From positions 1 to 64,000 of the forward strand of contig NZ_CAKLBP010000007.1 of assembly GCF_920984665.1 (NCBI RefSeq): 64,000 bases of DNA, read 5' to 3'. Shown here piece by piece: positions 1 through 64,000 of this stretch. The translations under genes were made by a program, and so were the position numbers. The notes beneath the pieces were generated by a model. The model worked only from the letters and a program-made list of their open reading frames with translations, had not been told where the DNA came from and did not search any database. Source of the stretch: Pedobacter sp. Leaf170 (GTDB taxonomy: Bacteria > Bacteroidota > Bacteroidia > Sphingobacteriales > Sphingobacteriaceae). Numbering within the stretch: position 1 is the stretch's first letter; each line of letters starts with the position of its first letter.

Positions 1-80
1 GGATGGTGGACTACAATTACCATCGACCACACCAGGCATTAAACTTCAAATCTCCTGTAGATTTATTGCAGGAAATTTGA
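1..80 (+). CDS. IS3-family transposase OrfB, C-terminal fragment
   Basis: Frame 3 is open from the window edge to TGA at 78-80 and reads DYNYHRPHQALNFKSPVDLL near its end. The YNxxRPHQALxxxxP pattern is the hallmark C-terminus of the IS3/IS150-type rve integrase, which performs DDE cut-and-paste through a circular intermediate. Only about 26 residues are in view, so the group within IS3 cannot be decided. The fragment overlaps the 3' end of the minus-strand DUF433 gene. Confidence 0.75.
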   Translation, partial: MVDYNYHRPHQALNFKSPVDLLQEI

Positions 81-127
81 GGACAAAATTATACTTTTGA
101 ATGGTCTGAAAAACAGGGGAGCTTACA
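1..127 (+). mobile_element. Right end of an IS3-type insertion sequence (partial)
   Basis: The window opens inside a transposase C-terminus (stop at 78-80). About 47 bp of non-coding sequence follow, up to a GGGGAGCTTACA-like end near 116-127, which I take as the right terminal repeat. The element end is inferred from the usual distance between an IS3 orfB stop and the repeat. The left end lies outside the window, so target duplication cannot be checked. Confidence 0.5.
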
Positions 128-351
128 TATTCATCCCTAAGTTGTTTTGTGCTAAAGACCAAAGCAGCCTTTATATCATCAGCTTCGAGGATGGGATGCT
201 CCTCTAAAATTTGTTCGTGTGTCATACCAGATGACAGAAGTTCCATAATATCAATGACGGTAAAACGATTGCCTCTTATTGTTGGCTTACCGCCCATAAG
301 TCCAGGGATGAATGTAATTCTTTCTAATAGTTTACTTTCCTGACTTTTCAT
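46..351 (-). CDS. DUF433 antitoxin-like protein with an IS-derived tail
   Basis: This 101-residue protein has a clear DUF433 domain at about residues 9-66, with the motifs PGLMGGKPTIRG, VIDIMELLSSGM and EADDIKAAL. DUF433 proteins are small winged-helix-like proteins usually found as the antitoxin partner of a PIN-like DUF5615 toxin encoded directly downstream. Here the frame runs into the insertion sequence: from about residue 75 the tail is antisense to the IS end and transposase. The native C-terminus and any downstream toxin gene appear displaced or lost. The antitoxin fold itself is intact, so the protein may still be made. Confidence 0.75.
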   Translation of the reverse strand: MKSQESKLLERITFIPGLMGGKPTIRGNRFTVIDIMELLSSGMTHEQILEEHPILEADDIKAALVFSTKQLRDEYVSSPVFQTIQKYNFVLKFPAINLQEI

Positions 352-443
352 ATTTAAAGATAAGAAATAATTATATCATAAAAAAAGCGCTAAGTAAATA
401 CTCAGCGCTCATTGCGAAATCTTTGCGTTCTATGCGGTTAAAT

Positions 444-1832
444 TTAATAACCTAAAATCTTCAAAACCTGCTTACTATTTTGTTCCTCACCAAAAACCTC
501 AAAATTGAAACTTTCATCTCGGTTTCTGCGAATTAATACGTGTTTTGGACTTGGCAATAAACAATGATGAATGCCTCCGTAACCGCTTAAAACTTCCTGA
601 TAAGCACCTGTGTGGAAGAAACCCAAATACTGAACTTTACGTGTTTTAGGCATAAATACACTATTCATGTGTGCTTCCTGGTTGTAATAATCCTGCCCAT
701 CGCATGTTATACCACCCAAGTTTACCCGCTCGTATTCAGCATCCCAATTGTTAATAGGTAAAAGGATATATTTTTGGTTTAAAGCCCAAACATCAGGTAA
801 GTTAGTAATAAAAGAACCATCTAACATTAACCAACGCTCACGGTCGTTTTGCTGCTTTCTACCTAAAACTTTATATAAAATACCAGAAGCTTCAGCAACC
901 GTATATTTACCAAATTCGGTAATAATATCAGGTTCCATCACATCATGGATTGCACAAATCTCTTTTATCCTTTTTACAATTTCGTTTACCATGTATTCGT
1001 AATCGAAATCGAAAACTAACGAATCTTTAAATGGCATACCGCCACCAATATCCAAAGTATCTAAATCCGGATTAATTTTTTTGAATTTGCAATAAAGCGT
1101 TACGTATTTTTCTAACTCATTCCAGTAATAAGGCGAATCAGTAATTCCCGAATTAATAAAAAAGTGTAATAATTTAACGCGGAAATTAGGGTTATGAACG
1201 ATTTTATTATTGTAAAATTCAATAATATCTTCCATACGTACGCCCAAACGCGAAGTATAGAATTGCGAATCTGGCTGTTCCTCAGCCGCAATACGAATAC
1301 CTAAATTACAAGGTGTATCAATATCAACCTCATCATCAAAAAGGTTAAATTCCTCTTTGTTATCTAATACGGGAATAATGTTTTTATAACCATCGTGCAA
1401 CATATCAATAATATATTGCTTGTATTGGTAGGTTTTAAAACCATTACAAATAATGGTTGTATCTTTAGTTAAATGCCCTTTTTTCTCCAAAGCATCAACC
1501 ATTGGCATATCAAAAGCCGAAGAAGTTTCTAAGTGAATATTGTTTTTTAAAGCTTCCTCTACAATGTGGCGAAAATGCGAACTTTTTGTGCAATAACAAT
1601 ATTTGTAATCGCCACGGTAATTGTTCTTTAAAATAGCAGTCTGGAAAAGAATTTTCGCTTGCTGAATTTTCTTGCTCACCAAAGGTAAGTATGTGAAACG
1701 TAGGGGAGTACCGTAAGTTTCAATCATTTCCATCAGGTTTAAATCCTGAAAATATAATTCATCATCTATAACATCAAAGCCTTCTTGCGGAAAGCCAACA
1801 CTTAGATCAAGAAATTCTGAGTAACTCTGCAT
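444..1832 (-). CDS. speA: PLP-dependent group IV decarboxylase, probable arginine decarboxylase
   Basis: This 462-residue protein has the alanine-racemase-like barrel and Greek-key fold of group IV decarboxylases. YKYCYCTKSSHF (about residues 77-88) supplies the PLP lysine, DIGGGMPF and ITEFGKYTVAEASG line the cofactor site, and a long C-terminal beta domain follows. Such enzymes convert arginine to agmatine for polyamine synthesis. It is shorter than E. coli SpeA (about 658 residues), but I recall Bacteroidota versions near 465. The arginine deiminase and CtlX neighbours support arginine as substrate. Other basic amino acids or carboxynorspermidine-type substrates are not excluded by sequence alone. 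The ATG at 1832 is preceded by an A/T-rich leader. Confidence 0.75.
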   Translation of the reverse strand: MQSYSEFLDLSVGFPQEGFDVIDDELYFQDLNLMEMIETYGTPLRFTYLPLVSKKIQQAKILFQTAILKNNYRGDYKYCYCTKSSHFRHIVEEALKNNIHLETSSAFDMPMVDALEKKGHLTKDTTIICNGFKTYQYKQYIIDMLHDGYKNIIPVLDNKEEFNLFDDEVDIDTPCNLGIRIAAEEQPDSQFYTSRLGVRMEDIIEFYNNKIVHNPNFRVKLLHFFINSGITDSPYYWNELEKYVTLYCKFKKINPDLDTLDIGGGMPFKDSLVFDFDYEYMVNEIVKRIKEICAIHDVMEPDIITEFGKYTVAEASGILYKVLGRKQQNDRERWLMLDGSFITNLPDVWALNQKYILLPINNWDAEYERVNLGGITCDGQDYYNQEAHMNSVFMPKTRKVQYLGFFHTGAYQEVLSGYGGIHHCLLPSPKHVLIRRNRDESFNFEVFGEEQNSKQVLKILGY

Positions 1833-2403
1833 TTATAATTAAATAATTTTTGCAAAAATGTAATTTTAAATCGAGAATTAATCCTTATTGAAAATATTTT
1901 TACTGTATAGAAACGCAATAGTTTTTGGCAATAGCCTTCATCACCTCATTTGTAAATTCTTAAATTAAATTCGTCTTTAAATCATCTCAAAACATGCAGT
2001 GTTCTTTCTGCGAAAAAAAGCAGGCTTTTCAGAGTAGTTTTTTAAAATCTGCCTTTATCATTATAAATCTTCAAGAAATTTTTTTTGAAAAGCAACTGCA
2101 GTGCTCATCGCTCCCGAAAGCCCTGCCATTCGCTGTAGCCCTCGTAAAAAACTCGGGGCTGTCGCTGCTGTCAGGTTTAAATTACGCAGTTAGTTATTAC
2201 TATTTATGTTTTTTTTAAATGCCAAAATCTTCGTCCTTAATAGATGTTGCAGCAAATTAAAATTTTTAGATATGTAATTGATTTAAATTTTAATTATCTT
2301 TAAATCAGTGTATTAAACAATATTTTAGTTTTTTTAAAGTAATTATTTCTATCAAACGTCTTTATTAAAAACCTTAAACATTACATCTGTAAATATCTTT
2401 AAT
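1833..2403. other. Intergenic region between the decarboxylase and a small plus-strand gene
   Basis: The region is mostly A/T-rich, with a distinctly GC-richer patch at about 2098-2180 that interrupts a spurious open frame. The patch resembles dispersed intergenic repeats, but there is no second copy in the window. I see no RNA gene or clear terminator. The decarboxylase promoter should lie at 1840-1950. Confidence 0.35.
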
Positions 2404-2637
2404 ATGATTTCGATATTTAAAACCAATATTCAATCAGGAGTTGAATTAAATCAAATTGCACAACATTTAAACAACTTATTGTCTGGTGCAAGCTGGAGTG
2501 TAGATTTGGCCGACTGCGATAAAATACTCAGAATAGATTCTAGCGTAGATAAAATTGGCGACGCGGTTTCGCTATTAACCAAATTCGGTTACAATTGCGA
2601 GAACTTGCAGAACTTTTATGCACCGCCGGTTTGGTAG
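2404..2637 (+). CDS. Small conserved hypothetical protein
   Basis: This 77-residue soluble protein has no signal peptide. The pattern IFKTNI, helix, then DLADCDKILRI, then a helix and VSLLTKFGYNCENL suggests a beta-alpha-beta ferredoxin-like fold, as in small HMA-like or ACT-like proteins. It lacks the CxxC metal motif of true HMA domains. I recall similar short hypothetical proteins with a DxxDCDKILR segment in Bacteroidota, but none with an assigned role. The ATG follows an A/T-rich stretch. It stands alone on the plus strand, convergent with the PhnA-like gene. Confidence 0.6.
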   Translation: MISIFKTNIQSGVELNQIAQHLNNLLSGASWSVDLADCDKILRIDSSVDKIGDAVSLLTKFGYNCENLQNFYAPPVW

Positions 2638-2675
2638 GGAATTGATCGTAAATGGCAGGTAAGAAGCAATCTATT

Positions 2676-2737
2676 AATGAACTGCACTAAAGAGTGTTTC
2701 CCCGAATTGTAGGGGCATGCTGTGCCTCGCAATGACA
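2676..2737 (+). repeat. REP-like fragment with a GCCTCGCAATGAC end
   Basis: The hairpin CCCCGAATTGTAGGGG is followed by TGCCTCGCAATGAC. The same modules occur at 3509-3538, so this is a half copy of a dispersed intergenic palindrome, lying between two convergent genes. Confidence 0.55.
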
Positions 2738-2750
2738 TGAATATTTATTT

Positions 2751-3329
2751 TTACCCTTTTCTTAAGTATTTTGTTAAAATCACGATGGTTTGCCCTTCAA
2801 CCTTGCCTTCAATTTGTTCGGTATTATCATGTACCAAACGGATATTTTTAACCACAGTGCCTAATTTTGCACTTAATGTAGAGCCTTTAACATCCAGTGT
2901 TTTAATCAGCACTACCGTATCGCCTTCAAATAAACGGGCGCCATTGCTATCCTGGTGAAATTCAACAGTGCCATCCAATTCATGGTCGCCGGTTTTCTTT
3001 GCCCAGTCCAGTGTTTCATCCTCAAGGTGCAAAATGTCTAAGCTGTCAGCCGCCCAGCCTTCATTTCTCAATCTACTTAACATTCTCCACGCTACAACTT
3101 GTACCGCCGGAAACTCAGACCACATCGTTTCTGTTAATATTTTCCAATAATTAGCATCAAGTTGTTCAGTTTTTTCAATTTGATCTAAACAAGTTTTGCA
3201 CACTAAAATGCTATTATCTGTATTGGCGTTGCTTGTTGGAGGAACTTCGTAAACGTATAAATTATTTTCAGCGGTGCATAATTCGCACTTATTGTCAGCA
3301 CGTTTTTGCAATTCTTGTATTAAAGACAT
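2751..3329 (-). CDS. PhnA-domain zinc-ribbon protein
   Basis: This 192-residue protein begins with a zinc ribbon (CELC at about 15-18 and CKTC at about 44-47). It ends with the KOW-like PhnA domain, in which GDTVVLIKTLDVKGS and GTVVKNIRLV are diagnostic. The family, called YjdM/PhnA, was once linked to alkylphosphonate use, but its biochemical role is unsettled. The N-terminal zinc ribbon plus linker is the longer version of the family. It stands between CtlX and the decarboxylase on the same strand, with 219 bp to CtlX, so co-transcription is uncertain. Confidence 0.8.
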   Translation of the reverse strand: MSLIQELQKRADNKCELCTAENNLYVYEVPPTSNANTDNSILVCKTCLDQIEKTEQLDANYWKILTETMWSEFPAVQVVAWRMLSRLRNEGWAADSLDILHLEDETLDWAKKTGDHELDGTVEFHQDSNGARLFEGDTVVLIKTLDVKGSTLSAKLGTVVKNIRLVHDNTEQIEGKVEGQTIVILTKYLRKG

Positions 3330-3449
3330 TTCAATATTGGATTTTTGGCGAAAGTAATAAAACTATCTTGAATGGATTGTGAGGTATATCACATTTGTTT
3401 CTGCCAGTGAGACATCAGCTGATAGAGAGGATGAATTAATTTAGATTCA

Positions 3450-3538
3450 TCATTGCGAGGCATGAAGCAATTTTGGGCGATAGATTCTCTAAAAGATTGC
3501 CTCCCCGAATTGTTGGGGCAGGCTTTGCCTCGCAATGA
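3450..3538. repeat. REP-like palindromic element
   Basis: The ends TCATTGCGAGGCA (3450-3462) and TGCCTCGCAATGA (3526-3538) are perfect 13-bp inverted repeats. Inside is a CCCCGAATTGTTGGGG hairpin that is also present at about 2699-2714. This looks like a dispersed Bacteroidota intergenic repeat. It sits just downstream of the CtlX stop and may act as its terminator. Confidence 0.7.
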
Positions 3539-3548
3539 CGCAAATAGT

Positions 3549-4466
3549 CTAATGCTTAATTTCAGGTAAATGAATTTCAGCCAACATACACCTTGCGCTA
3601 CCGCCACCATTTTTTTCTATGGTGTAAAGCGGTGCATAAATAATCCGCGAATATTTTTCTAATGTATTGATTTGATTTTTTGTTAATGAACGATAAGCTT
3701 GCTCAGACATTACTAACAAACTTTCTCCGTCTCCAGTAGCAACTTGCAGCATATTACCTGCAAAATGGTTCATCTGGTCAAAGCTTATCGTAATAATTTC
3801 CTTACCAGTTGATGTGATTACTTTATGTACAAAATCGCGTTCATAAAGATTTGGAATTGAATCTAAACAGATTACTGCAAACCGATCACCAATGCACATC
3901 ATCACATTGGTATGGTATATCGGGAATCCACTTGCATCAACTGAATTAAATATAACCGATTTATAACCGGCTAACTGGCAAAAATTATTAAACGCCTCTA
4001 CTTCGGTTCGGATGCTTAAACATGCGTAAGCGATTTTGTTTATCCTATCTAATACCATGCTACCGGTACCTTCAAGGAAAATATTGGCAGTTTCGTAAAA
4101 ACTTAAATCGTTAATATAACTAACTTCAAATTTATCTTTCAAACCATCTAATATCTCTTGTCTACGCTCCAACCTGCGGTTTTCAGAAAACATTGGATAG
4201 AGAAAAATAGCTCCATCATCATGAAACGAAACCCAATTGTTTGGGAAGATAGAATCCGGCGTTTCTGGTTGTAAGGTATCATCAACAACTGTTACATCAA
4301 CATTGTTGGCTCTTAATAAATCTACAAAACCATCAAACTCTTTCAAAGCCTGAACTTGCACATCACTTTCGGTTGAAGCAACCTGAAATTTATTATTTTC
4401 TGCCGTTTGCTCGTTGAATTTAAAATCAACCGGGCGTATCATTAAAATGTGGTTTGTTGTTTGCAT
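3549..4466 (-). CDS. ctlX: CtlX-type citrulline/arginine amidinohydrolase
   Basis: This 305-residue member of the amidinotransferase/guanidine-modifying superfamily has FPNNWVSFH, EGTGSMVLDR, YHTNVMM and a C-terminal GGGSARCML. These supply the Asp/Glu and His of the active site and the nucleophilic Cys at about residue 293. The length and FPNNWxSxH motif match the CtlX (citrulline utilisation hydrolase) group rather than eukaryote-type DDAH. The substrate is likely citrulline or a related ureido/guanidino compound. It lies 64 bp downstream of the arginine deiminase, so together they form a plausible arginine to citrulline to ornithine route. Confidence 0.8.
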   Translation of the reverse strand: MQTTNHILMIRPVDFKFNEQTAENNKFQVASTESDVQVQALKEFDGFVDLLRANNVDVTVVDDTLQPETPDSIFPNNWVSFHDDGAIFLYPMFSENRRLERRQEILDGLKDKFEVSYINDLSFYETANIFLEGTGSMVLDRINKIAYACLSIRTEVEAFNNFCQLAGYKSVIFNSVDASGFPIYHTNVMMCIGDRFAVICLDSIPNLYERDFVHKVITSTGKEIITISFDQMNHFAGNMLQVATGDGESLLVMSEQAYRSLTKNQINTLEKYSRIIYAPLYTIEKNGGGSARCMLAEIHLPEIKH

Positions 4467-4467
4467 T

Positions 4468-4548
4468 TTTAGGTTGTAAGTTTTAGGTTATAAGTTTTAA
4501 GTCGTGTGTTCTAATCGTATCACGTATAACTTAAAACCTATAACTTAA
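4468..4548. repeat. AT-rich direct and inverted repeat between ctlX and the deiminase
   Basis: Copies of TTAGGTTATAAGT occur in direct orientation at about 4469-4500. A near inverse copy (ACTTAAAACCTATAACTT-like) lies at about 4527-4545 and overlaps the last codons of the deiminase gene. The RNA could fold into a long A/U hairpin between the two genes and tune ctlX expression. Confidence 0.4.
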
Positions 4549-5988
4549 TTCGTCTCTCAAAATTGGTAAACTCATGCAATGGAAGCCTCCACGGGCACGA
4601 GATAATTCTGCCGAAGGCATTAAAATTAAGGTATCGGTAATGGTTTCGGTATCTACTTTCCCACTTTCTAAATCCTGTATCAAATCTTTAACATCCACCA
4701 CATCAAATCCGGCGGCTTTAAAGGCTTCAACTGTTTTATCGTTTCTGTCGTAACCCAAAACAACGCCTTCTTTAATGGCTAAAAGATTGCAAGAATCTGT
4801 CCATTGTTCCCGAGAATCATAAGGAAAAGTATTGTTTCCGCTGTAGATAATTTTGGTTGGTTTATCACTTTTTAAATCGTTCTGACTGATGTCGTTCAAT
4901 AGTGCCTCTACGTGTTCGAACACCTTAGGCTGACCAGGGTTTGATTTCGTGAATTGAATTGCTGTGGTGGACTCAAGCTGTTCTGGCTCTTTTAAAAAAT
5001 TTATAGGCTCATGCGGGTTATACTTGGGCGAATGCGCTATTGTGTTCAAAATTACCCATGTGTTTCGGTTTACTTGCGTAAAAACCGTATCCAGGTGCAT
5101 ATAATCTCTTTTACTCGGGATTTTAACCACCGTTACTTTTTCTACAACATTATTCTCGAACAGCAATTTAATAGCTTCATTTGCGCCATGTTCTGATGTT
5201 CGCTCACTGCAGCCAATCAGTACATGATTTTCGCTCACCATCATTACATCGCCGCCTTCAAGCGTAGTGCTAAAAGCAGGTTCATCGCCGGGGCGAAGGA
5301 AATGCATGGTAACATCAGGTATTTCGAGTACATTTTTGCGATAAGCTTCAAATAGCGGATGGTTAAAGAATATATAACGCATTAAAAGCGTTTCGCGAAC
5401 GCGGGCTTTTTTTGCCGGTTTATTTAAAAGTATATAATTGTTAATTGTGGTGCCAACATCCCTGGTAAAAATTAAGTTAGGGATTGGTGCAAAAATCATC
5501 GTATCGTTGCCTAAAGTTCCGGATATAAAGATTTCGGCTAATTGTTTAGGGTCGGTATCAATTAATTCTAACTGAACTTTGTAGGTAACACCTTCTATTG
5601 CACAAACGGCTGCAACCAATTTTTTTCTAATTGATTCATTTTCGAGCATTTCGCTTAATAAATTCTGAATCTCGATAACAGATTTAGAACTATGAAAATC
5701 TGGATGGTTTGGTTTGTAGAAGTTTCTGTTTCCTTCTTCCGAATCAATTTCTGCAAGCTTTCCTTTGATTTTTTCAGGGTCGAGGAAATACATGAGCAAC
5801 TTTATGTAGTAATCGTACTCACCTTTGCGGATGGTATCTAAGTGCACAATGTCTTCAAAAAGCCAATCTTGTGCTTTTGATGGCACAACTTTTCCTAAAC
5901 CACTATCAGGACTGTGAATTAACAACTTACGCAACCGACCGATTTCGGTTTTTACGTTTACTTTAAAATTCTGATTTTCTGCGCTCAT
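4531..5988 (-). CDS. Arginine deiminase family protein
   Basis: The chosen ATG at 5988 gives 485 residues starting MSAENQNF. A longer frame to 6183 exists, but its extra 65 residues look non-coding. Motifs: EIGRLRKLLIHSPD at the N-terminus, FTRD, EGGDVMMV, HLDTVF with the catalytic His, and RGGFHCMS with the nucleophilic Cys at about residue 471. Arginine deiminase hydrolyses arginine to citrulline and ammonia. The protein is longer than classical ArcA (about 410), with an insert around residues 80-160. No carbamate kinase or arginine/ornithine antiporter is nearby, so this is not a classical fermentative ADI operon. It is probably co-transcribed with ctlX. Confidence 0.85.
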   Translation of the reverse strand: MSAENQNFKVNVKTEIGRLRKLLIHSPDSGLGKVVPSKAQDWLFEDIVHLDTIRKGEYDYYIKLLMYFLDPEKIKGKLAEIDSEEGNRNFYKPNHPDFHSSKSVIEIQNLLSEMLENESIRKKLVAAVCAIEGVTYKVQLELIDTDPKQLAEIFISGTLGNDTMIFAPIPNLIFTRDVGTTINNYILLNKPAKKARVRETLLMRYIFFNHPLFEAYRKNVLEIPDVTMHFLRPGDEPAFSTTLEGGDVMMVSENHVLIGCSERTSEHGANEAIKLLFENNVVEKVTVVKIPSKRDYMHLDTVFTQVNRNTWVILNTIAHSPKYNPHEPINFLKEPEQLESTTAIQFTKSNPGQPKVFEHVEALLNDISQNDLKSDKPTKIIYSGNNTFPYDSREQWTDSCNLLAIKEGVVLGYDRNDKTVEAFKAAGFDVVDVKDLIQDLESGKVDTETITDTLILMPSAELSRARGGFHCMSLPILRDELSYRF

Positions 5989-6073
5989 ATATAAGTTAGT
6001 TATTGCAAATTTATTAGAATTATTCAGATATGAGAATTGAGATTGTAGATTTGAGATAGTGCTGCACAATAAC

Positions 6074-6345
6074 GGTTCTTTATAGCACAAGCCCGGATTA
6101 ACTAAACCTTCAATTACCATGGTCTGTGTCTTTACATGTAATTTAGTTTGATAAAAGATGTATTTCGGTCTGTGGAGACACAAACCGAGGCGTTAACTCA
6201 GCATTTAGATGCACAAAGCTGGATATGCACGCAGTAAGAAGGTACTTGGTTTATTGCATAAGCCCGGGTTAATTAAACCTCATAGCAACGGCAGCGCCCG
6301 ATTTTCGATTTTTCATCGAAATAAATCGGGACTAAAGTGGATAGG
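6074..6345. repeat. Cluster of REP-like hairpins and a direct repeat in the deiminase/argS divergent region
   Basis: The near-identical segments AAGCCCGGATTAACTAAACC (about 6090) and AAGCCCGGGTTAATTAAACC (about 6260) form a direct repeat. Between them TCGGTCTGTG and CACAAACCGA (6164-6188) form a hairpin. A nested hairpin follows: CCCGATTT 6297-6304 with AAATCGGG 6323-6330, and TCGAT/ATCGA inside. The trailing GTGGATAGGAGGAC resembles part of the tandem repeat at 60541-61684. The whole 5989-6450 interval is otherwise non-coding. Confidence 0.55.
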
Positions 6346-6438
6346 AGGACTGATGTGCGCCAAGCGTACTGAAATTGCTTTTCAAAATTTAAATATTATA
6401 GCTCAGGCTTTGGTCTTTCAGCTTTCCGCTATAATACC

Positions 6439-6446
6439 TATTTTTG
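6439..6446 (+). promoter_or_regulatory. Candidate -7 promoter element (TATTTTTG) of argS
   Basis: TATTTTTG matches the Bacteroidota TAnnTTTG -7 consensus and ends only 4 nt before the argS ATG, implying an almost leaderless mRNA. A TTTG upstream sits about 26 nt away, wider than usual, so the -33 assignment is uncertain. Confidence 0.45.
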
Positions 6447-6450
6447 CGCC

Positions 6451-8223
6451 ATGAATTTTATTATTACCGCTACGCTTGATGCTGTTAAAGCGCTTTATAA
6501 CGAAGAAATAGCTGAAAGTGTTATCAATATACAAGAAACCCGCAAAGAATTTGAGGGACAGTTTACTATTGTTGTCTTTCCGATTACCAAAATTTCAAAG
6601 AAATCTCCAGAACAAACTGCAAACGAAATAGGCGAATATTTAGTTGTAAAAGTTGAAGAGGTTACTGCTTTTAATGTTGTAAAGGGATTTTTGAACCTGA
6701 GCATTTCAGAAAGTTATTTTTTAAAGCAGTTTAATGAAGAAACCCTTGCTGATGATTTCGGGGTTTTTAAAGCAAACGGAAAAAAGGTAATGGTAGAATA
6801 CTCATCTCCAAATACCAATAAACCGCTGCATCTTGGTCATGTTCGGAATAATTTACTAGGCTATTCGGTTTCTGAATTGCTAAAAGCATACGGGTATGAT
6901 GTTGTAAAGGTTAACCTGGTTAACGATAGAGGAATCCATATTTGTAAATCGATGCTGGCCTGGCAAAAATGGGGTAATGGAGAAACGCCGGAAAGCTCGG
7001 GTTTAAAAGGCGACCATTTAGTTGGTAAATACTATGTGATTTTTGATAAGGAATATAAAAAAGAGATTGATGCGCTAAAAGCTGAAGGAAAAACTGAGGA
7101 AGAAGCAAAGAAAAATGCACCGTTAATTAAAGAAGCACAGCAAATGTTGCTGGCATGGGAGCAAGGCGATGAAGCAGTAGTTTCGCTTTGGAAAACCATG
7201 AATGAGTGGGTTTATGCGGGTTTTAACGTTACCTATAAAAATCTGGGTGTTGATTTTGATAAATTTTATTATGAAAGTAATACCTATTTATTAGGGAAAG
7301 ATACGGTTGATGAAGGTTTAGCGAAAGGTGTTTTCTTTAAAAAGGATGATGGATCTGTTTGGATTGATTTAACTGCCGATGGTCTGGACCAAAAACTGGT
7401 TTTACGTGCCGATGGAACATCGGTTTACATTACGCAGGATTTAGGAACTGCTGCAATGAAATATGATGATTACCAAATGGATGAATCTATTTATGTTGTT
7501 GGAAATGAACAGGATTATCATTTTAAGGTATTGTTCTTAATTTTAGATAAACTGGGTAAAAGTTGGGCAAAAGGTTTATATCATTTATCTTATGGTATGG
7601 TTGATTTACCAAACGGTAAGATGAAAAGCCGTGAGGGAACCGTTGTTGATGCGGATGAACTGATTGCGGATATGATTGCAACTGCTCAGGAAAAAACGGA
7701 AGAATTGGGTAAAATCAATTATTTCTCGGATGAATACAAAACAGAGCTTTACAAAAATATTGGTTTAGGTGCTTTAAAATACTTTTTACTTAAAGTAGAA
7801 CCGAAAAAGCGTTTGCTTTTCGACCCAAATGAGAGTATTGATTTTCAGGGTAACACCGGACCATTTATCCAGTATACGCATGCCAGAATAAAATCATTGT
7901 TAAGTAAAGCTGCATACAAACCTGAAGTGGTTGGTCCGGATGCTGGTGCGTTGTTGCCTGTAGAATTGGAAATGATGATGTTGCTGACAAAATATCCTTC
8001 AGAAATAGAGATAGCGGCCAAAGCGCATAGTCCCGCGAGTTTAGCAAACTATTTATATGAACTAGCTAAGTTATTCAATAAATTTTACCATGAGATTCCG
8101 CCGATTGTAAAAACGGAAGCTGGCGCAAGCAAACAATTCAGGCTTAACTTGAGCAAGAGAACAGCAGATATTATTTATAAAGGTATGTTGATTCTGGGAA
8201 TTACTTCGCCAGAAAGGATGTAA
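6451..8223 (+). CDS. argS: Arginyl-tRNA synthetase
   Basis: This 590-residue class I aminoacyl-tRNA synthetase charges tRNA-Arg. The N-terminal tRNA-binding domain spans about residues 1-90. SSPNTNKPLHLGH carries the HIGH signature (HLGH at 127-130), VNDRG follows, and MKSREG at 391 is the KMSKS-equivalent loop. The C-terminal anticodon domain ends in the typical SPERM, so the gene is complete. It is divergent from the arginine deiminase; both draw on the same amino-acid pool, but I see no T-box or other shared regulatory structure. Start: the ATG at 6451 gives the canonical N-terminus, 4 nt after a -7-like box. Confidence 0.97.
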   Translation: MNFIITATLDAVKALYNEEIAESVINIQETRKEFEGQFTIVVFPITKISKKSPEQTANEIGEYLVVKVEEVTAFNVVKGFLNLSISESYFLKQFNEETLADDFGVFKANGKKVMVEYSSPNTNKPLHLGHVRNNLLGYSVSELLKAYGYDVVKVNLVNDRGIHICKSMLAWQKWGNGETPESSGLKGDHLVGKYYVIFDKEYKKEIDALKAEGKTEEEAKKNAPLIKEAQQMLLAWEQGDEAVVSLWKTMNEWVYAGFNVTYKNLGVDFDKFYYESNTYLLGKDTVDEGLAKGVFFKKDDGSVWIDLTADGLDQKLVLRADGTSVYITQDLGTAAMKYDDYQMDESIYVVGNEQDYHFKVLFLILDKLGKSWAKGLYHLSYGMVDLPNGKMKSREGTVVDADELIADMIATAQEKTEELGKINYFSDEYKTELYKNIGLGALKYFLLKVEPKKRLLFDPNESIDFQGNTGPFIQYTHARIKSLLSKAAYKPEVVGPDAGALLPVELEMMMLLTKYPSEIEIAAKAHSPASLANYLYELAKLFNKFYHEIPPIVKTEAGASKQFRLNLSKRTADIIYKGMLILGITSPERM

Positions 8224-8340
8224 GAGCTATGCATGTTGTTTGATGGAGATGGATGATGTAAAATGGAAGATGGATGATGTTTGATGGAAGATGGAAGATG
8301 TACAGTGGAAGGTGTTTGATGGGAGATGTATTTTAGGGAG
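8224..8340. repeat. Low-complexity GATGGA/GATGTT repeat
   Basis: The stretch repeats variations of TGATGGAAGATGGATGATGT six or more times without a strict period. It lies between argS and the permease gene, encodes nothing, and looks like slippage-prone sequence. Confidence 0.6.
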
Positions 8341-8369
8341 TTTTTTCCTGAAATCTTTAATCAACTTGT

Positions 8370-9131
8370 ATGTATGAATTAATTTTGCTTTGCATTGCAG
8401 CCTTTGCTGCAGGATTTATAGATGCAATTGTAGGTGGTGGCGGTTTATTACAGACGCCTGCTACCTTGCTGATTCTACCAAATTATCCGGTGGCAACCTT
8501 GTTGGGCACAACTAAAATTCCATCGATTGCCGGAACCACTCTAGCTGCCATTAAATATTCGAAACATGTAAAATTTAATTACCAGGTTTTGGTGGCTTGT
8601 GCAATTACAGCATTTTTTTCTGCTTTAATGGGTGCATTTTTGGTGAGTAGGATTGATAATTCGGTTATAAAGCCTGTTATTCTGATTGTTTTAATTTTGG
8701 TTGCGTTATATACCTATTTCAACAAGCAGTTTGGTATTCATCAAGCTAAAGCTCATTCTATAAAACAGCAGGTTTTAATGGCTATGCTTTTTGGACTAGT
8801 TATTGGTTTTTATGATGGTTTAATTGGCCCGGGTACAGGTTCTTTTTTGATATTAGTTTTTATAGCCGTGCTTGGTTTTGATTTTGTAGCGGCAAGTGCA
8901 CATGCTAAAGTTGTAAATATTGCAACCAATTTAGCTGCAATATTATACTTTAGTTCAACCGGACATATTTTATTTCAATATGCCATTCCAATGGCTTTAT
9001 TTAATATTAGCGGAGCATATTTTGGTACTAAATTAGCTTTGCTAAAAGGAAATAAATTTATACGAATCTTTTTCTTAATCGTTGTTTTTGGTACAATATT
9101 AAGGTTTGCTTATGATGTTTTATTGAAATAA
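8370..9131 (+). CDS. TauE/SafE (TSUP) family permease
   Basis: This 253-residue integral membrane protein has about eight hydrophobic segments. The first half starts with AAFAAGFIDAIVGGGGLLQTPA and the second has GFYDGLIGPGTGSFL, the two repeated glycine-rich loops that define TSUP/TauE proteins. Members export or import small organosulfur or sulfite anions, and the substrate cannot be read from sequence. It follows argS in the same direction but is separated by 146 bp of low-complexity repeat, so it probably has its own promoter. The ATG at 8370 gives a membrane segment immediately, as usual for the family. Confidence 0.9.
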   Translation: MYELILLCIAAFAAGFIDAIVGGGGLLQTPATLLILPNYPVATLLGTTKIPSIAGTTLAAIKYSKHVKFNYQVLVACAITAFFSALMGAFLVSRIDNSVIKPVILIVLILVALYTYFNKQFGIHQAKAHSIKQQVLMAMLFGLVIGFYDGLIGPGTGSFLILVFIAVLGFDFVAASAHAKVVNIATNLAAILYFSSTGHILFQYAIPMALFNISGAYFGTKLALLKGNKFIRIFFLIVVFGTILRFAYDVLLK

Positions 9132-9375
9132 TCTGTAATCAATTATCAAATAATTAATAACAAATTTCAATATCTAATAATCAATATTTAATATATAACA
9201 TCAAAGGTTTTAATTGTTATTGATTCAATACACGTTGCTCCTTACCGAATGCCCGCAAGTCGGCAAACAATTTCCAATCTTTAGTAGATAGCATACTTGC
9301 GCAATTTTCAATTAATTATGGACAAGTATTTTAGGAGCACAACAGTTTAAATTTGTTAAGCTTTGTTGACCTTCT

Positions 9376-10488
9376 TTAATCTTGTTTTACAGCTACAGCC
9401 TTCTTTTTCCTGAATGTTGGGAAACTCATCGGGCTTTTTGCAGGTCTTTCATCACCCAATAGGGCACCCCATTGTTTAAATATATCGGTGCGGTCGAAAA
9501 TAATTTTTAACACCGCTACTATCGGCAAGGCTAGGAACATACCGGAGACGCCAGCGATACTTCCCCCAATAAATACCCCTAAAATAGCAAACAATGCATT
9601 AATTTTTACTTTAGAACCAACAATACGTGGCATCAGAATATTGTTATCTAAGAATTGAACGAATGCGATAACTCCTAAAACCGTTAATACCGGCCATAAT
9701 TCTTGTGATGAGGTTAGTGTTAGCAGTACGCCAATCAGGTTTCCGATTAATGCGCCTACATAAGGTATTAAATTTAATATGGCGAAGATTACACCAATTA
9801 GCAAGGCGTGTTTTATGCCGATTAACATTAAAATTCCACCCAATAAAATAGTCATATAAGTAATCTGAATCAATAATCCTATCAGGTAGCTTTTGATGAT
9901 AGATTCTGTTTCGTAAATAGCATCTTTAACCTTTGGATGGTGTTCTGTGTTGAACCACATAAAGATAAATCTTAGTAAAATATCTTTATAAAAAAGCATT
10001 AAGTAGATATAAATTGGCAGTAAACCAATAAATACAAATACACCACTTAAGGTTACTGCCGCACCACCAGCCATTGATGTGCCCATATTCATCAAATCAT
10101 CACTTTTGTCCTGGATAAAGGCTTTTTGTTGGTTGGTATCGTATTTAGAAACCCTGCTTATCCATTCGCTCAATGATGAAATATGTTGATTAACGTTTTG
10201 CTTTATTTGCGGGAAATCCTCTGCCAGGATGCCAATCTGATTGGAAAAGAACCAGATGATTAATCCGACAAAGAATACCATCAATAAAATTGGCAAAATG
10301 ATAGATAAGGTTTCCGGGAACTTTTTACTTTTTAAAAAGCGATAAACCGGAAGTAGCATAATGCTTATGAAAAATGCCATTAAAATCGGCATTATAATGT
10401 CGCGACCGACCACCATTACCGCTACCAAAGCGATTAGGCCTAGTAATTCAATCGAACGTTTAACGGTTAAAGGTAAATTATTAGTCAT
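9376..10488 (-). CDS. AI-2E/PerM family transporter
   Basis: This 370-residue membrane protein has about seven or eight predicted segments. A long soluble loop (about 95-150, around KQNVNQHISSLSEW) is followed by the conserved C-terminal pattern LIPYVGALIGNLIG, LDNNILMPRIVGSKVKINALF and IFGGSIAG-like glycines. The family is named for autoinducer-2 export by TqsA, but members also act as sodium/proton antiporters or permeases of unknown substrate. It is convergent with the TauE gene and divergent from mnmE. A second family member lies at 43144. Confidence 0.9.
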   Translation of the reverse strand: MTNNLPLTVKRSIELLGLIALVAVMVVGRDIIMPILMAFFISIMLLPVYRFLKSKKFPETLSIILPILLMVFFVGLIIWFFSNQIGILAEDFPQIKQNVNQHISSLSEWISRVSKYDTNQQKAFIQDKSDDLMNMGTSMAGGAAVTLSGVFVFIGLLPIYIYLMLFYKDILLRFIFMWFNTEHHPKVKDAIYETESIIKSYLIGLLIQITYMTILLGGILMLIGIKHALLIGVIFAILNLIPYVGALIGNLIGVLLTLTSSQELWPVLTVLGVIAFVQFLDNNILMPRIVGSKVKINALFAILGVFIGGSIAGVSGMFLALPIVAVLKIIFDRTDIFKQWGALLGDERPAKSPMSFPTFRKKKAVAVKQD

Positions 10489-10568
10489 AGTTTTGAGGTT
10501 TTCAGATAAACAGCCATTGCATCTAAATGTTTTAAGAATAATGATAATTGAGTTTGTTAATGTTTAAT

Positions 10569-10710
10569 CGCTCCTTTCAACATTGAAAATTTGTTTAACA
10601 GGATATTGTTTTTATTTAATCCTTTAGATATTGAAAATTTGTCTAACTAGTTATTGTTCACTTGCTCCTTTGTACATTGAAAATTTGTTTAATTGGTTAT
10701 TAATAATTGG
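10569..10710 (+). repeat. Three imperfect tandem copies of a ~47-bp repeat
   Basis: Each copy reads approximately GCTCCTTTn(5)ATTGAAAATTTGTTTAACnnGnTATTG. They start near 10569, 10618 and 10664, between the AI-2E gene and mnmE. The TTTG/AATTTG cores resemble promoter elements. The function is unknown. Confidence 0.65.
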
Positions 10711-10806
10711 CTTTTACCTAATTTAGGTATTAGCAAGTTAAACCCAGTGCGATATATTTTCCTTAAATTATTACTTTATCCTCATACTATTCATCATTTA
10801 TTAAAT

Positions 10807-10814
10807 TATTTTTG
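10807..10814 (+). promoter_or_regulatory. Candidate -7 promoter element (TATTTTTG) of mnmE
   Basis: TATTTTTG fits the TAnnTTTG consensus and lies 20 nt before the mnmE ATG. No convincing -33 TTTG is seen at the usual distance. The same octamer followed by GCGC precedes argS. Confidence 0.4.
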
Positions 10815-10834
10815 CGCTCGCATTAAAATAAGAC

Positions 10835-12193
10835 ATGGACAATCAGGATACTATCATTGCATTATCAACGCCACCAGGTTCGGGTGCTATTGGCGTTATA
10901 CGTTTATCAGGCCCTGATGCCATACGCTTGAGTAATGCTGTTTTCTATGGTAAAAACCTTGAGGAGCAGGCCAGTCATACTTTACATTTTGGTTTAATTA
11001 AAGATGGTGAAAGTATTGTTGATGAGGTTGTTGCGGGATTGTATGTGGCGCCAAAGTCTTACACTAAAGAGCATGTTGTGGAGATTTCCTGTCATGGCTC
11101 TAACTATATTATTCAACAAATTATTAACCTGCTGATTAGTAAAGGGGCGAGGGCTGCAAAGCCTGGTGAGTTTACTTTAAGGGCTTTTTTGAACGGCGCT
11201 TTTGATTTAAGTCAGGCAGAGGCAGTTGCCGATTTAATTGCTTCAAATTCTAAAGCTTCTCACGATGTAGCCATGCAGCAAATGCGTGGCGGCTTTGCTA
11301 CCGAACTAAAAGCTTTACGAGCGCAGTTAATTCATTTTGCATCGATGATTGAGCTTGAACTCGATTTTGCGGAAGAGGATGTAGAATTTGCTAATCGCGA
11401 ACAATTACGTGCATTAGTTACTAAAATCAATCAGGTTTTAGGTAGATTGATTTCTTCTTTTGAAATGGGTAATGTAATTAAAAACGGTGTCCCCGTGGTT
11501 ATTGCCGGTAAGCCTAATGTTGGTAAATCGACCCTTTTGAATGCACTTTTAAATGAAGAACGAGCCATTGTTTCGGACATTGCCGGTACTACCCGTGATA
11601 CAATTGAGGATGAATTGACAATTGGCGGCGTGGTGTTTCGTTTTATTGATACCGCCGGGATTCGCGATACCGCTGATATTATTGAAGCGCTCGGCGTAGA
11701 GCGTACGCTCGAAAAAATGAAGCAGGCCAAGCTGATTATTTATATGGCAGATGCCAGCCAAAGTATTGCAGAGCTTGAAGAACAAATCCGTGGTTTGGTT
11801 CAGCTTGATATTCCTTATTTGATTTTATTGAACAAGGCCGACTTAATCAGTGATGAGCAGCAAAAAGCTTACAAGGATTTAAGTGTTGTCTTTATTTCTG
11901 CAAGGGATAATAAAGGTATTGAAGAGCTTAAGGCAACTTTGTTAGAACAAGTGAATTTACACCACATTAATACCAGCGAAACATTAGTAACTAACATCCG
12001 CCATGTTGAAGCATTAAAACAAACGGAAAATGCTTTGCAAAGGGTATTGGATAATGTAGATAATCCGGTTACTTCTGACTTTTTAGCAATGGATATTAAA
12101 CAGGCACTTCACTATCTGGGCGAAATTACGGGAACGGTAACTACGGATGATTTGTTAGAAAATATCTTTACTAAGTTCTGTATCGGGAAATAG
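10835..12193 (+). CDS. mnmE: tRNA uridine-5-carboxymethylaminomethyl(34) synthesis GTPase MnmE
   Basis: This 452-residue GTPase works with MnmG to place the cmnm5 group on wobble U34. The N-terminal formyl-THF-binding domain has TPPGSGAIGVIRLSG and KSYTKEHVVEISCHGS. The helical domain follows, interrupted by a G domain with P-loop GKPNVGKS at 225-232, DIAGTTRDTIED (switch I), DTAG and NKAD. The C-terminus FCIGK carries the conserved Cys. All expected parts are present. It is monocistronic, since the next 670 bp hold no clear gene. Confidence 0.97.
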   Translation: MDNQDTIIALSTPPGSGAIGVIRLSGPDAIRLSNAVFYGKNLEEQASHTLHFGLIKDGESIVDEVVAGLYVAPKSYTKEHVVEISCHGSNYIIQQIINLLISKGARAAKPGEFTLRAFLNGAFDLSQAEAVADLIASNSKASHDVAMQQMRGGFATELKALRAQLIHFASMIELELDFAEEDVEFANREQLRALVTKINQVLGRLISSFEMGNVIKNGVPVVIAGKPNVGKSTLLNALLNEERAIVSDIAGTTRDTIEDELTIGGVVFRFIDTAGIRDTADIIEALGVERTLEKMKQAKLIIYMADASQSIAELEEQIRGLVQLDIPYLILLNKADLISDEQQKAYKDLSVVFISARDNKGIEELKATLLEQVNLHHINTSETLVTNIRHVEALKQTENALQRVLDNVDNPVTSDFLAMDIKQALHYLGEITGTVTTDDLLENIFTKFCIGK

Positions 12194-12866
12194 CATCCAT
12201 CATTAATTAAACATCATCTTCGATTTGGCGGGACACATCTCCATAACTATTGGATTAAAAAAGCTGAAAAATCAATTTAGTACTATTACAGTACTCTATC
12301 TATGCTTTATCCCTACTTGATCTACGCTTTATCTGTACACTTGCGTGGGGGTTGAGGGTCATAAGGTTTATACGATAATTACTGTAGCGTGATATGTTTG
12401 AAAGGATGGGTTTTAGAACCTGTAAACAGGTTTTTTATGGAAAATAATTACCAATAAACCATTCGCTATCAGTTAAGTTTGGTATAACAATTTCTTATTT
12501 TTGAGTATGTCTGGAACATTAAATATTAAAAACAATGGTTCAATAGCTTACATCTGCATAAGTGAACTGCCATTATATGAGCATGAGCCTTTTTTCTTTG
12601 TTTATTGAGTTTTTGGATACTTTCCTAAACGTTTTGTTCCAGCGTCTCTTATCGTGTTTTTCGGTTTCCGCTGTAGTAATAGAAAAGATTTTATTTTTTC
12701 TTTTAGACCTTGACATGTGTAAATATATGAATTAGATATTTTCACTGAAGGAACGAAAAATAATTTTATCCTTAATTATTATATGAATTTGCATATAGTT
12801 GGGTGAAATGTTTTATTTTATATCTTTTTGAATATAATTAACTATATTTGATTGAAATACGAGTAA
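12194..12866. other. Long intergenic region between mnmE and the hip module
   Basis: The region has a small hairpin at 12417-12432 and an open frame of 33 codons at 12507-12608. That frame is preceded by TATTTTTG (12496-12503) and continues after its TGA for another 33 open codons, which may be a decayed gene. From 12770 on it is A/T-rich with operator-like repeats. No RNA gene was recognised. Confidence 0.4.
12417..12436 (+). terminator. Small intrinsic terminator-like hairpin
   Basis: AACCTG (12417-12422) and CAGGTT (12427-12432) pair around a TAAA loop and run into TTTTTT. It is 225 nt downstream of mnmE, which it may terminate if the transcript extends that far. Confidence 0.45.
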
Positions 12867-12875
12867 TTGCATATA
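12781..12875 (+). promoter_or_regulatory. Operator-like repeats upstream of hipB
   Basis: TTGCATATA occurs at 12789-12797 and again at 12867-12875, directly against the hipB ATG. The first copy is part of the palindrome ATATG-n6-CATAT (12781-12796). A further palindrome, AATATA-n6-TATATT, lies at 12831-12848. Repeated half-sites upstream of an HTH antitoxin gene fit autoregulation by HipB. Confidence 0.45.
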
Positions 12876-13097
12876 ATGGAAAATCTTTCTCAGTTTATAA
12901 AAGCAAAACGCAGAGAAGAAAAGTTAACCCAAGAAGAATTCGCAGATAGGGCAGGTGTTGCCCTTACAGTGATACGTAAGATTGAACAGGGAAAACAAAA
13001 TCTAAATTTATCTAGCGTAAATCAAGTACTAAAAATGTTTGGCTACGTGTTAGTTCCAATTGAAGAAAATCGTGTTTCTCAAAATAATGAAGTATGA
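12876..13097 (+). CDS. hipB: HipB-like XRE-family antitoxin
   Basis: The ATG at 12876 gives 73 residues; a TTG three codons earlier is also in frame. The protein is a single XRE-type helix-turn-helix. LTQEEFADRAGVALTVIRKIEQGK is the two-helix DNA-contact unit, and a C-terminal strand (YVLVPI) suits dimerisation. HipB proteins bind operators in their own promoter and hold the kinase complex. Its TGA overlaps the ATG of the next gene (ATGA at 13094-13097), indicating translational coupling. Operator-like repeats lie directly upstream. Confidence 0.85.
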   Translation: MENLSQFIKAKRREEKLTQEEFADRAGVALTVIRKIEQGKQNLNLSSVNQVLKMFGYVLVPIEENRVSQNNEV

Positions 13098-13426
13098 GAG
13101 TAGCTGAAATATTTTATCAAGATATATTGGTAGGATTACTCATTGAGACAAATGATGGAGAGTATACGTTTGAATACGATAAGGATTATATCGAAAACTA
13201 TCCAAATCAATTTCTTACTTTTTCTATGCCAGTAGTTATAGGAAAATATAAAGAGAATAGATTGTTTCCATTTTTTGAAGGCTTAATTCCAGAGGGATGG
13301 CTTTTGGACATTGCATCAAAAAACTGGAAAATTAATCCCAACGATAGAATGGGTCTACTTTTGGCCTGTTGCCAAAATTGTATAGGTGCTGTGAGTGTTA
13401 AACCCGTAAATGCAACCGATGAATAA
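13094..13426 (+). CDS. hipS: HipS-like protein (free HipA N-terminal subdomain)
   Basis: These 110 residues match only the N-terminal subdomain of HipA (Couple_hipA type): EIFYQDILVGLLIETNDGEYTF at the start, then FFEGLIPEGWLLDIASKNWKI and DRMGLLLACCQNCIGAVSV. In the E. coli O127 HipBST system the equivalent small protein HipS acts as the antitoxin, masking the kinase HipT, while HipB adds DNA binding. The order here (B, S, T) is the same. The frame overlaps both neighbours by a few bases, so all three are probably co-translated. This assignment is by domain and order, not by proven function. Confidence 0.8.
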   Translation: MRVAEIFYQDILVGLLIETNDGEYTFEYDKDYIENYPNQFLTFSMPVVIGKYKENRLFPFFEGLIPEGWLLDIASKNWKINPNDRMGLLLACCQNCIGAVSVKPVNATDE

Positions 13427-14375
13427 GAACTGTTTATATTGTTATAATCAACTGCTAGAAGGAACAAAAGGAGATTTTCACGAGGATTGTACTTTAGATT
13501 TTTTTGGTACAAAAGAACAGCCGGATTTTTCATATTCTTTAGAGCAAATGGACGAGTTGGCGCAGCATGTTATCGAAAGAAGTATCGCAGTTCCTGGGGT
13601 ACAGCCAAAGTTATCTTTGACGATGGTTAATTCTGCCTTAGATGATGGCAAGAACGGTAGGCTTACTGTAGTTGGTGCTTTGGGAGGTAATTATATATTT
13701 AAACCACCTTCGTCAATATTTCGAGAGATGCCACAAAATGAACATTTAACAATGCGAATGGCTAAAGCTTTTGGAATGAAAACTGCAAAATCTAGTTTAA
13801 TTCGTTTGAAATCTGGGGAACTCTCTTACATCACCAAAAGATTTGACCGAACTGATTTGGGTGAAAAGAAACATATGATTGATATGTTTCAAATTTTGGA
13901 AGCCTTTGATAAATATAAAGGTTCCATGGAGAAGGTGGGTAAAGCAATAGGGCAATATTCCAATCGTACTGCATTTGACCAACTTTATTATTTTGAGCTA
14001 ACTGTTTTTAGTTTTTTGACAGGTAATAATGATATGCACCTTAAAAATTTCTCGTTACTATTAGATAATGATAGGTGGAGTTTATCTCCGGCTTACGATT
14101 TATTAAATGTGGCAATCGTGAACCCTGAAGATAAAGAAGAACTAGCTTTAACATTGGAAGGCAAGAAGAAAAAACTAGGGGTGGAGCATTTTCAGTATTT
14201 GGGAAATAAGCTTGAGCTTAATAAAAAGCAAATCAACAACGTGTTTAAGCGCTTTGTTAAATTTAAACCTTTAGCAGAAGATTGGATTAGGCGTTCCTTT
14301 TTATCAGAAGAATACAAAAAAAAGTATCAAATTCTATTAGAAAGCCGATATAACGTTTTATTTAAAAATATGTAG
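13419..14375 (+). CDS. hipT: HipT-like serine/threonine kinase toxin
   Basis: Start MNKNCLYC at 13419 gives 318 residues and overlaps hipS by 8 nt; an ATG three codons upstream also exists. The N-terminus has a putative zinc knuckle (C5, C8, H21, C24) absent from E. coli HipA. VPGVQPKLSL is the Gly-rich/phosphorylation loop region, NYIFKPPS holds the ATP-binding Lys, GNNDMHLKN (202-210) is the catalytic loop with D205, and SPAYDLL is the metal-binding segment. HipA-type kinases phosphorylate aminoacyl-tRNA synthetases (GltX for HipA, TrpS for HipT). The target here is unknown. All catalytic residues are present. Confidence 0.85.
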   Translation: MNKNCLYCYNQLLEGTKGDFHEDCTLDFFGTKEQPDFSYSLEQMDELAQHVIERSIAVPGVQPKLSLTMVNSALDDGKNGRLTVVGALGGNYIFKPPSSIFREMPQNEHLTMRMAKAFGMKTAKSSLIRLKSGELSYITKRFDRTDLGEKKHMIDMFQILEAFDKYKGSMEKVGKAIGQYSNRTAFDQLYYFELTVFSFLTGNNDMHLKNFSLLLDNDRWSLSPAYDLLNVAIVNPEDKEELALTLEGKKKKLGVEHFQYLGNKLELNKKQINNVFKRFVKFKPLAEDWIRRSFLSEEYKKKYQILLESRYNVLFKNM

Positions 14376-14418
14376 ATTTTTAACTTTTGTACCTTAGTTA
14401 ACTACCTAATAATCAAAG

Positions 14419-14555
14419 TTACTCTACTTTCTGTATCGGCAAATAAAATCGATGTTTGAAGATGTTATCCTCATCCTCAATTCTTTGCAATACTATCGAA
14501 GGAAGATAAATATCCTCCAAATTGAAATTTTTAGTTCTGGAGGCATTGATTTAAA
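14419..14555 (-). pseudogene. Possible C-terminal remnant of an unidentified protein
   Basis: On the minus strand about 44 codons are open without a start and end at TAA 14419-14421. They read like real protein (LEDIYLPSIVLQRIEDEDNI and HRFYLPIQ). There is no upstream coding continuation in this frame. I do not recognise the parent family. It may be a gene stump left by a rearrangement next to the hip module. Confidence 0.3.
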
Positions 14556-14822
14556 TCTAAATATTCTATCAAGCTCTTTATACACTTTAACAATTGTTAA
14601 ATGCTTGATGCCTATGCATTTAAAATTATGACTATACACGTTAAAATGCAATAGATTTTGAGCAATATCAAAATGTAATATTATTTAAATTCTCTATATT
14701 ATTGTTATGTAATTATGGCAGAAGCTTAAAGAAATTATAACAGGAGTTGAGATTGTAGTATCAGCTTTTTGGATTTATTTATGCGCTGTAATTATTGAAA
14801 TTATGTTAGTTTGATAAAAACA

Positions 14823-14852
14823 TTAAGGCGAAACCGGATGGTTTCGCCTTAA
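14823..14852. terminator. Bidirectional intrinsic terminator-like hairpin
   Basis: TTAAGGCGAAACC (14823-14835) pairs perfectly with GGTTTCGCCTTAA (14840-14852) around a 4-nt loop. It lies between the convergent hipT and the exported YwqK-like gene, and A/T-rich flanks on both sides could serve either strand. Confidence 0.75.
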
Positions 14853-14894
14853 TAACTTAATTTAATTATTTGTGTAAAAATCTGGCTTAATTTC

Positions 14895-15581
14895 TTAATA
14901 ATTCCAAATAAATCTTCTTTCGGTTGTTGGGTCAATTGCCACGTCAATATTAAACTTAGCTTCTGATTTGTAAGTTTTATCTTTATAAGTAGCCGGAATC
15001 CATTCCACATTAAAAACTTTATTGTCGAGGTCTACACTTGTTTTGTATTCGTAACCATCTAAAACATATTTTACGAAATATTTTACACGACCTGTTTCGC
15101 TGATGAGGGCAGTAACTTCACCCTTTAAATTAGCTTTTGATGTTTTCTGCTTTGCAGGAATTTGTTGAATGAATTCAGAAATCAATAAGCCTTTAAATTG
15201 TTCTGCAGAACAGATAGGAAAGGGTGCCTGAAATTTTTCTTGCACTTCGGCATTGCTGTCATCCACTTTAAATTCGTAATCCGCAATTTGCTTTTCTGAT
15301 AACAAAATCAGTTTTTTTAGGTTGTAATTATACCTTAAAGTCACATTTCCGTTTCTATCAAAACAATACCAATCGTTTACCCGATTGCCATCTTTGTAGC
15401 TACCACTTAGCAAAATTCCTCCTTTGGAACTTGTAATCTTAAAAGGTCCGGATTTTTTACCGTTTTCATCGAGCTGATAATTCGCCACCGAATTATCTTT
15501 TAGTTTCTCCGTTTTATCAACATTAACTATTAAAACACTTAAAAATAGTGTCGAGACCGTGGTAATAAGTAAGCTTTTCAT
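14895..15581 (-). CDS. Exported YwqK/MORN-like hypothetical protein
   Basis: This 228-residue protein has an N-terminal hydrophobic signal (LLITTVSTLFLSVLIVNV). NGKKSGPFK, GSYKDGNRVNDWYCFDRNG and NVTLRYNY are weak MORN/YwqK-type beta-hairpin repeats. The second half (about 100-228) is a separate alpha/beta region with no motif I know. It recalls the partner domains of TonB-like energy-transducer proteins in Bacteroidota, but the TonB C-terminal signature is absent. Periplasmic location is inferred. Single gene, ended by the 14823 hairpin. Confidence 0.65.
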   Translation of the reverse strand: MKSLLITTVSTLFLSVLIVNVDKTEKLKDNSVANYQLDENGKKSGPFKITSSKGGILLSGSYKDGNRVNDWYCFDRNGNVTLRYNYNLKKLILLSEKQIADYEFKVDDSNAEVQEKFQAPFPICSAEQFKGLLISEFIQQIPAKQKTSKANLKGEVTALISETGRVKYFVKYVLDGYEYKTSVDLDNKVFNVEWIPATYKDKTYKSEAKFNIDVAIDPTTERRFIWNY

Positions 15582-15742
15582 ATTTTAAAATTTAAATAAT
15601 TTAGATAGAATAAATTTAGTGTACAATGTGCACAGTTGCGCAAAATATGCTAAGTAAATGAGAAAGCGACCAAATAAAATACTTGGTCGCTTTCTTATGT
15701 TTGAAGCTAAAAAAACTTCATATTGGTAATCCTTTTTATCGG

Positions 15743-16675
15743 TTATCTAGAACCTTTATATTTTATTTTCAAAGAATAAACGCGTTTGGTTGACGTTTGA
15801 TTCCAATCAAAGTTTAATGTAAAAGTTTTTGTAGCAGGATCGTATCTGTTTACAGAACCAGGTATGTTTGCTAATGTGGCATTACCTAGGGCTTTCATTG
15901 TAACCAGGTTTGTAGCCGGGTCAACTGTAGCTTGTAAGTTATCAATACCGCCTACACCTGATGAACCACCAGACCATCTTAGGTTACCAATTTGTACAGT
16001 CGTTAAGCTTACTGTAGTTAATGTAACATCAGGGTTTGTACCAGTCGGACCGTTTAATGCATCACCGGTAGTTGGTGTGGTCGGGTTTGAATAACGCTGA
16101 ACAAAACTACCTTCCTGAGGTGTATAAATGCCGTCGTAAGCATTTTTTGCGTTTACGTTTAACAATATGGTTCTAAAGTTACCGCTAATTACTCCTGATG
16201 ATGCTGAAGAAATGGTAATAGGCAAAACCTCTTGTTTACTAAAATCGAACTGACCCGGTTTTAAAGGAATTGTAAATGTAGCCTTGTTAGTACCTTGTTT
16301 AATAACTACACTTGTACCGGTAAAGGTAAAGCCATTGCCGTTTAACATTGAATAAGTTGTGCCTATCGCTGTATTATAAGTATCAATTGTACTAGCCGGG
16401 GCTAAGCCAATATTAACTGTAATATCTTGCGGCGCAAATTCCTGCGGACCAGAATAGCTTACCGTAATTGGTAAACTAGGTGTTTCTGTTGTTGCATAAG
16501 CAAAGGTATATAAAGAGTATGGTGCACCGGTTTTTACAATAGCAGCCGGATTAGCAAACTCGATAACATTTACACCTTTAGAAGGGTCAAGATCTGTTAC
16601 ACTATCCTTCAAACATGAAGAAAGTGTTGTAGCAATTGTAAGTGCTAATAGTGAATTAAATATGATTTTTTTCAT
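15743..16675 (-). CDS. DUF1735-containing lipoprotein of a SusC/D operon
   Basis: This 310-residue lipoprotein has lipobox LSSC with the lipid-bearing Cys at 21. Residues about 35-170 match the DUF1735 (BT_3987 N-terminal-like) beta-sandwich: PITVSYSGP, INIGLAP-like strand, VVIKQGTNKATFTIPLKP. Such proteins are surface lipoproteins encoded with SusC/D and probably bind glycan or peptide. The C-terminal half (about 175-310) is a second beta domain. It is the third gene of the operon, 7 bp after the SusD-like gene. A hydrolase domain is not seen. Confidence 0.8.
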   Translation of the reverse strand: MKKIIFNSLLALTIATTLSSCLKDSVTDLDPSKGVNVIEFANPAAIVKTGAPYSLYTFAYATTETPSLPITVSYSGPQEFAPQDITVNIGLAPASTIDTYNTAIGTTYSMLNGNGFTFTGTSVVIKQGTNKATFTIPLKPGQFDFSKQEVLPITISSASSGVISGNFRTILLNVNAKNAYDGIYTPQEGSFVQRYSNPTTPTTGDALNGPTGTNPDVTLTTVSLTTVQIGNLRWSGGSSGVGGIDNLQATVDPATNLVTMKALGNATLANIPGSVNRYDPATKTFTLNFDWNQTSTKRVYSLKIKYKGSR

Positions 16676-16682
16676 TTTTCGA

Positions 16683-18275
16683 TTAATTAGGATCCCAAAA
16701 AATTAATGATGTAAATTTATTGATGTTAGTCGGAACATTTGCTGGGTTTAAGTTATACTCCCTTTGACTATATAAAACTCTGGTTGGCAATCTATCAACA
16801 TGGGTTGAAATAGATTTTAACGATGCAAATGTTAATATTGGATTAGTTGAAGTATTTACAATTCTAGGATACGTTGTTCTTCTAAATTCATTGAATGCTT
16901 CATCATTTGAAATCATATTTAAAGCAATATATTTTTGAGTGATGATTGCTTCAATTTTTTGGTCTGTAGTTGTAGCCAACGAAAAATTTACCAAAGGACT
17001 TGTTGCATTCAGCGTTCTGTATGAGGCTACATCAGTAGCAACATCTTTTGTGCCTGGAACAGTATTTGAAAAATCTTTGTACAAATAATTAAACGATTGC
17101 GTAATACCATTGTAGAAAGCAGTTTCCGCGTTGCCGGCAAGATAATTTCTGGTATAAGCTTCTGCTAATAGGAAATTTGCTTCAGTTGCTAAAATTAGTG
17201 GTGTTCCCATTGTTGGGCCTTTAACTACACCAAACAGAGGTGATCCAGATACGCCATCAGAAGCGCCACCGGTAATCCATGCAGAACCAGCAGCAGCAGC
17301 AGCAGGAACTGAAGATGATTCATCACCTAACTGGTTGATGATGTTAGATGGGAAACCTCTGTAGATAACTTTTCCTCTGAAAGCATCAGAAAGTTTGTTA
17401 CCGTCGTAAAAGCTGTATATCCATTTTGTAGGAATCCTACTTGTTGTTGTGTTGGTACCTGTTGTCGTAAATCCTATTGAGTTGTAAATTGGATTTGGTC
17501 TATCTGTTTTAACATAACCAGGTTGAACAATCGCATCTGCTGTAAGCACACCAATAGTTGTATTAAAGCTGCTGAACGCTGGAGTTGTGTAAGCTTGTAA
17601 ACTTGGTACACCAGCCATTTTAATCAGCATTCTTAATTTAACTGTATTGGCAAATCTTTTCCAGTTGTTCATGTCGCCACCAAAAAGTGGGTCGGCACTT
17701 GTAGCAACTTTTGCTGTTGCAGCATTTGCCTGTCCGGCTGTAATGTCAACAATTGCTTTATCTAAATCGGCAATACATGCTTTATATACATCGCTTGCAG
17801 GATCATATTTAGGTGATAAAACCGCTGTTCCTTTTAAGGCCTGAGAGTAGGGTACATCATTAAATTGATTCACCAAACGCTCAAAAGCAAAGGATTTCAT
17901 AATTCTTGCAATAGAAGTCGAATAAATCAAAGTTGGATCTGTAGTCGTGTTCTCCAAAACATATTGGAAATCCTGTGCATTATCGTAAGTTGAATTCCAC
18001 AACCCTTCGTAAGCATCAGTACCGAAATCGTAAGTTACTACCGAACCAAAGCCACCAAAACCACCTGCATTAGCTCTGGCTCCAGAAAAATCTGCTAAGC
18101 TTAAGTTAAATGAATTGCTAATAGAGGCTGCACCTACAATAGCCTGAGGTAATATTAAATTTGGGGTAGCCGATGTTAAACTGTTCGGATTGGTGTTTAC
18201 ATCAAGATACTTCTTACAAGCACTTGAAAAAATCACCATCCCACTAAGTAATATATATTTAAAAATCTTTTTCAT
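16683..18275 (-). CDS. SusD/RagB-like nutrient-binding outer-membrane lipoprotein
   Basis: This 530-residue lipoprotein has lipobox SSAC (Cys20) followed by KKYLDVNTNPN, the characteristic start of the SusD-like group 2 proteins. Tetratricopeptide-like helices and the motif SFAFERLVNQFNDVPYSQAL are present. It forms the lid over the SusC barrel and captures substrate at the cell surface. It is 13 bp downstream of susC. A run of alanine codons (about residue 326-333) is a minor oddity. SusD group 2 pairs are often not tied to polysaccharide loci, in line with the lack of a glycosidase here. Confidence 0.9.
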   Translation of the reverse strand: MKKIFKYILLSGMVIFSSACKKYLDVNTNPNSLTSATPNLILPQAIVGAASISNSFNLSLADFSGARANAGGFGGFGSVVTYDFGTDAYEGLWNSTYDNAQDFQYVLENTTTDPTLIYSTSIARIMKSFAFERLVNQFNDVPYSQALKGTAVLSPKYDPASDVYKACIADLDKAIVDITAGQANAATAKVATSADPLFGGDMNNWKRFANTVKLRMLIKMAGVPSLQAYTTPAFSSFNTTIGVLTADAIVQPGYVKTDRPNPIYNSIGFTTTGTNTTTSRIPTKWIYSFYDGNKLSDAFRGKVIYRGFPSNIINQLGDESSSVPAAAAAGSAWITGGASDGVSGSPLFGVVKGPTMGTPLILATEANFLLAEAYTRNYLAGNAETAFYNGITQSFNYLYKDFSNTVPGTKDVATDVASYRTLNATSPLVNFSLATTTDQKIEAIITQKYIALNMISNDEAFNEFRRTTYPRIVNTSTNPILTFASLKSISTHVDRLPTRVLYSQREYNLNPANVPTNINKFTSLIFWDPN

Positions 18276-18288
18276 ATTCTTCTTTTGC

Positions 18289-21200
18289 TTATAACGTTAC
18301 AGATAAACTAAAGCCGTAGTATCTTCCTGGAGGCGTTTGACCTAATGAAGAGAAACCAATGGCATTACTTGATGCACCTAAAGCACTATACTCTGGGTCT
18401 GTGTAAAGGTTTGTTTTAGGCGTAAATAACAATAAGTTACGTCCTTGTAAACTAATTGTAGCTCTTTTCACAAAGCCTACGCTTTTTAATACTGATGCTG
18501 GTAAATCGTAGCTTAATGATGCCTCACGTAATTTCCAGAATGCAGCAGAGAATGTATAGTTACTGTTAACTGCTGTATTTGTTGGTCCGTTTGTCCAAAA
18601 ATCTACACCACCTGTGTATGTTGTAATGTTTGTGTTTTCAACATAAGTGTTGGTTGCAGGATCAAGGTATGACGAGTTTGGTACAACAAAACGTTCTCTG
18701 TTAAAGAAAGTTGTTCTGATACCAGCACCAGAGAAATCATAACTGCCAGCCCCAAAATACATTACATTACCAGTACGGTATTCCCAAACGGTTGCAAAAC
18801 GTAAGCCTTTGTAAGATACACTAGCATCTAAGCCTAAACGTGTTTTTGGTTCAGTAATACCCAAAGTAGAGATAGTTGTGGTTGCAGATGGCATACCTGT
18901 AAGTCTATCAACAATTACTCTGCCTTGATTATCTTTTTGGTATGTTGTTCCTTTTAACAGTGGGAAAGGCTGGCCAACTTCTGCAACAATTTGTGCACTT
19001 CCGAAACTACCTAAATTGATGAACGATTGATCTGTACTGATTGAAAGTACTTTGTTTGCATTGTAAGTGTAGTTTGCACCAATGCTTACTTCAAGGCCAC
19101 CAGCAGTTCTGATAGGGGTAACACGAACAGCAGTTTCTATACCTTTATTTTGCACTTCACCAGTATTAGTCAGGTAATTTGTGTAACCTGTTGATGAAGG
19201 AATCTGAGTACCGATAGTTTGGTCAACCGTGTTTGATTGATAAACGGTTAAGCTTGCTGTTAATCTGGACTTTAACATCTCTAAATCAAAACCAGCTTCA
19301 ACCTGTGTAGTTACCTCTGGTTTAATGTCTGGAGATACTACCTGGTTACCAATTGTAAAACCTGGGACGTTGTTATACGGATATCCGTATGCTTGTCCGA
19401 AGGTTGTGTTTAATGCGTAAGCACCAAGGTTTACCAAACCTACTTTAGACCAACCACCACGTAATTTTAAGCTTTGAATGGTGTTTGAATTTTTTAAGAA
19501 AGGAATAGCATCAGAAGCTATGAAAGCTAAATCTGCCGCAGGGTAAAATAAAGATCTGTTTTCAGGATTCAATACTGATCTCCAGTCATTTCTACCGGTA
19601 ACGTGTAAGTATAAATAATCTCTAAAACCTAAACGGGCATCTACATAAGCACCAAACTGTCTAACTAAAGAGTTTGATTCTGATGCACCAGGATTTTGCG
19701 TTGTATTACTAATGTTATATAAACCACCAATAACCATTGCTGATGAAGAAACGCCAATACCTTTAGCTATGTTGTTACGTGAACTTGCACCTAAAATAGC
19801 ATTTAAAGAGAAATCTTTGTTCAGTCTTTTTTGATATTGTGCCTGAAACTCAGGGTTTAACTGTGTTGAATAATTTGCACCATCACTAACACCACCAACT
19901 ATATTCTGGAAGTTTGAAGTAATTCCAAGTCTGTAATCAGAATATGTAAATTTATCTGTCCAAGCTTTATTAGATGAATTTTGAGTTGATAAACTTACAC
20001 GGAATAAGATAGATAATTCTGTAATTGGTTTATAGCGTAATTGAGCATTACCAGTCAAATAATCATTTCTTACTAACTGACGGTTATTATCAATTGCGAA
20101 ATATGGATTTTGATAATACTCATTGTAGTATCCGTTAGGATTTGAGAATGGATCTTCTTTCCAGTTTTTGTAAATAGTAAGCGGAATTTGTCCGGGAGTT
20201 TGTAAAACGTTATCAAATACTGAAGAGGTTGCAGTAGTTAAATTGTAACGGTTTTGAACATAGTTTGCATTAAATGAGAAATCAAACTTATCGCTTATTT
20301 TACGGTCGCCATTAACTCTGATGCTAAAACGGTTGTATTTATCGCCTGGCATTGTTGCCGTTTGGTCGAAATACTGACCTGAGATATAATAACTGCCTTT
20401 TTCATCACCAGAAGAAATACTTAAATCTTCCTGGTTACCAATACCAGTTTCCCAAAAGCTGTTTTTGTTTTGACTAGAATTAAATGAGTAAGGTACAGTT
20501 TGAATTGAACCATCAACTAATGGCTTACCAATCGGACGTAAAGAGCCATCAAATGCCGGACCATACTGCTGGTTTTCATACGGTGTGTAGGTTTTAATAT
20601 CATCCGGACCGGTACCAGAACCAAAACGTTCTTGAATTTGAGGTAAGAATGCAGTTGATTCAAAAGTGCTTGTATGTGATGCTTTAATTTGAGCAACACC
20701 TGCTTTACCTTTTTTAGTTGTGATAATCAAGGCACCATTTGATGCATCCGAACCGTACAAGGCAGCAGCACCAGCACCATTTAAAACCTGGATATCTTCA
20801 ATATCCTCAGGATTTAAATTACCTAAGATGTTACTTGGTACGATAACGTTATCTACAACTACTAATGCCTGGTTGTTACCAGTTAAAGAGCGGTTACCAC
20901 GTAGTACAATACGAACGTTGGGGTTAACACCAGAACTTACCGCATTTACCTGTAAACCGGCAACTTTACCACTCAATGCACTGGCAACGTTAAATGCCTT
21001 ACCTTGAGTAAGCTCGCCTGCCTTAATGGTTGTAGCCTGGTTACCTTGTTGTCTACGCTGGATGCTAACACCCCCAGCTGTTACCACAACTTCATTTAAT
21101 GCCTGCGCATCAGAACTTAAGGAAATGTTAATTACATTACCTGTAGGGATGCTTGTTTCTGTAGTTTTGTAACCTAAGAAAGATACTACAATTGTTTTTG

Positions 21201-21405
21201 CATTTGCAGGAACCCTAAGGCTGAATTTTCCATCAGCTCCTGTTTGTGAACCCACGCCTGTGATGTTCTTTACTCTCACTGTTGCACCAGGGATGGGAAC
21301 TCCGTCATCTTGTGAAGTTACTGTACCGGTTACTGTTCTCTCTTGTGCCATTGCAGTGCCCGCAACGAATACAAGTATGAACAAACTCTGTAAAAGTTTT
21401 TTCAT
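18289..21405 (-). CDS. SusC/RagA-type TonB-linked outer-membrane transporter
   Basis: This 1038-residue protein has a signal peptide ending near AMAQ. A carboxypeptidase-regulatory-like domain (TVTGTVTSQDDGVPIPGATV) follows, then the TonB plug (SGKVAGLQVNAVSSG, NPEDIEDIQVLNGAGAAALYGSDASNG), which is the SusC signature. The 22-strand barrel ends in YYGFSLSVTL, with the terminal aromatic/Leu pattern for BAM insertion. It imports an unknown nutrient with the SusD-like partner. It heads the operon 21405-15743. There is no anti-sigma-interacting STN domain, so regulation is probably by the divergent-side AraC protein rather than by a FecI/FecR pair. Confidence 0.95.
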   Translation of the reverse strand: MKKLLQSLFILVFVAGTAMAQERTVTGTVTSQDDGVPIPGATVRVKNITGVGSQTGADGKFSLRVPANAKTIVVSFLGYKTTETSIPTGNVINISLSSDAQALNEVVVTAGGVSIQRRQQGNQATTIKAGELTQGKAFNVASALSGKVAGLQVNAVSSGVNPNVRIVLRGNRSLTGNNQALVVVDNVIVPSNILGNLNPEDIEDIQVLNGAGAAALYGSDASNGALIITTKKGKAGVAQIKASHTSTFESTAFLPQIQERFGSGTGPDDIKTYTPYENQQYGPAFDGSLRPIGKPLVDGSIQTVPYSFNSSQNKNSFWETGIGNQEDLSISSGDEKGSYYISGQYFDQTATMPGDKYNRFSIRVNGDRKISDKFDFSFNANYVQNRYNLTTATSSVFDNVLQTPGQIPLTIYKNWKEDPFSNPNGYYNEYYQNPYFAIDNNRQLVRNDYLTGNAQLRYKPITELSILFRVSLSTQNSSNKAWTDKFTYSDYRLGITSNFQNIVGGVSDGANYSTQLNPEFQAQYQKRLNKDFSLNAILGASSRNNIAKGIGVSSSAMVIGGLYNISNTTQNPGASESNSLVRQFGAYVDARLGFRDYLYLHVTGRNDWRSVLNPENRSLFYPAADLAFIASDAIPFLKNSNTIQSLKLRGGWSKVGLVNLGAYALNTTFGQAYGYPYNNVPGFTIGNQVVSPDIKPEVTTQVEAGFDLEMLKSRLTASLTVYQSNTVDQTIGTQIPSSTGYTNYLTNTGEVQNKGIETAVRVTPIRTAGGLEVSIGANYTYNANKVLSISTDQSFINLGSFGSAQIVAEVGQPFPLLKGTTYQKDNQGRVIVDRLTGMPSATTTISTLGITEPKTRLGLDASVSYKGLRFATVWEYRTGNVMYFGAGSYDFSGAGIRTTFFNRERFVVPNSSYLDPATNTYVENTNITTYTGGVDFWTNGPTNTAVNSNYTFSAAFWKLREASLSYDLPASVLKSVGFVKRATISLQGRNLLLFTPKTNLYTDPEYSALGASSNAIGFSSLGQTPPGRYYGFSLSVTL

Positions 21406-21730
21406 GAATAATCGAATTTAGTTTAGTTAATGTTAAGTTAATTAGCTAAAACTAGGTCGAAAACTGCATGAAACAAAATTATTACATGCTAAATCATAGC
21501 AAATTTTGGAGTATTTGGCAAACCTGCAAAAATGCAATAAGTCAAGGTGAAAATATTAGCACATTTTTGCTGCGAAGATTTATTTTGGAGTTGATTTTGC
21601 CCTAAAACATTAGTTGAAATTCTATAATTTGTAGATTTTTCTTCTTTTTTTTTATATAAATACAAAAGCCCACTCTATTTTTAGATAAAGTGGGCAAAAA
21701 AGACCTTAAAAATGTTATATTAACTTAAAA
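21406..21730. other. Intergenic region upstream of susC
   Basis: The region is A/T-rich, contains the susC promoter (exact boxes not convincing) and the terminator of the araC-type gene at 21668-21695. No coding signal was seen. Confidence 0.4.
21668..21695 (-). terminator. Intrinsic terminator of the AraC-type gene
   Basis: GCCCACT (21668-21674) pairs with AGTGGGC (21689-21695). On the minus strand the stem is followed by TTTTGTATTT, 36 bp past the araC-type stop. Confidence 0.65.
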
Positions 21731-22612
21731 TTATCCAGTGAGCATTTCAAAATCATGAATGTATGCCTTTGGAGATTTGCCTACAATAGATTTGAAAACT
21801 CTATTGAAGTTTGGTATGCTGCTAAAACCGACCTTATATGCTATGCTGGATATATGATCTAGTTTTCCATCAAGAATTAAGCTTTTGCGGGCATAATTAA
21901 TTCTAACTTCATTTAAATAAGAGACAAATGTGTGCCCGGTATGTTTTTTAAAGTATCTGCAAAAAGCTTGTGGTGTCATAAAAGCAATGTCTGAAACATC
22001 TTCGAGTGTAATGGCTTTATGGTAATTATCGGATATGTAATTAACAATCCGAACCAGTCTGTCGCCATCACTGTCAATTTTACCCAATTTAAACATATCA
22101 GAACATATTGGCGTAAAGTGTTCTTCTATTGTTTGTAAGGCAAGCATTAAATCAACAAAGTTAGAAAGCAATTTAACGCCGATTGATTTGTCAATAGCTT
22201 TCATCAATGAATAAATCATCTCTGCATGCTCTTCAGATATTTTAAAACCATTTTTATTCCTCGCTAAAAACTTTTTAACTGTTTTCATCTCAGGTAATGA
22301 AAATAGCGGACCTAGTTTCGCATCAACATCAAAATAGACAGAATGTGAGGAAACTAAGTTTACTTGATTTTGAGCTTCATCTATAGCGTTTTTAAAAAGA
22401 TGGGGTAGCCCTGAACCGATTACAAATAAATCGCCGCTTTTAAAGTGTTGCATGTCATTGCCTGCAATAAGCGTACCGGTGCCGTGCTCAATGTAAGTGA
22501 TTTGCCACTCCTCATGCCTATGCAGATATGGATAAAAATTGGGCGATTCAAATCGCTCAGACACTACGCTCTTGTCTTCAGAGACGAGAAAGGTGAATGG
22601 AAATACTTTCAT
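21731..22612 (-). CDS. AraC-family transcriptional regulator
   Basis: This 293-residue protein has an N-terminal cupin sensor domain (HRHEEWQITYIEHGTGTLIAG, GDLFVIGSGLPH). The C-terminal double helix-turn-helix is TLEDVSDIAFMTPQAFCRYFKKHTG followed by ISSIAYKVGFSSIPNFNRVFKSIVGKSP. The cupin domain commonly binds a sugar or related effector. It is transcribed in the same direction as the SusC operon, 325 bp upstream of it and separated by a terminator. It is the natural candidate regulator of that operon, by position only. Confidence 0.9.
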   Translation of the reverse strand: MKVFPFTFLVSEDKSVVSERFESPNFYPYLHRHEEWQITYIEHGTGTLIAGNDMQHFKSGDLFVIGSGLPHLFKNAIDEAQNQVNLVSSHSVYFDVDAKLGPLFSLPEMKTVKKFLARNKNGFKISEEHAEMIYSLMKAIDKSIGVKLLSNFVDLMLALQTIEEHFTPICSDMFKLGKIDSDGDRLVRIVNYISDNYHKAITLEDVSDIAFMTPQAFCRYFKKHTGHTFVSYLNEVRINYARKSLILDGKLDHISSIAYKVGFSSIPNFNRVFKSIVGKSPKAYIHDFEMLTG

Positions 22613-23198
22613 TGTTTAGAGATGATTATAGGAAGGGAGCGCAAGTGTTAAATTAGATATTTTAGCACATTAAATGCAAAAAAATATAATGATATGTTAA
22701 AATCCAATTACATAATGTTAAAATAGTAACGAATTAGATACTTAACTATGGTTTGGCTTGTTAATTGTTATTGCAATAGCCTCCATTTTTAAAATTATTT
22801 AATTATTGTTTAGCATAAAATCATTTGTCATCAGGTACAGATGCTCAGTTTTTTTATATTATTCTGTGTAAATAAATACGGATAATTAGGTTTCTCAGAT
22901 TTCGCTATAAATTAATTAGTTTGTATTTAAAGATTCTATTAATCAATAGTTTATAAAGCTGTTAGATTAGAATATCGTGCACCTACATTTCAATGGCATA
23001 GAAAAGAGAGCCGTAAATGGTTTGAAGACTGTTTATTACTCTATTTTTAATTTATCGATTAGAATTATCGCGATACAAAAATTCTGAAATATTAGAAAGT
23101 AATTGATAAAAAAAAGGAAATTTTTACCACGATAAATTTTCGCAAAAAAGGGGCTTCACAAAGCATTTTTTTTGGATGTTGTTTTTGCAAAATCTATT
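22613..23198. other. A/T-rich intergenic region without recognised features
   Basis: This is almost 600 bp of very A/T-rich sequence between the AraC gene start and the receiver gene stop. No open frame with coding character, no strong hairpin and no RNA gene was seen. The promoter of the AraC gene should lie at 22615-22750. Confidence 0.35.
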
Positions 23199-23588
23199 TT
23201 AGATATTCTGAAGCGCATGTTCAACAACTTCGCTTTCAAGCGGCTTAACAAAAAATGCTTTAACCATTGAGTATGTTTTCGCTTTTGCCTTATCTAAATC
23301 ATCTACAGAAGATGTTAGAATAAATACGCGAACAGCATTTTTTAATACCATTTGTTCTAAGTTTTCTAAAACGGCCCAGCCATTCATAACGGGCATATTT
23401 AAATCCAGAAACATAAAAACCTGCTTATCCTGGGCGATTCGCTTCAAATAATTTAAGCCAAGTTCGCCGCTATTAAAAGCATGTATGGGTAATTCTGTAT
23501 GTGCACTAATTATTTCCTTATTGATGAATAAACTATACTCGTCATCATCAATAAGCAGGATTTCATTTTCTATCATAGGGTGTATCAA
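23199..23588 (-). CDS. Single-domain response regulator (CheY-like receiver)
   Basis: This 129-residue protein (or 125 if it starts at the second Met, 23576) consists only of a receiver domain. IDDDEY is the acidic pocket, FLDLNMPVMNGW holds the phospho-acceptor Asp, ILTSS is the Thr/Ser switch, and FFVKPL carries the conserved Lys. With no output domain it acts by protein contact or as a phosphate sink. The next gene, on the other strand, encodes a PAS/HisKA-like protein without a catalytic domain, and a link between the two is plausible. The partner kinase is not adjacent. Confidence 0.9.
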   Translation of the reverse strand: MIHPMIENEILLIDDDEYSLFINKEIISAHTELPIHAFNSGELGLNYLKRIAQDKQVFMFLDLNMPVMNGWAVLENLEQMVLKNAVRVFILTSSVDDLDKAKAKTYSMVKAFFVKPLESEVVEHALQNI

Positions 23589-23974
23589 TAGAAATAGATT
23601 GTAGTATTAATTCGATTTTTAAATTCAAAAAACCGGTTAATAGTTCTAAAACTAATAATATCAGCAAACTAAGTAAAAACTTTACCATTCCACGTTATCC
23701 AGATAAATTAAGTATAAATAACCGGCATACGTATTATTTACAGAAAATCGTATTTATGGGCATTTTAACCATTGGAACAAACAATTTGGCACTTAAAACC
23801 TGCGTAGTCGCTCAACTTCGCTTTGTAATTAAACAATTACAAAATACTAAAATTTAAGTTATTGAATTGTTGTTTATTTAATAACTTAGAGGCTCTGAAT
23901 TAATCGTCTTGAAATTTTTTTGGTCTGCTCTGACTATTTAAAATCGGCGTGTTATTTACGAAAAATGCAACCCT
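23589..23974. other. Intergenic region between divergent signalling genes
   Basis: The region is A/T-rich and must hold both divergent promoters. A 9-bp hairpin TTTGTAATT/AATTACAAA (23822-23843, AAAC loop) is the only structure that stands out. No gene was seen. Confidence 0.35.
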
Positions 23975-24604
23975 ATGATAAATTTTGACCAAACATGTAA
24001 TTTACTAAAAGAATCTAGTTTCTACTACATTATTATTGTAAACATGGAAGGCAAATACACTTTTACAAATGATAATTATTCGCAAAGATTTTCTCATGTA
24101 TCAAGTGGTTTAATAGGTCAGCCGTTTCACATTACCATGCATCCGGATGATGTTGCTACCTGCGAAATGGTTTCTCAGGAATGTTTCCAGCAGCCAAATA
24201 AGTTATTTCCTGCAACCATCCGTAAACATGATGGTCAAGGCGGCTATATATTTACCCAATGGGAATTTCGGGCTATGTTTGATGAAAATAACCAGCCATC
24301 GGGTATGTTTTGCCTGGGTTATGATATTTCTGAACTGATGTTGGAAAGGCAACAATCTAAAAAGGTATCAGAAGAAATTAACGCACAATCAAGCTTGCTC
24401 GAAGAAATTGTATTTACGCAAAGCCACACTGTTCGAGCGCCTCTGGCAAACCTTTTAGCATTAACTCGGATTATGAAGAAAAATCTACACAACGAAAAAT
24501 ACATAGGACAGGTTTGCGATATGGTTCTCGATTCGGCTAAAAAATTAGATGAAATTATTACTGATATAGTTTTTAGCGTTAGGAAACATACCGACTCCCG
24601 CTAG
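23975..24604 (+). CDS. PAS-domain protein with HisKA-like dimerisation segment and no ATPase domain
   Basis: This 209-residue protein is soluble. A PAS fold spans about residues 10-125 (GKYTFTNDNYSQRF, MHPDDVATCEMV, GMFCLGYDIS). A coiled linker and a helical hairpin at about 145-200 follow, containing QSHTVRAPLANLLAL. This resembles the H-box of histidine kinases (SHExRxPL) with the His retained. The stop comes before any N, G1 or G2 box, so no HATPase domain exists, and none follows in the next 130 bp. It may be phosphorylated in trans or act as a phosphotransfer or scaffold protein with the divergent receiver. Confidence 0.8.
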   Translation: MINFDQTCNLLKESSFYYIIIVNMEGKYTFTNDNYSQRFSHVSSGLIGQPFHITMHPDDVATCEMVSQECFQQPNKLFPATIRKHDGQGGYIFTQWEFRAMFDENNQPSGMFCLGYDISELMLERQQSKKVSEEINAQSSLLEEIVFTQSHTVRAPLANLLALTRIMKKNLHNEKYIGQVCDMVLDSAKKLDEIITDIVFSVRKHTDSR

Positions 24605-24739
24605 TCATTCAAATGAGCATACAACCGCTCACAAATTATCTCTGGTGCATTTGGTTTCATGCATTAAAGCATCGTAAAAAAATATATCCTGTTGATATAA
24701 TCTCGAAACTTTTTCCGATTCCTTAGGTTTCATTTTTAT

Positions 24740-26284
24740 ATGGAAACACATTTGGATATCTTGGTAGAAAAAAATTCTGCAGCGAATAAAAAACTTTACG
24801 ATTACCAGCATCACGATCTAAATTTATTGTTCGAAAAGCTTTCTGCTCATGCCAATCATAAGGCGAAACTGCTTTATCAATTACCAACCGGTGGTGGTAA
24901 AACAATTATTTTTTCAGAGATAGCAAAGCGATTCATTCTTAATTATGGTAAAAAGGTAATTGTTTTGAGCCACCGTATTGAACTTTGCCAACAAACTACC
25001 AAAGCACTTAAAGGTATGGGTGTGGTAAACCGGGTAATAGATAGCAAGGTAAAAAAGATATCCATTAAAGACCATTTTGAATGTTATGTTGCGATGGTTG
25101 AAACGCTAAAGCGCCGGATTGATGAAGGACTGATAAATACATCTTCTGTTGGATTGGTTATCGTTGATGAAGCACATCATAATTCTTTCCATAAATTACT
25201 TTCTAAGTTTCCAAATGCTGCTGTAATTGGGGTAACGGCAACACCTTTCTCATCTGATGTTAATTTGCCTATGAAAGGTTTTTATGATGAATTGTTGGTT
25301 GGCGAATCTATTTCAAACTTAATTAAGCAAGGCTTTTTAGCCAAACCAAAACTGCACAGCTATGATGTTGAACTCAATACGCTTAAAACCGGTTTAACCG
25401 GCGATTTTACTGTAAGTACATCCGATGCCTTATATGGCTCGGAAGTTATGCTGGACTTGCTTTTGCATGCTTATGAATCTCATTCTATGAGAAAAAAGAC
25501 CTTGATATTCAATAACGGGATATTCACTTCCAACCGTGTTGAGGAGGTTTTTAGCAAGGCAGGGTATGCTATTCGTCATTTAGATAATAAAACATCATCC
25601 GCAGAGCGGAAAGAAATACTAAAATGGTTTAAACGAACAAAAGGTGCAATTCTTAGTTCTGTTTCTATTTTAACAACAGGATTTGATGAGCCAAGCATTC
25701 AATCGGTTATACTTTACCGGGCCACCACATCATTAACTTTATACCATCAAATGATAGGGCGGGGTGCTCGCTGTTGTTCGGGTAAAAAGAAATTTTCGAT
25801 TATAGATCTCGGTAATAATTGCGAAAGGTTTGGCGAATGGAATAGCGAAATTGATTGGAACCATGTATTTAATCATCCAGAAATTTACCATGAAAACCTT
25901 AGCCGTAGTACACAACAAACTCATGTTATTCCTATTGAGATGAGAAACACCTTTCCCAATAGTTTAGAGGTGTCTTTTGATGTTGTAGCTGCCTATCATA
26001 AAGCTCTGGAAGATGGTCAGAAGGCCAAAATTGTAATAAGGGATTCTATTCGTCAACATGCTTTAATGTGTTTAGATAATGCTGAAGGCGATTTAGCGAA
26101 AGCATTAGAGCTTTGCCATGTTTTGGATAAGGAAATTGATTACCGCATTAAGCTTTATGGAAAATGCCTGTCAAAAGTAACCAGAGATTACATCACTTGG
26201 CTTGGCGATGATTATCGTTTGAGATTAAAAAAAATGATTCAAAAACTTATGGCGAAAAGCATGACCTTGCCTGTAGCGAGTTAA
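24740..26284 (+). CDS. DEAD/DEAH-box (SF2) helicase
   Basis: This 514-residue SF2 helicase has Q-region LYDYQHHDLNLL, Walker A PTGGGKT (49-55), motif Ia VIVLSHRIEL, motif II DEAH (143-146), motif III GVTATPF, motif V SILTTGFDEP and motif VI YHQMIGRGAR. The C-terminal 100 residues are helical and unassigned. The organisation is like the ResIII/YqhH-type stand-alone helicases, with no nuclease, methylase or zinc domain. The substrate (DNA or RNA) cannot be told from sequence. It is probably monocistronic or co-transcribed with the 73-residue gene 71 bp downstream. Confidence 0.9.
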   Translation: METHLDILVEKNSAANKKLYDYQHHDLNLLFEKLSAHANHKAKLLYQLPTGGGKTIIFSEIAKRFILNYGKKVIVLSHRIELCQQTTKALKGMGVVNRVIDSKVKKISIKDHFECYVAMVETLKRRIDEGLINTSSVGLVIVDEAHHNSFHKLLSKFPNAAVIGVTATPFSSDVNLPMKGFYDELLVGESISNLIKQGFLAKPKLHSYDVELNTLKTGLTGDFTVSTSDALYGSEVMLDLLLHAYESHSMRKKTLIFNNGIFTSNRVEEVFSKAGYAIRHLDNKTSSAERKEILKWFKRTKGAILSSVSILTTGFDEPSIQSVILYRATTSLTLYHQMIGRGARCCSGKKKFSIIDLGNNCERFGEWNSEIDWNHVFNHPEIYHENLSRSTQQTHVIPIEMRNTFPNSLEVSFDVVAAYHKALEDGQKAKIVIRDSIRQHALMCLDNAEGDLAKALELCHVLDKEIDYRIKLYGKCLSKVTRDYITWLGDDYRLRLKKMIQKLMAKSMTLPVAS

Positions 26285-26355
26285 TAAATGCATCTTAAGA
26301 ATTACTAAAAATTTGCGATTAGATAAATACTTAAAAATAATTTAAATAACATACA

Positions 26356-26577
26356 ATGGATAACTTTAAAATTAGTGTAGAAGAAGGTGATTATACAGTT
26401 GAGCCGCAAGAAAATGGAACATATCGAATTATGCAGGACGAGCATAAACTTGGCGTAATCTATGCAGAAGCTGTTGATGAGCACATGCAATGGCGCACAA
26501 TGGATGAATTTGATGATGCTTTGGTTTTACATCTTGGTGAGGCCATAACAAAACACAATGATAATCAAGAAGTTTAG
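26356..26577 (+). CDS. Small acidic hypothetical protein
   Basis: This 73-residue acidic protein has no membrane segment or cysteine. Beta-rich start FKISVEEGDYTVEPQENGTYRI, then HKLGVIYAEAV, then a helical acidic end. I recall similar short unknown proteins in Sphingobacteriaceae but no function. It follows the helicase by 71 bp and is closed by a strong terminator. The start is supported by an A/T-rich leader. Confidence 0.65.
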   Translation: MDNFKISVEEGDYTVEPQENGTYRIMQDEHKLGVIYAEAVDEHMQWRTMDEFDDALVLHLGEAITKHNDNQEV

Positions 26578-26588
26578 GTTTAATAAAT

Positions 26589-26636
26589 GCTAAGGCTGTC
26601 CATTTGTAATTTAAGGATGGCTTTAGCTTTATTTTT
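26589..26636 (+). terminator. Intrinsic terminator
   Basis: GCTAAGGCTGTCC (26589-26601) pairs along its whole 13 bp, counting three G-U pairs, with GGATGGCTTTAGC (26615-26627), followed by TTTATTTTT. It ends the helicase and small-gene transcript. Confidence 0.8.
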
Positions 26637-26738
26637 AAATAAAAGGTTTTTCATCTAGATATAATTTTTTAAAAATTAGTGAATAATCGTAAAACAAAAA
26701 AGGCTCTTTTTTTATTTTAGTGACATCACGATAAAACT

Positions 26739-27302
26739 ATGGCTCATCCTTCCCAAACGCACAACAAAAATTACGATATTCCACATTCTACCGTTTCTCT
26801 ACATACATTTTTGATTACGGTTTTTACAGGAATTATCCTGGTATTTTTTATTCTTGCTTATAAATCTTTGGAAACCAGAAGTATTATCAGGGAGCAGAAA
26901 GTTGAAAACGAACGTTTTAGAAACCGCATTACCGGCCAGTTAGATTCTACGCTGAAGAAGCAATTGGTGCTTTTTAGTAAACCAATGGTTTGGGCCATTC
27001 GTCAGAAAATGCTGGAAGGCGATATGCAAGCGGTAAACCAATACATTCATCAACTGGTAACTGAAGAAAATTTTAAGGAAGTTTCCATCGTAAATCCAAA
27101 AGGGTTAATTATTGCTTCGAGCGATAAATCAGAACTTGGACTTCCTTACTCAACATTTTACAATAAGTATTTTTTAGATGTAGATACGGCAAGCCTAAAT
27201 GCACAGAGAGGGCAAAATGTAATTATTACAAGTCCAATTTACGGATTAACCAGCCGCATAGGCACTTTGTCTATCAATTATATCATGCCAAAAAAAGATT
27301 GA
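26739..27302 (+). CDS. Membrane-anchored sensor-like protein, PDC/Cache-type
   Basis: This 187-residue protein has one membrane helix at about 24-44 (FLITVFTGIILVFFILAY), a charged coiled region (about 48-75), then an extracytoplasmic domain. EEN-FKEVSIVNPKGLIIASSDKSELGLPY is the usual core of a PDC/dCache-like sensor (ligand loop plus I/V-x-x-S-D). There is no kinase, HAMP or cyclase domain after it. The protein would be a free sensor domain, perhaps partnering another membrane protein. It is followed by a tiny possible membrane-protein gene. Confidence 0.65.
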   Translation: MAHPSQTHNKNYDIPHSTVSLHTFLITVFTGIILVFFILAYKSLETRSIIREQKVENERFRNRITGQLDSTLKKQLVLFSKPMVWAIRQKMLEGDMQAVNQYIHQLVTEENFKEVSIVNPKGLIIASSDKSELGLPYSTFYNKYFLDVDTASLNAQRGQNVIITSPIYGLTSRIGTLSINYIMPKKD

Positions 27303-27375
27303 TTATAGTATTCTTCCCAGATTAAATTTTCGCCAATTTTCAAACAAATTTGTTGAGCTATCTGTTAAAACAGGT

Positions 27376-27480
27376 ATGACATTTAAAGCATTAATCTTCG
27401 TAGGCATAACCATTGGGTTTGTATCATTTTTTGGGATTCGTAAAATAATCAGAGATAATCAAATTGATAGGGCAGAATAA
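27376..27480 (+). CDS. Possible 34-residue single-pass membrane protein
   Basis: The frame ATG 27376 to TAA 27480 encodes one hydrophobic helix (ALIFVGITIGFVSFFGI) followed by basic KIIRDNQIDRAE. This is a classic positive-inside small membrane protein layout. It lies 73 bp after the sensor-like gene on the same strand. There is no homology evidence, and its length makes chance occurrence possible. Confidence 0.4.
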   Translation: MTFKALIFVGITIGFVSFFGIRKIIRDNQIDRAE

Positions 27481-27518
27481 TCAAGTCCATCTTTTATACT
27501 AAAATATTCAGGCTCCTA

Positions 27519-28421
27519 TTAGTTGTTCCGGTTTTTAGTTTTAGGTCGATTTTTATTAGTAGTTTGAATTCTTATCCATTCAATGGCTTTGTTCATTGGT
27601 TCTGCTGAACTTGAGGTATTATGACCTAATTCGGGAAATTCGATGTATTCAAATAGCCTGCCCTCAGCTTTCAGCGCATTAATTTTAGCTTTTGAAAGTT
27701 CTACTGGGATTTGTATGTCTTTGGATCCAAAAATCCATAATCCTTTAATTTTAAGTGTTGATAATGCGTCTCGGGGTTCAGTCGGAGTAAAATTATATCT
27801 ATCTGTATCGTTTTTAATATGGAGCAAAGCATCTGTTTGGCTATGCGAGTCCCAAAATTTATTGTTGCCATTGGTATAAAACTGGAAACGTAACTGCTCG
27901 AGTGTATTGACCACCGGGCCACTAAAAATTATCATAAACTTTATCGCATTTAATTTTTGTGCGGCAATCGGAATAATCCATCCAGCCTGACTAAAACCCA
28001 TTAAGCCGAGTGGTATTTGTTTAGTTGATAAATGTTTAATCATAAAACTGCCTGCTGCAGCTGCATCCAGGGCTAATAGTTGCAGGTTTGCAGAATCAAT
28101 ATTGTTGGTGCCAACTTCTGGCCCTCGATATTGACCGCCAGATTCGCCGACACCACGTTTATCATAGGTTAAAACAGCAATGCCTTGTTTCGCTAAATCC
28201 TTCGCCAGATTTAACATTCGTTTTTCCTGGCCAGATCCATGTATCAACACCAAAGCTGCATGCGCATTTTTAGGCAAAAAAATGGAACCAGCTAATGTGG
28301 TTTCAGCACTTTTAAATTTTACATTCTGAATGGTGTAGGGTTTCCCAGTTTTATTTTTAACAGTTTGTGTTCAGAGAGCATGACCTAAAAATAGGAGTGC
28401 AAGCATATAAATCAGTTTCAT
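27519..28421 (-). pseudogene. Secreted alpha/beta hydrolase with an in-frame stop in its signal peptide
   Basis: The body is an alpha/beta hydrolase: LVLIHGSGQ oxyanion loop, TYDKRGVGES, nucleophile elbow GFSQAG, IFGSKDIQIP acid region and GHNTSS with the catalytic His. The frame starts naturally at ATG 28421 as a signal peptide (MKLIYMLALLFLGHAL). TGA at 28373-28371 interrupts it at codon 17, and the same frame then continues as TQTVKNKTGKPYTIQNV into the enzyme. One base change (for example TCA to TGA) explains this. Only weak internal starts such as TTG 28277 remain, and they would give a protein without a secretion signal. Likely inactivated unless read through or mis-sequenced. Confidence 0.7.
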
Positions 28422-28630
28422 GGTGCATTATTTTTATGCAAGATATAGTTGCCCTTATATAACTGAATATAAATGTGATGGATAGACGTGAAAATGTGAT
28501 GAATTATTAATTTAGTTGTTATAATGATGTAGAGTTAGGCATTCCTGTTGTTAAACGAGTTTTTTAAGTTGCTATAAAGTATAAGTAATCAATTATTTAT
28601 ACTTCAATTCTCATTAATAAAACCACCTTA

Positions 28631-30415
28631 TTATGGCGCATCTGTTGATTTAGCATCTATTATTTGATCGAAAGCTAATTTACTATTTCCTTCGCCACGT
28701 CCGGTTTGTCTGTATCTGCCTACCCAGTTATACGTTTTACCATTGTACCAGCGGCTTCTTTGCCATGCTCTGCTAATCAATGTGCCTGCATACGGAATTT
28801 CTTCCTCATTAATAAAATATGGAGCTTCCTGTTCATTTAAAAGTCTGCCTTTTGCTTTAACAGTATCTACAGGTGGATTTCCGAGTTTTGGCATTGAAGC
28901 TCTCTGGAAATGAATATCCTGATGATTATTGGGTAGCTGCATCGGTAAAAACGGAATCCAGTTTTGAGGTACTGTATTGCCAAGCATGTAACGTATTAAC
29001 GCTTTAGCATCTGGTATTGGTTCGGGTAGAATACCTTCTTTATGAGCAGCTTCATTACCATCAATACCAATTCCTGTTCCATCCGGAATAATTTCTTCAA
29101 TCGCCCAAACCATATTTGCCATTTCATCACGCATAAAATTAACCTGCTCAATTGGTGCGCTTTGTAAAGTGCTTGCTAAAGTAGATGTTAAGAAAAATTG
29201 TCTGTTATAGGCTCCGATATGGTCTTTATTGCTTAAGTTGAACATGCTCCATTTTTGCCATTGATTATCCAAACCTGCGTCAGCAGCTTGAATTAAAGTA
29301 CGGTCGCCAAATACATCCTTAACCACAAAACCATCAATTTCGCAAAGCGTATTGGTTTTCATCCTATAAGGAATTACAAACCAATCATTTCCATAAACTA
29401 AACCAAATTCTGCAAATAAAAGTAGTAGTTGGTCGTTTGTTTTTGCATTCAACGTTCCGAAGTTTATAGAAGCATCTTCCATTTCCCAAAAGCGCTGATT
29501 TGGCATGCCTTTAAAAGCTGTAGCTGTTGGAATAAAAGATATGGCTTTATCTTTTGTTAATTCAGGTTGATAATTTGACTGTTCTAAATCAAGCGACCTT
29601 TTATTTAGGTCGACATCGAAATTGTACCAATCCAAGTTGCCGCTATGGTAATTTGAGCTTTCCATAACCAATTGTGTACCATCAGGTTTTGGTGCGGCTG
29701 TAGAAAATCCATAACTCAGATTTTGGCCGCTCCAGGCATCTTCATTGTCGCTGGTTGGTTGTGTGTAAATTCTCTTGTACCAATTAATTAAGTTATTGGT
29801 GATGACTTTCATTTCTGCTAAATCTCCAGGTGCTATATTCACCTTTGTACTAAAGCTATCGTTTGCAACATCAGCAAGTAAAAGTTCACCATCAATTGAG
29901 CGTTTTACCGTACTGTTTAATAATTGTAAGCTATTTTCCTGATTCTCAAAATCAGGATTAGACGCTACGGTTATCGGGTAAATATTTAAATACTTTGAGA
30001 AATAAGCAGATTTTAACGTGGCGGTGTGTAAGCTTAAAAAATATTGAGATATCTGTATTTTCAGTGCTAAACTAAAAGGAATTACCTCTCTTTCAATTTG
30101 GGCTTCCATGGGCATTTCATTATTATATAACAATGCCGGGTTTTGCTGAACCGCCATTCTATCAATATGGATTTGTTTAGTGATTAACCTGGCATCAATT
30201 GCAGAGCCGGCATCTTCACTTTCTAATTCGCCCATTTGCCATTGGCGGGTTAAAAACCATAATCCATCATGTACGCAAGCTTTTAAACTCTGGTCGAAGT
30301 TTTCAGTACGTGCCCGCGGTTCTAGTCTGTTGTAGGCCGTTATAGATGCTATGCGATAGTCTTTCAACAAAACATCCGGAGAAAACTGTTTGATTTTATC
30401 GGTAAGTTGAATCAT
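28631..30415 (-). CDS. Giant-operon protein 4 (594 residues), unknown function
   Basis: This is the last gene of the four-gene operon. No signal peptide or membrane segment. Landmarks: YNRLEPRAR at about 29-37, ACVHDGLWFLTRQWQMGELES-EDAGSAIDARL at about 46-80, RFWEMEDASINFGTL at about 305-320, and FAEFGLVYGNDWFVIPYRM at about 330-350. The C-terminus is rich in Trp, Tyr and Arg (ISRAWQRSRWYNGKTYNWVGRYRQTGRG). From memory, similar RQWQxGExxxEDAG and VYGNDWFVxP segments occur in uncharacterised proteins of other phyla, which I cannot check here. No catalytic motif is recognised. Its ATG overlaps the stop of the preceding gene by 4 nt. Confidence 0.75.
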   Translation of the reverse strand: MIQLTDKIKQFSPDVLLKDYRIASITAYNRLEPRARTENFDQSLKACVHDGLWFLTRQWQMGELESEDAGSAIDARLITKQIHIDRMAVQQNPALLYNNEMPMEAQIEREVIPFSLALKIQISQYFLSLHTATLKSAYFSKYLNIYPITVASNPDFENQENSLQLLNSTVKRSIDGELLLADVANDSFSTKVNIAPGDLAEMKVITNNLINWYKRIYTQPTSDNEDAWSGQNLSYGFSTAAPKPDGTQLVMESSNYHSGNLDWYNFDVDLNKRSLDLEQSNYQPELTKDKAISFIPTATAFKGMPNQRFWEMEDASINFGTLNAKTNDQLLLLFAEFGLVYGNDWFVIPYRMKTNTLCEIDGFVVKDVFGDRTLIQAADAGLDNQWQKWSMFNLSNKDHIGAYNRQFFLTSTLASTLQSAPIEQVNFMRDEMANMVWAIEEIIPDGTGIGIDGNEAAHKEGILPEPIPDAKALIRYMLGNTVPQNWIPFLPMQLPNNHQDIHFQRASMPKLGNPPVDTVKAKGRLLNEQEAPYFINEEEIPYAGTLISRAWQRSRWYNGKTYNWVGRYRQTGRGEGNSKLAFDQIIDAKSTDAP

Positions 30416-33400
30416 GATTGTTTAATTAAATTTTGAATGACTTTGGCAGCTGTGTATTTTACTGAAATGTTTAAGGAGTAGTCTAAGGAAATATTTGTAG
30501 AACGATTTGCGCTAAACTCAGCCATTGTTGCAGGTAGGAGGGTGGTTAAATTTGGCATCGTATCTACATCATCCGGTTCTATGGCACGTTCTTTTGCTCT
30601 TTGGAAAGTATTTAAAACAGTGTTTGTTAAATCGTTCCAAGACCAGTTGCCGGTTTCATTGGGGCTTACGGCTAAAAGAATTGCCTGCGGCGGGCTACTA
30701 TTTGGTTGATTGTAGTTAAAGGTTATGCCGGTAACTTCTTCCTGATTTGGTATGGTTTCCGTCCATTCATCTATTAATAAACCAATTTGCGTTGCATTAG
30801 GATTAAAGCCTTGCGGCGCATAATAAACAAAAGATGTAGTATCATTAAGTAATTCAGTTTTTTTGGGAAATTCTACTGCTAACCAGCTATCATTGTTTTT
30901 GTGAGGTAGTTGCAAAGGCATTGCATCTAAAACTTCCTGATTAAAGTTTTCGTTTAACAATCGCACCATTTCCAGTGTGTGCATTTTTTCTCTTACTAAT
31001 GATGCGCTATGTAAAAATTCGCTAACCGGTTTGGTTATTCCAGGTCCGGCATTATCTCCTAAAGCAGGGTTTGAAGGTTTTTTTGCATAAGTTAATAAAT
31101 CATCTGATGAAGAAAAAGCGGCATCCATTTCAGCTTTATCTACAAAATTATATTTAGGAAGTACCATAAAATTATCTCCAAGAATGGTTTGAATCATTTT
31201 TATCAGCTTGATGCTTTCCTGTTCAATTTCACCTGTTGGATTTAGTTTGGCATTTTGTGCCTGATAAGCATTTTGCACTTCAAATAATCTTAAAAGCACA
31301 GCTTTTCCCTGCTCAATTAATGAATCTGCCGCTTCCTGGCCTTTATCAAAAGCATAATGAGGTTGCGCATAATTGAAATGAATATCTGCAATTCCTTTCA
31401 GCGTGGCTCGCAAATTTTCTATGGTTGTATCTGTTAAGTTTATCTGAATTGCATTCAGCGCATTTTGAAGTACCGAGATTGGCGATTCAAGAAAGTTTTG
31501 GTAAAGATTTATTGTTCGGTTCTTCAGCTCTGCTAAATCAATTTCTGCAGGATTATTATTTGCCGGTGATGTAGGTTTAGAAGGAAAATCTTTTGCATTA
31601 AGTGGCCTACTATTTCCTATAAGTTGGCGGATGTAGTTTGCAAAAGGTAATATTTCTGCAAAAGATTTTTTTGATAAATCAGCAGGGCTATCTGTTTCAG
31701 CAAACTGTATGTTTATTATCGTTTTATCTGATAGTAGTTGGTCTCTTAGAAAATAATACCGGATACGGCTTTCCAATTCTGAAGCGCCGGAGGTTTCCAG
31801 TTTATTGCGAATAAGCAATACAAAATCCAATGCTTGTATTTTTAGGTTTTCTAAACTTACCGGAAGCCTGATTTCGTTTCCTACGGCATCTTGCGCTGTA
31901 ACTACACACAAGATATCTGCTGGGTTTCCTAAGCGATTAGCTACCCAATTATTTAAAGCAGGTTCGGTTATAGATTTTGCACTTTGGTTAACATTTGGCC
32001 ACGGATTTGAATTTAATGAACTATCAAAGGTTAAGGCAATTCTGTTGGTGAAAGTCATTTGCGAACTTCTTGCTGTATTGATAACTTCCACTTCTGGTGG
32101 AATGGTTCCGTTGGCAATGGCCTGCATTACCGCAGTGGCACGGTCAAAATTACCTGTAGCCATCTGGTAAGCGCTTTCGGCGGTTAGTAAATCTTTTACA
32201 GCATCTAAAGTGTTTTTTAAATTGTTTCTTTCTTGTTCCAAGGCAGTAATCTGGGCAGCATTTAGCGTTGGTAGATTTGTTATCCCGAATGGAAAAGGCA
32301 ACACTACTTCTGCTAAAGCTAAACCATTAACCACTTCGTAACTTTCGGTAACTTCTTCAGGGCCGGTAACATTTCCTTCTTGCGGAACTTTAGTTTTTTT
32401 GATGGGAAAAGCTTTTCTGAAATCTGGCTTAAGCTGATTTAAAATAACCGGATTGGATGATCTGGTGCTCCAATCATGCAATCCTCTTTCAAATTGGTAA
32501 CCTAAAAGCGCATCGAGAGTTTGGCCATTTCTTATTCCTTCTAAAATTGCTTTGGCTCTTCTAACGCGTTCAGATGAAAGATTGACAGCTAATGCATCTG
32601 CATTTTGCTGATTTGCATGGGTTAAATAACCGTTGCGTAATATAGCTGCGGCAGTTGCATGATTTAGGCTTGGCGCATGTACATAACCGCCATTTTCATT
32701 CTCAATATATAAATTGTCTTCGTTTTCAATAAGTCCATCCGGGAGCATAGACTCCGCAACCTTTTTCCTCGTATTGCGCATCTTAACATTTTCAAGGTAA
32801 CCATAACTACCAAGATAAATACCTGTTTTGCGTTGCTTAATTCCGCCTTGTAAATTTCGTTGACTCACTATGCGTTGGTCAAAAAGAGAGGTTTGCCAAC
32901 TATCCAAACGGTAGCTTAAACTATCTATATGCTCTACAAAGGTTCTTTGTAAACGTGCTGTTGGTAAATCTTTTAAAATATTTAAAGCCCATTTATTTTG
33001 TTGAAGATTATTGGTGATGGTAAAATCGATAACTGATTTATGAACATGATTAAATATTGATGCGGTAGATTGTTCTGTATCTACAATTCTATTTACAGGC
33101 GCTTTGTAAATCTCCCATGGGCTAACAGAGGCTGAGGTGCTCATGTTCATAAATTTTCTGCTTTGCATTAATTCTGATGCATGGATATCCTTTGTAGCTA
33201 AAAATTTAAATATGCTGTGGTTGGTTTCCAGCAGTAAACCATTCTTCAACATCATGTAAAGCAATGGTTTTGGCTTTTCTTTATCGCCAAAATTGTCTTT
33301 CTCTAAACTTTTTTCGTTATCGATGTTGGCAAGCAACCAATCAATATAATTTAAATCATCGTCCTCATTAAAGGCTTTTATTTTATTTTCTTCTGATAGA

Positions 33401-35319
33401 GGCTGAGCATCAATTAGATTTTCTTTATCTAACCTTGTATTATAATGCTGAAATATAATTTCTAATAATAAAGGAGGTGTTTTTTTTGTGCCATTTTCCT
33501 TTTGCGTTTTATAACCCCAGGATTTTAGCAGATTCGTCATTTGAGAAGAATTTATTGCCATTAACATCGTATCTGCAAAATACTTTCCGTTGTACTCAAA
33601 TTTTTCAAGGTCTTTCAAGTAATCGTAACTATAGCCTTTCCGCTGGAAAAAATCTACTGACAAAGGATGTAAGCCCAATACTTTTAATAATGTGGCACCT
33701 GCATCTCCACTTTTTGTTATTTGCGGTAAATTTTTGGTTTTGTCTTTCCAAAAAGCCGCCATATAGATAAGAATGTTATACATTTTCTGGTAAAATGCAG
33801 ACATCTTATAGGGAAGGTTTATGCTAAAATCTTCAAATCTGGATTGTTTATACATCCAATTATCAAAGTCGCTGGTTACAACAATTCCATAAGGCTGGTT
33901 TCCAACCCTTATTGCAGCCAAAGGACCTCGGCCGCTAACAAAATTCAAGTAATGATTTCTTAATGCATTCGTATCTGCATCACCTAAAACACCGTTTAAC
34001 ATGGTGTTGGTGAAATAACCTAATGTACCCGGATACATTGCTGTATTCATGGCTATAGCTTCCTTGTGGTCGGTTATGCCACTATTTTTTACAGATTGAA
34101 AAATAGCGTAGTCTAAGCCAAAATATTCAGCAAGTCTTTGTCCATCGGTAGCTTCATGCGCATCATCGGTAGGGGTAAAGAGGATTTGATCTTGTTCTAC
34201 CTCCAAAGCCATATCATCTATCGTTTCATGGTTTTTAAAGCCAGAATCTCCCCCTTCGGTATTATTTGTTGGTGTACCTTGCTTAATCAAGGCTAAACCT
34301 TCCTCACTGTATTTATGGTTTTCTATAAGAGCTTCAAACATCTCTTTGCTTTCATTTTCATCAGCAGAAATTTTTAAGCCTAAAACCAGCAACTGTTCGT
34401 AACCTAGTTTTAAATCTTCATCGCTTTGCGAGATAATAAATCCCAAACCTTGGGCAACAGCTAAATCGAAGTCTGCCATCCAGGCATAATCCGCTCCATA
34501 TTGAATCCGATTTTCCTGTTCATCTCTGGTAAATGCAGGGTCGTTCTCATCAATTATTGGAGCCGGACCAACGGTTACTATATCTTTAATTTGTTGGCCA
34601 ACTATTTGTAAAACTTCTTTACCGTTTCTGTAGGCCATTAAAACAAAACGATCAGGCAAAACATTTGTATGTGCTGCAGCTGTCCAGCTATCAGGTTTTG
34701 TTTCTAAGTCTTCAAAAATTAAATCTTCTACAGTGTTTAAATCAGTACGTTGTTGCCAATTGGTTGGTTTAGTGCTTTTGGCTACCCAAACTGCTCTGTT
34801 TGTTCCAAATTTATCATAAAGCAATTGCCATGCTTCTTTTTTTACGCTTAGGTTTGCGGAGTTTTTAAATAAAATCTCCCAATGCTTTCTTCCATAATCG
34901 CTTTCATCTTTAGTTAGCAGCTTTTCATGGGTTACTATCGAAATATCGTCCGGATATACCCTCACCATTAATTGCGTACCCCGAATGCCTTTTCGGTATT
35001 TAGTTTCTAAACGAACCGGAAATAGGGTAATGGGTATATTATCCTGCCATTCTTCAATGAGTTGTTGAGGCTTGAGCTTAAGGTATAAATTGTCAATAAC
35101 CCTGTGGGTCATATCTGTCAGGTCCTTCTTCTCCGTGTTCCGTTTTTGAATTTGGTCTTTTAAATTTTTAAGCTGCGCTTGATATTTCTCATTAGGCGAA
35201 GCATTATTTTTGCGATCAAGATTTATAAATTGCAGTTGCAGTTTATACAATTCATCTGCAGTTTTATCTCTTTGGGCTTTTGCCTGCTTAATTTCTTTTA
35301 ACGATTCAAGATATCCCAT
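30412..35319 (-). CDS. Giant-operon protein 3 (1635 residues), unknown function
   Basis: The N-terminal 80 residues form a charged coiled coil (LKEIKQAKAQRDKTADELYK, KNLKDQIQKRNTEKKDL). Then comes a globular block with PITLFPVRLETKYRKG, VRVYPDDISIVTHE and LPDRFVLMAYRNGKEVLQIVG (about 95-240). A middle part contains RGPLAAIRVGNQPYGIVVTSDFD, and a long helical second half includes ARLQRTFVEHIDSLSYRLDSW, PDGLIENEDNLYIENENGGY-VHAPSLNHATAAAILRNGYL and RGLHDWSTRS. No membrane segment, ATPase or hydrolase signature. Size and helix/coil content suit a structural scaffold. The family is unassigned. Confidence 0.75.
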   Translation of the reverse strand: MGYLESLKEIKQAKAQRDKTADELYKLQLQFINLDRKNNASPNEKYQAQLKNLKDQIQKRNTEKKDLTDMTHRVIDNLYLKLKPQQLIEEWQDNIPITLFPVRLETKYRKGIRGTQLMVRVYPDDISIVTHEKLLTKDESDYGRKHWEILFKNSANLSVKKEAWQLLYDKFGTNRAVWVAKSTKPTNWQQRTDLNTVEDLIFEDLETKPDSWTAAAHTNVLPDRFVLMAYRNGKEVLQIVGQQIKDIVTVGPAPIIDENDPAFTRDEQENRIQYGADYAWMADFDLAVAQGLGFIISQSDEDLKLGYEQLLVLGLKISADENESKEMFEALIENHKYSEEGLALIKQGTPTNNTEGGDSGFKNHETIDDMALEVEQDQILFTPTDDAHEATDGQRLAEYFGLDYAIFQSVKNSGITDHKEAIAMNTAMYPGTLGYFTNTMLNGVLGDADTNALRNHYLNFVSGRGPLAAIRVGNQPYGIVVTSDFDNWMYKQSRFEDFSINLPYKMSAFYQKMYNILIYMAAFWKDKTKNLPQITKSGDAGATLLKVLGLHPLSVDFFQRKGYSYDYLKDLEKFEYNGKYFADTMLMAINSSQMTNLLKSWGYKTQKENGTKKTPPLLLEIIFQHYNTRLDKENLIDAQPLSEENKIKAFNEDDDLNYIDWLLANIDNEKSLEKDNFGDKEKPKPLLYMMLKNGLLLETNHSIFKFLATKDIHASELMQSRKFMNMSTSASVSPWEIYKAPVNRIVDTEQSTASIFNHVHKSVIDFTITNNLQQNKWALNILKDLPTARLQRTFVEHIDSLSYRLDSWQTSLFDQRIVSQRNLQGGIKQRKTGIYLGSYGYLENVKMRNTRKKVAESMLPDGLIENEDNLYIENENGGYVHAPSLNHATAAAILRNGYLTHANQQNADALAVNLSSERVRRAKAILEGIRNGQTLDALLGYQFERGLHDWSTRSSNPVILNQLKPDFRKAFPIKKTKVPQEGNVTGPEEVTESYEVVNGLALAEVVLPFPFGITNLPTLNAAQITALEQERNNLKNTLDAVKDLLTAESAYQMATGNFDRATAVMQAIANGTIPPEVEVINTARSSQMTFTNRIALTFDSSLNSNPWPNVNQSAKSITEPALNNWVANRLGNPADILCVVTAQDAVGNEIRLPVSLENLKIQALDFVLLIRNKLETSGASELESRIRYYFLRDQLLSDKTIINIQFAETDSPADLSKKSFAEILPFANYIRQLIGNSRPLNAKDFPSKPTSPANNNPAEIDLAELKNRTINLYQNFLESPISVLQNALNAIQINLTDTTIENLRATLKGIADIHFNYAQPHYAFDKGQEAADSLIEQGKAVLLRLFEVQNAYQAQNAKLNPTGEIEQESIKLIKMIQTILGDNFMVLPKYNFVDKAEMDAAFSSSDDLLTYAKKPSNPALGDNAGPGITKPVSEFLHSASLVREKMHTLEMVRLLNENFNQEVLDAMPLQLPHKNNDSWLAVEFPKKTELLNDTTSFVYYAPQGFNPNATQIGLLIDEWTETIPNQEEVTGITFNYNQPNSSPPQAILLAVSPNETGNWSWNDLTNTVLNTFQRAKERAIEPDDVDTMPNLTTLLPATMAEFSANRSTNISLDYSLNISVKYTAAKVIQNLIKQS

Positions 35320-35339
35320 GGTTACGATAAATTAGCGGG

Positions 35340-38300
35340 TTATATACTTTTTAACATTTCCTTTGCGTGTACAGCTATCATCACCGGCTTTTGATATAAG
35401 ATATGTCCCATTCTGGCAGAATTTTGACCCCAGTCATCTACATTTTCAGGTGCTGCAGGTTTAAAATCACCGTTCGGTTTAACATCAGTATTGATAAAAC
35501 CATCAGTTGGCGTGTATTTATCCCATCTTAGGTCATCCCAGGTTACTTGTGTTCCACTTTTTTCAAAGTTTACATCCATTCCAAAGCGTGGTTCTCCCGG
35601 TATTTGCTGAATGATGAAATACCATCCCCAGTCATCTGTCTCAAGTTTAGGTTCATCTTTTCCCATTGCCTGTGGTACGGTTAAATCGAAGCCAAAGAAT
35701 TTTATATCCGGATTAATTTCTGCTTTAAACATTGGAAATTTAATTTCTGCAGCCATTTCTGCCTGCGTTTCTACTGCTTTTATTACAGGCTGTTTGTTTG
35801 CATTTATTACACCGTTTTCATCTTTAAATATGTGTGCTTTCTGAGCGTAAATAATGGTGTTTGGATATTTTTTAAGCAATTCGCCTCTCACCACTAATAC
35901 AACTTGTTCTCCATCTGGAGCTTTTCTTTTAGGATGTGTGCCTAACGCACTGTTGCTGTACCATTTATCTATGGGTTGTATATCTTTATATTCTTCTTTA
36001 AGCTGATTAGGATCCAGATTATTGTTATTGCTGATGATGCCTTTTACATCCCAGAATTGCCTAAAATAACTACCTCTTTTATCTGTTGGATATTCTCTCC
36101 AAAGTAATTCTTTGCCAAATTCATGGTTTAATCCAACCATATAAGATTCTATAAACTCCGGGTTGGTTACCAATAAAGAAATTGTATTTTGTGGAATCAG
36201 TTTTAAATTAGGTATTAGCAGCTCTGAGGATATATCGCGGAGTTTTTCATACATCGGTTCAGGCATGTCTGGGTAAGCCATAGCGGGTACCAGATTGTCA
36301 AAATTAAACAACCAGTTTTTATTAAAGGTGTAAATAACAAATGAGGCCAGCATTTTAGGAAAAACTTTTCTCGGATCTGTTGCTTCCTGCAATTTTAAAT
36401 GAGCATTACCAATGTCAAAGCGGCTAAATTTTCTTTCAGGCGTTTTAATAGATTCAAGCTGATTTAAATGAATTGCCGCAGCCCTGAAGTTTGCCGCTTC
36501 TACACTATCTTTTCCATTAGCGCCGGGCGTAAATGTATTTGTAAAAGTATAAGCTAATCCATCTTCACCGCTAACTGTTTCTTTGGTTTCGCTGCTTACC
36601 TTAGTATTTCCACTATTTGTTTCAATAATAAGTGGATTGGTTTCCTGGAATACAAAATCCGGTTGCGGTGGCGATTGCTCGAGATTTTTTACTATTTCTT
36701 CAGGGTTATTTAAATCCTTAGGGTTAATATTAGTTGCCTTACTATTTTTTGCCTTAAAGTAATATGCAATTGCAATTATTGCAGCAACTAAACAGAAATA
36801 CCATGCACCCGTTATTAAACCAAAAATCAAAATCGCCACTAATATGAGTATTAAAAATAGCAATAGATTTTGAAGAATCCAGCTTAATAACGGATGCTGA
36901 GTTTTGCCTGGCATATTATTAAGTTTTTCATCTATCCTAGGTAAACCTACAGGTATAATTTTTGGCGGAGCTGCCGTTATTTTGCCATCATTTATATCGT
37001 TTACAAGTGTGCTATGATTAAAATTTGGATTTACAATTGCGATTTTTTTAAAGAATGGTCCTCTTGGCCTAAGTATTTTACGCAAAGCTGTATTTACAGC
37101 CGCAGTTGGTACAAAGCTTTCTTCCAGTTGATATTGCAAGGTTGTTGGTGAGCCTTTAACTTTTTTAAGTAATGGCGATAAAAAAATAAGCGACTGTGCC
37201 GGTTGAAGTTTGCTTGTAAAATTGGTTTTTAATGTTTGGCTTACCTGCATAGCAAAGGCAGCAAACTTAATCCTGATGTTTGCCTTTTTTACATTTTCAA
37301 CTTGTTTCCATGCCTCTGCAACATATTTTTCCTGGTCTTTCTGCACAACGTTGGTTCCAAATCCAGCCGGCACTCTGTTTCTTGGATCTTTATTTAACTC
37401 ATGTAACCAACCCGCTTTTTGTGTGTCGATTTCATTAGTAAGGGCATGGTTTTGGCCATAAATTGGCGGACTAACAACTGGATCGGTTTCCGTGTTAGAA
37501 GCTTTTTTAATTTTTTCAGGAAAATTTAATACATCTTCCAGTTGATTGAAGAAGGGCTTAGTGGTATCTAAAACTTTAGGCTCCGAAACTGTAGTTGGCG
37601 CTTTTAAGGCGCCTTCCAAACCAACAACATTTAATGCTTCTGTAATGCCAATGTCTGTGCCTTCTGTTAAGCCAAAGCCCGGTTTCGAACCATCCATATC
37701 TCTGATACCGAGTTTTGAGTCCATTATTCGAGGCTCCAAAATCTTTACCAGTGATTCAAAATCCTGATTATCTCCGGTTTTAAAAAACCAATGATAGTAA
37801 ACCGGAAATTCTATGTTGTTCGAGCTTGCGTTCCATGATGGTTTTTGCGCATCAACTGTTTCATTTTCTAAACCCAAACCTGAAAGTCGCCCGGTTTCAA
37901 AAGCAGGGATCAAAAAAGCACGATAGGCTGTATTGCTATCAAGTTTACGTGGACAAAGCAGTCTGCCAATAATTTTGTCGCTGTTTTCGTTGTCTAAATC
38001 ATTTAAGGTTTTCAGAAAAGCTTCAAACTCAGTTGTCGAATCGTGACCTTCGTTTATATGAACATGGCTCCATGCCCAAATTTGATTTGAAGGAGGCAGA
38101 TTGTTTCCATGCTTTACAATTACCGAAGGTAAAGGCAGTTTTTTTTCATTGAAAGTGAATTCTTCGTTTCCCGCTGGTTGCTCATCTTTTAAAACAATAA
38201 GTGCAAGCCATGGCCTCAGTTTATCACCGTTGGCCTGAGCCGGAGTATATCGCCATAAAAAGTCCTCATCATAAAATTCAATAAATGGTAAATAGTTTGG

Positions 38301-38555
38301 CTCAAAATTCGTTATCCAATTTAGCGGCTCGGTACGCACTATCATGGCTGGATTTACACCAATAATATCTCCGGGACTAAGCAATTCAAAATTTTTGCTT
38401 TCTAGGTGGTCATTTATTTTTACTTCAATATTAACAGTAGAGCGAAGGGTGTTTGATGTTGCCCCACTGCCCAAATTATCGGTAGTGGTAATACGACCGC
38501 CAATGCCTTTACGCATCCAAGAGCCAAAGGTATATTTTGCTACTTTTATACTCAT
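35340..38555 (-). CDS. Giant-operon protein 2 (1071 residues) with central membrane segment, unknown function
   Basis: The N-terminal block has LPFIEFYDEDFLWRYTPAQ-ANGDKLRPWLALIVLKD (about 87-125). In the middle, residues about 553-600 are strongly hydrophobic (ILQNLLLFLILILVAILIFG and WYFCLVAAIIAIAYYF), enough for two membrane helices, an unusual position in so large a protein. The C-terminal half resumes as a soluble domain (WREYPTDKRGSYFRQFWD, GWYFIIQQIPGEPRFGMDV, WDDLRWDKYTP). There is no signal peptide. Part 2 starts 2 bp after the preceding stop, so translation is coupled. I know of no characterised relative. Confidence 0.75.
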   Translation of the reverse strand: MSIKVAKYTFGSWMRKGIGGRITTTDNLGSGATSNTLRSTVNIEVKINDHLESKNFELLSPGDIIGVNPAMIVRTEPLNWITNFEPNYLPFIEFYDEDFLWRYTPAQANGDKLRPWLALIVLKDEQPAGNEEFTFNEKKLPLPSVIVKHGNNLPPSNQIWAWSHVHINEGHDSTTEFEAFLKTLNDLDNENSDKIIGRLLCPRKLDSNTAYRAFLIPAFETGRLSGLGLENETVDAQKPSWNASSNNIEFPVYYHWFFKTGDNQDFESLVKILEPRIMDSKLGIRDMDGSKPGFGLTEGTDIGITEALNVVGLEGALKAPTTVSEPKVLDTTKPFFNQLEDVLNFPEKIKKASNTETDPVVSPPIYGQNHALTNEIDTQKAGWLHELNKDPRNRVPAGFGTNVVQKDQEKYVAEAWKQVENVKKANIRIKFAAFAMQVSQTLKTNFTSKLQPAQSLIFLSPLLKKVKGSPTTLQYQLEESFVPTAAVNTALRKILRPRGPFFKKIAIVNPNFNHSTLVNDINDGKITAAPPKIIPVGLPRIDEKLNNMPGKTQHPLLSWILQNLLLFLILILVAILIFGLITGAWYFCLVAAIIAIAYYFKAKNSKATNINPKDLNNPEEIVKNLEQSPPQPDFVFQETNPLIIETNSGNTKVSSETKETVSGEDGLAYTFTNTFTPGANGKDSVEAANFRAAAIHLNQLESIKTPERKFSRFDIGNAHLKLQEATDPRKVFPKMLASFVIYTFNKNWLFNFDNLVPAMAYPDMPEPMYEKLRDISSELLIPNLKLIPQNTISLLVTNPEFIESYMVGLNHEFGKELLWREYPTDKRGSYFRQFWDVKGIISNNNNLDPNQLKEEYKDIQPIDKWYSNSALGTHPKRKAPDGEQVVLVVRGELLKKYPNTIIYAQKAHIFKDENGVINANKQPVIKAVETQAEMAAEIKFPMFKAEINPDIKFFGFDLTVPQAMGKDEPKLETDDWGWYFIIQQIPGEPRFGMDVNFEKSGTQVTWDDLRWDKYTPTDGFINTDVKPNGDFKPAAPENVDDWGQNSARMGHILYQKPVMIAVHAKEMLKSI

Positions 38556-38557
38556 CT

Positions 38558-41500
38558 TTAGTTTAGTTCAAATTGTGCAACTACTTGTAATTGATTCTTT
38601 AATGCAGGATTTTTCCTTAGTAAATCATCTTGCAAAGCATAAGCCTCCGCTTCTGAGTTAAAGCTTGTTGTATTGCCATAAGTGCTTAAATCTTTTGTAT
38701 TTACGATACTGTACAAACGTGTATTTATTTTTATTGTGGCAGGGCTTATGGTTGCCAATTTATTACTTACAGAATATGTATTCTTGCTTATCGCGTTTCC
38801 TTTAGAAAATATATTAAACACTTTATCTAATAATTTAAAGCCAGTAACTTTAATAATAAAGGCTATTCCTTTTTTGCGATGAACATAGCTCAATTCATAA
38901 TCTACTTCTTTTTGTAGTTCGGTACCATGTAAAATTTCGTTAGAAGTTTGAAATTTAATGCCGCTTCTCATCCGTTCAAATGATTTACGGGAGAGTTTTT
39001 CGCTATCTTTTAGCCTGATGAAATTTCCAATTGCAAATTCTTCATCCATTGGCTGCGTTGCAGAATTATCAGTTACCGAAAGTGAAAACTTAGTCTCATT
39101 AGCTGGCTTATCATTTCCAAATTTGTTGATTTCCATATCCAATGGCGTAACCTTTTGGCTTAAGGAGAGCATGGTAAATGGATGGACGACTATCTTACCT
39201 GCAGGAAGTTCAATTTTACGCAGGGTAACATTAGTATTTGTGTTTGCTGGTAAATCTGCCTTCCAGTTGCGGTCATCCCTTATCGCATCAATAATCAGTT
39301 GTTTTACGTCTATTGGTTTTTCCAACTGAGGTGGCGCCTGGTCGCCCCAGGTAACATCGAACTTAACACTAATTTTGACGAATAATATTTTTAAACTTGC
39401 TTTACCAAGTGCTCTCCACGGGGTTGGTCCGCTTAACTGGCCAGCAAGGTGGATTCCGGCAATTTCGCTGCTGCCTCTACGCAAGGCAATACCAGCTTCA
39501 ATTTGTGCAATAAAATAGAAAGGATTAAACTGTACCAGTAAATCATATCCTAAGTAACCAAATGCATTAAAGCCGCAAGCTTCTGCATAGAGCTCTACTC
39601 TGGCACCAGATTGTACCGTGTTTGAAGTTACGGCAAAGTAAGTTGCAACACTAATCCTAGGGTTTTTACCAGAAAGTAATGAAATGGTTATCCGTTTCAT
39701 GTTTCTTAAATCCGTTGGAATTTCGTTAAATGATGGGTGAAATCCACCTACAGATAATATAAACATTGGCTGGTTGCCCCATCCAATTCTTAATGCCATC
39801 TCTCCTGTTAAAGTAAAGGCCAGTAAGCGTGAATCAAATAAAACAGCATTGAAAGATATGCCCTGGTTAAAATCTATAACACCTAAAAAGTTAACCTGTA
39901 ATTTTAGCAGCGGTGCTTCTTCGGTTGGCAAAATGCAGCGTAGTACACCTAAAATAATAATTTTGGTTGCTGGTATATCTATAATGATACCCATCTCGAG
40001 TGAGATTAAGGTAGGCGTTCCCCAACCAATCTTTGCCATTGGGGCAATTATAAATGTGCCTTTCGATATTGGGAAGACCTGCTGTAAATCACTTATAATT
40101 CTGGTAATATTGTTAACGATATCCTGAGGGAATAAAATGCTATTGATAGCGCCAGTGCGTAAACCCTCTTTTAAGGCATCTACTTCTGTTCGTCGGTTTA
40201 CGGCTAACAAACCGCCAACACCAACAAGTGTAAAGCCAAAGCCGAGCTGGATAGGGGCAAACTCAGCCGTAATCAGGATAAGTAAAGCAAAGCCTTCGCT
40301 TCCATCAGGCATTTTTGTAGATATAATTGCAATTGCCTTTAAATCGATAAACCCTTGAAACGACAATTCCAGGGCACCAATATATTCTCCTTTTTCAATA
40401 TCAACACCTAAAAATCCACCGCCTTTTATTACGCCTGTATCAATAGATAAGCCCACCCGTGTGGGCGGAACAAATTCAATTCCCAAATTGGCAAAGGCCA
40501 TATTTCCATCTAAATTATTAGGAAAGCTAATTGGGAAGTGTGTTCCAATACCATCAATAATGGCAACCAAAGGGCCTAGATTAGTTTTTATGATGACCGT
40601 TAAACCAACTTTTAAAGTTGCTGAGTCTGATATTGCGGCCTTAAAATGAAAGCCTTCGATAATTATTGCAACTAAATCTATATGTAGCGGAATTAAAATA
40701 TCAAGCCCGGCACTTCCGGCTATGCGAAGGCCATTTGTAGGATCCCAATTTGCTTTTAAATCAAATGCAGCTTCTGCCTTAATATTGGATAGTAGCGTTG
40801 TTATAAATCCGTCGCCGCCGCTAAAATCAATAATCAATTTTCCGCCTTCCAAACTGATTTGTACAGAAGGGCTGATTTGGGTTTGCGAATTTACTGCCGC
40901 AGTATTTAGACCTAAACTCGCCTGAATTTTTTGAGCTTCTAACCTCGTTCCACCTGATGCGCCAATAAGCATAAAGGCGTCGTTATTACTCTTGCTACCG
41001 GTAAGAGATAAGGTGGTGTCCATTAATGCATTACCATTAACAGGTTGTAAAGTTAATTTAAGTGGAAACGCTAATTTACCGGTTAATCCTGCTCCAAAAG
41101 AACGTGTATTTTGAACTCTAGCTTTCCAAATACTAGAGATGTTGTAGCTTTTATCAAAAGTATTATTTCCACTAACTTTAATTTCAAATTTTATTCCCGG
41201 AGGATTTAATGTTGAATCATATTCTGCTTTAAAATAATCTGATTCCAGTACAATCGGCCCGGTTCCTATTTGAGTTATTTCAGCAGGAATGCCAAGCTCA
41301 ATGAGTAAAGCACGGGTTTTTTCGAGTATTTCTTTGCCGGTAAAAGTTGGCAAACCTAGCTTAAAAGTATCTTGTAGGTAGGCTTGTGGATTAGACAGCA
41401 TTTTGAAAAGCCTGTCGAAATATATTCTGCGTGGTGTAATTGCAGGAAGTGGTGTAGTTAATACCATTCCTGGAGGTAGAATGATTTCTTTATCAATTGT

Positions 41501-42001
41501 GCCAAGTAAATTAATGGCTCGTGTTAGTAATGGAAAGTACTCGTTCAGATAACCGATTAAGCAATACTCAATTATCCTGATTGGAAGATTATCTGCAAGC
41601 GCTTTTAAGTCTGCCTGTACATTAGCTGGCAAACCTAATATTGCAGTATTTAAGGCAATTCCTAATTCCTTTATTTTCTTAAGGATATCGATAATTAATT
41701 TGGTGAGTTTTATGCCTTCTGCTATAATTTGCGTTACATCTTTAGCGCTTATTGCGGCTTCTAAAATCGAAATTGATGAGGGTAAGCCCGTAACGAGCGT
41801 TTTAGTTTCTGCCAGTTTACTTAATATACCCGCATTGTTCTCTAAGCTTTGTGGTAGAGGCACACCTAGTTTTGCAAAAATATCGGGTGTTAACAGAGTA
41901 GAAAGCGGTTTTAAAGCTTTTCCCAATGCTAATGTAATGGATTCAATTGTGCCAGCCGCTGCCATATACCAAAATTTTAGGTTATAACTATGCAAAGCCA
42001 A
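38558..42001 (-). CDS. Giant-operon protein 1 (1147 residues), DUF6603-like, unknown function
   Basis: This is the first gene of the operon. The ATG at 42001 or an internal one at 41965 (MAAAGTIESITL) could start it. Residues 1-200 are hydrophobic-helical; from about 290 on it is a long series of alternating beta strands. Residues about 540-760 have APIQLGFGFTLVGVGGLLAVNR, AINSILFPQDIV, FIIAPMAKIGWGTPTLISLE and EMALRIGWGNQPMF, which I recognise as DUF6603-like (from memory). Function unknown; the extended repetitive beta structure recalls scaffold or groove-forming proteins. No signal peptide or catalytic motif. Confidence 0.75.
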   Translation of the reverse strand: MALHSYNLKFWYMAAAGTIESITLALGKALKPLSTLLTPDIFAKLGVPLPQSLENNAGILSKLAETKTLVTGLPSSISILEAAISAKDVTQIIAEGIKLTKLIIDILKKIKELGIALNTAILGLPANVQADLKALADNLPIRIIEYCLIGYLNEYFPLLTRAINLLGTIDKEIILPPGMVLTTPLPAITPRRIYFDRLFKMLSNPQAYLQDTFKLGLPTFTGKEILEKTRALLIELGIPAEITQIGTGPIVLESDYFKAEYDSTLNPPGIKFEIKVSGNNTFDKSYNISSIWKARVQNTRSFGAGLTGKLAFPLKLTLQPVNGNALMDTTLSLTGSKSNNDAFMLIGASGGTRLEAQKIQASLGLNTAAVNSQTQISPSVQISLEGGKLIIDFSGGDGFITTLLSNIKAEAAFDLKANWDPTNGLRIAGSAGLDILIPLHIDLVAIIIEGFHFKAAISDSATLKVGLTVIIKTNLGPLVAIIDGIGTHFPISFPNNLDGNMAFANLGIEFVPPTRVGLSIDTGVIKGGGFLGVDIEKGEYIGALELSFQGFIDLKAIAIISTKMPDGSEGFALLILITAEFAPIQLGFGFTLVGVGGLLAVNRRTEVDALKEGLRTGAINSILFPQDIVNNITRIISDLQQVFPISKGTFIIAPMAKIGWGTPTLISLEMGIIIDIPATKIIILGVLRCILPTEEAPLLKLQVNFLGVIDFNQGISFNAVLFDSRLLAFTLTGEMALRIGWGNQPMFILSVGGFHPSFNEIPTDLRNMKRITISLLSGKNPRISVATYFAVTSNTVQSGARVELYAEACGFNAFGYLGYDLLVQFNPFYFIAQIEAGIALRRGSSEIAGIHLAGQLSGPTPWRALGKASLKILFVKISVKFDVTWGDQAPPQLEKPIDVKQLIIDAIRDDRNWKADLPANTNTNVTLRKIELPAGKIVVHPFTMLSLSQKVTPLDMEINKFGNDKPANETKFSLSVTDNSATQPMDEEFAIGNFIRLKDSEKLSRKSFERMRSGIKFQTSNEILHGTELQKEVDYELSYVHRKKGIAFIIKVTGFKLLDKVFNIFSKGNAISKNTYSVSNKLATISPATIKINTRLYSIVNTKDLSTYGNTTSFNSEAEAYALQDDLLRKNPALKNQLQVVAQFELN

Positions 42002-42702
42002 AAAGCGGCCTTGATAGAGTTTGGAAATTTGTTCTAACCTTTAAAAAGAATTCACACTGTGTGCTGGTATGCGGAGTATCAGATAAGTAAATGAAACAGA
42101 TTCATTAAAAAAAAGGAGTGCCTTTTAAAATATACTCCAATGTAAGTGATTGAATTTGAATTTCCAAATCATTTTAGATATTTATTTGCTATTAAGTGCT
42201 TGATGCTCTTTGTGTTCGGCTGAACATGCACCCTTATTTAATATCTCAATGACAAAGGTAAATGGTTGTGAAATTAGGATAAGATAAACACAATAAACTA
42301 AATTGAATTGTATCTCCTTGATAGAAATTGTAGCATAGCCAATATTTAGCCGATAAATTATGAATGTTTCATATTTTGCTGGTTGAGAATGGTGTTTGTA
42401 AATCCATCATTAAATTATTCTTACTCCATTTATTGTTTCTAGATGCAAGAGGTGCTGTGCGATTATCTACCGAAAAAAAAATCTGTACGTTTTTAGGGGA
42501 TATTTTATTCGCATTAGCTTGTCATCATCCAAACATTTATTTTTACGTAGCCTGGGTAGGTTATAAAAAAGGGATAGTTATAATTAAAAGCATGGCCACG
42601 TGCTTTATCAATATTAACAGCATCAAATGTTTTGGCTTAAATTGGCATAAAATATTATGATGAGCCGCTGCGTAAAGGGCTTACGCAGGAATTTTGTTAA
42701 AA
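42002..42702. other. Region upstream of the giant operon
   Basis: This is 700 bp of mostly A/T-rich sequence. It should hold the promoter of the four-gene operon and has one TACCTTTG box on the minus strand (42253-42260). A 98-codon plus-strand frame (42364-42660) has unconvincing composition. No RNA gene or hairpin with a T tract was seen. Confidence 0.4.
42253..42260 (-). promoter_or_regulatory. Candidate -7 element (TACCTTTG) of the giant operon
   Basis: CAAAGGTA on the plus strand reads TACCTTTG on the minus strand, matching TAnnTTTG. It would give a leader of about 250 nt. No -33 TTTG at the usual spacing was found, so this is tentative. Confidence 0.25.
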
Positions 42703-42891
42703 TTACGATGCCTGATTAAGGGAGCGTTTAGTGAAATCATACTTAATAAGTTCGTACTCGGTAGCCGCCATCGATAAAGTTTTTATTTCAGGGATTTCTT
42801 CTGCAGTAACAATAGGGTTTGTATTGTGCAGTAAGTTTTTAATTTCAGCAATTACGAGTTTATAATCTTGCTCCGTTTGTATCTTGACCAT
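42703..42891 (-). CDS. Small HigA-N-terminus-like protein without a DNA-binding domain
   Basis: These 62 residues (MVKIQTEQDYKLVIAEIKNLL, then EIKTLSMAATEYEL) resemble the N-terminal toxin-contact helices of HigA-type antitoxins, which begin IxTExDYxxAxxxIxxL. The XRE helix-turn-helix that should follow is missing, and the frame ends with a different short tail. No HigB-like toxin gene is adjacent. It could be a truncated antitoxin, a stand-alone anti-toxin fragment or an unrelated small protein. Confidence 0.5.
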   Translation of the reverse strand: MVKIQTEQDYKLVIAEIKNLLHNTNPIVTAEEIPEIKTLSMAATEYELIKYDFTKRSLNQAS

Positions 42892-43143
42892 GGTTTATAT
42901 TTGAATTATCTAAAAATAATATATACTCAAAATCAATATAAATGGTTTTTTTTAACAGATGTTAATAACTGAAAATATGTGTTTTTATTAAATTCCTTTG
43001 ATGAAAATCTTTCATCGGGATTTCTTTTACCTAATTACTGTTAACATTTTCTTGGTCGAAGCAAGGTGGGATGTAATCTGTTTTTACTAAAATTAGTAAA
43101 ACAATGAATGTAAACATTTCAATGCCTTTAATGTTGTAGCCTT

Positions 43144-44220
43144 ATGGCTAAACTTCAACAAAGCGTTTATATTTTATTCTTTATTACCTTAGTTTTTGCT
43201 GGATTATATTTCGCAGCTCCATTTCTGATCCCTATAACCCTGGCGGGTATATTTTCGATGGTTTTTATTAGGCTGTGTAACTGGTTAGAAAATAATGGAA
43301 TTAAAAGAGGGTGGGCAAGTTTGCTTTGCGTTCTGTTATTTATTTTAGCAGTTGCGCTGATTGTGTCATTATTATACTGGCAATTAGGAAGTTTAACCGA
43401 AAACTTAGATCAAATGAAATCCAGGCTGAGCACTATGGTGGTCGATTTGAGAAACTGGATTAATCAAAAATTAGATATAAATGGTAGGCAACAGAAAGAA
43501 ATAATTAAAGCTGGCAGCGGTAGCACCGGAAATTTACTTGCCAGTTTTGCAAGTGGCGTTATGGGCGTAGCCGTAAATACCATTCTTGTTTTAGTTTATA
43601 TGTATTTATCGCTTTATTATCGTTCGCATATTAAAAAGTTTATATTACAGCTCGTTCCAGATACCGAAGAACATAAAGCTTCGGTAATTGTACATGAATC
43701 GGGAAAGGTGGCGCAGCATTATCTAAGCGGGCTTGCGGCAATGATTGGTGTGTTATGGGTGCTTTATGGCATCGGTTTTAGCCTAGTGGGTGTGCAGAGT
43801 GCCATATTTTTTGCCGTACTGTGCGGTCTTTTAGAAATTATTCCTTTTGTGGGCAACCTTACCGGCACCTGTTTAACCTTGCTTGCTGTAATAGGGCAGG
43901 GCGGCGATTCAAAAATGCTGATTGGCGTATTAGTGGTTTATGGTTTGGTGCAATTTCTTCAAACTTATATATTGGAGCCACTTATTGTTGGCGAACAGGT
44001 TAACATTAATCCGTTATTTACAATCTTATCTATTGTATTAGCGGAATTTATTTGGGGCGTTGCAGGTATGATTTTGGCCATCCCGATTTTCGGAATAATT
44101 AAAATTATATGCGATAGAATACCTGAATTAAAGCCTTATGGATTTTTATTGGGACCAGAAAATCCAAAGGTAAAATCCGAAAACTGGTTTTCGAAATTGA
44201 TAAAAAGTAAAAAATCATAA
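43144..44220 (+). CDS. AI-2E/PerM family transporter
   Basis: This 358-residue membrane protein begins with three hydrophobic segments, followed by a soluble loop (LTENLDQMKSRLSTMVVDLRNW). The conserved second half has LVYMYLSLYYRSHIKKF, LEIIPFVGNLTGTCL, LEPLIVGEQVNINPLFTI and EFIWGVAGMILAIP. It is the second family member in the window but diverges clearly from the 9376 gene, so it is not a recent duplicate. Substrate unknown. A small unknown gene follows 58 bp downstream on the same strand. Confidence 0.9.
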   Translation: MAKLQQSVYILFFITLVFAGLYFAAPFLIPITLAGIFSMVFIRLCNWLENNGIKRGWASLLCVLLFILAVALIVSLLYWQLGSLTENLDQMKSRLSTMVVDLRNWINQKLDINGRQQKEIIKAGSGSTGNLLASFASGVMGVAVNTILVLVYMYLSLYYRSHIKKFILQLVPDTEEHKASVIVHESGKVAQHYLSGLAAMIGVLWVLYGIGFSLVGVQSAIFFAVLCGLLEIIPFVGNLTGTCLTLLAVIGQGGDSKMLIGVLVVYGLVQFLQTYILEPLIVGEQVNINPLFTILSIVLAEFIWGVAGMILAIPIFGIIKIICDRIPELKPYGFLLGPENPKVKSENWFSKLIKSKKS

Positions 44221-44278
44221 TATAGATTTTAAAATTTAGCTAATTTCAAAGTCTTAACAGAGGGATGTTTTTTTAACC

Positions 44279-44584
44279 ATGGATATAGTATCATCATTTA
44301 AAGAAAGTTTAAACGCCGCTGAACCTCCAGCTGGTTTGTCAATTCAGCTTAATGCTTTGTGGTATGATGAAAAAGGAGATTGGCATAAAGCACATGCATT
44401 AGTAGATCAACTTAACGACCAATCCTCAGCGCTGGTGCATGCATATTTACACAGAAAAGAAGGCGATATCTGGAACGCTGATTATTGGTATAGAAAAGCA
44501 AAATCCTCCAGACCAGCTACATCTTTAGTATTAGAATGGGAGCATCTGGTTAATCATTTTATAGAATTAAACAGAAATCAATAG
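44279..44584 (+). CDS. Conserved hypothetical protein, TPR-like
   Basis: This 101-residue soluble, helical protein has LSIQLNALWYDEKGDWHKAHALVDQL and ALVHAYLHRKEGDIWNADYWYRKA, two helix pairs of tetratricopeptide or half-TPR type. Short proteins with the LWxxxKGDWxxAHxxV and HAYLHRxEGDxxNAxYWYxRA pattern are widespread and uncharacterised (from memory). It is co-directional with the permease gene and ended by the long hairpin at 44652. Confidence 0.7.
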   Translation: MDIVSSFKESLNAAEPPAGLSIQLNALWYDEKGDWHKAHALVDQLNDQSSALVHAYLHRKEGDIWNADYWYRKAKSSRPATSLVLEWEHLVNHFIELNRNQ

Positions 44585-44651
44585 ATAATTTTAAACATTA
44601 GTAAAATTTCCACTTGTAGTATTGATGGTAACCCTAACACTTGACCCTAAT

Positions 44652-44702
44652 AAAATCCGATAATCTTTAATCCTTTAGCACGATAAAAGATTATCGGATT
44701 TT
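44652..44702. terminator. Bidirectional intrinsic terminator
   Basis: AAAATCCGATAATCTTT (44652-44668) is perfectly complementary to AAAGATTATCGGATTTT (44686-44702): 17 bp with a 17-nt loop, between convergent genes. Confidence 0.85.
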
Positions 44703-44733
44703 AATTGAAAAAAAAAAAGTTATCAAAGACAAA

Positions 44734-44922
44734 TTAGTGGTTAACGTCTGCAGGTGCGTTTGTGGTAGAATCTGCTGTGCTGTCTGTAGCAAGAGAATCT
44801 AATACCTTAGTGGTATCAGTGTATTTATACATACTGTCTGCATTTTCCTTATCTGCTTTATTTCCGTTACAGGCTAAAGCCATTGCTGCAAATGCGCATA
44901 ATATTAAAAGTTGCTTTTTCAT
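44734..44922 (-). CDS. Small lipoprotein
   Basis: This 62-residue protein has a clear lipoprotein signal: KKQLLILCAFAAMALAC with the lipid-bearing Cys at 18. The mature part is only 44 residues, rich in Asp, Thr, Ser and Ala (low complexity). Such tiny lipoproteins are common in Pedobacter-like genomes and of unknown role. It is probably its own transcript, with its 3' end in the 44652 hairpin. Confidence 0.7.
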   Translation of the reverse strand: MKKQLLILCAFAAMALACNGNKADKENADSMYKYTDTTKVLDSLATDSTADSTTNAPADVNH

Positions 44923-45016
44923 AGTTTTTGCTTTTTATCTACATTAATAATCGGCTAAACCATAAATTGTTTTTAATTTTTGTTATTAGAGGGCTTTATA
45001 TCGAATTACTAATCAG

Positions 45017-46543
45017 CTATCCAACTGTGTGTAAAGGCAAAGAGAAATAAAACACAGAGCCTTTTCCAGGTTCACTTTTAAATTTTAATTGTGCGTTATG
45101 GAGTTTTAAAATTGTGGCGCATAAATATAATCCTATACCAAAGCCTGGAATAGATTTAGTCTGCTCATTTTCTACCCGGTAAAATTTCTGAAACATATTT
45201 AATTGGTCGTGAGCAGAAATACCAATGCCCTGATCTTTTACGCTGATGGTTACGTTTTTCTCATACACTTCGCAAGAAATATATATTGTTCCACCATGTG
45301 GTGAATATTTTTGAGCATTGCTAATTAAATTCGTTAACACCAGCGTAATTTTTTCTTCATCAGCAAAAACATTTATTTCAGATAAGCCATCATAAATTAT
45401 AGAGTGTTTACTGCTTGCAATTTCTGCATTTTCAATACAATCTGTAATCAGTTTTAAAATATTAAAGTTCGAATTTTTTGTATTGATTTGTCCGTTTTCA
45501 AAACGAGATACATTTAAAAAATCACGAATTAAATGTTCCATTTTTCTGGTTTGCATTTCTGCTTTCACTAAGGCTTTGTGGATAAAATCTTTATCGTTCA
45601 TTTTAATCAAAGCCATTTGCAGATAAGACTTTAGTGAAGTTAAAGGAGTTTTAAGCTCATGACTTACAAAGCTCACAAATTCGTCTTTTTTCTTTTCTAT
45701 CAGAATTTTTTCAGTAATATCTCTAGCTATTTTCGATAGGCCGATTACATTGCCTTCCAAATCTTTTACCGGAGAAATGCTTAAAGAAACATTAATCAAT
45801 GTTCCGTCCTTTCTTCGTCTAACGGTTTCAAAATGTTCTACACGAGTTCCTTTTCTAAGCTGAGCTAAAATTTTAGGTTCTTCGTCTAATCTATCTTCAG
45901 GAATAATTTTAAGTATCGATGTTCCAATCATTTCTTCAGCCGTGTAGCCGAAAATACGCGTGGCTGCCTGATTCCAGCTCATGATGATGCTATTAAAATC
46001 TTTACTTATTATCGCATCATCAGATGATTCTACAATGGCAGCCAGGCGTTGCCCAACCGATTCGGCTAATTTATCTTTAGTGATATCTCTTACAATCTTT
46101 GATAAGCCGATTAAATCTCCGTTGGAATTATTAACTGGAGATATGGTTAAGGAAACATCAACCAAAGAGCCATCTTTACGTAAACGCTGGGTTTGAAAAT
46201 GTTCAATGGAATTGCCTTGCTTAAGCTGTTCTAAAAATTTTAATTCTTGTTCCTGAAGGCTGTCAGGTATCAAGTTAAAGATTGAAACACCAATCATTTC
46301 CGCTTCCTCGTATCCAAAAATACGTGAAGCCGCATTGTTCCAGCTCGTAATTGTACCATCTAAGCTTTTGCTTATAATACCGTCATCTGTAGATTCGATA
46401 ATAGAATTGAGTATAGCACTTTTCTCTTCGGCTCTTCTTAGCTCCTCAATTATTTTCCTCAATTCAGAATTGTTTAATTTAAGCTCCAATTCTTCTTCCT
46501 GGTATTGATTTATTTTTTCAAAAATCTCCTTGCGCTCAATCAT
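45017..46543 (-). CDS. Cytoplasmic PAS-PAS sensor histidine kinase
   Basis: This 508-residue protein has no membrane segment. An N-terminal coiled coil (about 1-42) leads to two near-duplicate PAS/PAC units at about 44-160 and 168-285 (IIESTDDGIISKSLDGTITSWN and IVESSDDAIISKDFNSIIMSWN). HisKA has FVSFVSHELKTPLTSL with the phospho-accepting His (about 298), and HATPase has NLISNAQKYSP, VKDQGIGIS and GFGIGLYL. The sensor input is unknown. No response regulator is adjacent, so it is an orphan kinase. The two PAS domains look like a tandem duplication. Confidence 0.92.
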   Translation of the reverse strand: MIERKEIFEKINQYQEEELELKLNNSELRKIIEELRRAEEKSAILNSIIESTDDGIISKSLDGTITSWNNAASRIFGYEEAEMIGVSIFNLIPDSLQEQELKFLEQLKQGNSIEHFQTQRLRKDGSLVDVSLTISPVNNSNGDLIGLSKIVRDITKDKLAESVGQRLAAIVESSDDAIISKDFNSIIMSWNQAATRIFGYTAEEMIGTSILKIIPEDRLDEEPKILAQLRKGTRVEHFETVRRRKDGTLINVSLSISPVKDLEGNVIGLSKIARDITEKILIEKKKDEFVSFVSHELKTPLTSLKSYLQMALIKMNDKDFIHKALVKAEMQTRKMEHLIRDFLNVSRFENGQINTKNSNFNILKLITDCIENAEIASSKHSIIYDGLSEINVFADEEKITLVLTNLISNAQKYSPHGGTIYISCEVYEKNVTISVKDQGIGISAHDQLNMFQKFYRVENEQTKSIPGFGIGLYLCATILKLHNAQLKFKSEPGKGSVFYFSLPLHTVG

Positions 46544-46834
46544 TCTTAATATTCGAAATAGGATGGAAATATAAATATATCTCTATTAATTTAGGTATTT
46601 GATTGGAATAAAAAATTCTTAGTTAAAATTATAGGTATTTATTGCAAGCATTTATTTTTAATAATGTGGTTAATCATAAACAACCTGAGTAATTATACAG
46701 CCATTAAAAAGAAACGAATTGTTTAATAATTGAAACGTTATGCTTAGATAAATAAATAATATTAGATCATATTTATATTTCTAAAAATCTAACAAAAGCT
46801 AACCAAAAACACTTTACGAGCAAGTAAAATTACT

Positions 46835-47863
46835 ATGAACATCAAACTAATCTTTTCTATCATTTTATTTCTGCTTGTAAAAAATTCTGGCGCACAAACT
46901 TTCACCAATCCATTGCTTCCGGCTGGTGCCGACCCATATAGTTTTTATAAAGATGGCTATTTCTACTATACCCATACCACCGGCAACCGTATAGAATTAT
47001 GGAAAAGTAAAAGCCTGGAAGGATTAAAAGATGCACCACATAAAACCATTTGGAAAGCACCCGCCAGCGGACCCTATTCTAAACAAATCTGGGCACCAGA
47101 GGTGATGTTTTTGCAAGGTAAATGGTATGCTTATTTTGCTGCTGATGATGGTAAAAACGAAAACCACAGAATGTTTGTACTGGAGAATTCATCTGCCGAT
47201 CCGATGGCGGGTGAATGGATTTTTAAAGGTCAGATAACCGATAAAACAAATAAATGGGCAATTGATGGAGATGTAGTTGCCATCAAAAATAACTTGTACA
47301 TGGTTTGGTCTGGTTGGGAAGGCGACACCAATGGAAAGCAGGAAATCTATATCGCCCGGTTAAAAAATCCATGGACGGTTGAATCAGAAAGAATCAAGAT
47401 ATCTACGCCGGCTTTTGAATGGGAAAAACATGGCGATTTAAATTCTGCCGATAATCCACCGCATGTAGATGTTAATGAAGGACCTCAGTTTTTAATCCGT
47501 GGAAATAAAATCATGGTTGTTTATTCAGCCAGTGGCTGTTGGACTGATTTTTACGCCTTGGGAATGCTATCAGCTGATATTAATTCAGATTTTCTTAATC
47601 CAAAATCGTGGGTGAAGAGTACAAAGCCATTATTCAGTAAATCAGAAGAAAATGGCGTTTATGCACCGGGTCATAATTCATTTTTTAAATCTCCTGATGG
47701 AAACGAAGAGTGGATTTTATATCACGCAAATGATAAGCCTGGACAAGGTTGTGGTGGATTTCGATCGCCACGGGCGCAAAAATTTACCTGGAACACAGAT
47801 GGTACACCAAATTTTGGAATCCCGGTTAAAACCGGTGTTGCGTTAAAAGCGCCATCAATGTAA
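46835..47863 (+). CDS. Secreted GH43-family glycoside hydrolase
   Basis: This 342-residue protein has a signal peptide ending near SGAQ. The five-bladed propeller of GH43 is seen: GADPYSFYKDGYFYY with the catalytic-base Asp, IWAPEVMFLQGKWYAYF, AIDGDVVAIKNNLYMVWSGW with the transition-state Asp, NEGPQFL with the acid Glu, and GHNSFFKSPDG near the end. Family members act on arabinose- or xylose-containing glycans, mostly arabinofuranosidases. It stands alone, without SusC/D genes at hand. The role is inferred from the family, not from context. Confidence 0.85.
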   Translation: MNIKLIFSIILFLLVKNSGAQTFTNPLLPAGADPYSFYKDGYFYYTHTTGNRIELWKSKSLEGLKDAPHKTIWKAPASGPYSKQIWAPEVMFLQGKWYAYFAADDGKNENHRMFVLENSSADPMAGEWIFKGQITDKTNKWAIDGDVVAIKNNLYMVWSGWEGDTNGKQEIYIARLKNPWTVESERIKISTPAFEWEKHGDLNSADNPPHVDVNEGPQFLIRGNKIMVVYSASGCWTDFYALGMLSADINSDFLNPKSWVKSTKPLFSKSEENGVYAPGHNSFFKSPDGNEEWILYHANDKPGQGCGGFRSPRAQKFTWNTDGTPNFGIPVKTGVALKAPSM

Positions 47864-48137
47864 AAAGATTGCAGTTTAAAATCAATTTCCTTTTTTCATT
47901 TGGGCAAAACTAAGTTCTGTTCGCCATCTATTACCGATAAACCGGCAGATTTTATAACTATTCTTATACAAAAACTGCAAGATTGATTATTACTCATTTA
48001 ATAAATTAATGTAGCTTGCAAGCATCTTATTATAAGCACTTTACTTATTTTTATTTGGCTGTTTCTGCACCTGCCAATTAATCTATGTTATTTTTTATTT
48101 AGATTTTTTCAGATTTAGTGTAACACTTTTTAATAAG

Positions 48138-48749
48138 TTGCGACTAGGATATAGAAGCACCTTAAATATTGGAAAATTAAAGCTCTTGCAATTGCCACCT
48201 TTAGAACAAACAACCGATAAGTATTTGATAGATTTATGCCTTAATGGGCGTGATGAAGGCTATACGGGCTTATACAATCGTTATTCGAGGCAGGTTTATA
48301 ATTCTATCAGCCGTATTGTAAGCCATAGTGGCGAGGCTGAAGATATTCTTCAAGATACTTTTTGCGCAGTATTTAACGAGGTTGGTAAGCTTGCAAATGT
48401 TTCTAGTGTGGAGGCTTGGGTAAGGCGATTGGCGATTAATCGTTCTATTTCTCACATCCGAAGAAGAAAAATGACTTTTTCTGATTTAGGCGAAATGGAT
48501 ATGCCCGATGAAATTGAAGATGGTACCAATGCTGATATTTTTGATGCAAGAGTTGATGATGTTAGAAAAAGTATAGAGGAATTGCCCGAAGGATATAAAA
48601 CAATTGTTAACCTGCACATTTTTGAAAAACTTACCCATGAGGAAATTGCAGTGATGCTCGATTTGACAGCAACAAATGTTAGAACTCAATATCATAGGGC
48701 TAAAAAGAAGATTTTATTATCATTAAAAGATAAATGTTATTATGAGTGA
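48138..48749 (+). CDS. ECF-type RNA polymerase sigma factor
   Basis: The reading frame has sigma-70 region 2 (GYTGLYNRYSRQVYNSI, EDILQDTFCAVFNEV) and region 4 (LPEGYKTIVNLHIFEKLTHEEIAVMLDL). No ATG exists before region 2, so the start must be a non-ATG codon. TTG 48138 gives 203 residues; TTG 48186, giving an LQLPPLEQTTDKY start, is an equally good choice. It is the first gene of the sigma operon and overlaps the next gene by 8 nt. It most likely activates its own operon when released by the membrane protein. Confidence 0.9.
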   Translation: MRLGYRSTLNIGKLKLLQLPPLEQTTDKYLIDLCLNGRDEGYTGLYNRYSRQVYNSISRIVSHSGEAEDILQDTFCAVFNEVGKLANVSSVEAWVRRLAINRSISHIRRRKMTFSDLGEMDMPDEIEDGTNADIFDARVDDVRKSIEELPEGYKTIVNLHIFEKLTHEEIAVMLDLTATNVRTQYHRAKKKILLSLKDKCYYE

Positions 48750-49521
48750 TGAGATAAGAGATTTTGTAGACAGGAATAGGGAGGAATTTGATCACCTTGA
48801 AGCGCCGGCTTTTGATTTGGCACGCTTTAAAAATACGCTTCCTAAAAAAGAAGTTTTAATAAAGAAATTGCCTTTTTATAAATCGCCAAAATGGTTGGCA
48901 GCAGCATGCGTATTAATTGTGGTGGCTACAAGCTGGTTGGTTTATCAACAAAAAACAGCTGTTGAAACTGTTTACACAAAAACAAAAACGGTAAAAAAAG
49001 AAGCAATAATTAATGCTCCTGTTGCTGTGGTAAAAGATGCGCAGCCTAAAGCAAATGCTAAAGAAAATCAGGTTTCTTTTGTGAGTTTAAATAGCGAACC
49101 AAAGCAAAAGAAAACTAAACCGAATGTTAATGTTGATGAATATAAGGGGCTGAGAGACAGTAGCTCAGCAAGTATGAGGTTGTTAGCTATTATGGAAATT
49201 GAAAAATCGGACAACATCAATAACAAAACAATTGATATGCTTTCCAAAACTTTAAACCACGATGGTAACACTAACGTTAGACTTGCGGCATTGAGTGTGT
49301 TGCAAAAATACAGTTTCGATAGTCATGTAGCATCACTTTTAGTTAAATCTTTAGATAAACAAAACGACCCAATAGTTCAGCTTGGCTTGCTTGGCTCTGT
49401 TGGAAAAATGAAAAATGTAAATATTGACGAAAAACTTTACGCACTTGCAAATAATCCGGAAACATTTGTAGCCGTAAGGGATGAAGCCAATAAAATATTA
49501 TTAAATCAAGACAAATTATAA
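48742..49521 (+). CDS. Membrane protein with HEAT repeats, putative anti-sigma factor
   Basis: This 259-residue protein has a cytoplasmic acidic N-terminus (about 1-48; EIRDFVDRNREEFDHLEAP) of the type seen in anti-sigma factors, and one membrane helix at about 50-68 (WLAAACVLIVVATSWLVY). The periplasmic part has two to three HEAT-like repeats (VRLAALSVLQKY and VQLGLLGSVGKM). The zinc-binding HxxxCxxC motif of ZAS-type anti-sigmas is absent. The overlap with the sigma gene is typical for regulator pairs. A HEAT-type periplasmic sensor is unusual. Confidence 0.7.
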   Translation: MSDEIRDFVDRNREEFDHLEAPAFDLARFKNTLPKKEVLIKKLPFYKSPKWLAAACVLIVVATSWLVYQQKTAVETVYTKTKTVKKEAIINAPVAVVKDAQPKANAKENQVSFVSLNSEPKQKKTKPNVNVDEYKGLRDSSSASMRLLAIMEIEKSDNINNKTIDMLSKTLNHDGNTNVRLAALSVLQKYSFDSHVASLLVKSLDKQNDPIVQLGLLGSVGKMKNVNIDEKLYALANNPETFVAVRDEANKILLNQDKL

Positions 49522-49545
49522 ACCTTATTAAAAGAAATAGAAATT

Positions 49546-50466
49546 ATGAAAAAGCAATTTATCGTTCTTCTTTCTTTGCTTTCGATTACGTTATCGGTAT
49601 CTGCACAGAAAGAATACAAATTAAGTAAATCATCAGGCCAACTAAATATTAATGTTTCTGGTGCCATAATAGAAGGTTACAGTGGAAACGAAATTGTTTT
49701 CTCTATGCCAACCCGGAAAAATGAAGTTGTGGATGAGAGAGCAAAAGGTTTAAGGGTAATTACAGGTTCTGGCTTTGTAGATAACACAGGCTTAGGAATA
49801 GATGTTACTGAAAAAGGTGGTGAAATCGTTGTAAACGCAGTAGACAAAAATCTTGATGGAATTTTAACTATTAAAGTTCCTCAAAATATAAAAATCAAGT
49901 TTTCAAATCAAAGTAATATGTATCATTCTGATTTGATGCTGAAAAACCTTAAAAATGAAATCGAAATTTCTACAAGTTATAATAAAATCAAACTTGAAAA
50001 TAATAGTGGTCCGATGAGTATTAAATCTCTATTCGGAGACATTGATGCTTCATTTCAAAACGAAATCAAAGGCCCGGTTTCTATCATTTCAGTTTATGGC
50101 CACGTTGATGTGCTTTTGCCTACTAACGTTAAAGCAAATGTAGAATTGTCTTCTGGTTACGGCAAGCTATATGCTGCTGATGAACTTAAAATTGCGATTG
50201 ACAAAACTGAAAGAACGCAAACAGAACAGCAAGCGAGTGCTAAAAATACCAATGGAAATACGGTAGTGAATGGAATAAGAATTGCCGAAGGTGTGAGCAC
50301 TATGACCAGCACATTTAGCGGTGCAAGAAGTGGTTCGATTAATGGGATTGGTTTAGCAGCTTATGGTGGTCGTAGTTCTGAAGATATTAAAGGAACGATT
50401 AATGGCGGCGGCAGCAATTTAATTTTAAAATCGAGCTACGATAATGTTTACCTACGCGTTAAATAA
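49546..50466 (+). CDS. Exported DUF4097-like beta-helix protein
   Basis: This 306-residue protein has a signal peptide (LLSLLSITLSVSAQ). Beta-strand repeats resemble the DUF4097/adhesin-like fold: LKNLKNEIEISTSYNKIKLE, GDIDASFQNEIKGPVSIISVYGHVDVLLP. The protein is the third gene of the sigma operon, 24 bp after the HEAT gene. Such proteins are common in Bacteroidota envelope-stress operons. A Gly/Ser/Thr-rich loop (about 225-285) is the variable part. Function unknown. Confidence 0.7.
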   Translation: MKKQFIVLLSLLSITLSVSAQKEYKLSKSSGQLNINVSGAIIEGYSGNEIVFSMPTRKNEVVDERAKGLRVITGSGFVDNTGLGIDVTEKGGEIVVNAVDKNLDGILTIKVPQNIKIKFSNQSNMYHSDLMLKNLKNEIEISTSYNKIKLENNSGPMSIKSLFGDIDASFQNEIKGPVSIISVYGHVDVLLPTNVKANVELSSGYGKLYAADELKIAIDKTERTQTEQQASAKNTNGNTVVNGIRIAEGVSTMTSTFSGARSGSINGIGLAAYGGRSSEDIKGTINGGGSNLILKSSYDNVYLRVK

Positions 50467-50479
50467 CTCTTCAATTTTC

Positions 50480-50520
50480 TAACGGCTCATATATGCTTCC
50501 CGCAAATCTCTGAGCCATTA
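50480..50520 (+). terminator. Hairpin between the two DUF4097-like genes
   Basis: TAACGGCTCA (50480-50489) and TGAGCCATTA (50511-50520) pair with one mismatch. A T tract is weak, so it may be an mRNA stability or partial termination element. Confidence 0.4.
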
Positions 50521-50532
50521 ATATTCTAAATT

Positions 50533-51258
50533 ATGAAACCAATATTGTTTTGGCTATTTACAGCCATAGTGCCTTGTATTGCCTTTTCTCAAAGCAAAAT
50601 CGTTAAAAATTATCCGGTTAATAAGGGTCAAACTGTTTCTTTTAATTTTGATTTCCCGAAAACGGTTCGCTTTAGTACCTGGGATAAAAATGAAGTATCA
50701 GTAGAAGCCACTGTAAAAGTTGAAGGGGTTGATGATAATAGTGTTTTCAGTATTGAGAAAACTGAATCAGATGGTAAAATCGTTATCAAGAACAAATTGG
50801 ATATGGAGAAAATTCCATACAGTTATTTTGTAAGTGTAAACGGCGTTAAACATCGTTTTACAAACAAAGCTGATATGGATGTTTTTATGAAGGAGCAAGG
50901 TAGTTCTGTAAAATCAAACTATCAAACCAGAGATATTGAAATTGTTATTGATGTAAAATTACCGGCAAGTATTAATACAGAAGTTACCTCTGTTTATGGC
51001 TTTGTAGAAGTTCAGGATTTTAAAGGGCCAATTAAAGTTGATGCAACATACGGCGGAATTGAAGCCAAATTAAATCAGCAATTAATTGGAAAGATAAAAA
51101 TGACCAACCGCTTTGGTAAAATTTATACCAATTTAGATTTAAAACCTAACGAATTAAAAGAAGAGCGTTTCTACACCGCAATAAATGCTACACCAGGTAA
51201 AGGACCGAGTTATGATTTCAATTCATCTTACGGGAATATTTATTTAAGAAATCCATAA
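50533..51258 (+). CDS. Exported DUF4097-like protein
   Basis: This 241-residue protein has a signal peptide (FWLFTAIVPCIAFS). Repeats PASINTEVTSVYGFVEVQDFKGPIKVDATYGGIEAKL and SSYGNIYLR at the end match its upstream neighbour in pattern. The two proteins are paralogues and probably share a function in the envelope. It is co-directional in the sigma operon, 66 bp downstream, after a hairpin. Confidence 0.7.
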   Translation: MKPILFWLFTAIVPCIAFSQSKIVKNYPVNKGQTVSFNFDFPKTVRFSTWDKNEVSVEATVKVEGVDDNSVFSIEKTESDGKIVIKNKLDMEKIPYSYFVSVNGVKHRFTNKADMDVFMKEQGSSVKSNYQTRDIEIVIDVKLPASINTEVTSVYGFVEVQDFKGPIKVDATYGGIEAKLNQQLIGKIKMTNRFGKIYTNLDLKPNELKEERFYTAINATPGKGPSYDFNSSYGNIYLRNP

Positions 51259-51275
51259 TATTCTAATCTCATTTT

Positions 51276-51368
51276 ATGATTAGGGCTTATAATTGAAATA
51301 AATTTTTTGTCAGATGCAACGTTTCAAAAATTATTTCGTCTTATCTGAAGTTATTATGCCCTAATCAT
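51276..51368 (+). terminator. Long imperfect inverted repeat before the outer-membrane receptor gene
   Basis: ATGATTAGGGC (51276-51286) and GCCCTAATCAT (51358-51368) are perfect 11-bp arms about 71 nt apart, with further inner complementarity (TCAGAT/ATCTGA and GAAATAAATTTT/AAAATTATTTC-like). The RNA could form a long stem ahead of 51398 and either end the sigma-operon transcript or regulate the receptor gene. Confidence 0.45.
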
Positions 51369-51397
51369 TCTTTATTTACATCTACCTACCAAATTAC

Positions 51398-53860
51398 ATG
51401 CGAAATCCTAAATTATCACTCCTCAAAAAAAAATGCTTTCAAATTATTTTCCTTTTCCTTTGCACTCTGTTTTACAGTGTTTCATTTGCACAACAAAACC
51501 CAATTGCTGTTAAAGGAGAAGTAATTGATTCAGCATCAAAAAAACCGTTAGAATTTATAACCCTTGCCATTAAAAAAGATGGCGTTGTGGTTAAAACGAC
51601 TGTCACATCAGAGAAAGGTTTGTTCGAGTTTAGCAACATTGCTTCAGGAAAATATACCTTAACTGCAATAGCCGTTGGTTACAATTCTAAAACGCTAAAC
51701 TTTGAATTGAATGAAACGAAAAACACTTTCGATGCCGGGGAAATTAGTGTCGCCTCGCAAGTAAACAATCTTAATGAAGTTGCTGTGAATGCTATGCGGC
51801 CAATAATTAAGCAAGAAGTTGACAGAATTAGCTATGACATACAGGCCGACCCGGAAAGCAAAGTTCTGACTGCACTGGATATGATGCGGAAAGTGCCATT
51901 GTTATCATTAGATGCTGATGATAACATCAAACTTAAAGGTAGTGGAAACTATAAAATTCTCATAAACGGAAAACCATCGAGTATGGTTGCCCGAAGTCCG
52001 AAAGATGTTTTGCGTAGCATGCCAGCATCATCTATTCAAAAAATAGAGGTGATTACAACACCACCGGCAAAATATGATAGTGAGGGTTTAGCTGGTATCA
52101 TTAACATCATCACCAATAAAAAAATTGATAATGGTTATAGTGGAAGCTTAAATCTTCGTCACCAATTTCCCGTTGGCGGTCCTGGAATTGGTGGTTTTTT
52201 AACCGTAAAGCAAGGTAAACTGGGTATTACAGCTTATGGCGGTACCGGTTTTTATTCGTCACCAGAAACTCAGAACACAAATACCAGAACAACCTTAGGT
52301 GCTAATCCATCAGATTTAATAAATATCGGTAGAAGAAAGTTTGATAATAATTACCGTTATGGTGGCGTGGAAATTAGTTTTGAAATTGATACGCTTAACC
52401 TGATAACCGCAGAGATTAACCCATACAGCGGCTACAATAAATCTACTAATAATCAGACTTTTAGATTGAGTTCGCCAGCGCAACTTACCGCTTACGATTT
52501 ATTGGGACAAAACCGCTTTGATTGGAATGGTTTGGATATGACTCTGAATTATCAGCTTGGTTTTAAAAGTAATAAAGAGCGTTTGCTAACTTTCTCATAC
52601 AAATTTAATAATGGGGGCAACCCGCAGAGAAATGAGTTAACATTCTCTAACAGACAAAATTTTACGGAACCAAATTATATACAGCAAAATGATAGCCGTT
52701 CAAAAGAGCAAACCATTCAGTTAGATTACGTTCATCCGGTAGGAAAATTAAATATTGAAGGTGGTTTGAAAGGAATTTTGAGGGATAACAATAGTAATTT
52801 TGAGTACAGACAATTTAATGCCGGCACCGGAGGATTTGAAATTGTACCAGCAAGAACAAATATTTTTGATAACAATCAGGATGTTATTGGCGCCTACAAT
52901 TCCTACTCATACAACCTTACTAATTGGGGTTTTAAAGCTGGCGTTCGGATTGAAGAAACGTTTGTAAAAGCTGATTTTATCAGCAATGCTTCAAATGTTA
53001 ATACCGATTACTTTAACATTATACCATCATTTTCTGTAAACCGGAAGTTTAAAAATCAAAGCAATTTAAATTTTGGTTTTACACAGCGTATCGAGCGACC
53101 GGGAATTGATAATTTAAATCCTTTTGTTGACCGTTCTATTCCAAATTTTGAATCAACCGGAAATCCAGACTTAAAAGCTGTTTTGAGTAATAATTTTGAA
53201 TTGACGTACAGCCGATTTAAGAAAGGCTCTATAAATGCTGGTTTAGCCTATAGTTTTGCTAATAATACCATTCAAACAATATCTATTTACAACGATGTTA
53301 ATAAAATTACCAGAACAAGTTTCGCCAACGTTGGTAAAAATAAAAACTTGGGTTCCAACATAAATATAAATTATCCATTAACCACAAAGTGGAATTTAAG
53401 CTTAAGCGGCAACCTAGGCTATGCCTGGTTGGAAGGCACAATTAATGGTATGTTGACTAAAAATGAAGGTGTTTCTGGATATGTTTATTTAAACACAGGT
53501 TATAAATTTGAAAAGCAATGGCGAGCAAATGCAAGTTTTAATTATAGCAGTGCTGATGTTTTATTACAAGGCCGTTCTGGTGAATATTATTACATGTCGT
53601 TTAGTGGAAGCAAGGAAATTATTAAAGATAAGTTAACGATTTCGGCAGGTATAAATAATCCATTTATAAAATACCGGATTTATGAAACGCTAACTGAAGG
53701 ACCAAATTTTACACAGCGTTACCGTGGCGAAAACTACAATCGTTCGTTTAACATGAGTTTAAACTGGAAATTTGGAAAGCTGAAGGATTCTATTAAAAAG
53801 AGCCAAAGAAGCATCAGTAATGATGATGTGAAATCAAGCGGTAGCAAATCAGGAAGTTAA
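51398..53860 (+). CDS. Outer-membrane beta-barrel protein, TonB-receptor-like
   Basis: This 820-residue protein has a signal peptide ending at SFAQ, a carboxypeptidase-regulatory-like beta domain (VKGEVIDSASKKPLEFITLAI), and a plug with MMRKVPLLSLDADDNIKLKGSGNYKILINGKP, SSIQKIEVITTPPAKYDSEGLAGIINI. A large barrel (about 250-800) follows. The plug and barrel match the outer membrane beta-barrel family (OMP_b-brl_3 type) rather than SusC. It is the last gene of the sigma cluster (gap 139 bp with a long inverted repeat) and probably its main target. The substrate is unknown. Confidence 0.85.
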   Translation: MRNPKLSLLKKKCFQIIFLFLCTLFYSVSFAQQNPIAVKGEVIDSASKKPLEFITLAIKKDGVVVKTTVTSEKGLFEFSNIASGKYTLTAIAVGYNSKTLNFELNETKNTFDAGEISVASQVNNLNEVAVNAMRPIIKQEVDRISYDIQADPESKVLTALDMMRKVPLLSLDADDNIKLKGSGNYKILINGKPSSMVARSPKDVLRSMPASSIQKIEVITTPPAKYDSEGLAGIINIITNKKIDNGYSGSLNLRHQFPVGGPGIGGFLTVKQGKLGITAYGGTGFYSSPETQNTNTRTTLGANPSDLINIGRRKFDNNYRYGGVEISFEIDTLNLITAEINPYSGYNKSTNNQTFRLSSPAQLTAYDLLGQNRFDWNGLDMTLNYQLGFKSNKERLLTFSYKFNNGGNPQRNELTFSNRQNFTEPNYIQQNDSRSKEQTIQLDYVHPVGKLNIEGGLKGILRDNNSNFEYRQFNAGTGGFEIVPARTNIFDNNQDVIGAYNSYSYNLTNWGFKAGVRIEETFVKADFISNASNVNTDYFNIIPSFSVNRKFKNQSNLNFGFTQRIERPGIDNLNPFVDRSIPNFESTGNPDLKAVLSNNFELTYSRFKKGSINAGLAYSFANNTIQTISIYNDVNKITRTSFANVGKNKNLGSNININYPLTTKWNLSLSGNLGYAWLEGTINGMLTKNEGVSGYVYLNTGYKFEKQWRANASFNYSSADVLLQGRSGEYYYMSFSGSKEIIKDKLTISAGINNPFIKYRIYETLTEGPNFTQRYRGENYNRSFNMSLNWKFGKLKDSIKKSQRSISNDDVKSSGSKSGS

Positions 53861-53927
53861 TGTTGTAAAGCTGAACATTACGCTGTTATGGATTGGTTTT
53901 ACACATCATCGTCATTCTCTTGAAAGC

Positions 53928-53973
53928 GGGCATCTTAAAGCGTAACGAAATAATAATATGCTTTAAGATGCCC
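53928..53973. terminator. Perfect 14-bp hairpin between convergent genes
   Basis: GGGCATCTTAAAGC (53928-53941) and GCTTTAAGATGCCC (53960-53973) pair perfectly with an 18-nt loop, between the receptor and the thioredoxin-like gene. T tracts are absent. Flanking CGTCATTCTC-like sequence suggests a REP-type element acting as terminator. Confidence 0.6.
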
Positions 53974-54020
53974 AGTCAAGCTGAGCCTGACGGCCTCTCT
54001 AAATATTATTTCTTAAACAC

Positions 54021-55271
54021 TTACTCATTCAATAAACTATCCACTTCCTTATTAAACTCCTCTACAAATGCAGTATAAAATTTTCCGGTTGCTGGTCCGC
54101 TATAACCGGTATGAATCTTGGCAACTTCGCCTTTTTTGTTAATAAATATGGTTGTTGGGAACGATAAGAAGTTATTCAATGCAGGTAAAGATTCAGAAAC
54201 TAATTTTTTATCTGGTTTACCGGCAATCACCTGGTCGTATTTTATATCAAACTTCTCACGGAAACCGTTAATGGCTTTCTTTAAATAAGCAGAATCCAAT
54301 TGCCTTTCGTAATGGATTGCAATTACTTCAACACCTCTCTTCTTGTTTTCTTTGTACCAAGGTGCAATAAACGAGGCTTCATCAACGCAATTTGGGCACC
54401 ATGTTCCGGTAATGGTTATGATAACAGGTTTACCACGGTATTTTTCATCACTCAGTGAAATCTTTTTTCCGTTAACATCCGGAAAAGAAAAGTCTAAAGT
54501 TTTGTAACCCTCTTTCAAATAGGTTAGTTTATAAGCATCAGGTAACTCAGCATTCTGGTTTTGGATACCTGTAAAAGCTATACTTCCTCTTGAATTTATA
54601 GATTCTCCGGTAATTTCTCCCTTTTGAGAAAAACTGCCTTTGTAGTAAGCAGGAGCCATGCCAATAAAACTGGATAAGTAAAAGTTATTACCTTCCACTA
54701 TACCTTCCAGATAACGCGAATCTCCTGTAACTCTTAAAAAAGTTCCTGTTAATTTATTACCAGTTTGCTTAAAAACACCAACAGATTTTTCGTCTTTTCC
54801 GCTTGGATTTTTGAAAGTGACATCATAAGTGCCAGAAAAATTTGCTGCAGGTTTTTCTCCAGAAGTTTTAAACCTAAAATTTTCACCTTTTTTTGCAATT
54901 AAAGCCAGTGGTTTTCCAGAATTATCTTGCTTTCTTAACGTACCTGTTAAAGAATCGCCTGTAAGCTTTACCGCAATTTCGTTATCAAACTGGTCCAATT
55001 TTATCCTTAAAGAATCATCCTTCTGATAGACTTTACCACCATCAAAACGTTCATCGCCATTAAGAAAAACTATTTTGTCATTATTAATTTCGAAGTTAAA
55101 AGGAACTTCTACACCAGGCTTAATTTGAAAAAGACCTCTCCAATTGCCATTTGCAGTTTTGTTAACCGTTGATGATATTTTAGATGGTTGCAGTTTTTTA
55201 TTGGTTTGGGCATGTGCATTTATTATGCTTAAGCCCAAGCTTAATATGATGAGTATTGACTTTATTTTCAT
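54021..55271 (-). CDS. TlpA-type thioredoxin with N-terminal beta domain
   Basis: This 416-residue protein has a signal peptide ending in AHAQ. The N-terminal two-thirds (about 35-240) is a beta-rich lipocalin-like region (GTLRKQDNSGKPLALIAKKGEN, GVFKQTGNKLTGTFLRVTGD). The C-terminal TlpA/AhpC-like domain has GTWCPNCVDEA at about 287-297 (active WCPNC) and LPALNNFLSFPTTIFI with the cis-Pro equivalent. It works as a periplasmic thiol-disulfide reductase. It is divergent from the SAM-riboswitch unit. Confidence 0.88.
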   Translation of the reverse strand: MKIKSILIILSLGLSIINAHAQTNKKLQPSKISSTVNKTANGNWRGLFQIKPGVEVPFNFEINNDKIVFLNGDERFDGGKVYQKDDSLRIKLDQFDNEIAVKLTGDSLTGTLRKQDNSGKPLALIAKKGENFRFKTSGEKPAANFSGTYDVTFKNPSGKDEKSVGVFKQTGNKLTGTFLRVTGDSRYLEGIVEGNNFYLSSFIGMAPAYYKGSFSQKGEITGESINSRGSIAFTGIQNQNAELPDAYKLTYLKEGYKTLDFSFPDVNGKKISLSDEKYRGKPVIITITGTWCPNCVDEASFIAPWYKENKKRGVEVIAIHYERQLDSAYLKKAINGFREKFDIKYDQVIAGKPDKKLVSESLPALNNFLSFPTTIFINKKGEVAKIHTGYSGPATGKFYTAFVEEFNKEVDSLLNE

Positions 55272-55338
55272 GGGATGATTTTTAATTCCGGCTCAAAGGT
55301 AAGCACTTAAAATAATATTTTCAATAAAATCTATAGAA

Positions 55339-55371
55339 TTTGTAGACTATTAAAAAAATATACTATCTTTG
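55339..55371 (+). promoter_or_regulatory. Bacteroidota promoter of the SAM-riboswitch unit
   Basis: TTTG (55339-55342) and TATCTTTG (55364-55371) match the -33 and -7 consensus, with a 21-nt spacer. The predicted start near 55378 is just ahead of the riboswitch. Confidence 0.75.
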
Positions 55372-55390
55372 CAGCAGTTATTTTAAAATG

Positions 55391-55506
55391 CTTATCGAGA
55401 AAGGTGGAGGGAATGGCCCTTTGAAACCTTAGCAACCAGCCTTGTTTGGGTATGGTGCTAATTCCAACCCGTAAAGGGGTAGTTAAGTCAGTTTGATGCT
55501 AAGTAA
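55391..55506 (+). ncRNA. SAM-I (S-box) riboswitch aptamer
   Basis: CTTATCGAGAAAGGTGGAGGGA, then GGCCCTTTGAAACC, TTAGCAACC and GGTGCTAATTCC are the conserved P1/P2/K-turn and P3 core sequences of the S-box aptamer, in the standard order. P1 closes with TGATGCTAAG at about 55495-55504 (with a bulge). In this family SAM binding favours a terminator. One is present at 55528. The controlled unit is the transporter pair at 55840-60452. Confidence 0.9.
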
Positions 55507-55527
55507 ATATTGATGACAATATATGAG

Positions 55528-55560
55528 AGCACTTCTGATTTTTCGGAAGTGCTTTTTTTA
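55528..55560 (+). terminator. Riboswitch expression-platform terminator
   Basis: AGCACTTC (55528-55535) pairs with GAAGTGCT (55546-55553) with a 10-nt loop and is followed by TTTTTTTA. It lies 20-25 nt after the aptamer, as expected for SAM-induced premature termination. Confidence 0.85.
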
Positions 55561-55621
55561 TAAAAGTATTTCTTTGGAATGAAACGATTTGCTTTTTAAA
55601 TGGCTCTTAAAAAATATTTAA

Positions 55622-55714
55622 ATGAAAAAACCTGACGAGCAAAAGTTAAAAATTTCTACAGTTCCTAACTGTAAAACCATCCGAATGTGCATGGAGCTAT
55701 GTTGTAGCTCATAA
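55622..55714 (+). CDS. Candidate 30-residue Cys/Met-rich leader peptide
   Basis: The frame from ATG 55622 to TAA 55714 reads MKKPDEQKLKISTVPN then CKTIRMCMELCCSS. Four Cys and two internal Met fall in the last 14 residues. Its ATG has a strongly A/T-rich upstream sequence, as active Bacteroidota starts do. It lies after the SAM-riboswitch terminator and 125 bp before the SusC gene. A sulfur-amino-acid-rich uORF could act as an attenuation sensor of Cys/Met supply. There is no homology evidence. Confidence 0.45.
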   Translation: MKKPDEQKLKISTVPNCKTIRMCMELCCSS

Positions 55715-55732
55715 AGCTGAGCGCTAAGCTCC
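55693..55732 (+). promoter_or_regulatory. Possible attenuator-type alternative hairpins at the end of the leader frame
   Basis: GAGCTA (55694-55699) can pair with TAGCTC (55705-55710) or GGAGCT (55693-55698) with AGCTCC (55727-55732). These are mutually exclusive stems overlapping the CC codons and the stop codon of the leader frame. This is inferred from sequence complementarity only. Confidence 0.35.
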
Positions 55733-55839
55733 CAAATCTAAGATCAATTTAATGTTACAAAAAAATCGACACAGAGCGATGTGGCATTGCTTTGCCCAAA
55801 AAATCAAAAGTATAATTAATCATTTCTAATTAAGTTAAC

Positions 55840-58800
55840 ATGTATAAAAAAGTAAAGCTATCAGCATTTTTGTTTTTGCTATTGCTATCTACATTTGTTC
55901 GTGCTCAAAATATAGCAGTATCGGGCACTGTTAAAGACGCCACCGGAGAGGTTTTGCCGGGCGTTTCTGTATTTGTAAAAGGAACAAAACAAGCCGTTAT
56001 ATCAAATAATGAGGGTGCATTTACCTTTAACCTAAATAGTAAGGGAACACTCGTTTTTTCTTATATCGGCTATACAACTAAAGAAGTTGAAGTTTCATCA
56101 AGTACATCATCACTATCGGTTGTATTAAGTGATGGAAATAATTCGTTGGATGAAGTTGTAGTTACAGCCTTAGGCATCTCTAAGCAGAAAAAATCTTTAG
56201 GATATGCCGTTCAGGAGCTTAAAGGAGAAAATCTGGCCGAAGCCAAAGAAACAAATTTAGTTAATGCGCTTGCGGGTAAGGTTGCGGGTGTAAGGGTTAC
56301 GAACAGTCAGGGCGATATGGGTTCATCCAGAATTGTAATTCGTGGAGAAACTTCAATTTCTGGTAATAACCAACCGCTTTTTGTTATCGATGGAATACCG
56401 GTTGATAATTCGCAGCTTAATTCTGCCGGAGCAAGAGATTATGCCAACACCATTTCAGATATCAACCCAAATGATATTGAATCGATGAGTGTTTTAAAAG
56501 GTCCAAATGCTGCGGCTTTGTACGGTTCTCGTGCTGCGGCTGGTGTAATCATCATCAAAACAAAATCGGGTAAAACTAAAAAAGGATTAGGCGTAACTTT
56601 TAATTCAAATGCTGTAATAGAAGGTTTGCTAACGCTTCCAAAATATCAAAACGTATTCGGACAAGGTTCTGAAGGTAAGTTTAGTTATGTTGATGGAAAA
56701 GGTGCAGGGATTAATGATGGTGTTGATGAAAGTTGGGGTCCAAGAATGAACGGGCAGCTTATACCTCAGTTTTTTTCTAAAGGCGTGGCCGTTCCATTTG
56801 AGGCACACCCCGATAATGTTCGCGATTTCTTTGAAACAGGTTATGCCTTAACCAATGGTTTATCAATTGAAGATGCTGGCGAAAAATTTGATTATCGCTT
56901 ATCTTACAATAACCTTAAACAGGTTGGTATTGTTCCAAACTCAGGACAAGGGAAAAACTCCTTTGCTTTAAATACAACCTTAAGAATTAATCCAAAATTA
57001 ACTTTAACGGCTAATGCAAATTATAGCAAACTTGGTTCTGATAATTTGCCTGGCACAGGTGGTTCTCGTTCTACAAGTACCATGCTTCAGTTTACCTGGT
57101 TTGGCAGGCAGGTAGATATTAATCGCCTTAAAAATTATTTAGACGAAAACGGAAACACGTTTAACTGGAACAATAGCTACTACAGTAATCCATATTGGGT
57201 GGCTTATGAAAACACGGTTTCTCAAAACAGAAACCGAATTATAGGTAGTATTGGCTTAAATTATAAAATTATTGAAGGCTTAAATTTTAACTTCCGTACC
57301 GGAACAGATTATTATAACGATAGAAGAAAGATTAAAATAGCTTATGGTACAAATGGTACGCCATTCGGTTCTTACACAGAAAGTGCTTTTACCGTTAACG
57401 AAAATAATACTGATGCGACTTTAAATTATAGCAAGCAGCTTAATGATGATTTTAGTGTAGAAGCATTATTAGGTACAAACATTCGCTCACGCTACATTGA
57501 GCAAAACGACCAAAGTGCGCCACGATTGGCTGTAGCAGGTTTATATACGCTTAGTAATTCAAGAGATCCTTTAACGTCTTCTAACAATTATAGCAAGCTA
57601 AAATCATATAGTGGTTATGCTTCTGCGCAAATTGGATTTAGAAATTACTTGTATGCAAATATTACTGCCCGTAACGATTGGTCATCTACACTTCCGGCGC
57701 AAAACAGGTCTTATTTTTATCCTTCATTTAATGGAAGTTTTGTAATTACCGAGGCTTTTGACATTAAAAGCGATGTGCTTGATTACGCCAAACTTAGAGG
57801 TGGTTGGTCTAAAGTTGGTAAAGATGCAGACCCTTACCGCTTAATTAATACCTACGCTTTTGGTGCGCCATTTGGTACTAATCCACAACTTACGGCATCT
57901 ACAACAGATCTAAATCCGGATTTAAAACCTGAAACAACTACTTCATCAGAATTAGGTGCAGAAGCAGTTTTATTTAAAAGACGTATCCGTTTAGATGTAA
58001 GTTTATACAATACCAATAGTTATGATCAAATTTTAAGTGTTGATGTTAGTCCGAGTACAGGATTTAGATCCAAGCTCCTTAATGCCGGAAAAATCAACAA
58101 CAAAGGAATTGAAGTTCAATTAGGCATTACACCTGTTAAAAAAGCTTTTGTTTGGGATGTTGATGTAAATTATGCTGCAAACAGAAGTAAAGTTATCGAA
58201 TTGGATAAAGCCGGCTTATTGCAAAACTATGTTGTGGCAACCAATTCAGCACAAGTTATTGCAGCCGTTGGTCAGCCTTACGGAACACTTTTTGGAAATG
58301 CATTTTTGAGAGATGGCAGTGGCAATATTGTTGTTAATGCAACCGGTGCGCCTCAAACAGATCCAACTAAAAGGGTTTTGGGTAAATATACACCAGATTG
58401 GATTGGTGGAATTTCGAACACTTTTACTTACAAAAATTTAAGTTTAGGCGTTTTAATTGATGCTAGCTTTGGCGGTTCTATTTATAACGGCACTTACGCA
58501 ACCGGAACTTATACTGGTGTTTTGGAATCAACTTTACCTGGTCGTGCTGCCGAATTTGGTGGAATTTCTTATTATTATCCAGGTAATTTAAAAGCAAACG
58601 GAACAGTAAGAGTAACCGCAAATAATACAGCTCCCGCAGATGTTACGGTTTATGATGATGGTATGATCTTCGAAGGTGTAACAGCCGATGGTAAAAAGAA
58701 CGAAAAAATTCTTCCTGCTCAACAGTATTATAAATCTTTCCGTACAATAGATGAGGCAAATATTTTCGATGCTTCTTATGTAAAACTTCGTGAGGTTAGG

Positions 58801-59013
58801 CTAAGTTATAATCTTCCTGCTAAATGGCTTAAACCACTAAGCTTGCAAGGCGTTTCTGTAGCACTTGTTGGTCGTAATCTAGCAATTCTTCATCGTAATG
58901 TTACCGATATCGATCCCGAAGTTGCATTCAACACAGGAAACGGTCAGGGTTTAGAAAGTCTTTCTAATCCAACCACACGTACCTATGGTATAAATCTTAA
59001 CATCAAATTTTAA
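55840..59013 (+). CDS. SusC/RagA-type TonB-linked outer-membrane transporter
   Basis: This 1057-residue protein has a signal peptide ending at VRAQ. A regulatory-like beta domain (VSGTVKDATGEVLPGVSVFVKG) and a SusC plug with GKVAGVRVTNSQGDMGSS, DGIPVDNSQLN and ALYGSRAAAGVIII follow. The barrel ends TYGINLNIKF. It forms the outer-membrane channel of a nutrient importer with the SusD-like protein 5 bp downstream. Upstream lie the riboswitch and leader frame. This suggests a sulfur-related nutrient such as a methionine- or cysteine-containing peptide. That substrate is inferred only from the riboswitch. Confidence 0.95.
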   Translation: MYKKVKLSAFLFLLLLSTFVRAQNIAVSGTVKDATGEVLPGVSVFVKGTKQAVISNNEGAFTFNLNSKGTLVFSYIGYTTKEVEVSSSTSSLSVVLSDGNNSLDEVVVTALGISKQKKSLGYAVQELKGENLAEAKETNLVNALAGKVAGVRVTNSQGDMGSSRIVIRGETSISGNNQPLFVIDGIPVDNSQLNSAGARDYANTISDINPNDIESMSVLKGPNAAALYGSRAAAGVIIIKTKSGKTKKGLGVTFNSNAVIEGLLTLPKYQNVFGQGSEGKFSYVDGKGAGINDGVDESWGPRMNGQLIPQFFSKGVAVPFEAHPDNVRDFFETGYALTNGLSIEDAGEKFDYRLSYNNLKQVGIVPNSGQGKNSFALNTTLRINPKLTLTANANYSKLGSDNLPGTGGSRSTSTMLQFTWFGRQVDINRLKNYLDENGNTFNWNNSYYSNPYWVAYENTVSQNRNRIIGSIGLNYKIIEGLNFNFRTGTDYYNDRRKIKIAYGTNGTPFGSYTESAFTVNENNTDATLNYSKQLNDDFSVEALLGTNIRSRYIEQNDQSAPRLAVAGLYTLSNSRDPLTSSNNYSKLKSYSGYASAQIGFRNYLYANITARNDWSSTLPAQNRSYFYPSFNGSFVITEAFDIKSDVLDYAKLRGGWSKVGKDADPYRLINTYAFGAPFGTNPQLTASTTDLNPDLKPETTTSSELGAEAVLFKRRIRLDVSLYNTNSYDQILSVDVSPSTGFRSKLLNAGKINNKGIEVQLGITPVKKAFVWDVDVNYAANRSKVIELDKAGLLQNYVVATNSAQVIAAVGQPYGTLFGNAFLRDGSGNIVVNATGAPQTDPTKRVLGKYTPDWIGGISNTFTYKNLSLGVLIDASFGGSIYNGTYATGTYTGVLESTLPGRAAEFGGISYYYPGNLKANGTVRVTANNTAPADVTVYDDGMIFEGVTADGKKNEKILPAQQYYKSFRTIDEANIFDASYVKLREVRLSYNLPAKWLKPLSLQGVSVALVGRNLAILHRNVTDIDPEVAFNTGNGQGLESLSNPTTRTYGINLNIKF

Positions 59014-59018
59014 ATCCC

Positions 59019-60452
59019 ATGAAAAAGAATATAATATACAGCTTTTTATCTTTATCGCTTTTGCTGGCTTCATGTGCCAAAGAATTGGATGAAGTGAACA
59101 TTAATCCAAATGCTACAGAAAATGCACAGCCCGACTATTTGTTAACGGCAGCCATTAAAAACACAACCGATGCCTATTGGGGCACAACGAATAACATGAA
59201 CTCCAGTTTGCTGTTTGCTCAACATTGGGCAAAAGTTCAGTACACTGAAGAGGATAGGTTTATTTACTCAAATAGCAGTTTCACATCATTATGGTCTACG
59301 CTTTATTCGCAAAGTATAACTGGTTTTAATAAAATTATCGAAATTGGGAATGCAACAAGTAATTCAAACTATAAAGGTGTTGCACTTACCTTACGTTCCT
59401 GGTCATTTTTGTTGTTAACTGATGCTTATGGCGATATTCCTTATAGTCAGGCAGGGAAATTAAACGAATACATCACTCCGGTTTACGATAAACAAAAAGA
59501 TGTTTATTTTGGCTTGCTGGATGATTTAAAGGCGGCGAAAACTGCTTTAGACCCGAATGGAAAGGCAATTGCAGGCGATATTATTTATAGTGGCAACATC
59601 ACAAAGTGGAAGAAGTTTGCCAACTCGCTAAGGTTAAGAATCGCTTTGCGCATTGCGGATAAAGAGCCAGCAAAAGCTAAACAGGTTTTAGATGAGATTA
59701 AAGCCGATGGCGATTTATTTATCAGTGATAATACAGATATCGCACAGCTGATTTACCAGATTTCTCCGCAACAAAATCCGGTTAGTGCGCAGTTTGATAC
59801 TCGTGATGATTACCGCATCAGCAAAACAATTGTGGATAAATTATTTGCCTTGAATGATCCACGTTTATCTGTCTATGCAAGTAAAACACAAACGGCTACA
59901 TCTCAGGAGTATGTTGGTTTGCCAAATGGATTAACAAATTCTGAGGCAAGTAATCTTGGCTTTGCCAGAACATCAAAACCTGGAGCTTATTTTCTTGCAC
60001 CGCAATCTCCGGCAGTTATTTTCAGTTATGCTGAATTACTTTTTGATAGAGCGGAAGCTGCTGCAAGGGGTTTAACGTCAGAAAATGCTGCTGATTTGTA
60101 CAAGCAAGGTATTACTGTCTCATTAAAACAATTTTCTGTTGGCGATGCTGCGGTTGCAACTTACCTGGCACAGGTTACTGTACAATATGATGCATCTAAT
60201 TACAAAAAATCAATTGGCGAACAAAAGTGGATTGCTTTATTTGGACAAGGATTGGAAGCGTGGGCAGAACGTAGAAGGTTAGATTATCCTCAATTAACGG
60301 CATCTGTGAATACGGTGCTTAACGGACAAATACCGGTTCGTTTCATATATCCTGGCACAGAGCAATCTTTAAACGGACAAAGCTACAGGAATGCAGTCGC
60401 AAGTCAGGGAGCAGATTTGCTAACTACAAAATTGTGGTTTGATGCGAATTAG
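59019..60452 (+). CDS. SusD-like nutrient-binding lipoprotein
   Basis: This 477-residue lipoprotein has lipobox LASC (Cys19) followed by AKELDEVNINPN, the start pattern of SusD group 2 proteins. Helical repeats and SWSFLLLTDAYGDIPYSQAG are present. Partner of the SusC at 55840, with only a 5-bp gap. It lacks carbohydrate-active neighbours, so its substrate may not be a glycan. Terminated by the hairpin at 60478. Confidence 0.92.
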   Translation: MKKNIIYSFLSLSLLLASCAKELDEVNINPNATENAQPDYLLTAAIKNTTDAYWGTTNNMNSSLLFAQHWAKVQYTEEDRFIYSNSSFTSLWSTLYSQSITGFNKIIEIGNATSNSNYKGVALTLRSWSFLLLTDAYGDIPYSQAGKLNEYITPVYDKQKDVYFGLLDDLKAAKTALDPNGKAIAGDIIYSGNITKWKKFANSLRLRIALRIADKEPAKAKQVLDEIKADGDLFISDNTDIAQLIYQISPQQNPVSAQFDTRDDYRISKTIVDKLFALNDPRLSVYASKTQTATSQEYVGLPNGLTNSEASNLGFARTSKPGAYFLAPQSPAVIFSYAELLFDRAEAAARGLTSENAADLYKQGITVSLKQFSVGDAAVATYLAQVTVQYDASNYKKSIGEQKWIALFGQGLEAWAERRRLDYPQLTASVNTVLNGQIPVRFIYPGTEQSLNGQSYRNAVASQGADLLTTKLWFDAN

Positions 60453-60477
60453 TAGGGTTTAGTTTTTTTTTATTTTG

Positions 60478-60509
60478 AAAGCAGTTCTTTTATAGGGCTG
60501 CTTTTTTTA
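60478..60509 (+). terminator. Intrinsic terminator of the SAM-riboswitch SusC/D unit
   Basis: AAAGCAG (60478-60484) pairs with CTGCTTT (60498-60504) followed by a run of T, 25 bp after the SusD-like stop. Confidence 0.75.
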
Positions 60510-60540
60510 TTTTATGATTGATAGGAAACCTTTTTCTTTA

Positions 60541-61684
60541 TTTTCAAGGGGGGGTATTCTAAATATTAGGCATGTTTTTGTCTTTACCAGACAGGCTTTT
60601 TCTTTTGTCTTGATACAAAAGAAACAAAAAATCAAGGCTGGCATCTTTTGCTGCATAAAGCGAAGAAAATACGGATAGCGGACATGTGAGGTCCCGAAGA
60701 AAAATCGGGACTGCAAATCTCCTTGGTTAATCGTAGAATGAAATAAGTACAAGTATTTTCTTGCTTTCTGCTTCCAAAATCTGCTAGGCCGGATAGCATG
60801 GAGCGAATGCTATAACGCAATTTCGTCATTGCCTGCCTTCGGTAGGTAAGCTAGGCTGATTTTTCATCAGCCGTGGCAATCTCTTTTTAATGTTTAAAAA
60901 TGTTTAGGAAAAACTTCCTTTTCTGATTTCAAGGGGATTTTATTCTAAATAGTAGGCATGTTTTTGTCTTCGCCAGACTGGCTTTTTCTTTTGTCTTGAT
61001 ACAAAAGAAACAAAAAATCAAGGCTGGCATCTTTTGGCGCATAAAGCGAAGAAAATACGGATAGCGGACATTTGAGGTCCCGAAGAAAAATCGGGACTGC
61101 AAATTTCCTTGGTTAATCGGAGAATGAAATAAGTACAAGTATTTTCTTGCTTTCTGCTTCCAAAATCTGCTAGGCCGGATTGCATGGAGCGAATGCAAAC
61201 TCCTGATTTCGTCATTGCTGCGATGGGTAGGTTAGCCTAATTTTTCATCAGCCGTGGTAATCTCTTTTTAATGTTTAAAAACGTTTAGGAAAAATTTCCT
61301 TTTCTGATTTCAAGGGGATTTTATTCTAAATATTAGGCATGTTTTTGTCTTTGCCAGACAGGCTTTTTCTTTTGTCTTGATACAAAAGAAACAAAAAATC
61401 AAGGCTGGCATCTTTTGTCGCATAAAGCGAAGAAAATACGGATAGCGGACATTTGAGGTCCCGAAGAAAAATCGGGACTGCAAATCTCCTTGGTTAATTG
61501 TGGAATGAAATTAGTGCAAGTATTTTCTTGCTTTCTGCTTCCAAAATCTGCTAGGCCGGATAGCATGGAGCGAATTCTAACTCCCGATTTCGTCATTGCA
61601 TGCCTTCGGTAGGTAAGCGAGGCTGATTTTTCATCAGCCGTGGTAATCTCTTTTAATGTTTAAAAAGGTTAAGGAAAAATTGCA
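60541..61684. repeat. Three tandem copies of a ~381-bp non-coding repeat
   Basis: Copies start at about 60541, 60927 and 61308 (spacing 386 and 381 bp) and are nearly identical. Each holds four conserved palindromes: TTTTGT-n6-ACAAAA, CCCGA-n7-TCGGG, a CTTCGG(T) patch near a GTCATTGC segment, and GGCTGAT-n5-ATCAGCC in copies 1 and 3. The third copy decays at its end. Modules such as GGATAGCGGAC recur near 6330. The six-frame open frames inside are incidental. The repeat separates the SusC/D unit from a GH43 gene. Confidence 0.9.
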
Positions 61685-61806
61685 TGTATTATTTTCAAAG
61701 AAGTTCTGTTACGAGAAATTAAAATATGAACCTAAGCCATCCATCACCATTGTAAAATATAGATTGATACTTGAGGAATATTCATAATTAAAATTACTTT
61801 AGTTAA

Positions 61807-63306
61807 ATGAATCTACCCAAATATCTATTGCTAATCATTTCATTACCTTTTATTAACTTTTCCTTTGCACAAAATATAATCAACCCGGTAATTCCTGGTG
61901 ACTTTGCCGATCCATCAGTCATCAAAGCTAAAGACACATATTATGCTATTGGCACATCATCAGAATGGGCACCGCATTTTCCAATCTATACCTCAAAAGA
62001 TTTAAAAAGCTGGAAACAGTCTGGATATGTCTTCGATAAGTCACCAGATTGGACTTCAGGCTCTTTTTGGGCACCAGAATATGTTTATCACAAAGGAACT
62101 TATTTCATCTATTATACAGCGAGGAGAAAGAAAGATAATATTTCTTGCATTGGCGTTGCAACATCCAAATATCCGGATAGAGATTTTGTAGATCATGGCG
62201 TAATTATCGAACATGGAAAAGAAGCTATCGATGGTTTTGTTTTTGCTGAGAATGGTATTCGGTACATTACTTATAAAGCTTATGGACTTGATAAAAGACC
62301 AATCGAAATTTTAGGCGTCAAACTTTCTGATGATGGCTTAAAAACAGAAGGCGAAACATTTTCTATGATGAAAGATGACGCTGGTAAAGGTTTAGAAGGG
62401 CAAAGCTTTATGAAAGTTGACGATTATTTTTATATGTTTTATTCTGCAGGAGCTTGTTGTGGAATTCAGTGTGATTATAATGTTGGCGTGGCTCGTTCAA
62501 AATCGTTCAAAGGACCTTATGAAAAGTATGCTCAGAACCCGATTTTATCCGAAAATAGCGATTGGAAATGCTCCGGGCATGGTACTTTTGTTAAGGGAGA
62601 TAATGAAAAAGATTACTACTTGTATCATTCTTATAACAAAAAAACTACTGTTTTTTCTGGCCGGCAAGGTATGTTAGCAGAATTAATATGGCCAGAAAAA
62701 AATGGCTGGCCAAAGTTTAAAGAAGTTTCAGCACCAAATACTAATCAAAACTTAACTTTCAATTTTAATGATAAAAATGTAAGTCAAAGCTGGCAATGGG
62801 ATTTTCGAAATTCTACACCTATAATTTCACAACTTAATGGTAAATTAAAAATATCAGGCGCTATTTCGAGCTCAAATTTAACTGGTATCGTAATAACGGT
62901 TCGCCCGGTTTCTGCAGTATTTGAAGCTACTACAACTGTAAGTAATTCAAACGATGCGCGAAAAGGCATCTGTTATTATGGCGATGCAGGCGCTGCAATT
63001 GGTCTTAGTGTTTCTGGTAATCAAGTGCAATTCTGGAAAGTTCAGAATAAAGAAAAAACTGTTTTATCAAATCAAAAAATTAGTGGAAAGGGTAGTATAG
63101 AATTAAAATTTAAGGTAAATCCTAATTTAGAGGTAAGCACATTTTACAAACAAGGTGCAGATGATTGGAAAACACTTAATTCTGATAACAAAGTTGATGT
63201 AAATTTTCTCCCACAATGGGATAGAAGTCCACGAATTGGTTTGAACTTTAATGGTAAACCTCACGAATTTGCTGAATTTTCAACTTTCGAATTAAAATAT
63301 TTTTAG
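61807..63306 (+). CDS. Secreted GH43-family glycoside hydrolase with C-terminal beta-sandwich
   Basis: This 499-residue protein has a signal peptide ending at SFAQ. The GH43 propeller covers about residues 23-310: GDFADPSVI with the base Asp, FWAPEYVYHKGTYFIYY, EAIDGFVF with the second Asp, GLEGQSFMKVDDYFYMFYSAG with the acid Glu. A C-terminal beta-sandwich (about 320-499) of LamG/DUF1349-like pattern follows and may bind glycan. It differs from the GH43 at 46835, which lacks this module. Likely activity on arabinan or xylan side chains, by family only. Confidence 0.85.
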   Translation: MNLPKYLLLIISLPFINFSFAQNIINPVIPGDFADPSVIKAKDTYYAIGTSSEWAPHFPIYTSKDLKSWKQSGYVFDKSPDWTSGSFWAPEYVYHKGTYFIYYTARRKKDNISCIGVATSKYPDRDFVDHGVIIEHGKEAIDGFVFAENGIRYITYKAYGLDKRPIEILGVKLSDDGLKTEGETFSMMKDDAGKGLEGQSFMKVDDYFYMFYSAGACCGIQCDYNVGVARSKSFKGPYEKYAQNPILSENSDWKCSGHGTFVKGDNEKDYYLYHSYNKKTTVFSGRQGMLAELIWPEKNGWPKFKEVSAPNTNQNLTFNFNDKNVSQSWQWDFRNSTPIISQLNGKLKISGAISSSNLTGIVITVRPVSAVFEATTTVSNSNDARKGICYYGDAGAAIGLSVSGNQVQFWKVQNKEKTVLSNQKISGKGSIELKFKVNPNLEVSTFYKQGADDWKTLNSDNKVDVNFLPQWDRSPRIGLNFNGKPHEFAEFSTFELKYF

Positions 63307-63380
63307 TAGTTATACAAGTATTTGTTGTACAGTTAATTAGAGTTATATTAGTTTTAAAATCTCATTCTAAATTTAAAGCT

Positions 63381-64000
63381 ATGTCAGTTTATAAAATCGT
63401 TACCAGCCTTACGGCCAATACTTATAAAACTGTTCCTACGGCCTCAAAAAAAGGTGGTAACAACACATTGCTAATGGGCTCTTATGTAAAGCTTTTAGGG
63501 CAAAGCCAAAATAATTTTTCGTTGGTTAGTGCTTTCGGAATTGATGGTTGGATTGACAATGCAGACATTGGAGACGAACCAGGCTTAAAGATTTTTTTCG
63601 TAGATGTTGGTCAGGGTGATGGTGCTTTAATTGAGGTTGGCAACAATTTTAAAATGCTTATTGATGGCGGACCAGGCAATAATATGGCGGCATATTTAAA
63701 CAAATGGCAATACACTTATTACCATAATTTAAATCAGAAAGTTCATATTAATTACATTATTGTTAGTCATTTTGATAAAGACCATTACGAATGTTTAATT
63801 GATATTATTAATGATGTGCGGTACACATTCGGTACAATTTTACATAATGGAATTGCAAAATTTAACGAGGATAATGAAAACTTTGCTACGCTCTTTAATT
63901 GCGGTTTAGGTAAGAAAGAGAAAATTGAAGGTAAATCTTTTTTAACAACCACTTTTGATAGTATTGAAGACTTGAACAAACTTAAAGATACTGGAATGAT
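63381..64000 (+). CDS. SH3-like plus ComEC-type metallo-beta-lactamase protein, 3'-truncated by the window
   Basis: The frame is open from ATG 63381 to the window end (206+ codons). Residues about 1-65 are an SH3-like beta barrel (SYVKLLGQSQNNFSLVS, DGWIDNADIG). The MBL fold follows: LKIFFVDVGQGDGALIEVGN, LIDGGPG, and YIIVSHFDKDHYE with the HxDxxH metal ligands. There is no ComEC membrane domain in view. Stand-alone ComEC-like MBL proteins are putative nucleases or phosphoesterases found in many contexts, including near defence genes. The remainder and its downstream genes cannot be seen. Confidence 0.8.
   Translation, partial: MSVYKIVTSLTANTYKTVPTASKKGGNNTLLMGSYVKLLGQSQNNFSLVSAFGIDGWIDNADIGDEPGLKIFFVDVGQGDGALIEVGNNFKMLIDGGPGNNMAAYLNKWQYTYYHNLNQKVHINYIIVSHFDKDHYECLIDIINDVRYTFGTILHNGIAKFNEDNENFATLFNCGLGKKEKIEGKSFLTTTFDSIEDLNKLKDTGM

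Follow-up and report, generated by a model that had tools for sequence, protein, structure and literature searches.

The question raised by this locus is what four large adjacent genes, only one of which belongs to a described protein family, accomplish together in Pedobacter sp. Leaf170. The genes lie in a stretch of 64,000 nucleotides, hereafter the window, and are termed A (38558..42001), B (35340..38555), C (30412..35319) and D (28631..30415). All four are co-directional on the minus strand with A first, B following A after 2 bp and C following B after 20 bp, while C and D overlap by 4 bp. A preliminary description of this DNA had presented them as an operon of 1147, 1071, 1635 and 594 codons, and these ORF lengths, the two gaps and the overlap were all recovered, the start of A at the TTG codon at 42001 being the part that probably does not stand. 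Since homologues begin with M....GTLE, this start was moved to the ATG at 41965, which is probably the true one and gives a protein of 1135 aa. On the same strand, 353 bp downstream of D, an alpha/beta-hydrolase-like ORF occupies positions 27519-28277 of the window; it is absent from P. jejuensis, and it may be truncated or broken, since an in-frame stop separates it from an upstream signal-like stretch.

Only A could be assigned to a family. It scored 404.8 bits for DUF6603 (PF20248) against a Pfam gathering cut-off of 27 (E 6.6e-121), which makes it a clear member, as the preliminary description had proposed for one of the proteins, and its alignment with 52 homologues presented a mean column identity of 42%. 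DUF6603 is a family name without a function, and Pfam has no entry for B, C or D, which accompany it here. No credible match was obtained in Pfam, NCBIfam, PHROG or PADLOC for B (1071 aa, conserved in its N- and C-terminal halves), C (1635 aa, with a charged, coiled-coil-like N-terminus) or D (594 aa, for which no known fold was found), and the PADLOC models returned zero matches for the four proteins altogether. The earlier remark that no catalytic motif could be recognized agreed with the absence of the catalytic families of Pfam and NCBIfam from all four proteins, and in the window copies no export signal was obvious. Sequence and profile searches against solved structures yielded no PDB relative for B, C or D, and the profile matches of A-D to PDB entries corresponded to coiled-coil and designed-bundle (helical-bundle) noise and were set aside. 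It had been foreseen that the four proteins might match unrelated known families; instead, only A could be placed in a family. The short motifs named in the preliminary description (RQWQxGE, VYGNDWF, LPDRFV and RYTPA..LRPWL) turned out to be real and conserved across phyla. The literature search found no paper mentioning DUF6603 or PF20248, and the search on lamin-tail domains and eCIS found nothing concerning the four-gene set.

The firm part of the answer comes from the conservation of the set. Relatives were found in at least 14 bacterial phyla and in haloarchaea, and when genomes were scanned with the alignment of B, 327 relatives were obtained, of which the best 80 were taken. The A-B-C-D order and strand were kept in 54 of the 56 loci long enough to be tested; in one of the two exceptional loci D was placed on another contig, and in the other A had been displaced within the contig to a place beyond D. 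Gene order survived the splitting of B or C, as seen in Rhizobium and Halobellus, and it was also kept in plasmid copies from Streptomyces, Nocardia, Rhizobium, Paraburkholderia, Gemmatirosa and haloarchaea. Among 396 Bacteroidota genomes, D occurred in seven, B in exactly the same seven, and A (DUF6603) in all of them, DUF6603 being above cut-off in these seven set-bearing genomes and in eight more. When 60 relatives were sampled, including 37 from the genus, only the window genome had DUF6603 above cut-off. The co-conservation of A-D is far beyond chance, and the four proteins would constitute one obligate assembly, a reading well supported by these sequence comparisons. The preliminary description had suggested that the parts were always together in distant phyla and had proposed synteny as the check; the order proved to be conserved across phyla and archaea, not among close relatives only. 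A lone D was also observed (L012:19941-21746), on a Streptomyces anthocyanicus plasmid whose record lacks DUF6603, and represents an exception to the co-occurrence.

In the B tree, 29 phylum changes were counted for 14 groups, the minimum possible being 13, and starred clades mixed phyla, for example grouping Pedobacter with Verrucomicrobia and Aquincola, and Chitinophaga with Crenothrix. BLAST comparison of the two Pedobacter loci revealed zero common flanking genes. The phylum-mixed tree and the unshared flanks together fit repeated horizontal transfer of A-D, which would be inherited and transferred as a unit, with the reservation that bins may hold foreign contigs. In an empty-site comparison within the genus, the neighbouring transporter gene was itself not conserved. 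A phage origin of A-D was considered and rejected, as PHROGs gave no credible match and IMG/VR a single fragment in three scans; viral collections hold almost no relatives, and the phage collection contributed one unverified faecal record. This record (MT835531.1, 'Bacteriophage sp.') contains the end of A together with B, C and D, and is likely a misassigned bacterial contig.

Where such an assembly would be seated is suggested by A and B. The AF2 model of A (pLDDT 79, pTM only 0.49) began with a helical N-terminal part and continued into a long, extended beta-meander (39347..41284, minus strand; model residues 228-873) in which pLDDT was mostly 75-90. Its strands are strongly amphipathic, with a strand alternation of 2.93 against a shuffled mean of 1.46 that none of 500 shuffles brought up to the observed value. 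In B, the double membrane segment that had been noticed in the middle of one protein was located at residues 554-602, a hydrophobic hairpin encoded at 36750..36896 (minus strand) and usually situated between the two conserved halves. A membrane-like segment was found in 56 of 67 B homologues, at about the same place in those listed, and was missing in 11 of the 67. The copies of B tested from Algoriphagus lacked the hydrophobic hairpin. Based on the amphipathic A and the hairpin of B, A-D may be membrane-associated, with A and B seating the assembly on or in the membrane and C and D completing it. Part of D is consistent with such a partnership, since residues 21-70 (LWFLTRQWQxGExxxEDAG; 30206..30355, minus strand) are highly conserved, with a mean conservation of 0.56 against 0.35 for the remainder of the protein, and are predicted to be disordered alone (pLDDT 32-61). 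The model of D as a whole reached pLDDT 79 and pTM 0.76, and its conserved stretches 21-70 and 301-350 ranked among the least confident parts, as would be expected of an interface; residues 21-70 may therefore contact a partner protein. Foldseek found no significant match for D in the PDB or in BFVD (viral).

The same features of A and B could also describe a bridge-like machine that transfers or holds lipids, in which the amphipathic beta-sheet of A would be tethered through B. The long, one-sided hydrophobic meander of A recalls the long amphipathic beta-sheet of bridge-like lipid-transfer and Lpt/AsmA proteins, the weak Foldseek matches of A included LptD and ApoB besides outer-membrane barrels and an usher, and the hairpin of B would supply the tether. 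However, the TM-score over the query was only 0.05-0.15, so that the resemblance of A is a local pattern and not an overall fold, and the top matches were a mixture of outer-membrane barrels. For A, no global fold match to these lipid-transfer proteins was obtained, and A-D also occur in single-membrane organisms, archaea and actinomycetes included. This reading would, moreover, leave the exchangeable proteases encoded upstream of the set, described below, without a reason, and we consider it distinctly unlikely.

An interchangeable fifth gene directly upstream of A is new in this analysis; it was invisible to the preliminary description because the window strain lacks it, and neither this strain nor its nearest relative, P. 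jejuensis, has an enzyme gene upstream of A. As a raw count, a co-directional gene ending at most 300 bp before A was present in 58 of the 73 loci in which over 3 kb of sequence precedes A. The upstream product was often a hydrolase, many of these genes were unannotated, and the recognized families were unrelated to each other, including subtilase, NAL1/trypsin-like, M64, PhoD-like phosphatase, PLD-like, tyrosinase and GlxA-like oxidase proteins. Catalytic motifs (GDSG, HExxH, HKD and those of subtilases) were present in many of them. A signal-peptide-like start was found in none of 63 upstream proteins, according to a simple hydropathy rule applied to uncertain start codons. Mapped onto the B tree (43 rows, 7 labels), the upstream family changed 23 times, whereas shuffling gave a mean of 26.4, and sister pairs often differed in their upstream enzyme, such as locus L055, with a trypsin-like protein, and L064, with a subtilase, which are separated by a branch sum of 0.23. 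An all-against-all search detected no common docking domain among the upstream proteins, which fell into several unrelated groups. In six Algoriphagus loci the separate upstream gene was absent and A itself reached ~2200 aa, owing to a long N-terminal extension. Considering its position, the absent export signal and its fast exchange, the upstream protein may be a client or cargo of A-D, and the assembly would carry, hold or deliver an enzyme devoid of the customary signal for export. In that case the window strain would represent a core-only example, or would encode its client elsewhere.

Exchangeable enzymes could also be explained by an intracellular conflict or defence system, in which A-D would sense infection and restrain a cell-damaging enzyme. 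The patchy distribution of the set, its movement between phyla and its presence on plasmids would suit such a role, as would its interchangeable hydrolases without signal peptides, which recall known defence systems with swapped effectors; on the other hand, A-D presented no PADLOC match and no recognized NTPase or nucleotide-signal domain, and oxidases and a tyrosinase would be unusual effectors, which leaves this explanation unlikely. Alternatively, A-D could be a multi-enzyme platform bound to the cell, on which enzymes would be matured or displayed at the surface and not delivered to other cells. In three loci on haloarchaeal plasmids, C or D carries annotated domains of this kind (a BGTF surface domain in C, a lamin tail in D) and C reaches more than 3000 aa, so that the archaeal copies look decorated. 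These surface-type domains favour a platform, and the hairpin of B would fit its anchoring, but the A-D proteins of the window carry no obvious export signal and the recognized upstream families have no binding module in common. We regard a surface platform as quite unlikely.

Exchangeable or variable enzymes also occur in described systems. In extracellular contractile injection systems (eCIS), a mobile multi-gene core works with exchangeable enzymes, and in Tc toxin complexes very large proteins act together with a variable enzyme part. The A-D set shares the mobile core and the exchangeable enzyme with eCIS (e.g., PMC11297309), which it adjoins in Chitinophaga, but it has no contractile parts. 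It resembles Tc toxin complexes (e.g., PMC10847046) in its giant proteins and variable enzyme, although the listed results, from sequence searches with A-D and fold searches with A and D, contained no match to Tc components.

In Chitinophaga (sp. S165, loci L032 and L118; also L033, L034 and L107), a contractile injection locus lies directly after A-D on the same strand and comprises Pvc16_N, sheath, gp19 tube, CIS_tube, spike, baseplate J and S74 fibre genes; Pvc16_N and the next gene followed D in four species. Eight Bacteroidota genomes had DUF6603 but no B or D by these searches; the seven of them that were inspected contained a diverged set, designated type II. Its A core was homologous to that of A (hhalign probability 99.5%, E 4e-23), as was the N-terminal domain of its B (94.9%, E 4.7e-8). 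The two multi-gene sets have in common A and the beginning of B, but in type II no homology to C or D was detected in the partners C' and E', and other large proteins are found instead. Proteins of the S74 tail-fibre-chaperone or Collar-domain type and a metallo-beta-lactamase-like protein were observed beside some type II sets.

These neighbourhoods would be accounted for if A-D were an accessory module of eCIS, involved, for example, in cargo loading or in tail-tip extension, an idea favoured by the Chitinophaga arrangement from Pvc16_N to the S74 fibre genes, by the four species with Pvc16_N after D and by the S74/Collar genes of type II loci. Nevertheless, the window genome contains neither the sheath (PF17482) nor Pvc16_N (PF14065), no contractile genes were found in the short flanks examined for other set loci, and Pvc16_N occurred in 2 of 7 set-bearing Bacteroidota genomes versus 74 of 389 others, which indicates no clear association. 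A general dependence on contractile systems was accordingly rejected, the proposal of a contractile-system relative does not hold for the set in general despite the Chitinophaga locus, and an eCIS module is of low probability.

The explanation that we favour, tentatively and at slightly less than an even chance, is that A-D form an obligate, membrane-associated assembly of four proteins serving an exchangeable enzyme, whose carriage or delivery we infer. The S74/Collar neighbours of type II sets and the contractile adjacency in Chitinophaga were counted in its favour; counted against it were the B homologues without a hairpin, the low pTM of A, the lack of a shared docking domain, the core-only loci of the window strain and P. 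jejuensis, and the fact that tyrosinase and oxidase are not obvious effectors. Delivery of the enzyme to other cells would be a further step beyond the role of a client. More doubtful, in our view, is the bolder proposal that A-D represent a new cell-built carrier, unrelated to phage tails and known toxin complexes, which would load an interchangeable enzyme and move it out of the producer or into other cells and would be shared horizontally between bacteria and archaea.

Any function proposed for A-D must explain why a four-part set, mostly of unknown families, has been kept from Pedobacter to haloarchaea, and the swappable enzyme neighbour makes a role as carrier or platform directly testable. 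Should A-D deliver enzymes, they would join contractile systems and Tc complexes as an additional means of delivery; should they not, the set would still be a widespread machine without a name.

Follow-up and report, generated by a model that had tools for sequence, protein, structure and literature searches.

The window, i.e., the whole stretch of 64,000 nt of Pedobacter sp. Leaf170 DNA that was analyzed, carries a susC gene with a long leader, in which a SAM-I riboswitch aptamer is followed by a short upstream open reading frame (uORF). The locus has the following features:

54021–55271, minus strand: AhpC/TSA redoxin-domain protein, divergent from the leader (PF00578, 51.2 bits)
55364–55371, plus strand: candidate leader promoter TATCTTTG, from direct reading; matches the Bacteroidota −7 box, activity inferred
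55389–55489, plus strand: SAM-I (S-box) riboswitch aptamer (RF00162, 79.6 bits, E 4.3e-17)
55528–55559, plus strand: T1, hairpin AGCACTTC/GAAGTGCT followed by T7, from direct reading; putative expression platform of the riboswitch (intrinsic terminator)
55622–55714, plus strand: uORF / leader peptide MKKPDEQKLKISTVPNCKTIRMCMELCCSS (ORF reading; orthologues in relatives)
55682–55705, plus strand: regulatory codon stretch R-M-C-M-E-L-C-C (aligned peptides; Cys/Met tails of relatives)
55693–55732, plus strand: stem B, GGAGCT 55693–55698 with AGCTCC 55727–55732 (MFE fold)
55694–55710, plus strand: stem A over the last codons, GAGCTA 55694–55699 with TAGCTC 55705–55710 (letters checked)
55765–55796, plus strand: third leader element, a short hairpin then GTGGCATTGCTTTGCC (relatives keep both its sequence and its position)
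55840–59013, plus strand: susC, TonB-linked outer-membrane transporter, presumed regulated gene (TIGR04056, 644.9 bits)
59019–60452, plus strand: susD-like_2 lipoprotein, partner of susC (PF12771, 379.3 bits)

The −7 box consensus TAnnTTTG for Bacteroidota is given in the accessible part of PMC9723704. About 250 nt separate the candidate promoter from the uORF start, and a leaderless start is not given. The aptamer was the sole Rfam match in the window at gathering, and its score exceeded the RF00162 gathering value of 44.4 bits. Judged by its sequence alone it is a fully canonical SAM-I aptamer; SAM binding and switching are inferred. T1 was not reported by a consensus terminator scan because its loop exceeds the 8-base limit of that scan. 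Of the 49 leaders read in the genus, 37 matched a strict T1 pattern, and the remainder looked similar or weaker.

The uORF comprises 30 codons with an ATG start and a TAA stop at 55712–55714. It starts 132 nt 3' of the aptamer, ends 125 nt 5' of susC, and its peptide has the C-terminal end CKTIRMCMELCCSS. The Cys/Met-rich frame of 30 codons that the initial annotation had placed between a riboswitch and a transporter is real.

Between susD and a GH43 gene we also observed a 381-bp unit in 2.9 copies (60555–61681), which yields three near-identical 65-codon ORFs on the minus strand. These units are probably a dispersed repeat rather than genes.

Conservation of the uORF and its hairpin in Pedobacter

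A search of 301 genomes of the family with the single peptide gave one further strong match (62% identity, E 7.9e-6), in the nearest relative L002, which was assigned to Pedobacter aquatilis by its SusC match (L138, 95% SusC identity). The uORF of L002 is also located 3' of a SAM aptamer and 5' of susC, its peptide MEKSNEQKSKLSAFLKSCKTIRMCKALCCSA retains CKTIRMCxxLCCS, and one in-frame three-base insertion was the difference from the uORF of the window. Of the family matches with E > 0.05, the two that were inspected (L003, L004) looked like chance. An exact degenerate pattern matched the window only among 395 Bacteroidota genomes, as the peptide varies too much to be caught by a fixed pattern, and tblastn of the uORF against plasmids gave no match. 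A profile of the uORF found one copy per genome in 30 of the 301 family genomes (E < 4e-5), all of this genus; five weaker matches outside the genus (E 0.003–0.019) were not inspected individually. The genome of the window has no second credible copy, and none of the three inspected among the four other profile matches was leader-like.

The leader DNA had a match in 74 of 145 genomes of the genus. We read 49 leaders (L035–L083), namely 30 search loci including the window and 19 that were fetched additionally. All 49 had the aptamer core motif and 47 a uORF in the same place, which met the test for conservation of position and frame; the count includes related genomes that are not independent. 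The uORF was complete with the RM/LM motif in 42 of the 49, and a frame broken in relatives, which had been named beforehand as the outcome that would refute the idea, was mostly not found. The exceptions were an interruption by the contig end (L044), loss of the RM motif with CysCys kept, reading MKKSNEPNSIYCCKSAIH (L047/L048), truncation by TAG just 5' of the Cys codon (L051/L058), and absence of the uORF with aptamer and susC kept (L059/L065).

The distance from the ATG to CGAATG was always a multiple of three (54–66 nt) across the length variants. In 36 aligned peptides M1 and M22 were invariant, and K3 and R21 were kept in at least 90%. The 25 uORFs of 24 codons end in F-R-M-[RC]-x-[PSAV]-C, with the terminal Cys in 25/25, and showed a pN/pS of 0.64 in frame versus 0.89 and 1.09 in the shifted frames, suggesting mild coding selection. 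The lack of in-frame stops across the compared uORFs is given by construction (circular). A pairing of CGAATG with a downstream CATTC as an antiterminator in Pedobacter was considered and dropped, as the partner was not kept in all leaders.

Both stems over the last codons are present in the window, stem B with an inner pairing of GCTCA (55707–55711) with TGAGC (55718–55722), and they are mutually exclusive, as had been proposed. In the alignment with L002 one pair of stem A changes from A-U to C-G on both sides. However, the stems were not more stable than shuffled sequence (MFE −15.6, z −1.29, p 0.12, 300 dinucleotide shuffles), and there is no U-run 3' of the stems in the window. The frame of the window exceeds chance only via its relatives.

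A hairpin CTGTTA..TTAACRGG includes the last codons and the stop in 28 of the 49 Pedobacter leaders, and in 24 of these 28 at least 4 T occur within the next 8 nt. An alignment of 27 rows of the Pedobacter group gave the hairpin as CCTGTTAAAAT..ATTTTAACAGG with 11 pairs. Unrelated sequences fill the same position in other leaders, e.g., GGTATTTG..AAATACC. The mean z of the hairpin was −2.24 over 20 representatives; the value of the window itself was weak. Outside Pedobacter, the local hairpin was no more stable than shuffled sequences (mean z −0.27, 37 leaders).

The third leader element lies 31–50 nt 5' of the susC ATG in the 44 of 48 leaders in which its anchor could be located, and leaders without the uORF have it as well. 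Of the 48 leaders extending to susC, nearly all show the hairpin and then GGMATTGYTTTGCC some 40 nt 5' of the gene, and a relative has a similar copy 5' of a different SusC-like gene (L105). When the element was aligned with MAFFT, RNAalifold returned no pairs, probably because of a register problem; the hairpin was seen in single folds only. The element could be a site for an RNA-binding protein or an sRNA.

Cys- and Met-rich uORFs upstream of susC in other genera

We also analyzed the regions upstream of 80 named SusC orthologues, the best 80 of 131 (61–95% identity), from Pedobacter, Mucilaginibacter, Segetibacter, Niastella, Filimonas, Sediminibacterium, Hufsiella and other Chitinophagaceae or poorly classified MAGs. 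With at least 3 Cys among the last 11 residues as criterion, a Cys-rich uORF was present within 450 nt upstream of susC in 45 of these best 80, compared to 2 of 80 on the antisense strand; the 35 below the Cys threshold were mostly from Pedobacter. Examples of the tails are YSNMQSMRCCC, LLSPRMCGQCCCCC, MCMHMRSMRCCCC and CATNHSCCCCCC, each directly followed by the stop. At 35 loci with (TGY)3+ tracts and a stop, an ATG opened the Cys frame in 34, versus 5 and 5 for the other two frames.

For composition we used the 37 peptides outside the MEKT/MKKT type, in which the Cys enrichment results from the selection and Met was unselected. Met made up 52 of 407 tail residues (12.8%) versus 18 of 926 body residues (1.9%), and 29 of the 37 tails contained it. 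Clustering of 41 peptides gave 31 clusters, and Met occurred in the tail in 23 of these; therefore no single peptide sequence is inherited. The regulatory codons are clustered near the end of the uORF, in the window itself as RMCMELCC. A Cys run beside the stop, as in mycobacterial poly-Cys sORFs, occurs in the relatives and in the metY leaders described below and is reduced in the window. Most RMRxPC-type peptides of Pedobacter carry one or two Cys codons, which is weak for a classical codon-run attenuator; a reduced form is the best reading of their RM[CR]xxC end.

A SAM aptamer on the same strand was found upstream in 62 of the best 80 of 131 loci, 43 by a core-motif regular expression and 19 by Rfam among 36 of the remaining 37 (L216 was not scanned); in L205 the aptamer was on the opposite strand. 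Most of the 19 aptamers seen by Rfam only, mainly from Mucilaginibacter, lie about 1 kb or more upstream, and an ORF of 182–188 codons intervenes in all three such loci that were inspected. These three (L185, L187, L174, all Mucilaginibacter) have the order SAM riboswitch, ORF, poly-Cys uORF and susC. The ORF is redoxin-like by eye only; the redoxin-domain gene of the window is divergent from the leader. The two sensors can occur apart, since some Segetibacter and Chitinophagaceae loci with a Cys uORF lack a SAM match. Among 20 further weak SAM matches that were fetched from the leader-DNA search of the genus, 4 precede a SusC-like gene with a Cys-rich uORF and 14 an ORF of about 190–214 codons without one; in 2 no aptamer was found by the regular expression.

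As a control we inspected 30 other susC genes of four genomes. Two had a Cys-rich uORF, ending in SMALMPVCACTCCCCC and PKACMCSCCK before the stop; these were taken as further members and not as noise, and no Rfam SAM match was present at these two genes. In two Mucilaginibacter loci (L257/L262) a Cys-rich uORF near a TAnnTTTG-like box precedes a second type of SusC; each is followed by a CCGGCAAGG/CCTTGCCGG hairpin, and there is no SAM riboswitch. The generic pattern of four TGY codons and a stop is common across 247 genomes. Only 3 of 30 such loci examined were opened by an ATG, all 3 overlapping other genes, and poly-Cys alone is therefore no signature.

Leaders of metY and the class-wide survey

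The genome of the window has three SAM riboswitches. One precedes a gene that we take to be metY (O-acetylhomoserine sulfhydrylase) from its N-terminal sequence and is followed by the uORF MKTLNLQSQSEKITKLKKLELSSISLMCFDMQATTCMCCCIQ, with the tail SLMCFDMQATTCMCCCIQ, ending in CMCCCIQ, before the stop. No such uORF follows the SAM riboswitch of the gene which, likewise by our own reading, is presumably metH. The metY uORF was found in 38 of the 301 family genomes, all Pedobacter. At the 30 of these 38 loci that were read, a SAM motif was present upstream in 30/30 and the N-terminus of metY lay 124–160 nt 3' of the uORF; Rfam confirmed SAM in 20/20 scanned loci. In the forward-strand loci among these 20, the aptamer ends 6–9 nt before the ATG of the uORF.

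The C-M-C-C-C positions are each kept in 27 or 28 of the 28 metY uORFs of 42 codons. The metY leaders also share three conserved stems, one of which covers the Cys/Met codons; compensatory changes were seen in one of the other two. The pN/pS was 0.70 in frame versus 0.92 and 0.74 in the shifted frames; as 0.74 is near 0.70, protein-level selection alone is not strong evidence.

Between the uORF and metY there is also a highly conserved structure CTTCC..GGAAGGTCCCG..CGGGATACGCCC, about 10–70 nt after the uORF stop (L298–L327), with compensatory changes in its second stem. It had no Rfam match at gathering in the 20 metY loci scanned. Flavo-1 RNA (RF01705) occurs near metY in some Pedobacter genomes (L303, L317, L320).

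In 70 genomes sampled across the class, RF00162 matched 70 times, in 52 of the genomes; 68 of these SAM leaders were examined and two below the cut-off left out. Nine of the 68 had a uORF with three or more Cys among its final 12 residues, compared to 0/68 on the antisense strand. By gene, with classes assigned by sequence motifs of our choice, these were 6/7 for metY, 0/43 for metH, 0/4 for metB-like genes and 3/14 for others (metY versus the rest, Fisher p 5e-6). The three others were this susC, a TonB/SusC-like gene and a gene that we assume to be ATP-grasp-like. The six positive metY leaders have the ATG of their uORF at −1 to +13 nt relative to the end of the aptamer, so that translation of the leader peptide may depend on SAM. 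In metY leaders a terminator would not fit between aptamer and uORF, and SAM may therefore act on uORF initiation.

Proposed mechanism, alternatives and known systems

We consider it probable that the frame encodes a leader peptide through which the availability of charged tRNA-Cys (and tRNA-Met) is sensed, and that this peptide is stacked with the SAM riboswitch; the functional steps are inferred. What can be read from the DNA itself is the aptamer, the frame and its conservation, the clustering of Cys and Met codons, the hairpin over the last codons in Pedobacter and the recurrence before metY. The earlier proposal of a Cys/Met leader peptide after a SAM riboswitch in Bacteroidota gained strong comparative support from the susC leaders of several genera and from metY, an unrelated gene of the same genome.

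RNA polymerase would meet the SAM riboswitch first, and at high SAM it would stop at T1. At low SAM it would pass T1, and a ribosome would translate the uORF. Under scarcity of Cys (or Met) the ribosome would stall on the terminal Met/Cys codons and cover the 5' arm of the hairpin at the last codons and stop, and susCD would be expressed. If both amino acids were plentiful, the ribosome would terminate and leave, the hairpin would form and expression would be lowered. The lowering step may be an intrinsic terminator in many Pedobacter and elsewhere perhaps involve Rho or translational coupling; since the hairpin was not significant outside Pedobacter, the step controlled may differ there. Translation, stalling, tRNA sensing and the step controlled are inferences, and so is the direction of the response, which was deduced from the logic of the targets.

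A different source of stalling is conceivable: the nascent R-M-[CR]-x-x-C-stop might arrest the ribosome through its sequence as such or through binding of a small molecule, and not through tRNA shortage. This would fit the invariant Met, the near-invariant Arg and the terminal Cys at fixed spacing before the stop, the Arg codon CGA in 24/25 of the 24-codon group, and the many peptides with a single Cys codon. We regard it as unlikely, however, as the relatives have plain runs of 3–6 Cys with variable flanks instead of the motif and the metY leaders use a different sequence, so that a composition is kept and not one motif. The unrelated bodies of the peptides between genera (41 peptides, 31 clusters) and the recurrence of this composition before metY, which encodes a cytosolic enzyme, also leave the export or binding peptide of the initial annotation unsupported. 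A micropeptide that serves the transporter and is secreted or binds metals or thiols would agree with the Cys-rich sequence, the adjoining transporter and the nearby redoxin-domain gene, but no signal sequence was visible by eye, profile searches gave no Pfam or NCBIfam match for the uORF peptide, and we see hardly any chance for it.

That only the RNA structure matters and the open frame is a by-product also appears very unlikely. Some third codon positions vary unusually little, the hairpin fixes the last codons, and the pN/pS is mild, all of which would suit a structure without translation. It would not explain why an ATG opens the Cys frame in nearly all Cys tracts and seldom the other frames, nor why Met is enriched in the tails, and the hairpin lacks significance outside Pedobacter. 

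A leader peptide that senses tRNA charging is retained as the probable reading. A wider view, of a Bacteroidota sulfur-amino-acid regulon whose composite leaders use a SAM-I aptamer to gate a Met/Cys leader peptide, is put forward only tentatively and may well not hold. In such a two-input riboswitch/ribosome gate SAM would decide whether the uORF is translated and tRNA charging how far the ribosome gets, and the targets would be one biosynthetic enzyme and outer-membrane importers.

Poly-cysteine leader peptides of actinobacterial cys operons were reportedly treated by Canestrari in 2020. The portion of PMC1262725 at hand lists such peptides as known or predicted, and the leaders studied here share with them the short uORF, the run of Cys codons near the stop and the frequent lack of a clear conserved terminator. 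They differ in phylum, in the unrelated peptide, in the targets (susCD and metY, not cys operons), in the Met codons mixed in, in the SAM riboswitch upstream and in the uORF of the window not being leaderless. In the uORFC-8-2 motif of Rhodobacterales cysS, as far as the extract of PMC8632094 goes, Cys codons lie in the first stem, followed by an intrinsic terminator with a U-run. The Pedobacter hairpin follows the same logic with Cys codons inside the stem; the target there is cysS, not susC as downstream of the uORF in the window, the Cys codons are two in tandem, and the extract names no riboswitch.

Tandem attenuators with ATP and proline signals are described for Salmonella mgtCBR in the available sections of PMC3641672. 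These also place two sensors in series in one leader, one of them a codon-rich leader ORF answering tRNA charging, but those sections report no SAM riboswitch aptamer. Contiguous riboswitches include T-box with SAM for joint sensing of metabolite and tRNA, according to the accessible text of PMC12452182; in the window the second sensor is instead a translated leader peptide. In the same phylum, leader-peptide attenuation was proposed in Flavobacterium psychrophilum, and sORF leaders, i.e., leader ORFs in 5' UTRs, were described in Bacteroides thetaiotaomicron, although the available parts of these sources name neither a Cys/Met leader nor a pairing with a riboswitch (PMC9723704, PMC7366714). 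The parts are already known, and none of the open-licence papers found in our searches describes their combination in Bacteroidota, with a Cys/Met leader peptide downstream of a SAM riboswitch.

The uORFs kept before susC and metY point to sulfur amino acids being checked twice before gene activation. If this is true, one RNA would integrate SAM plus the charging of two tRNAs, and Cys leader peptides would reach another phylum. It would also explain why an extra leader follows the SAM riboswitches of metY and this susC and none that of metH, and would provide a first handle on the substrate imported by SusCD, for which an organic sulfur source is the obvious guess.
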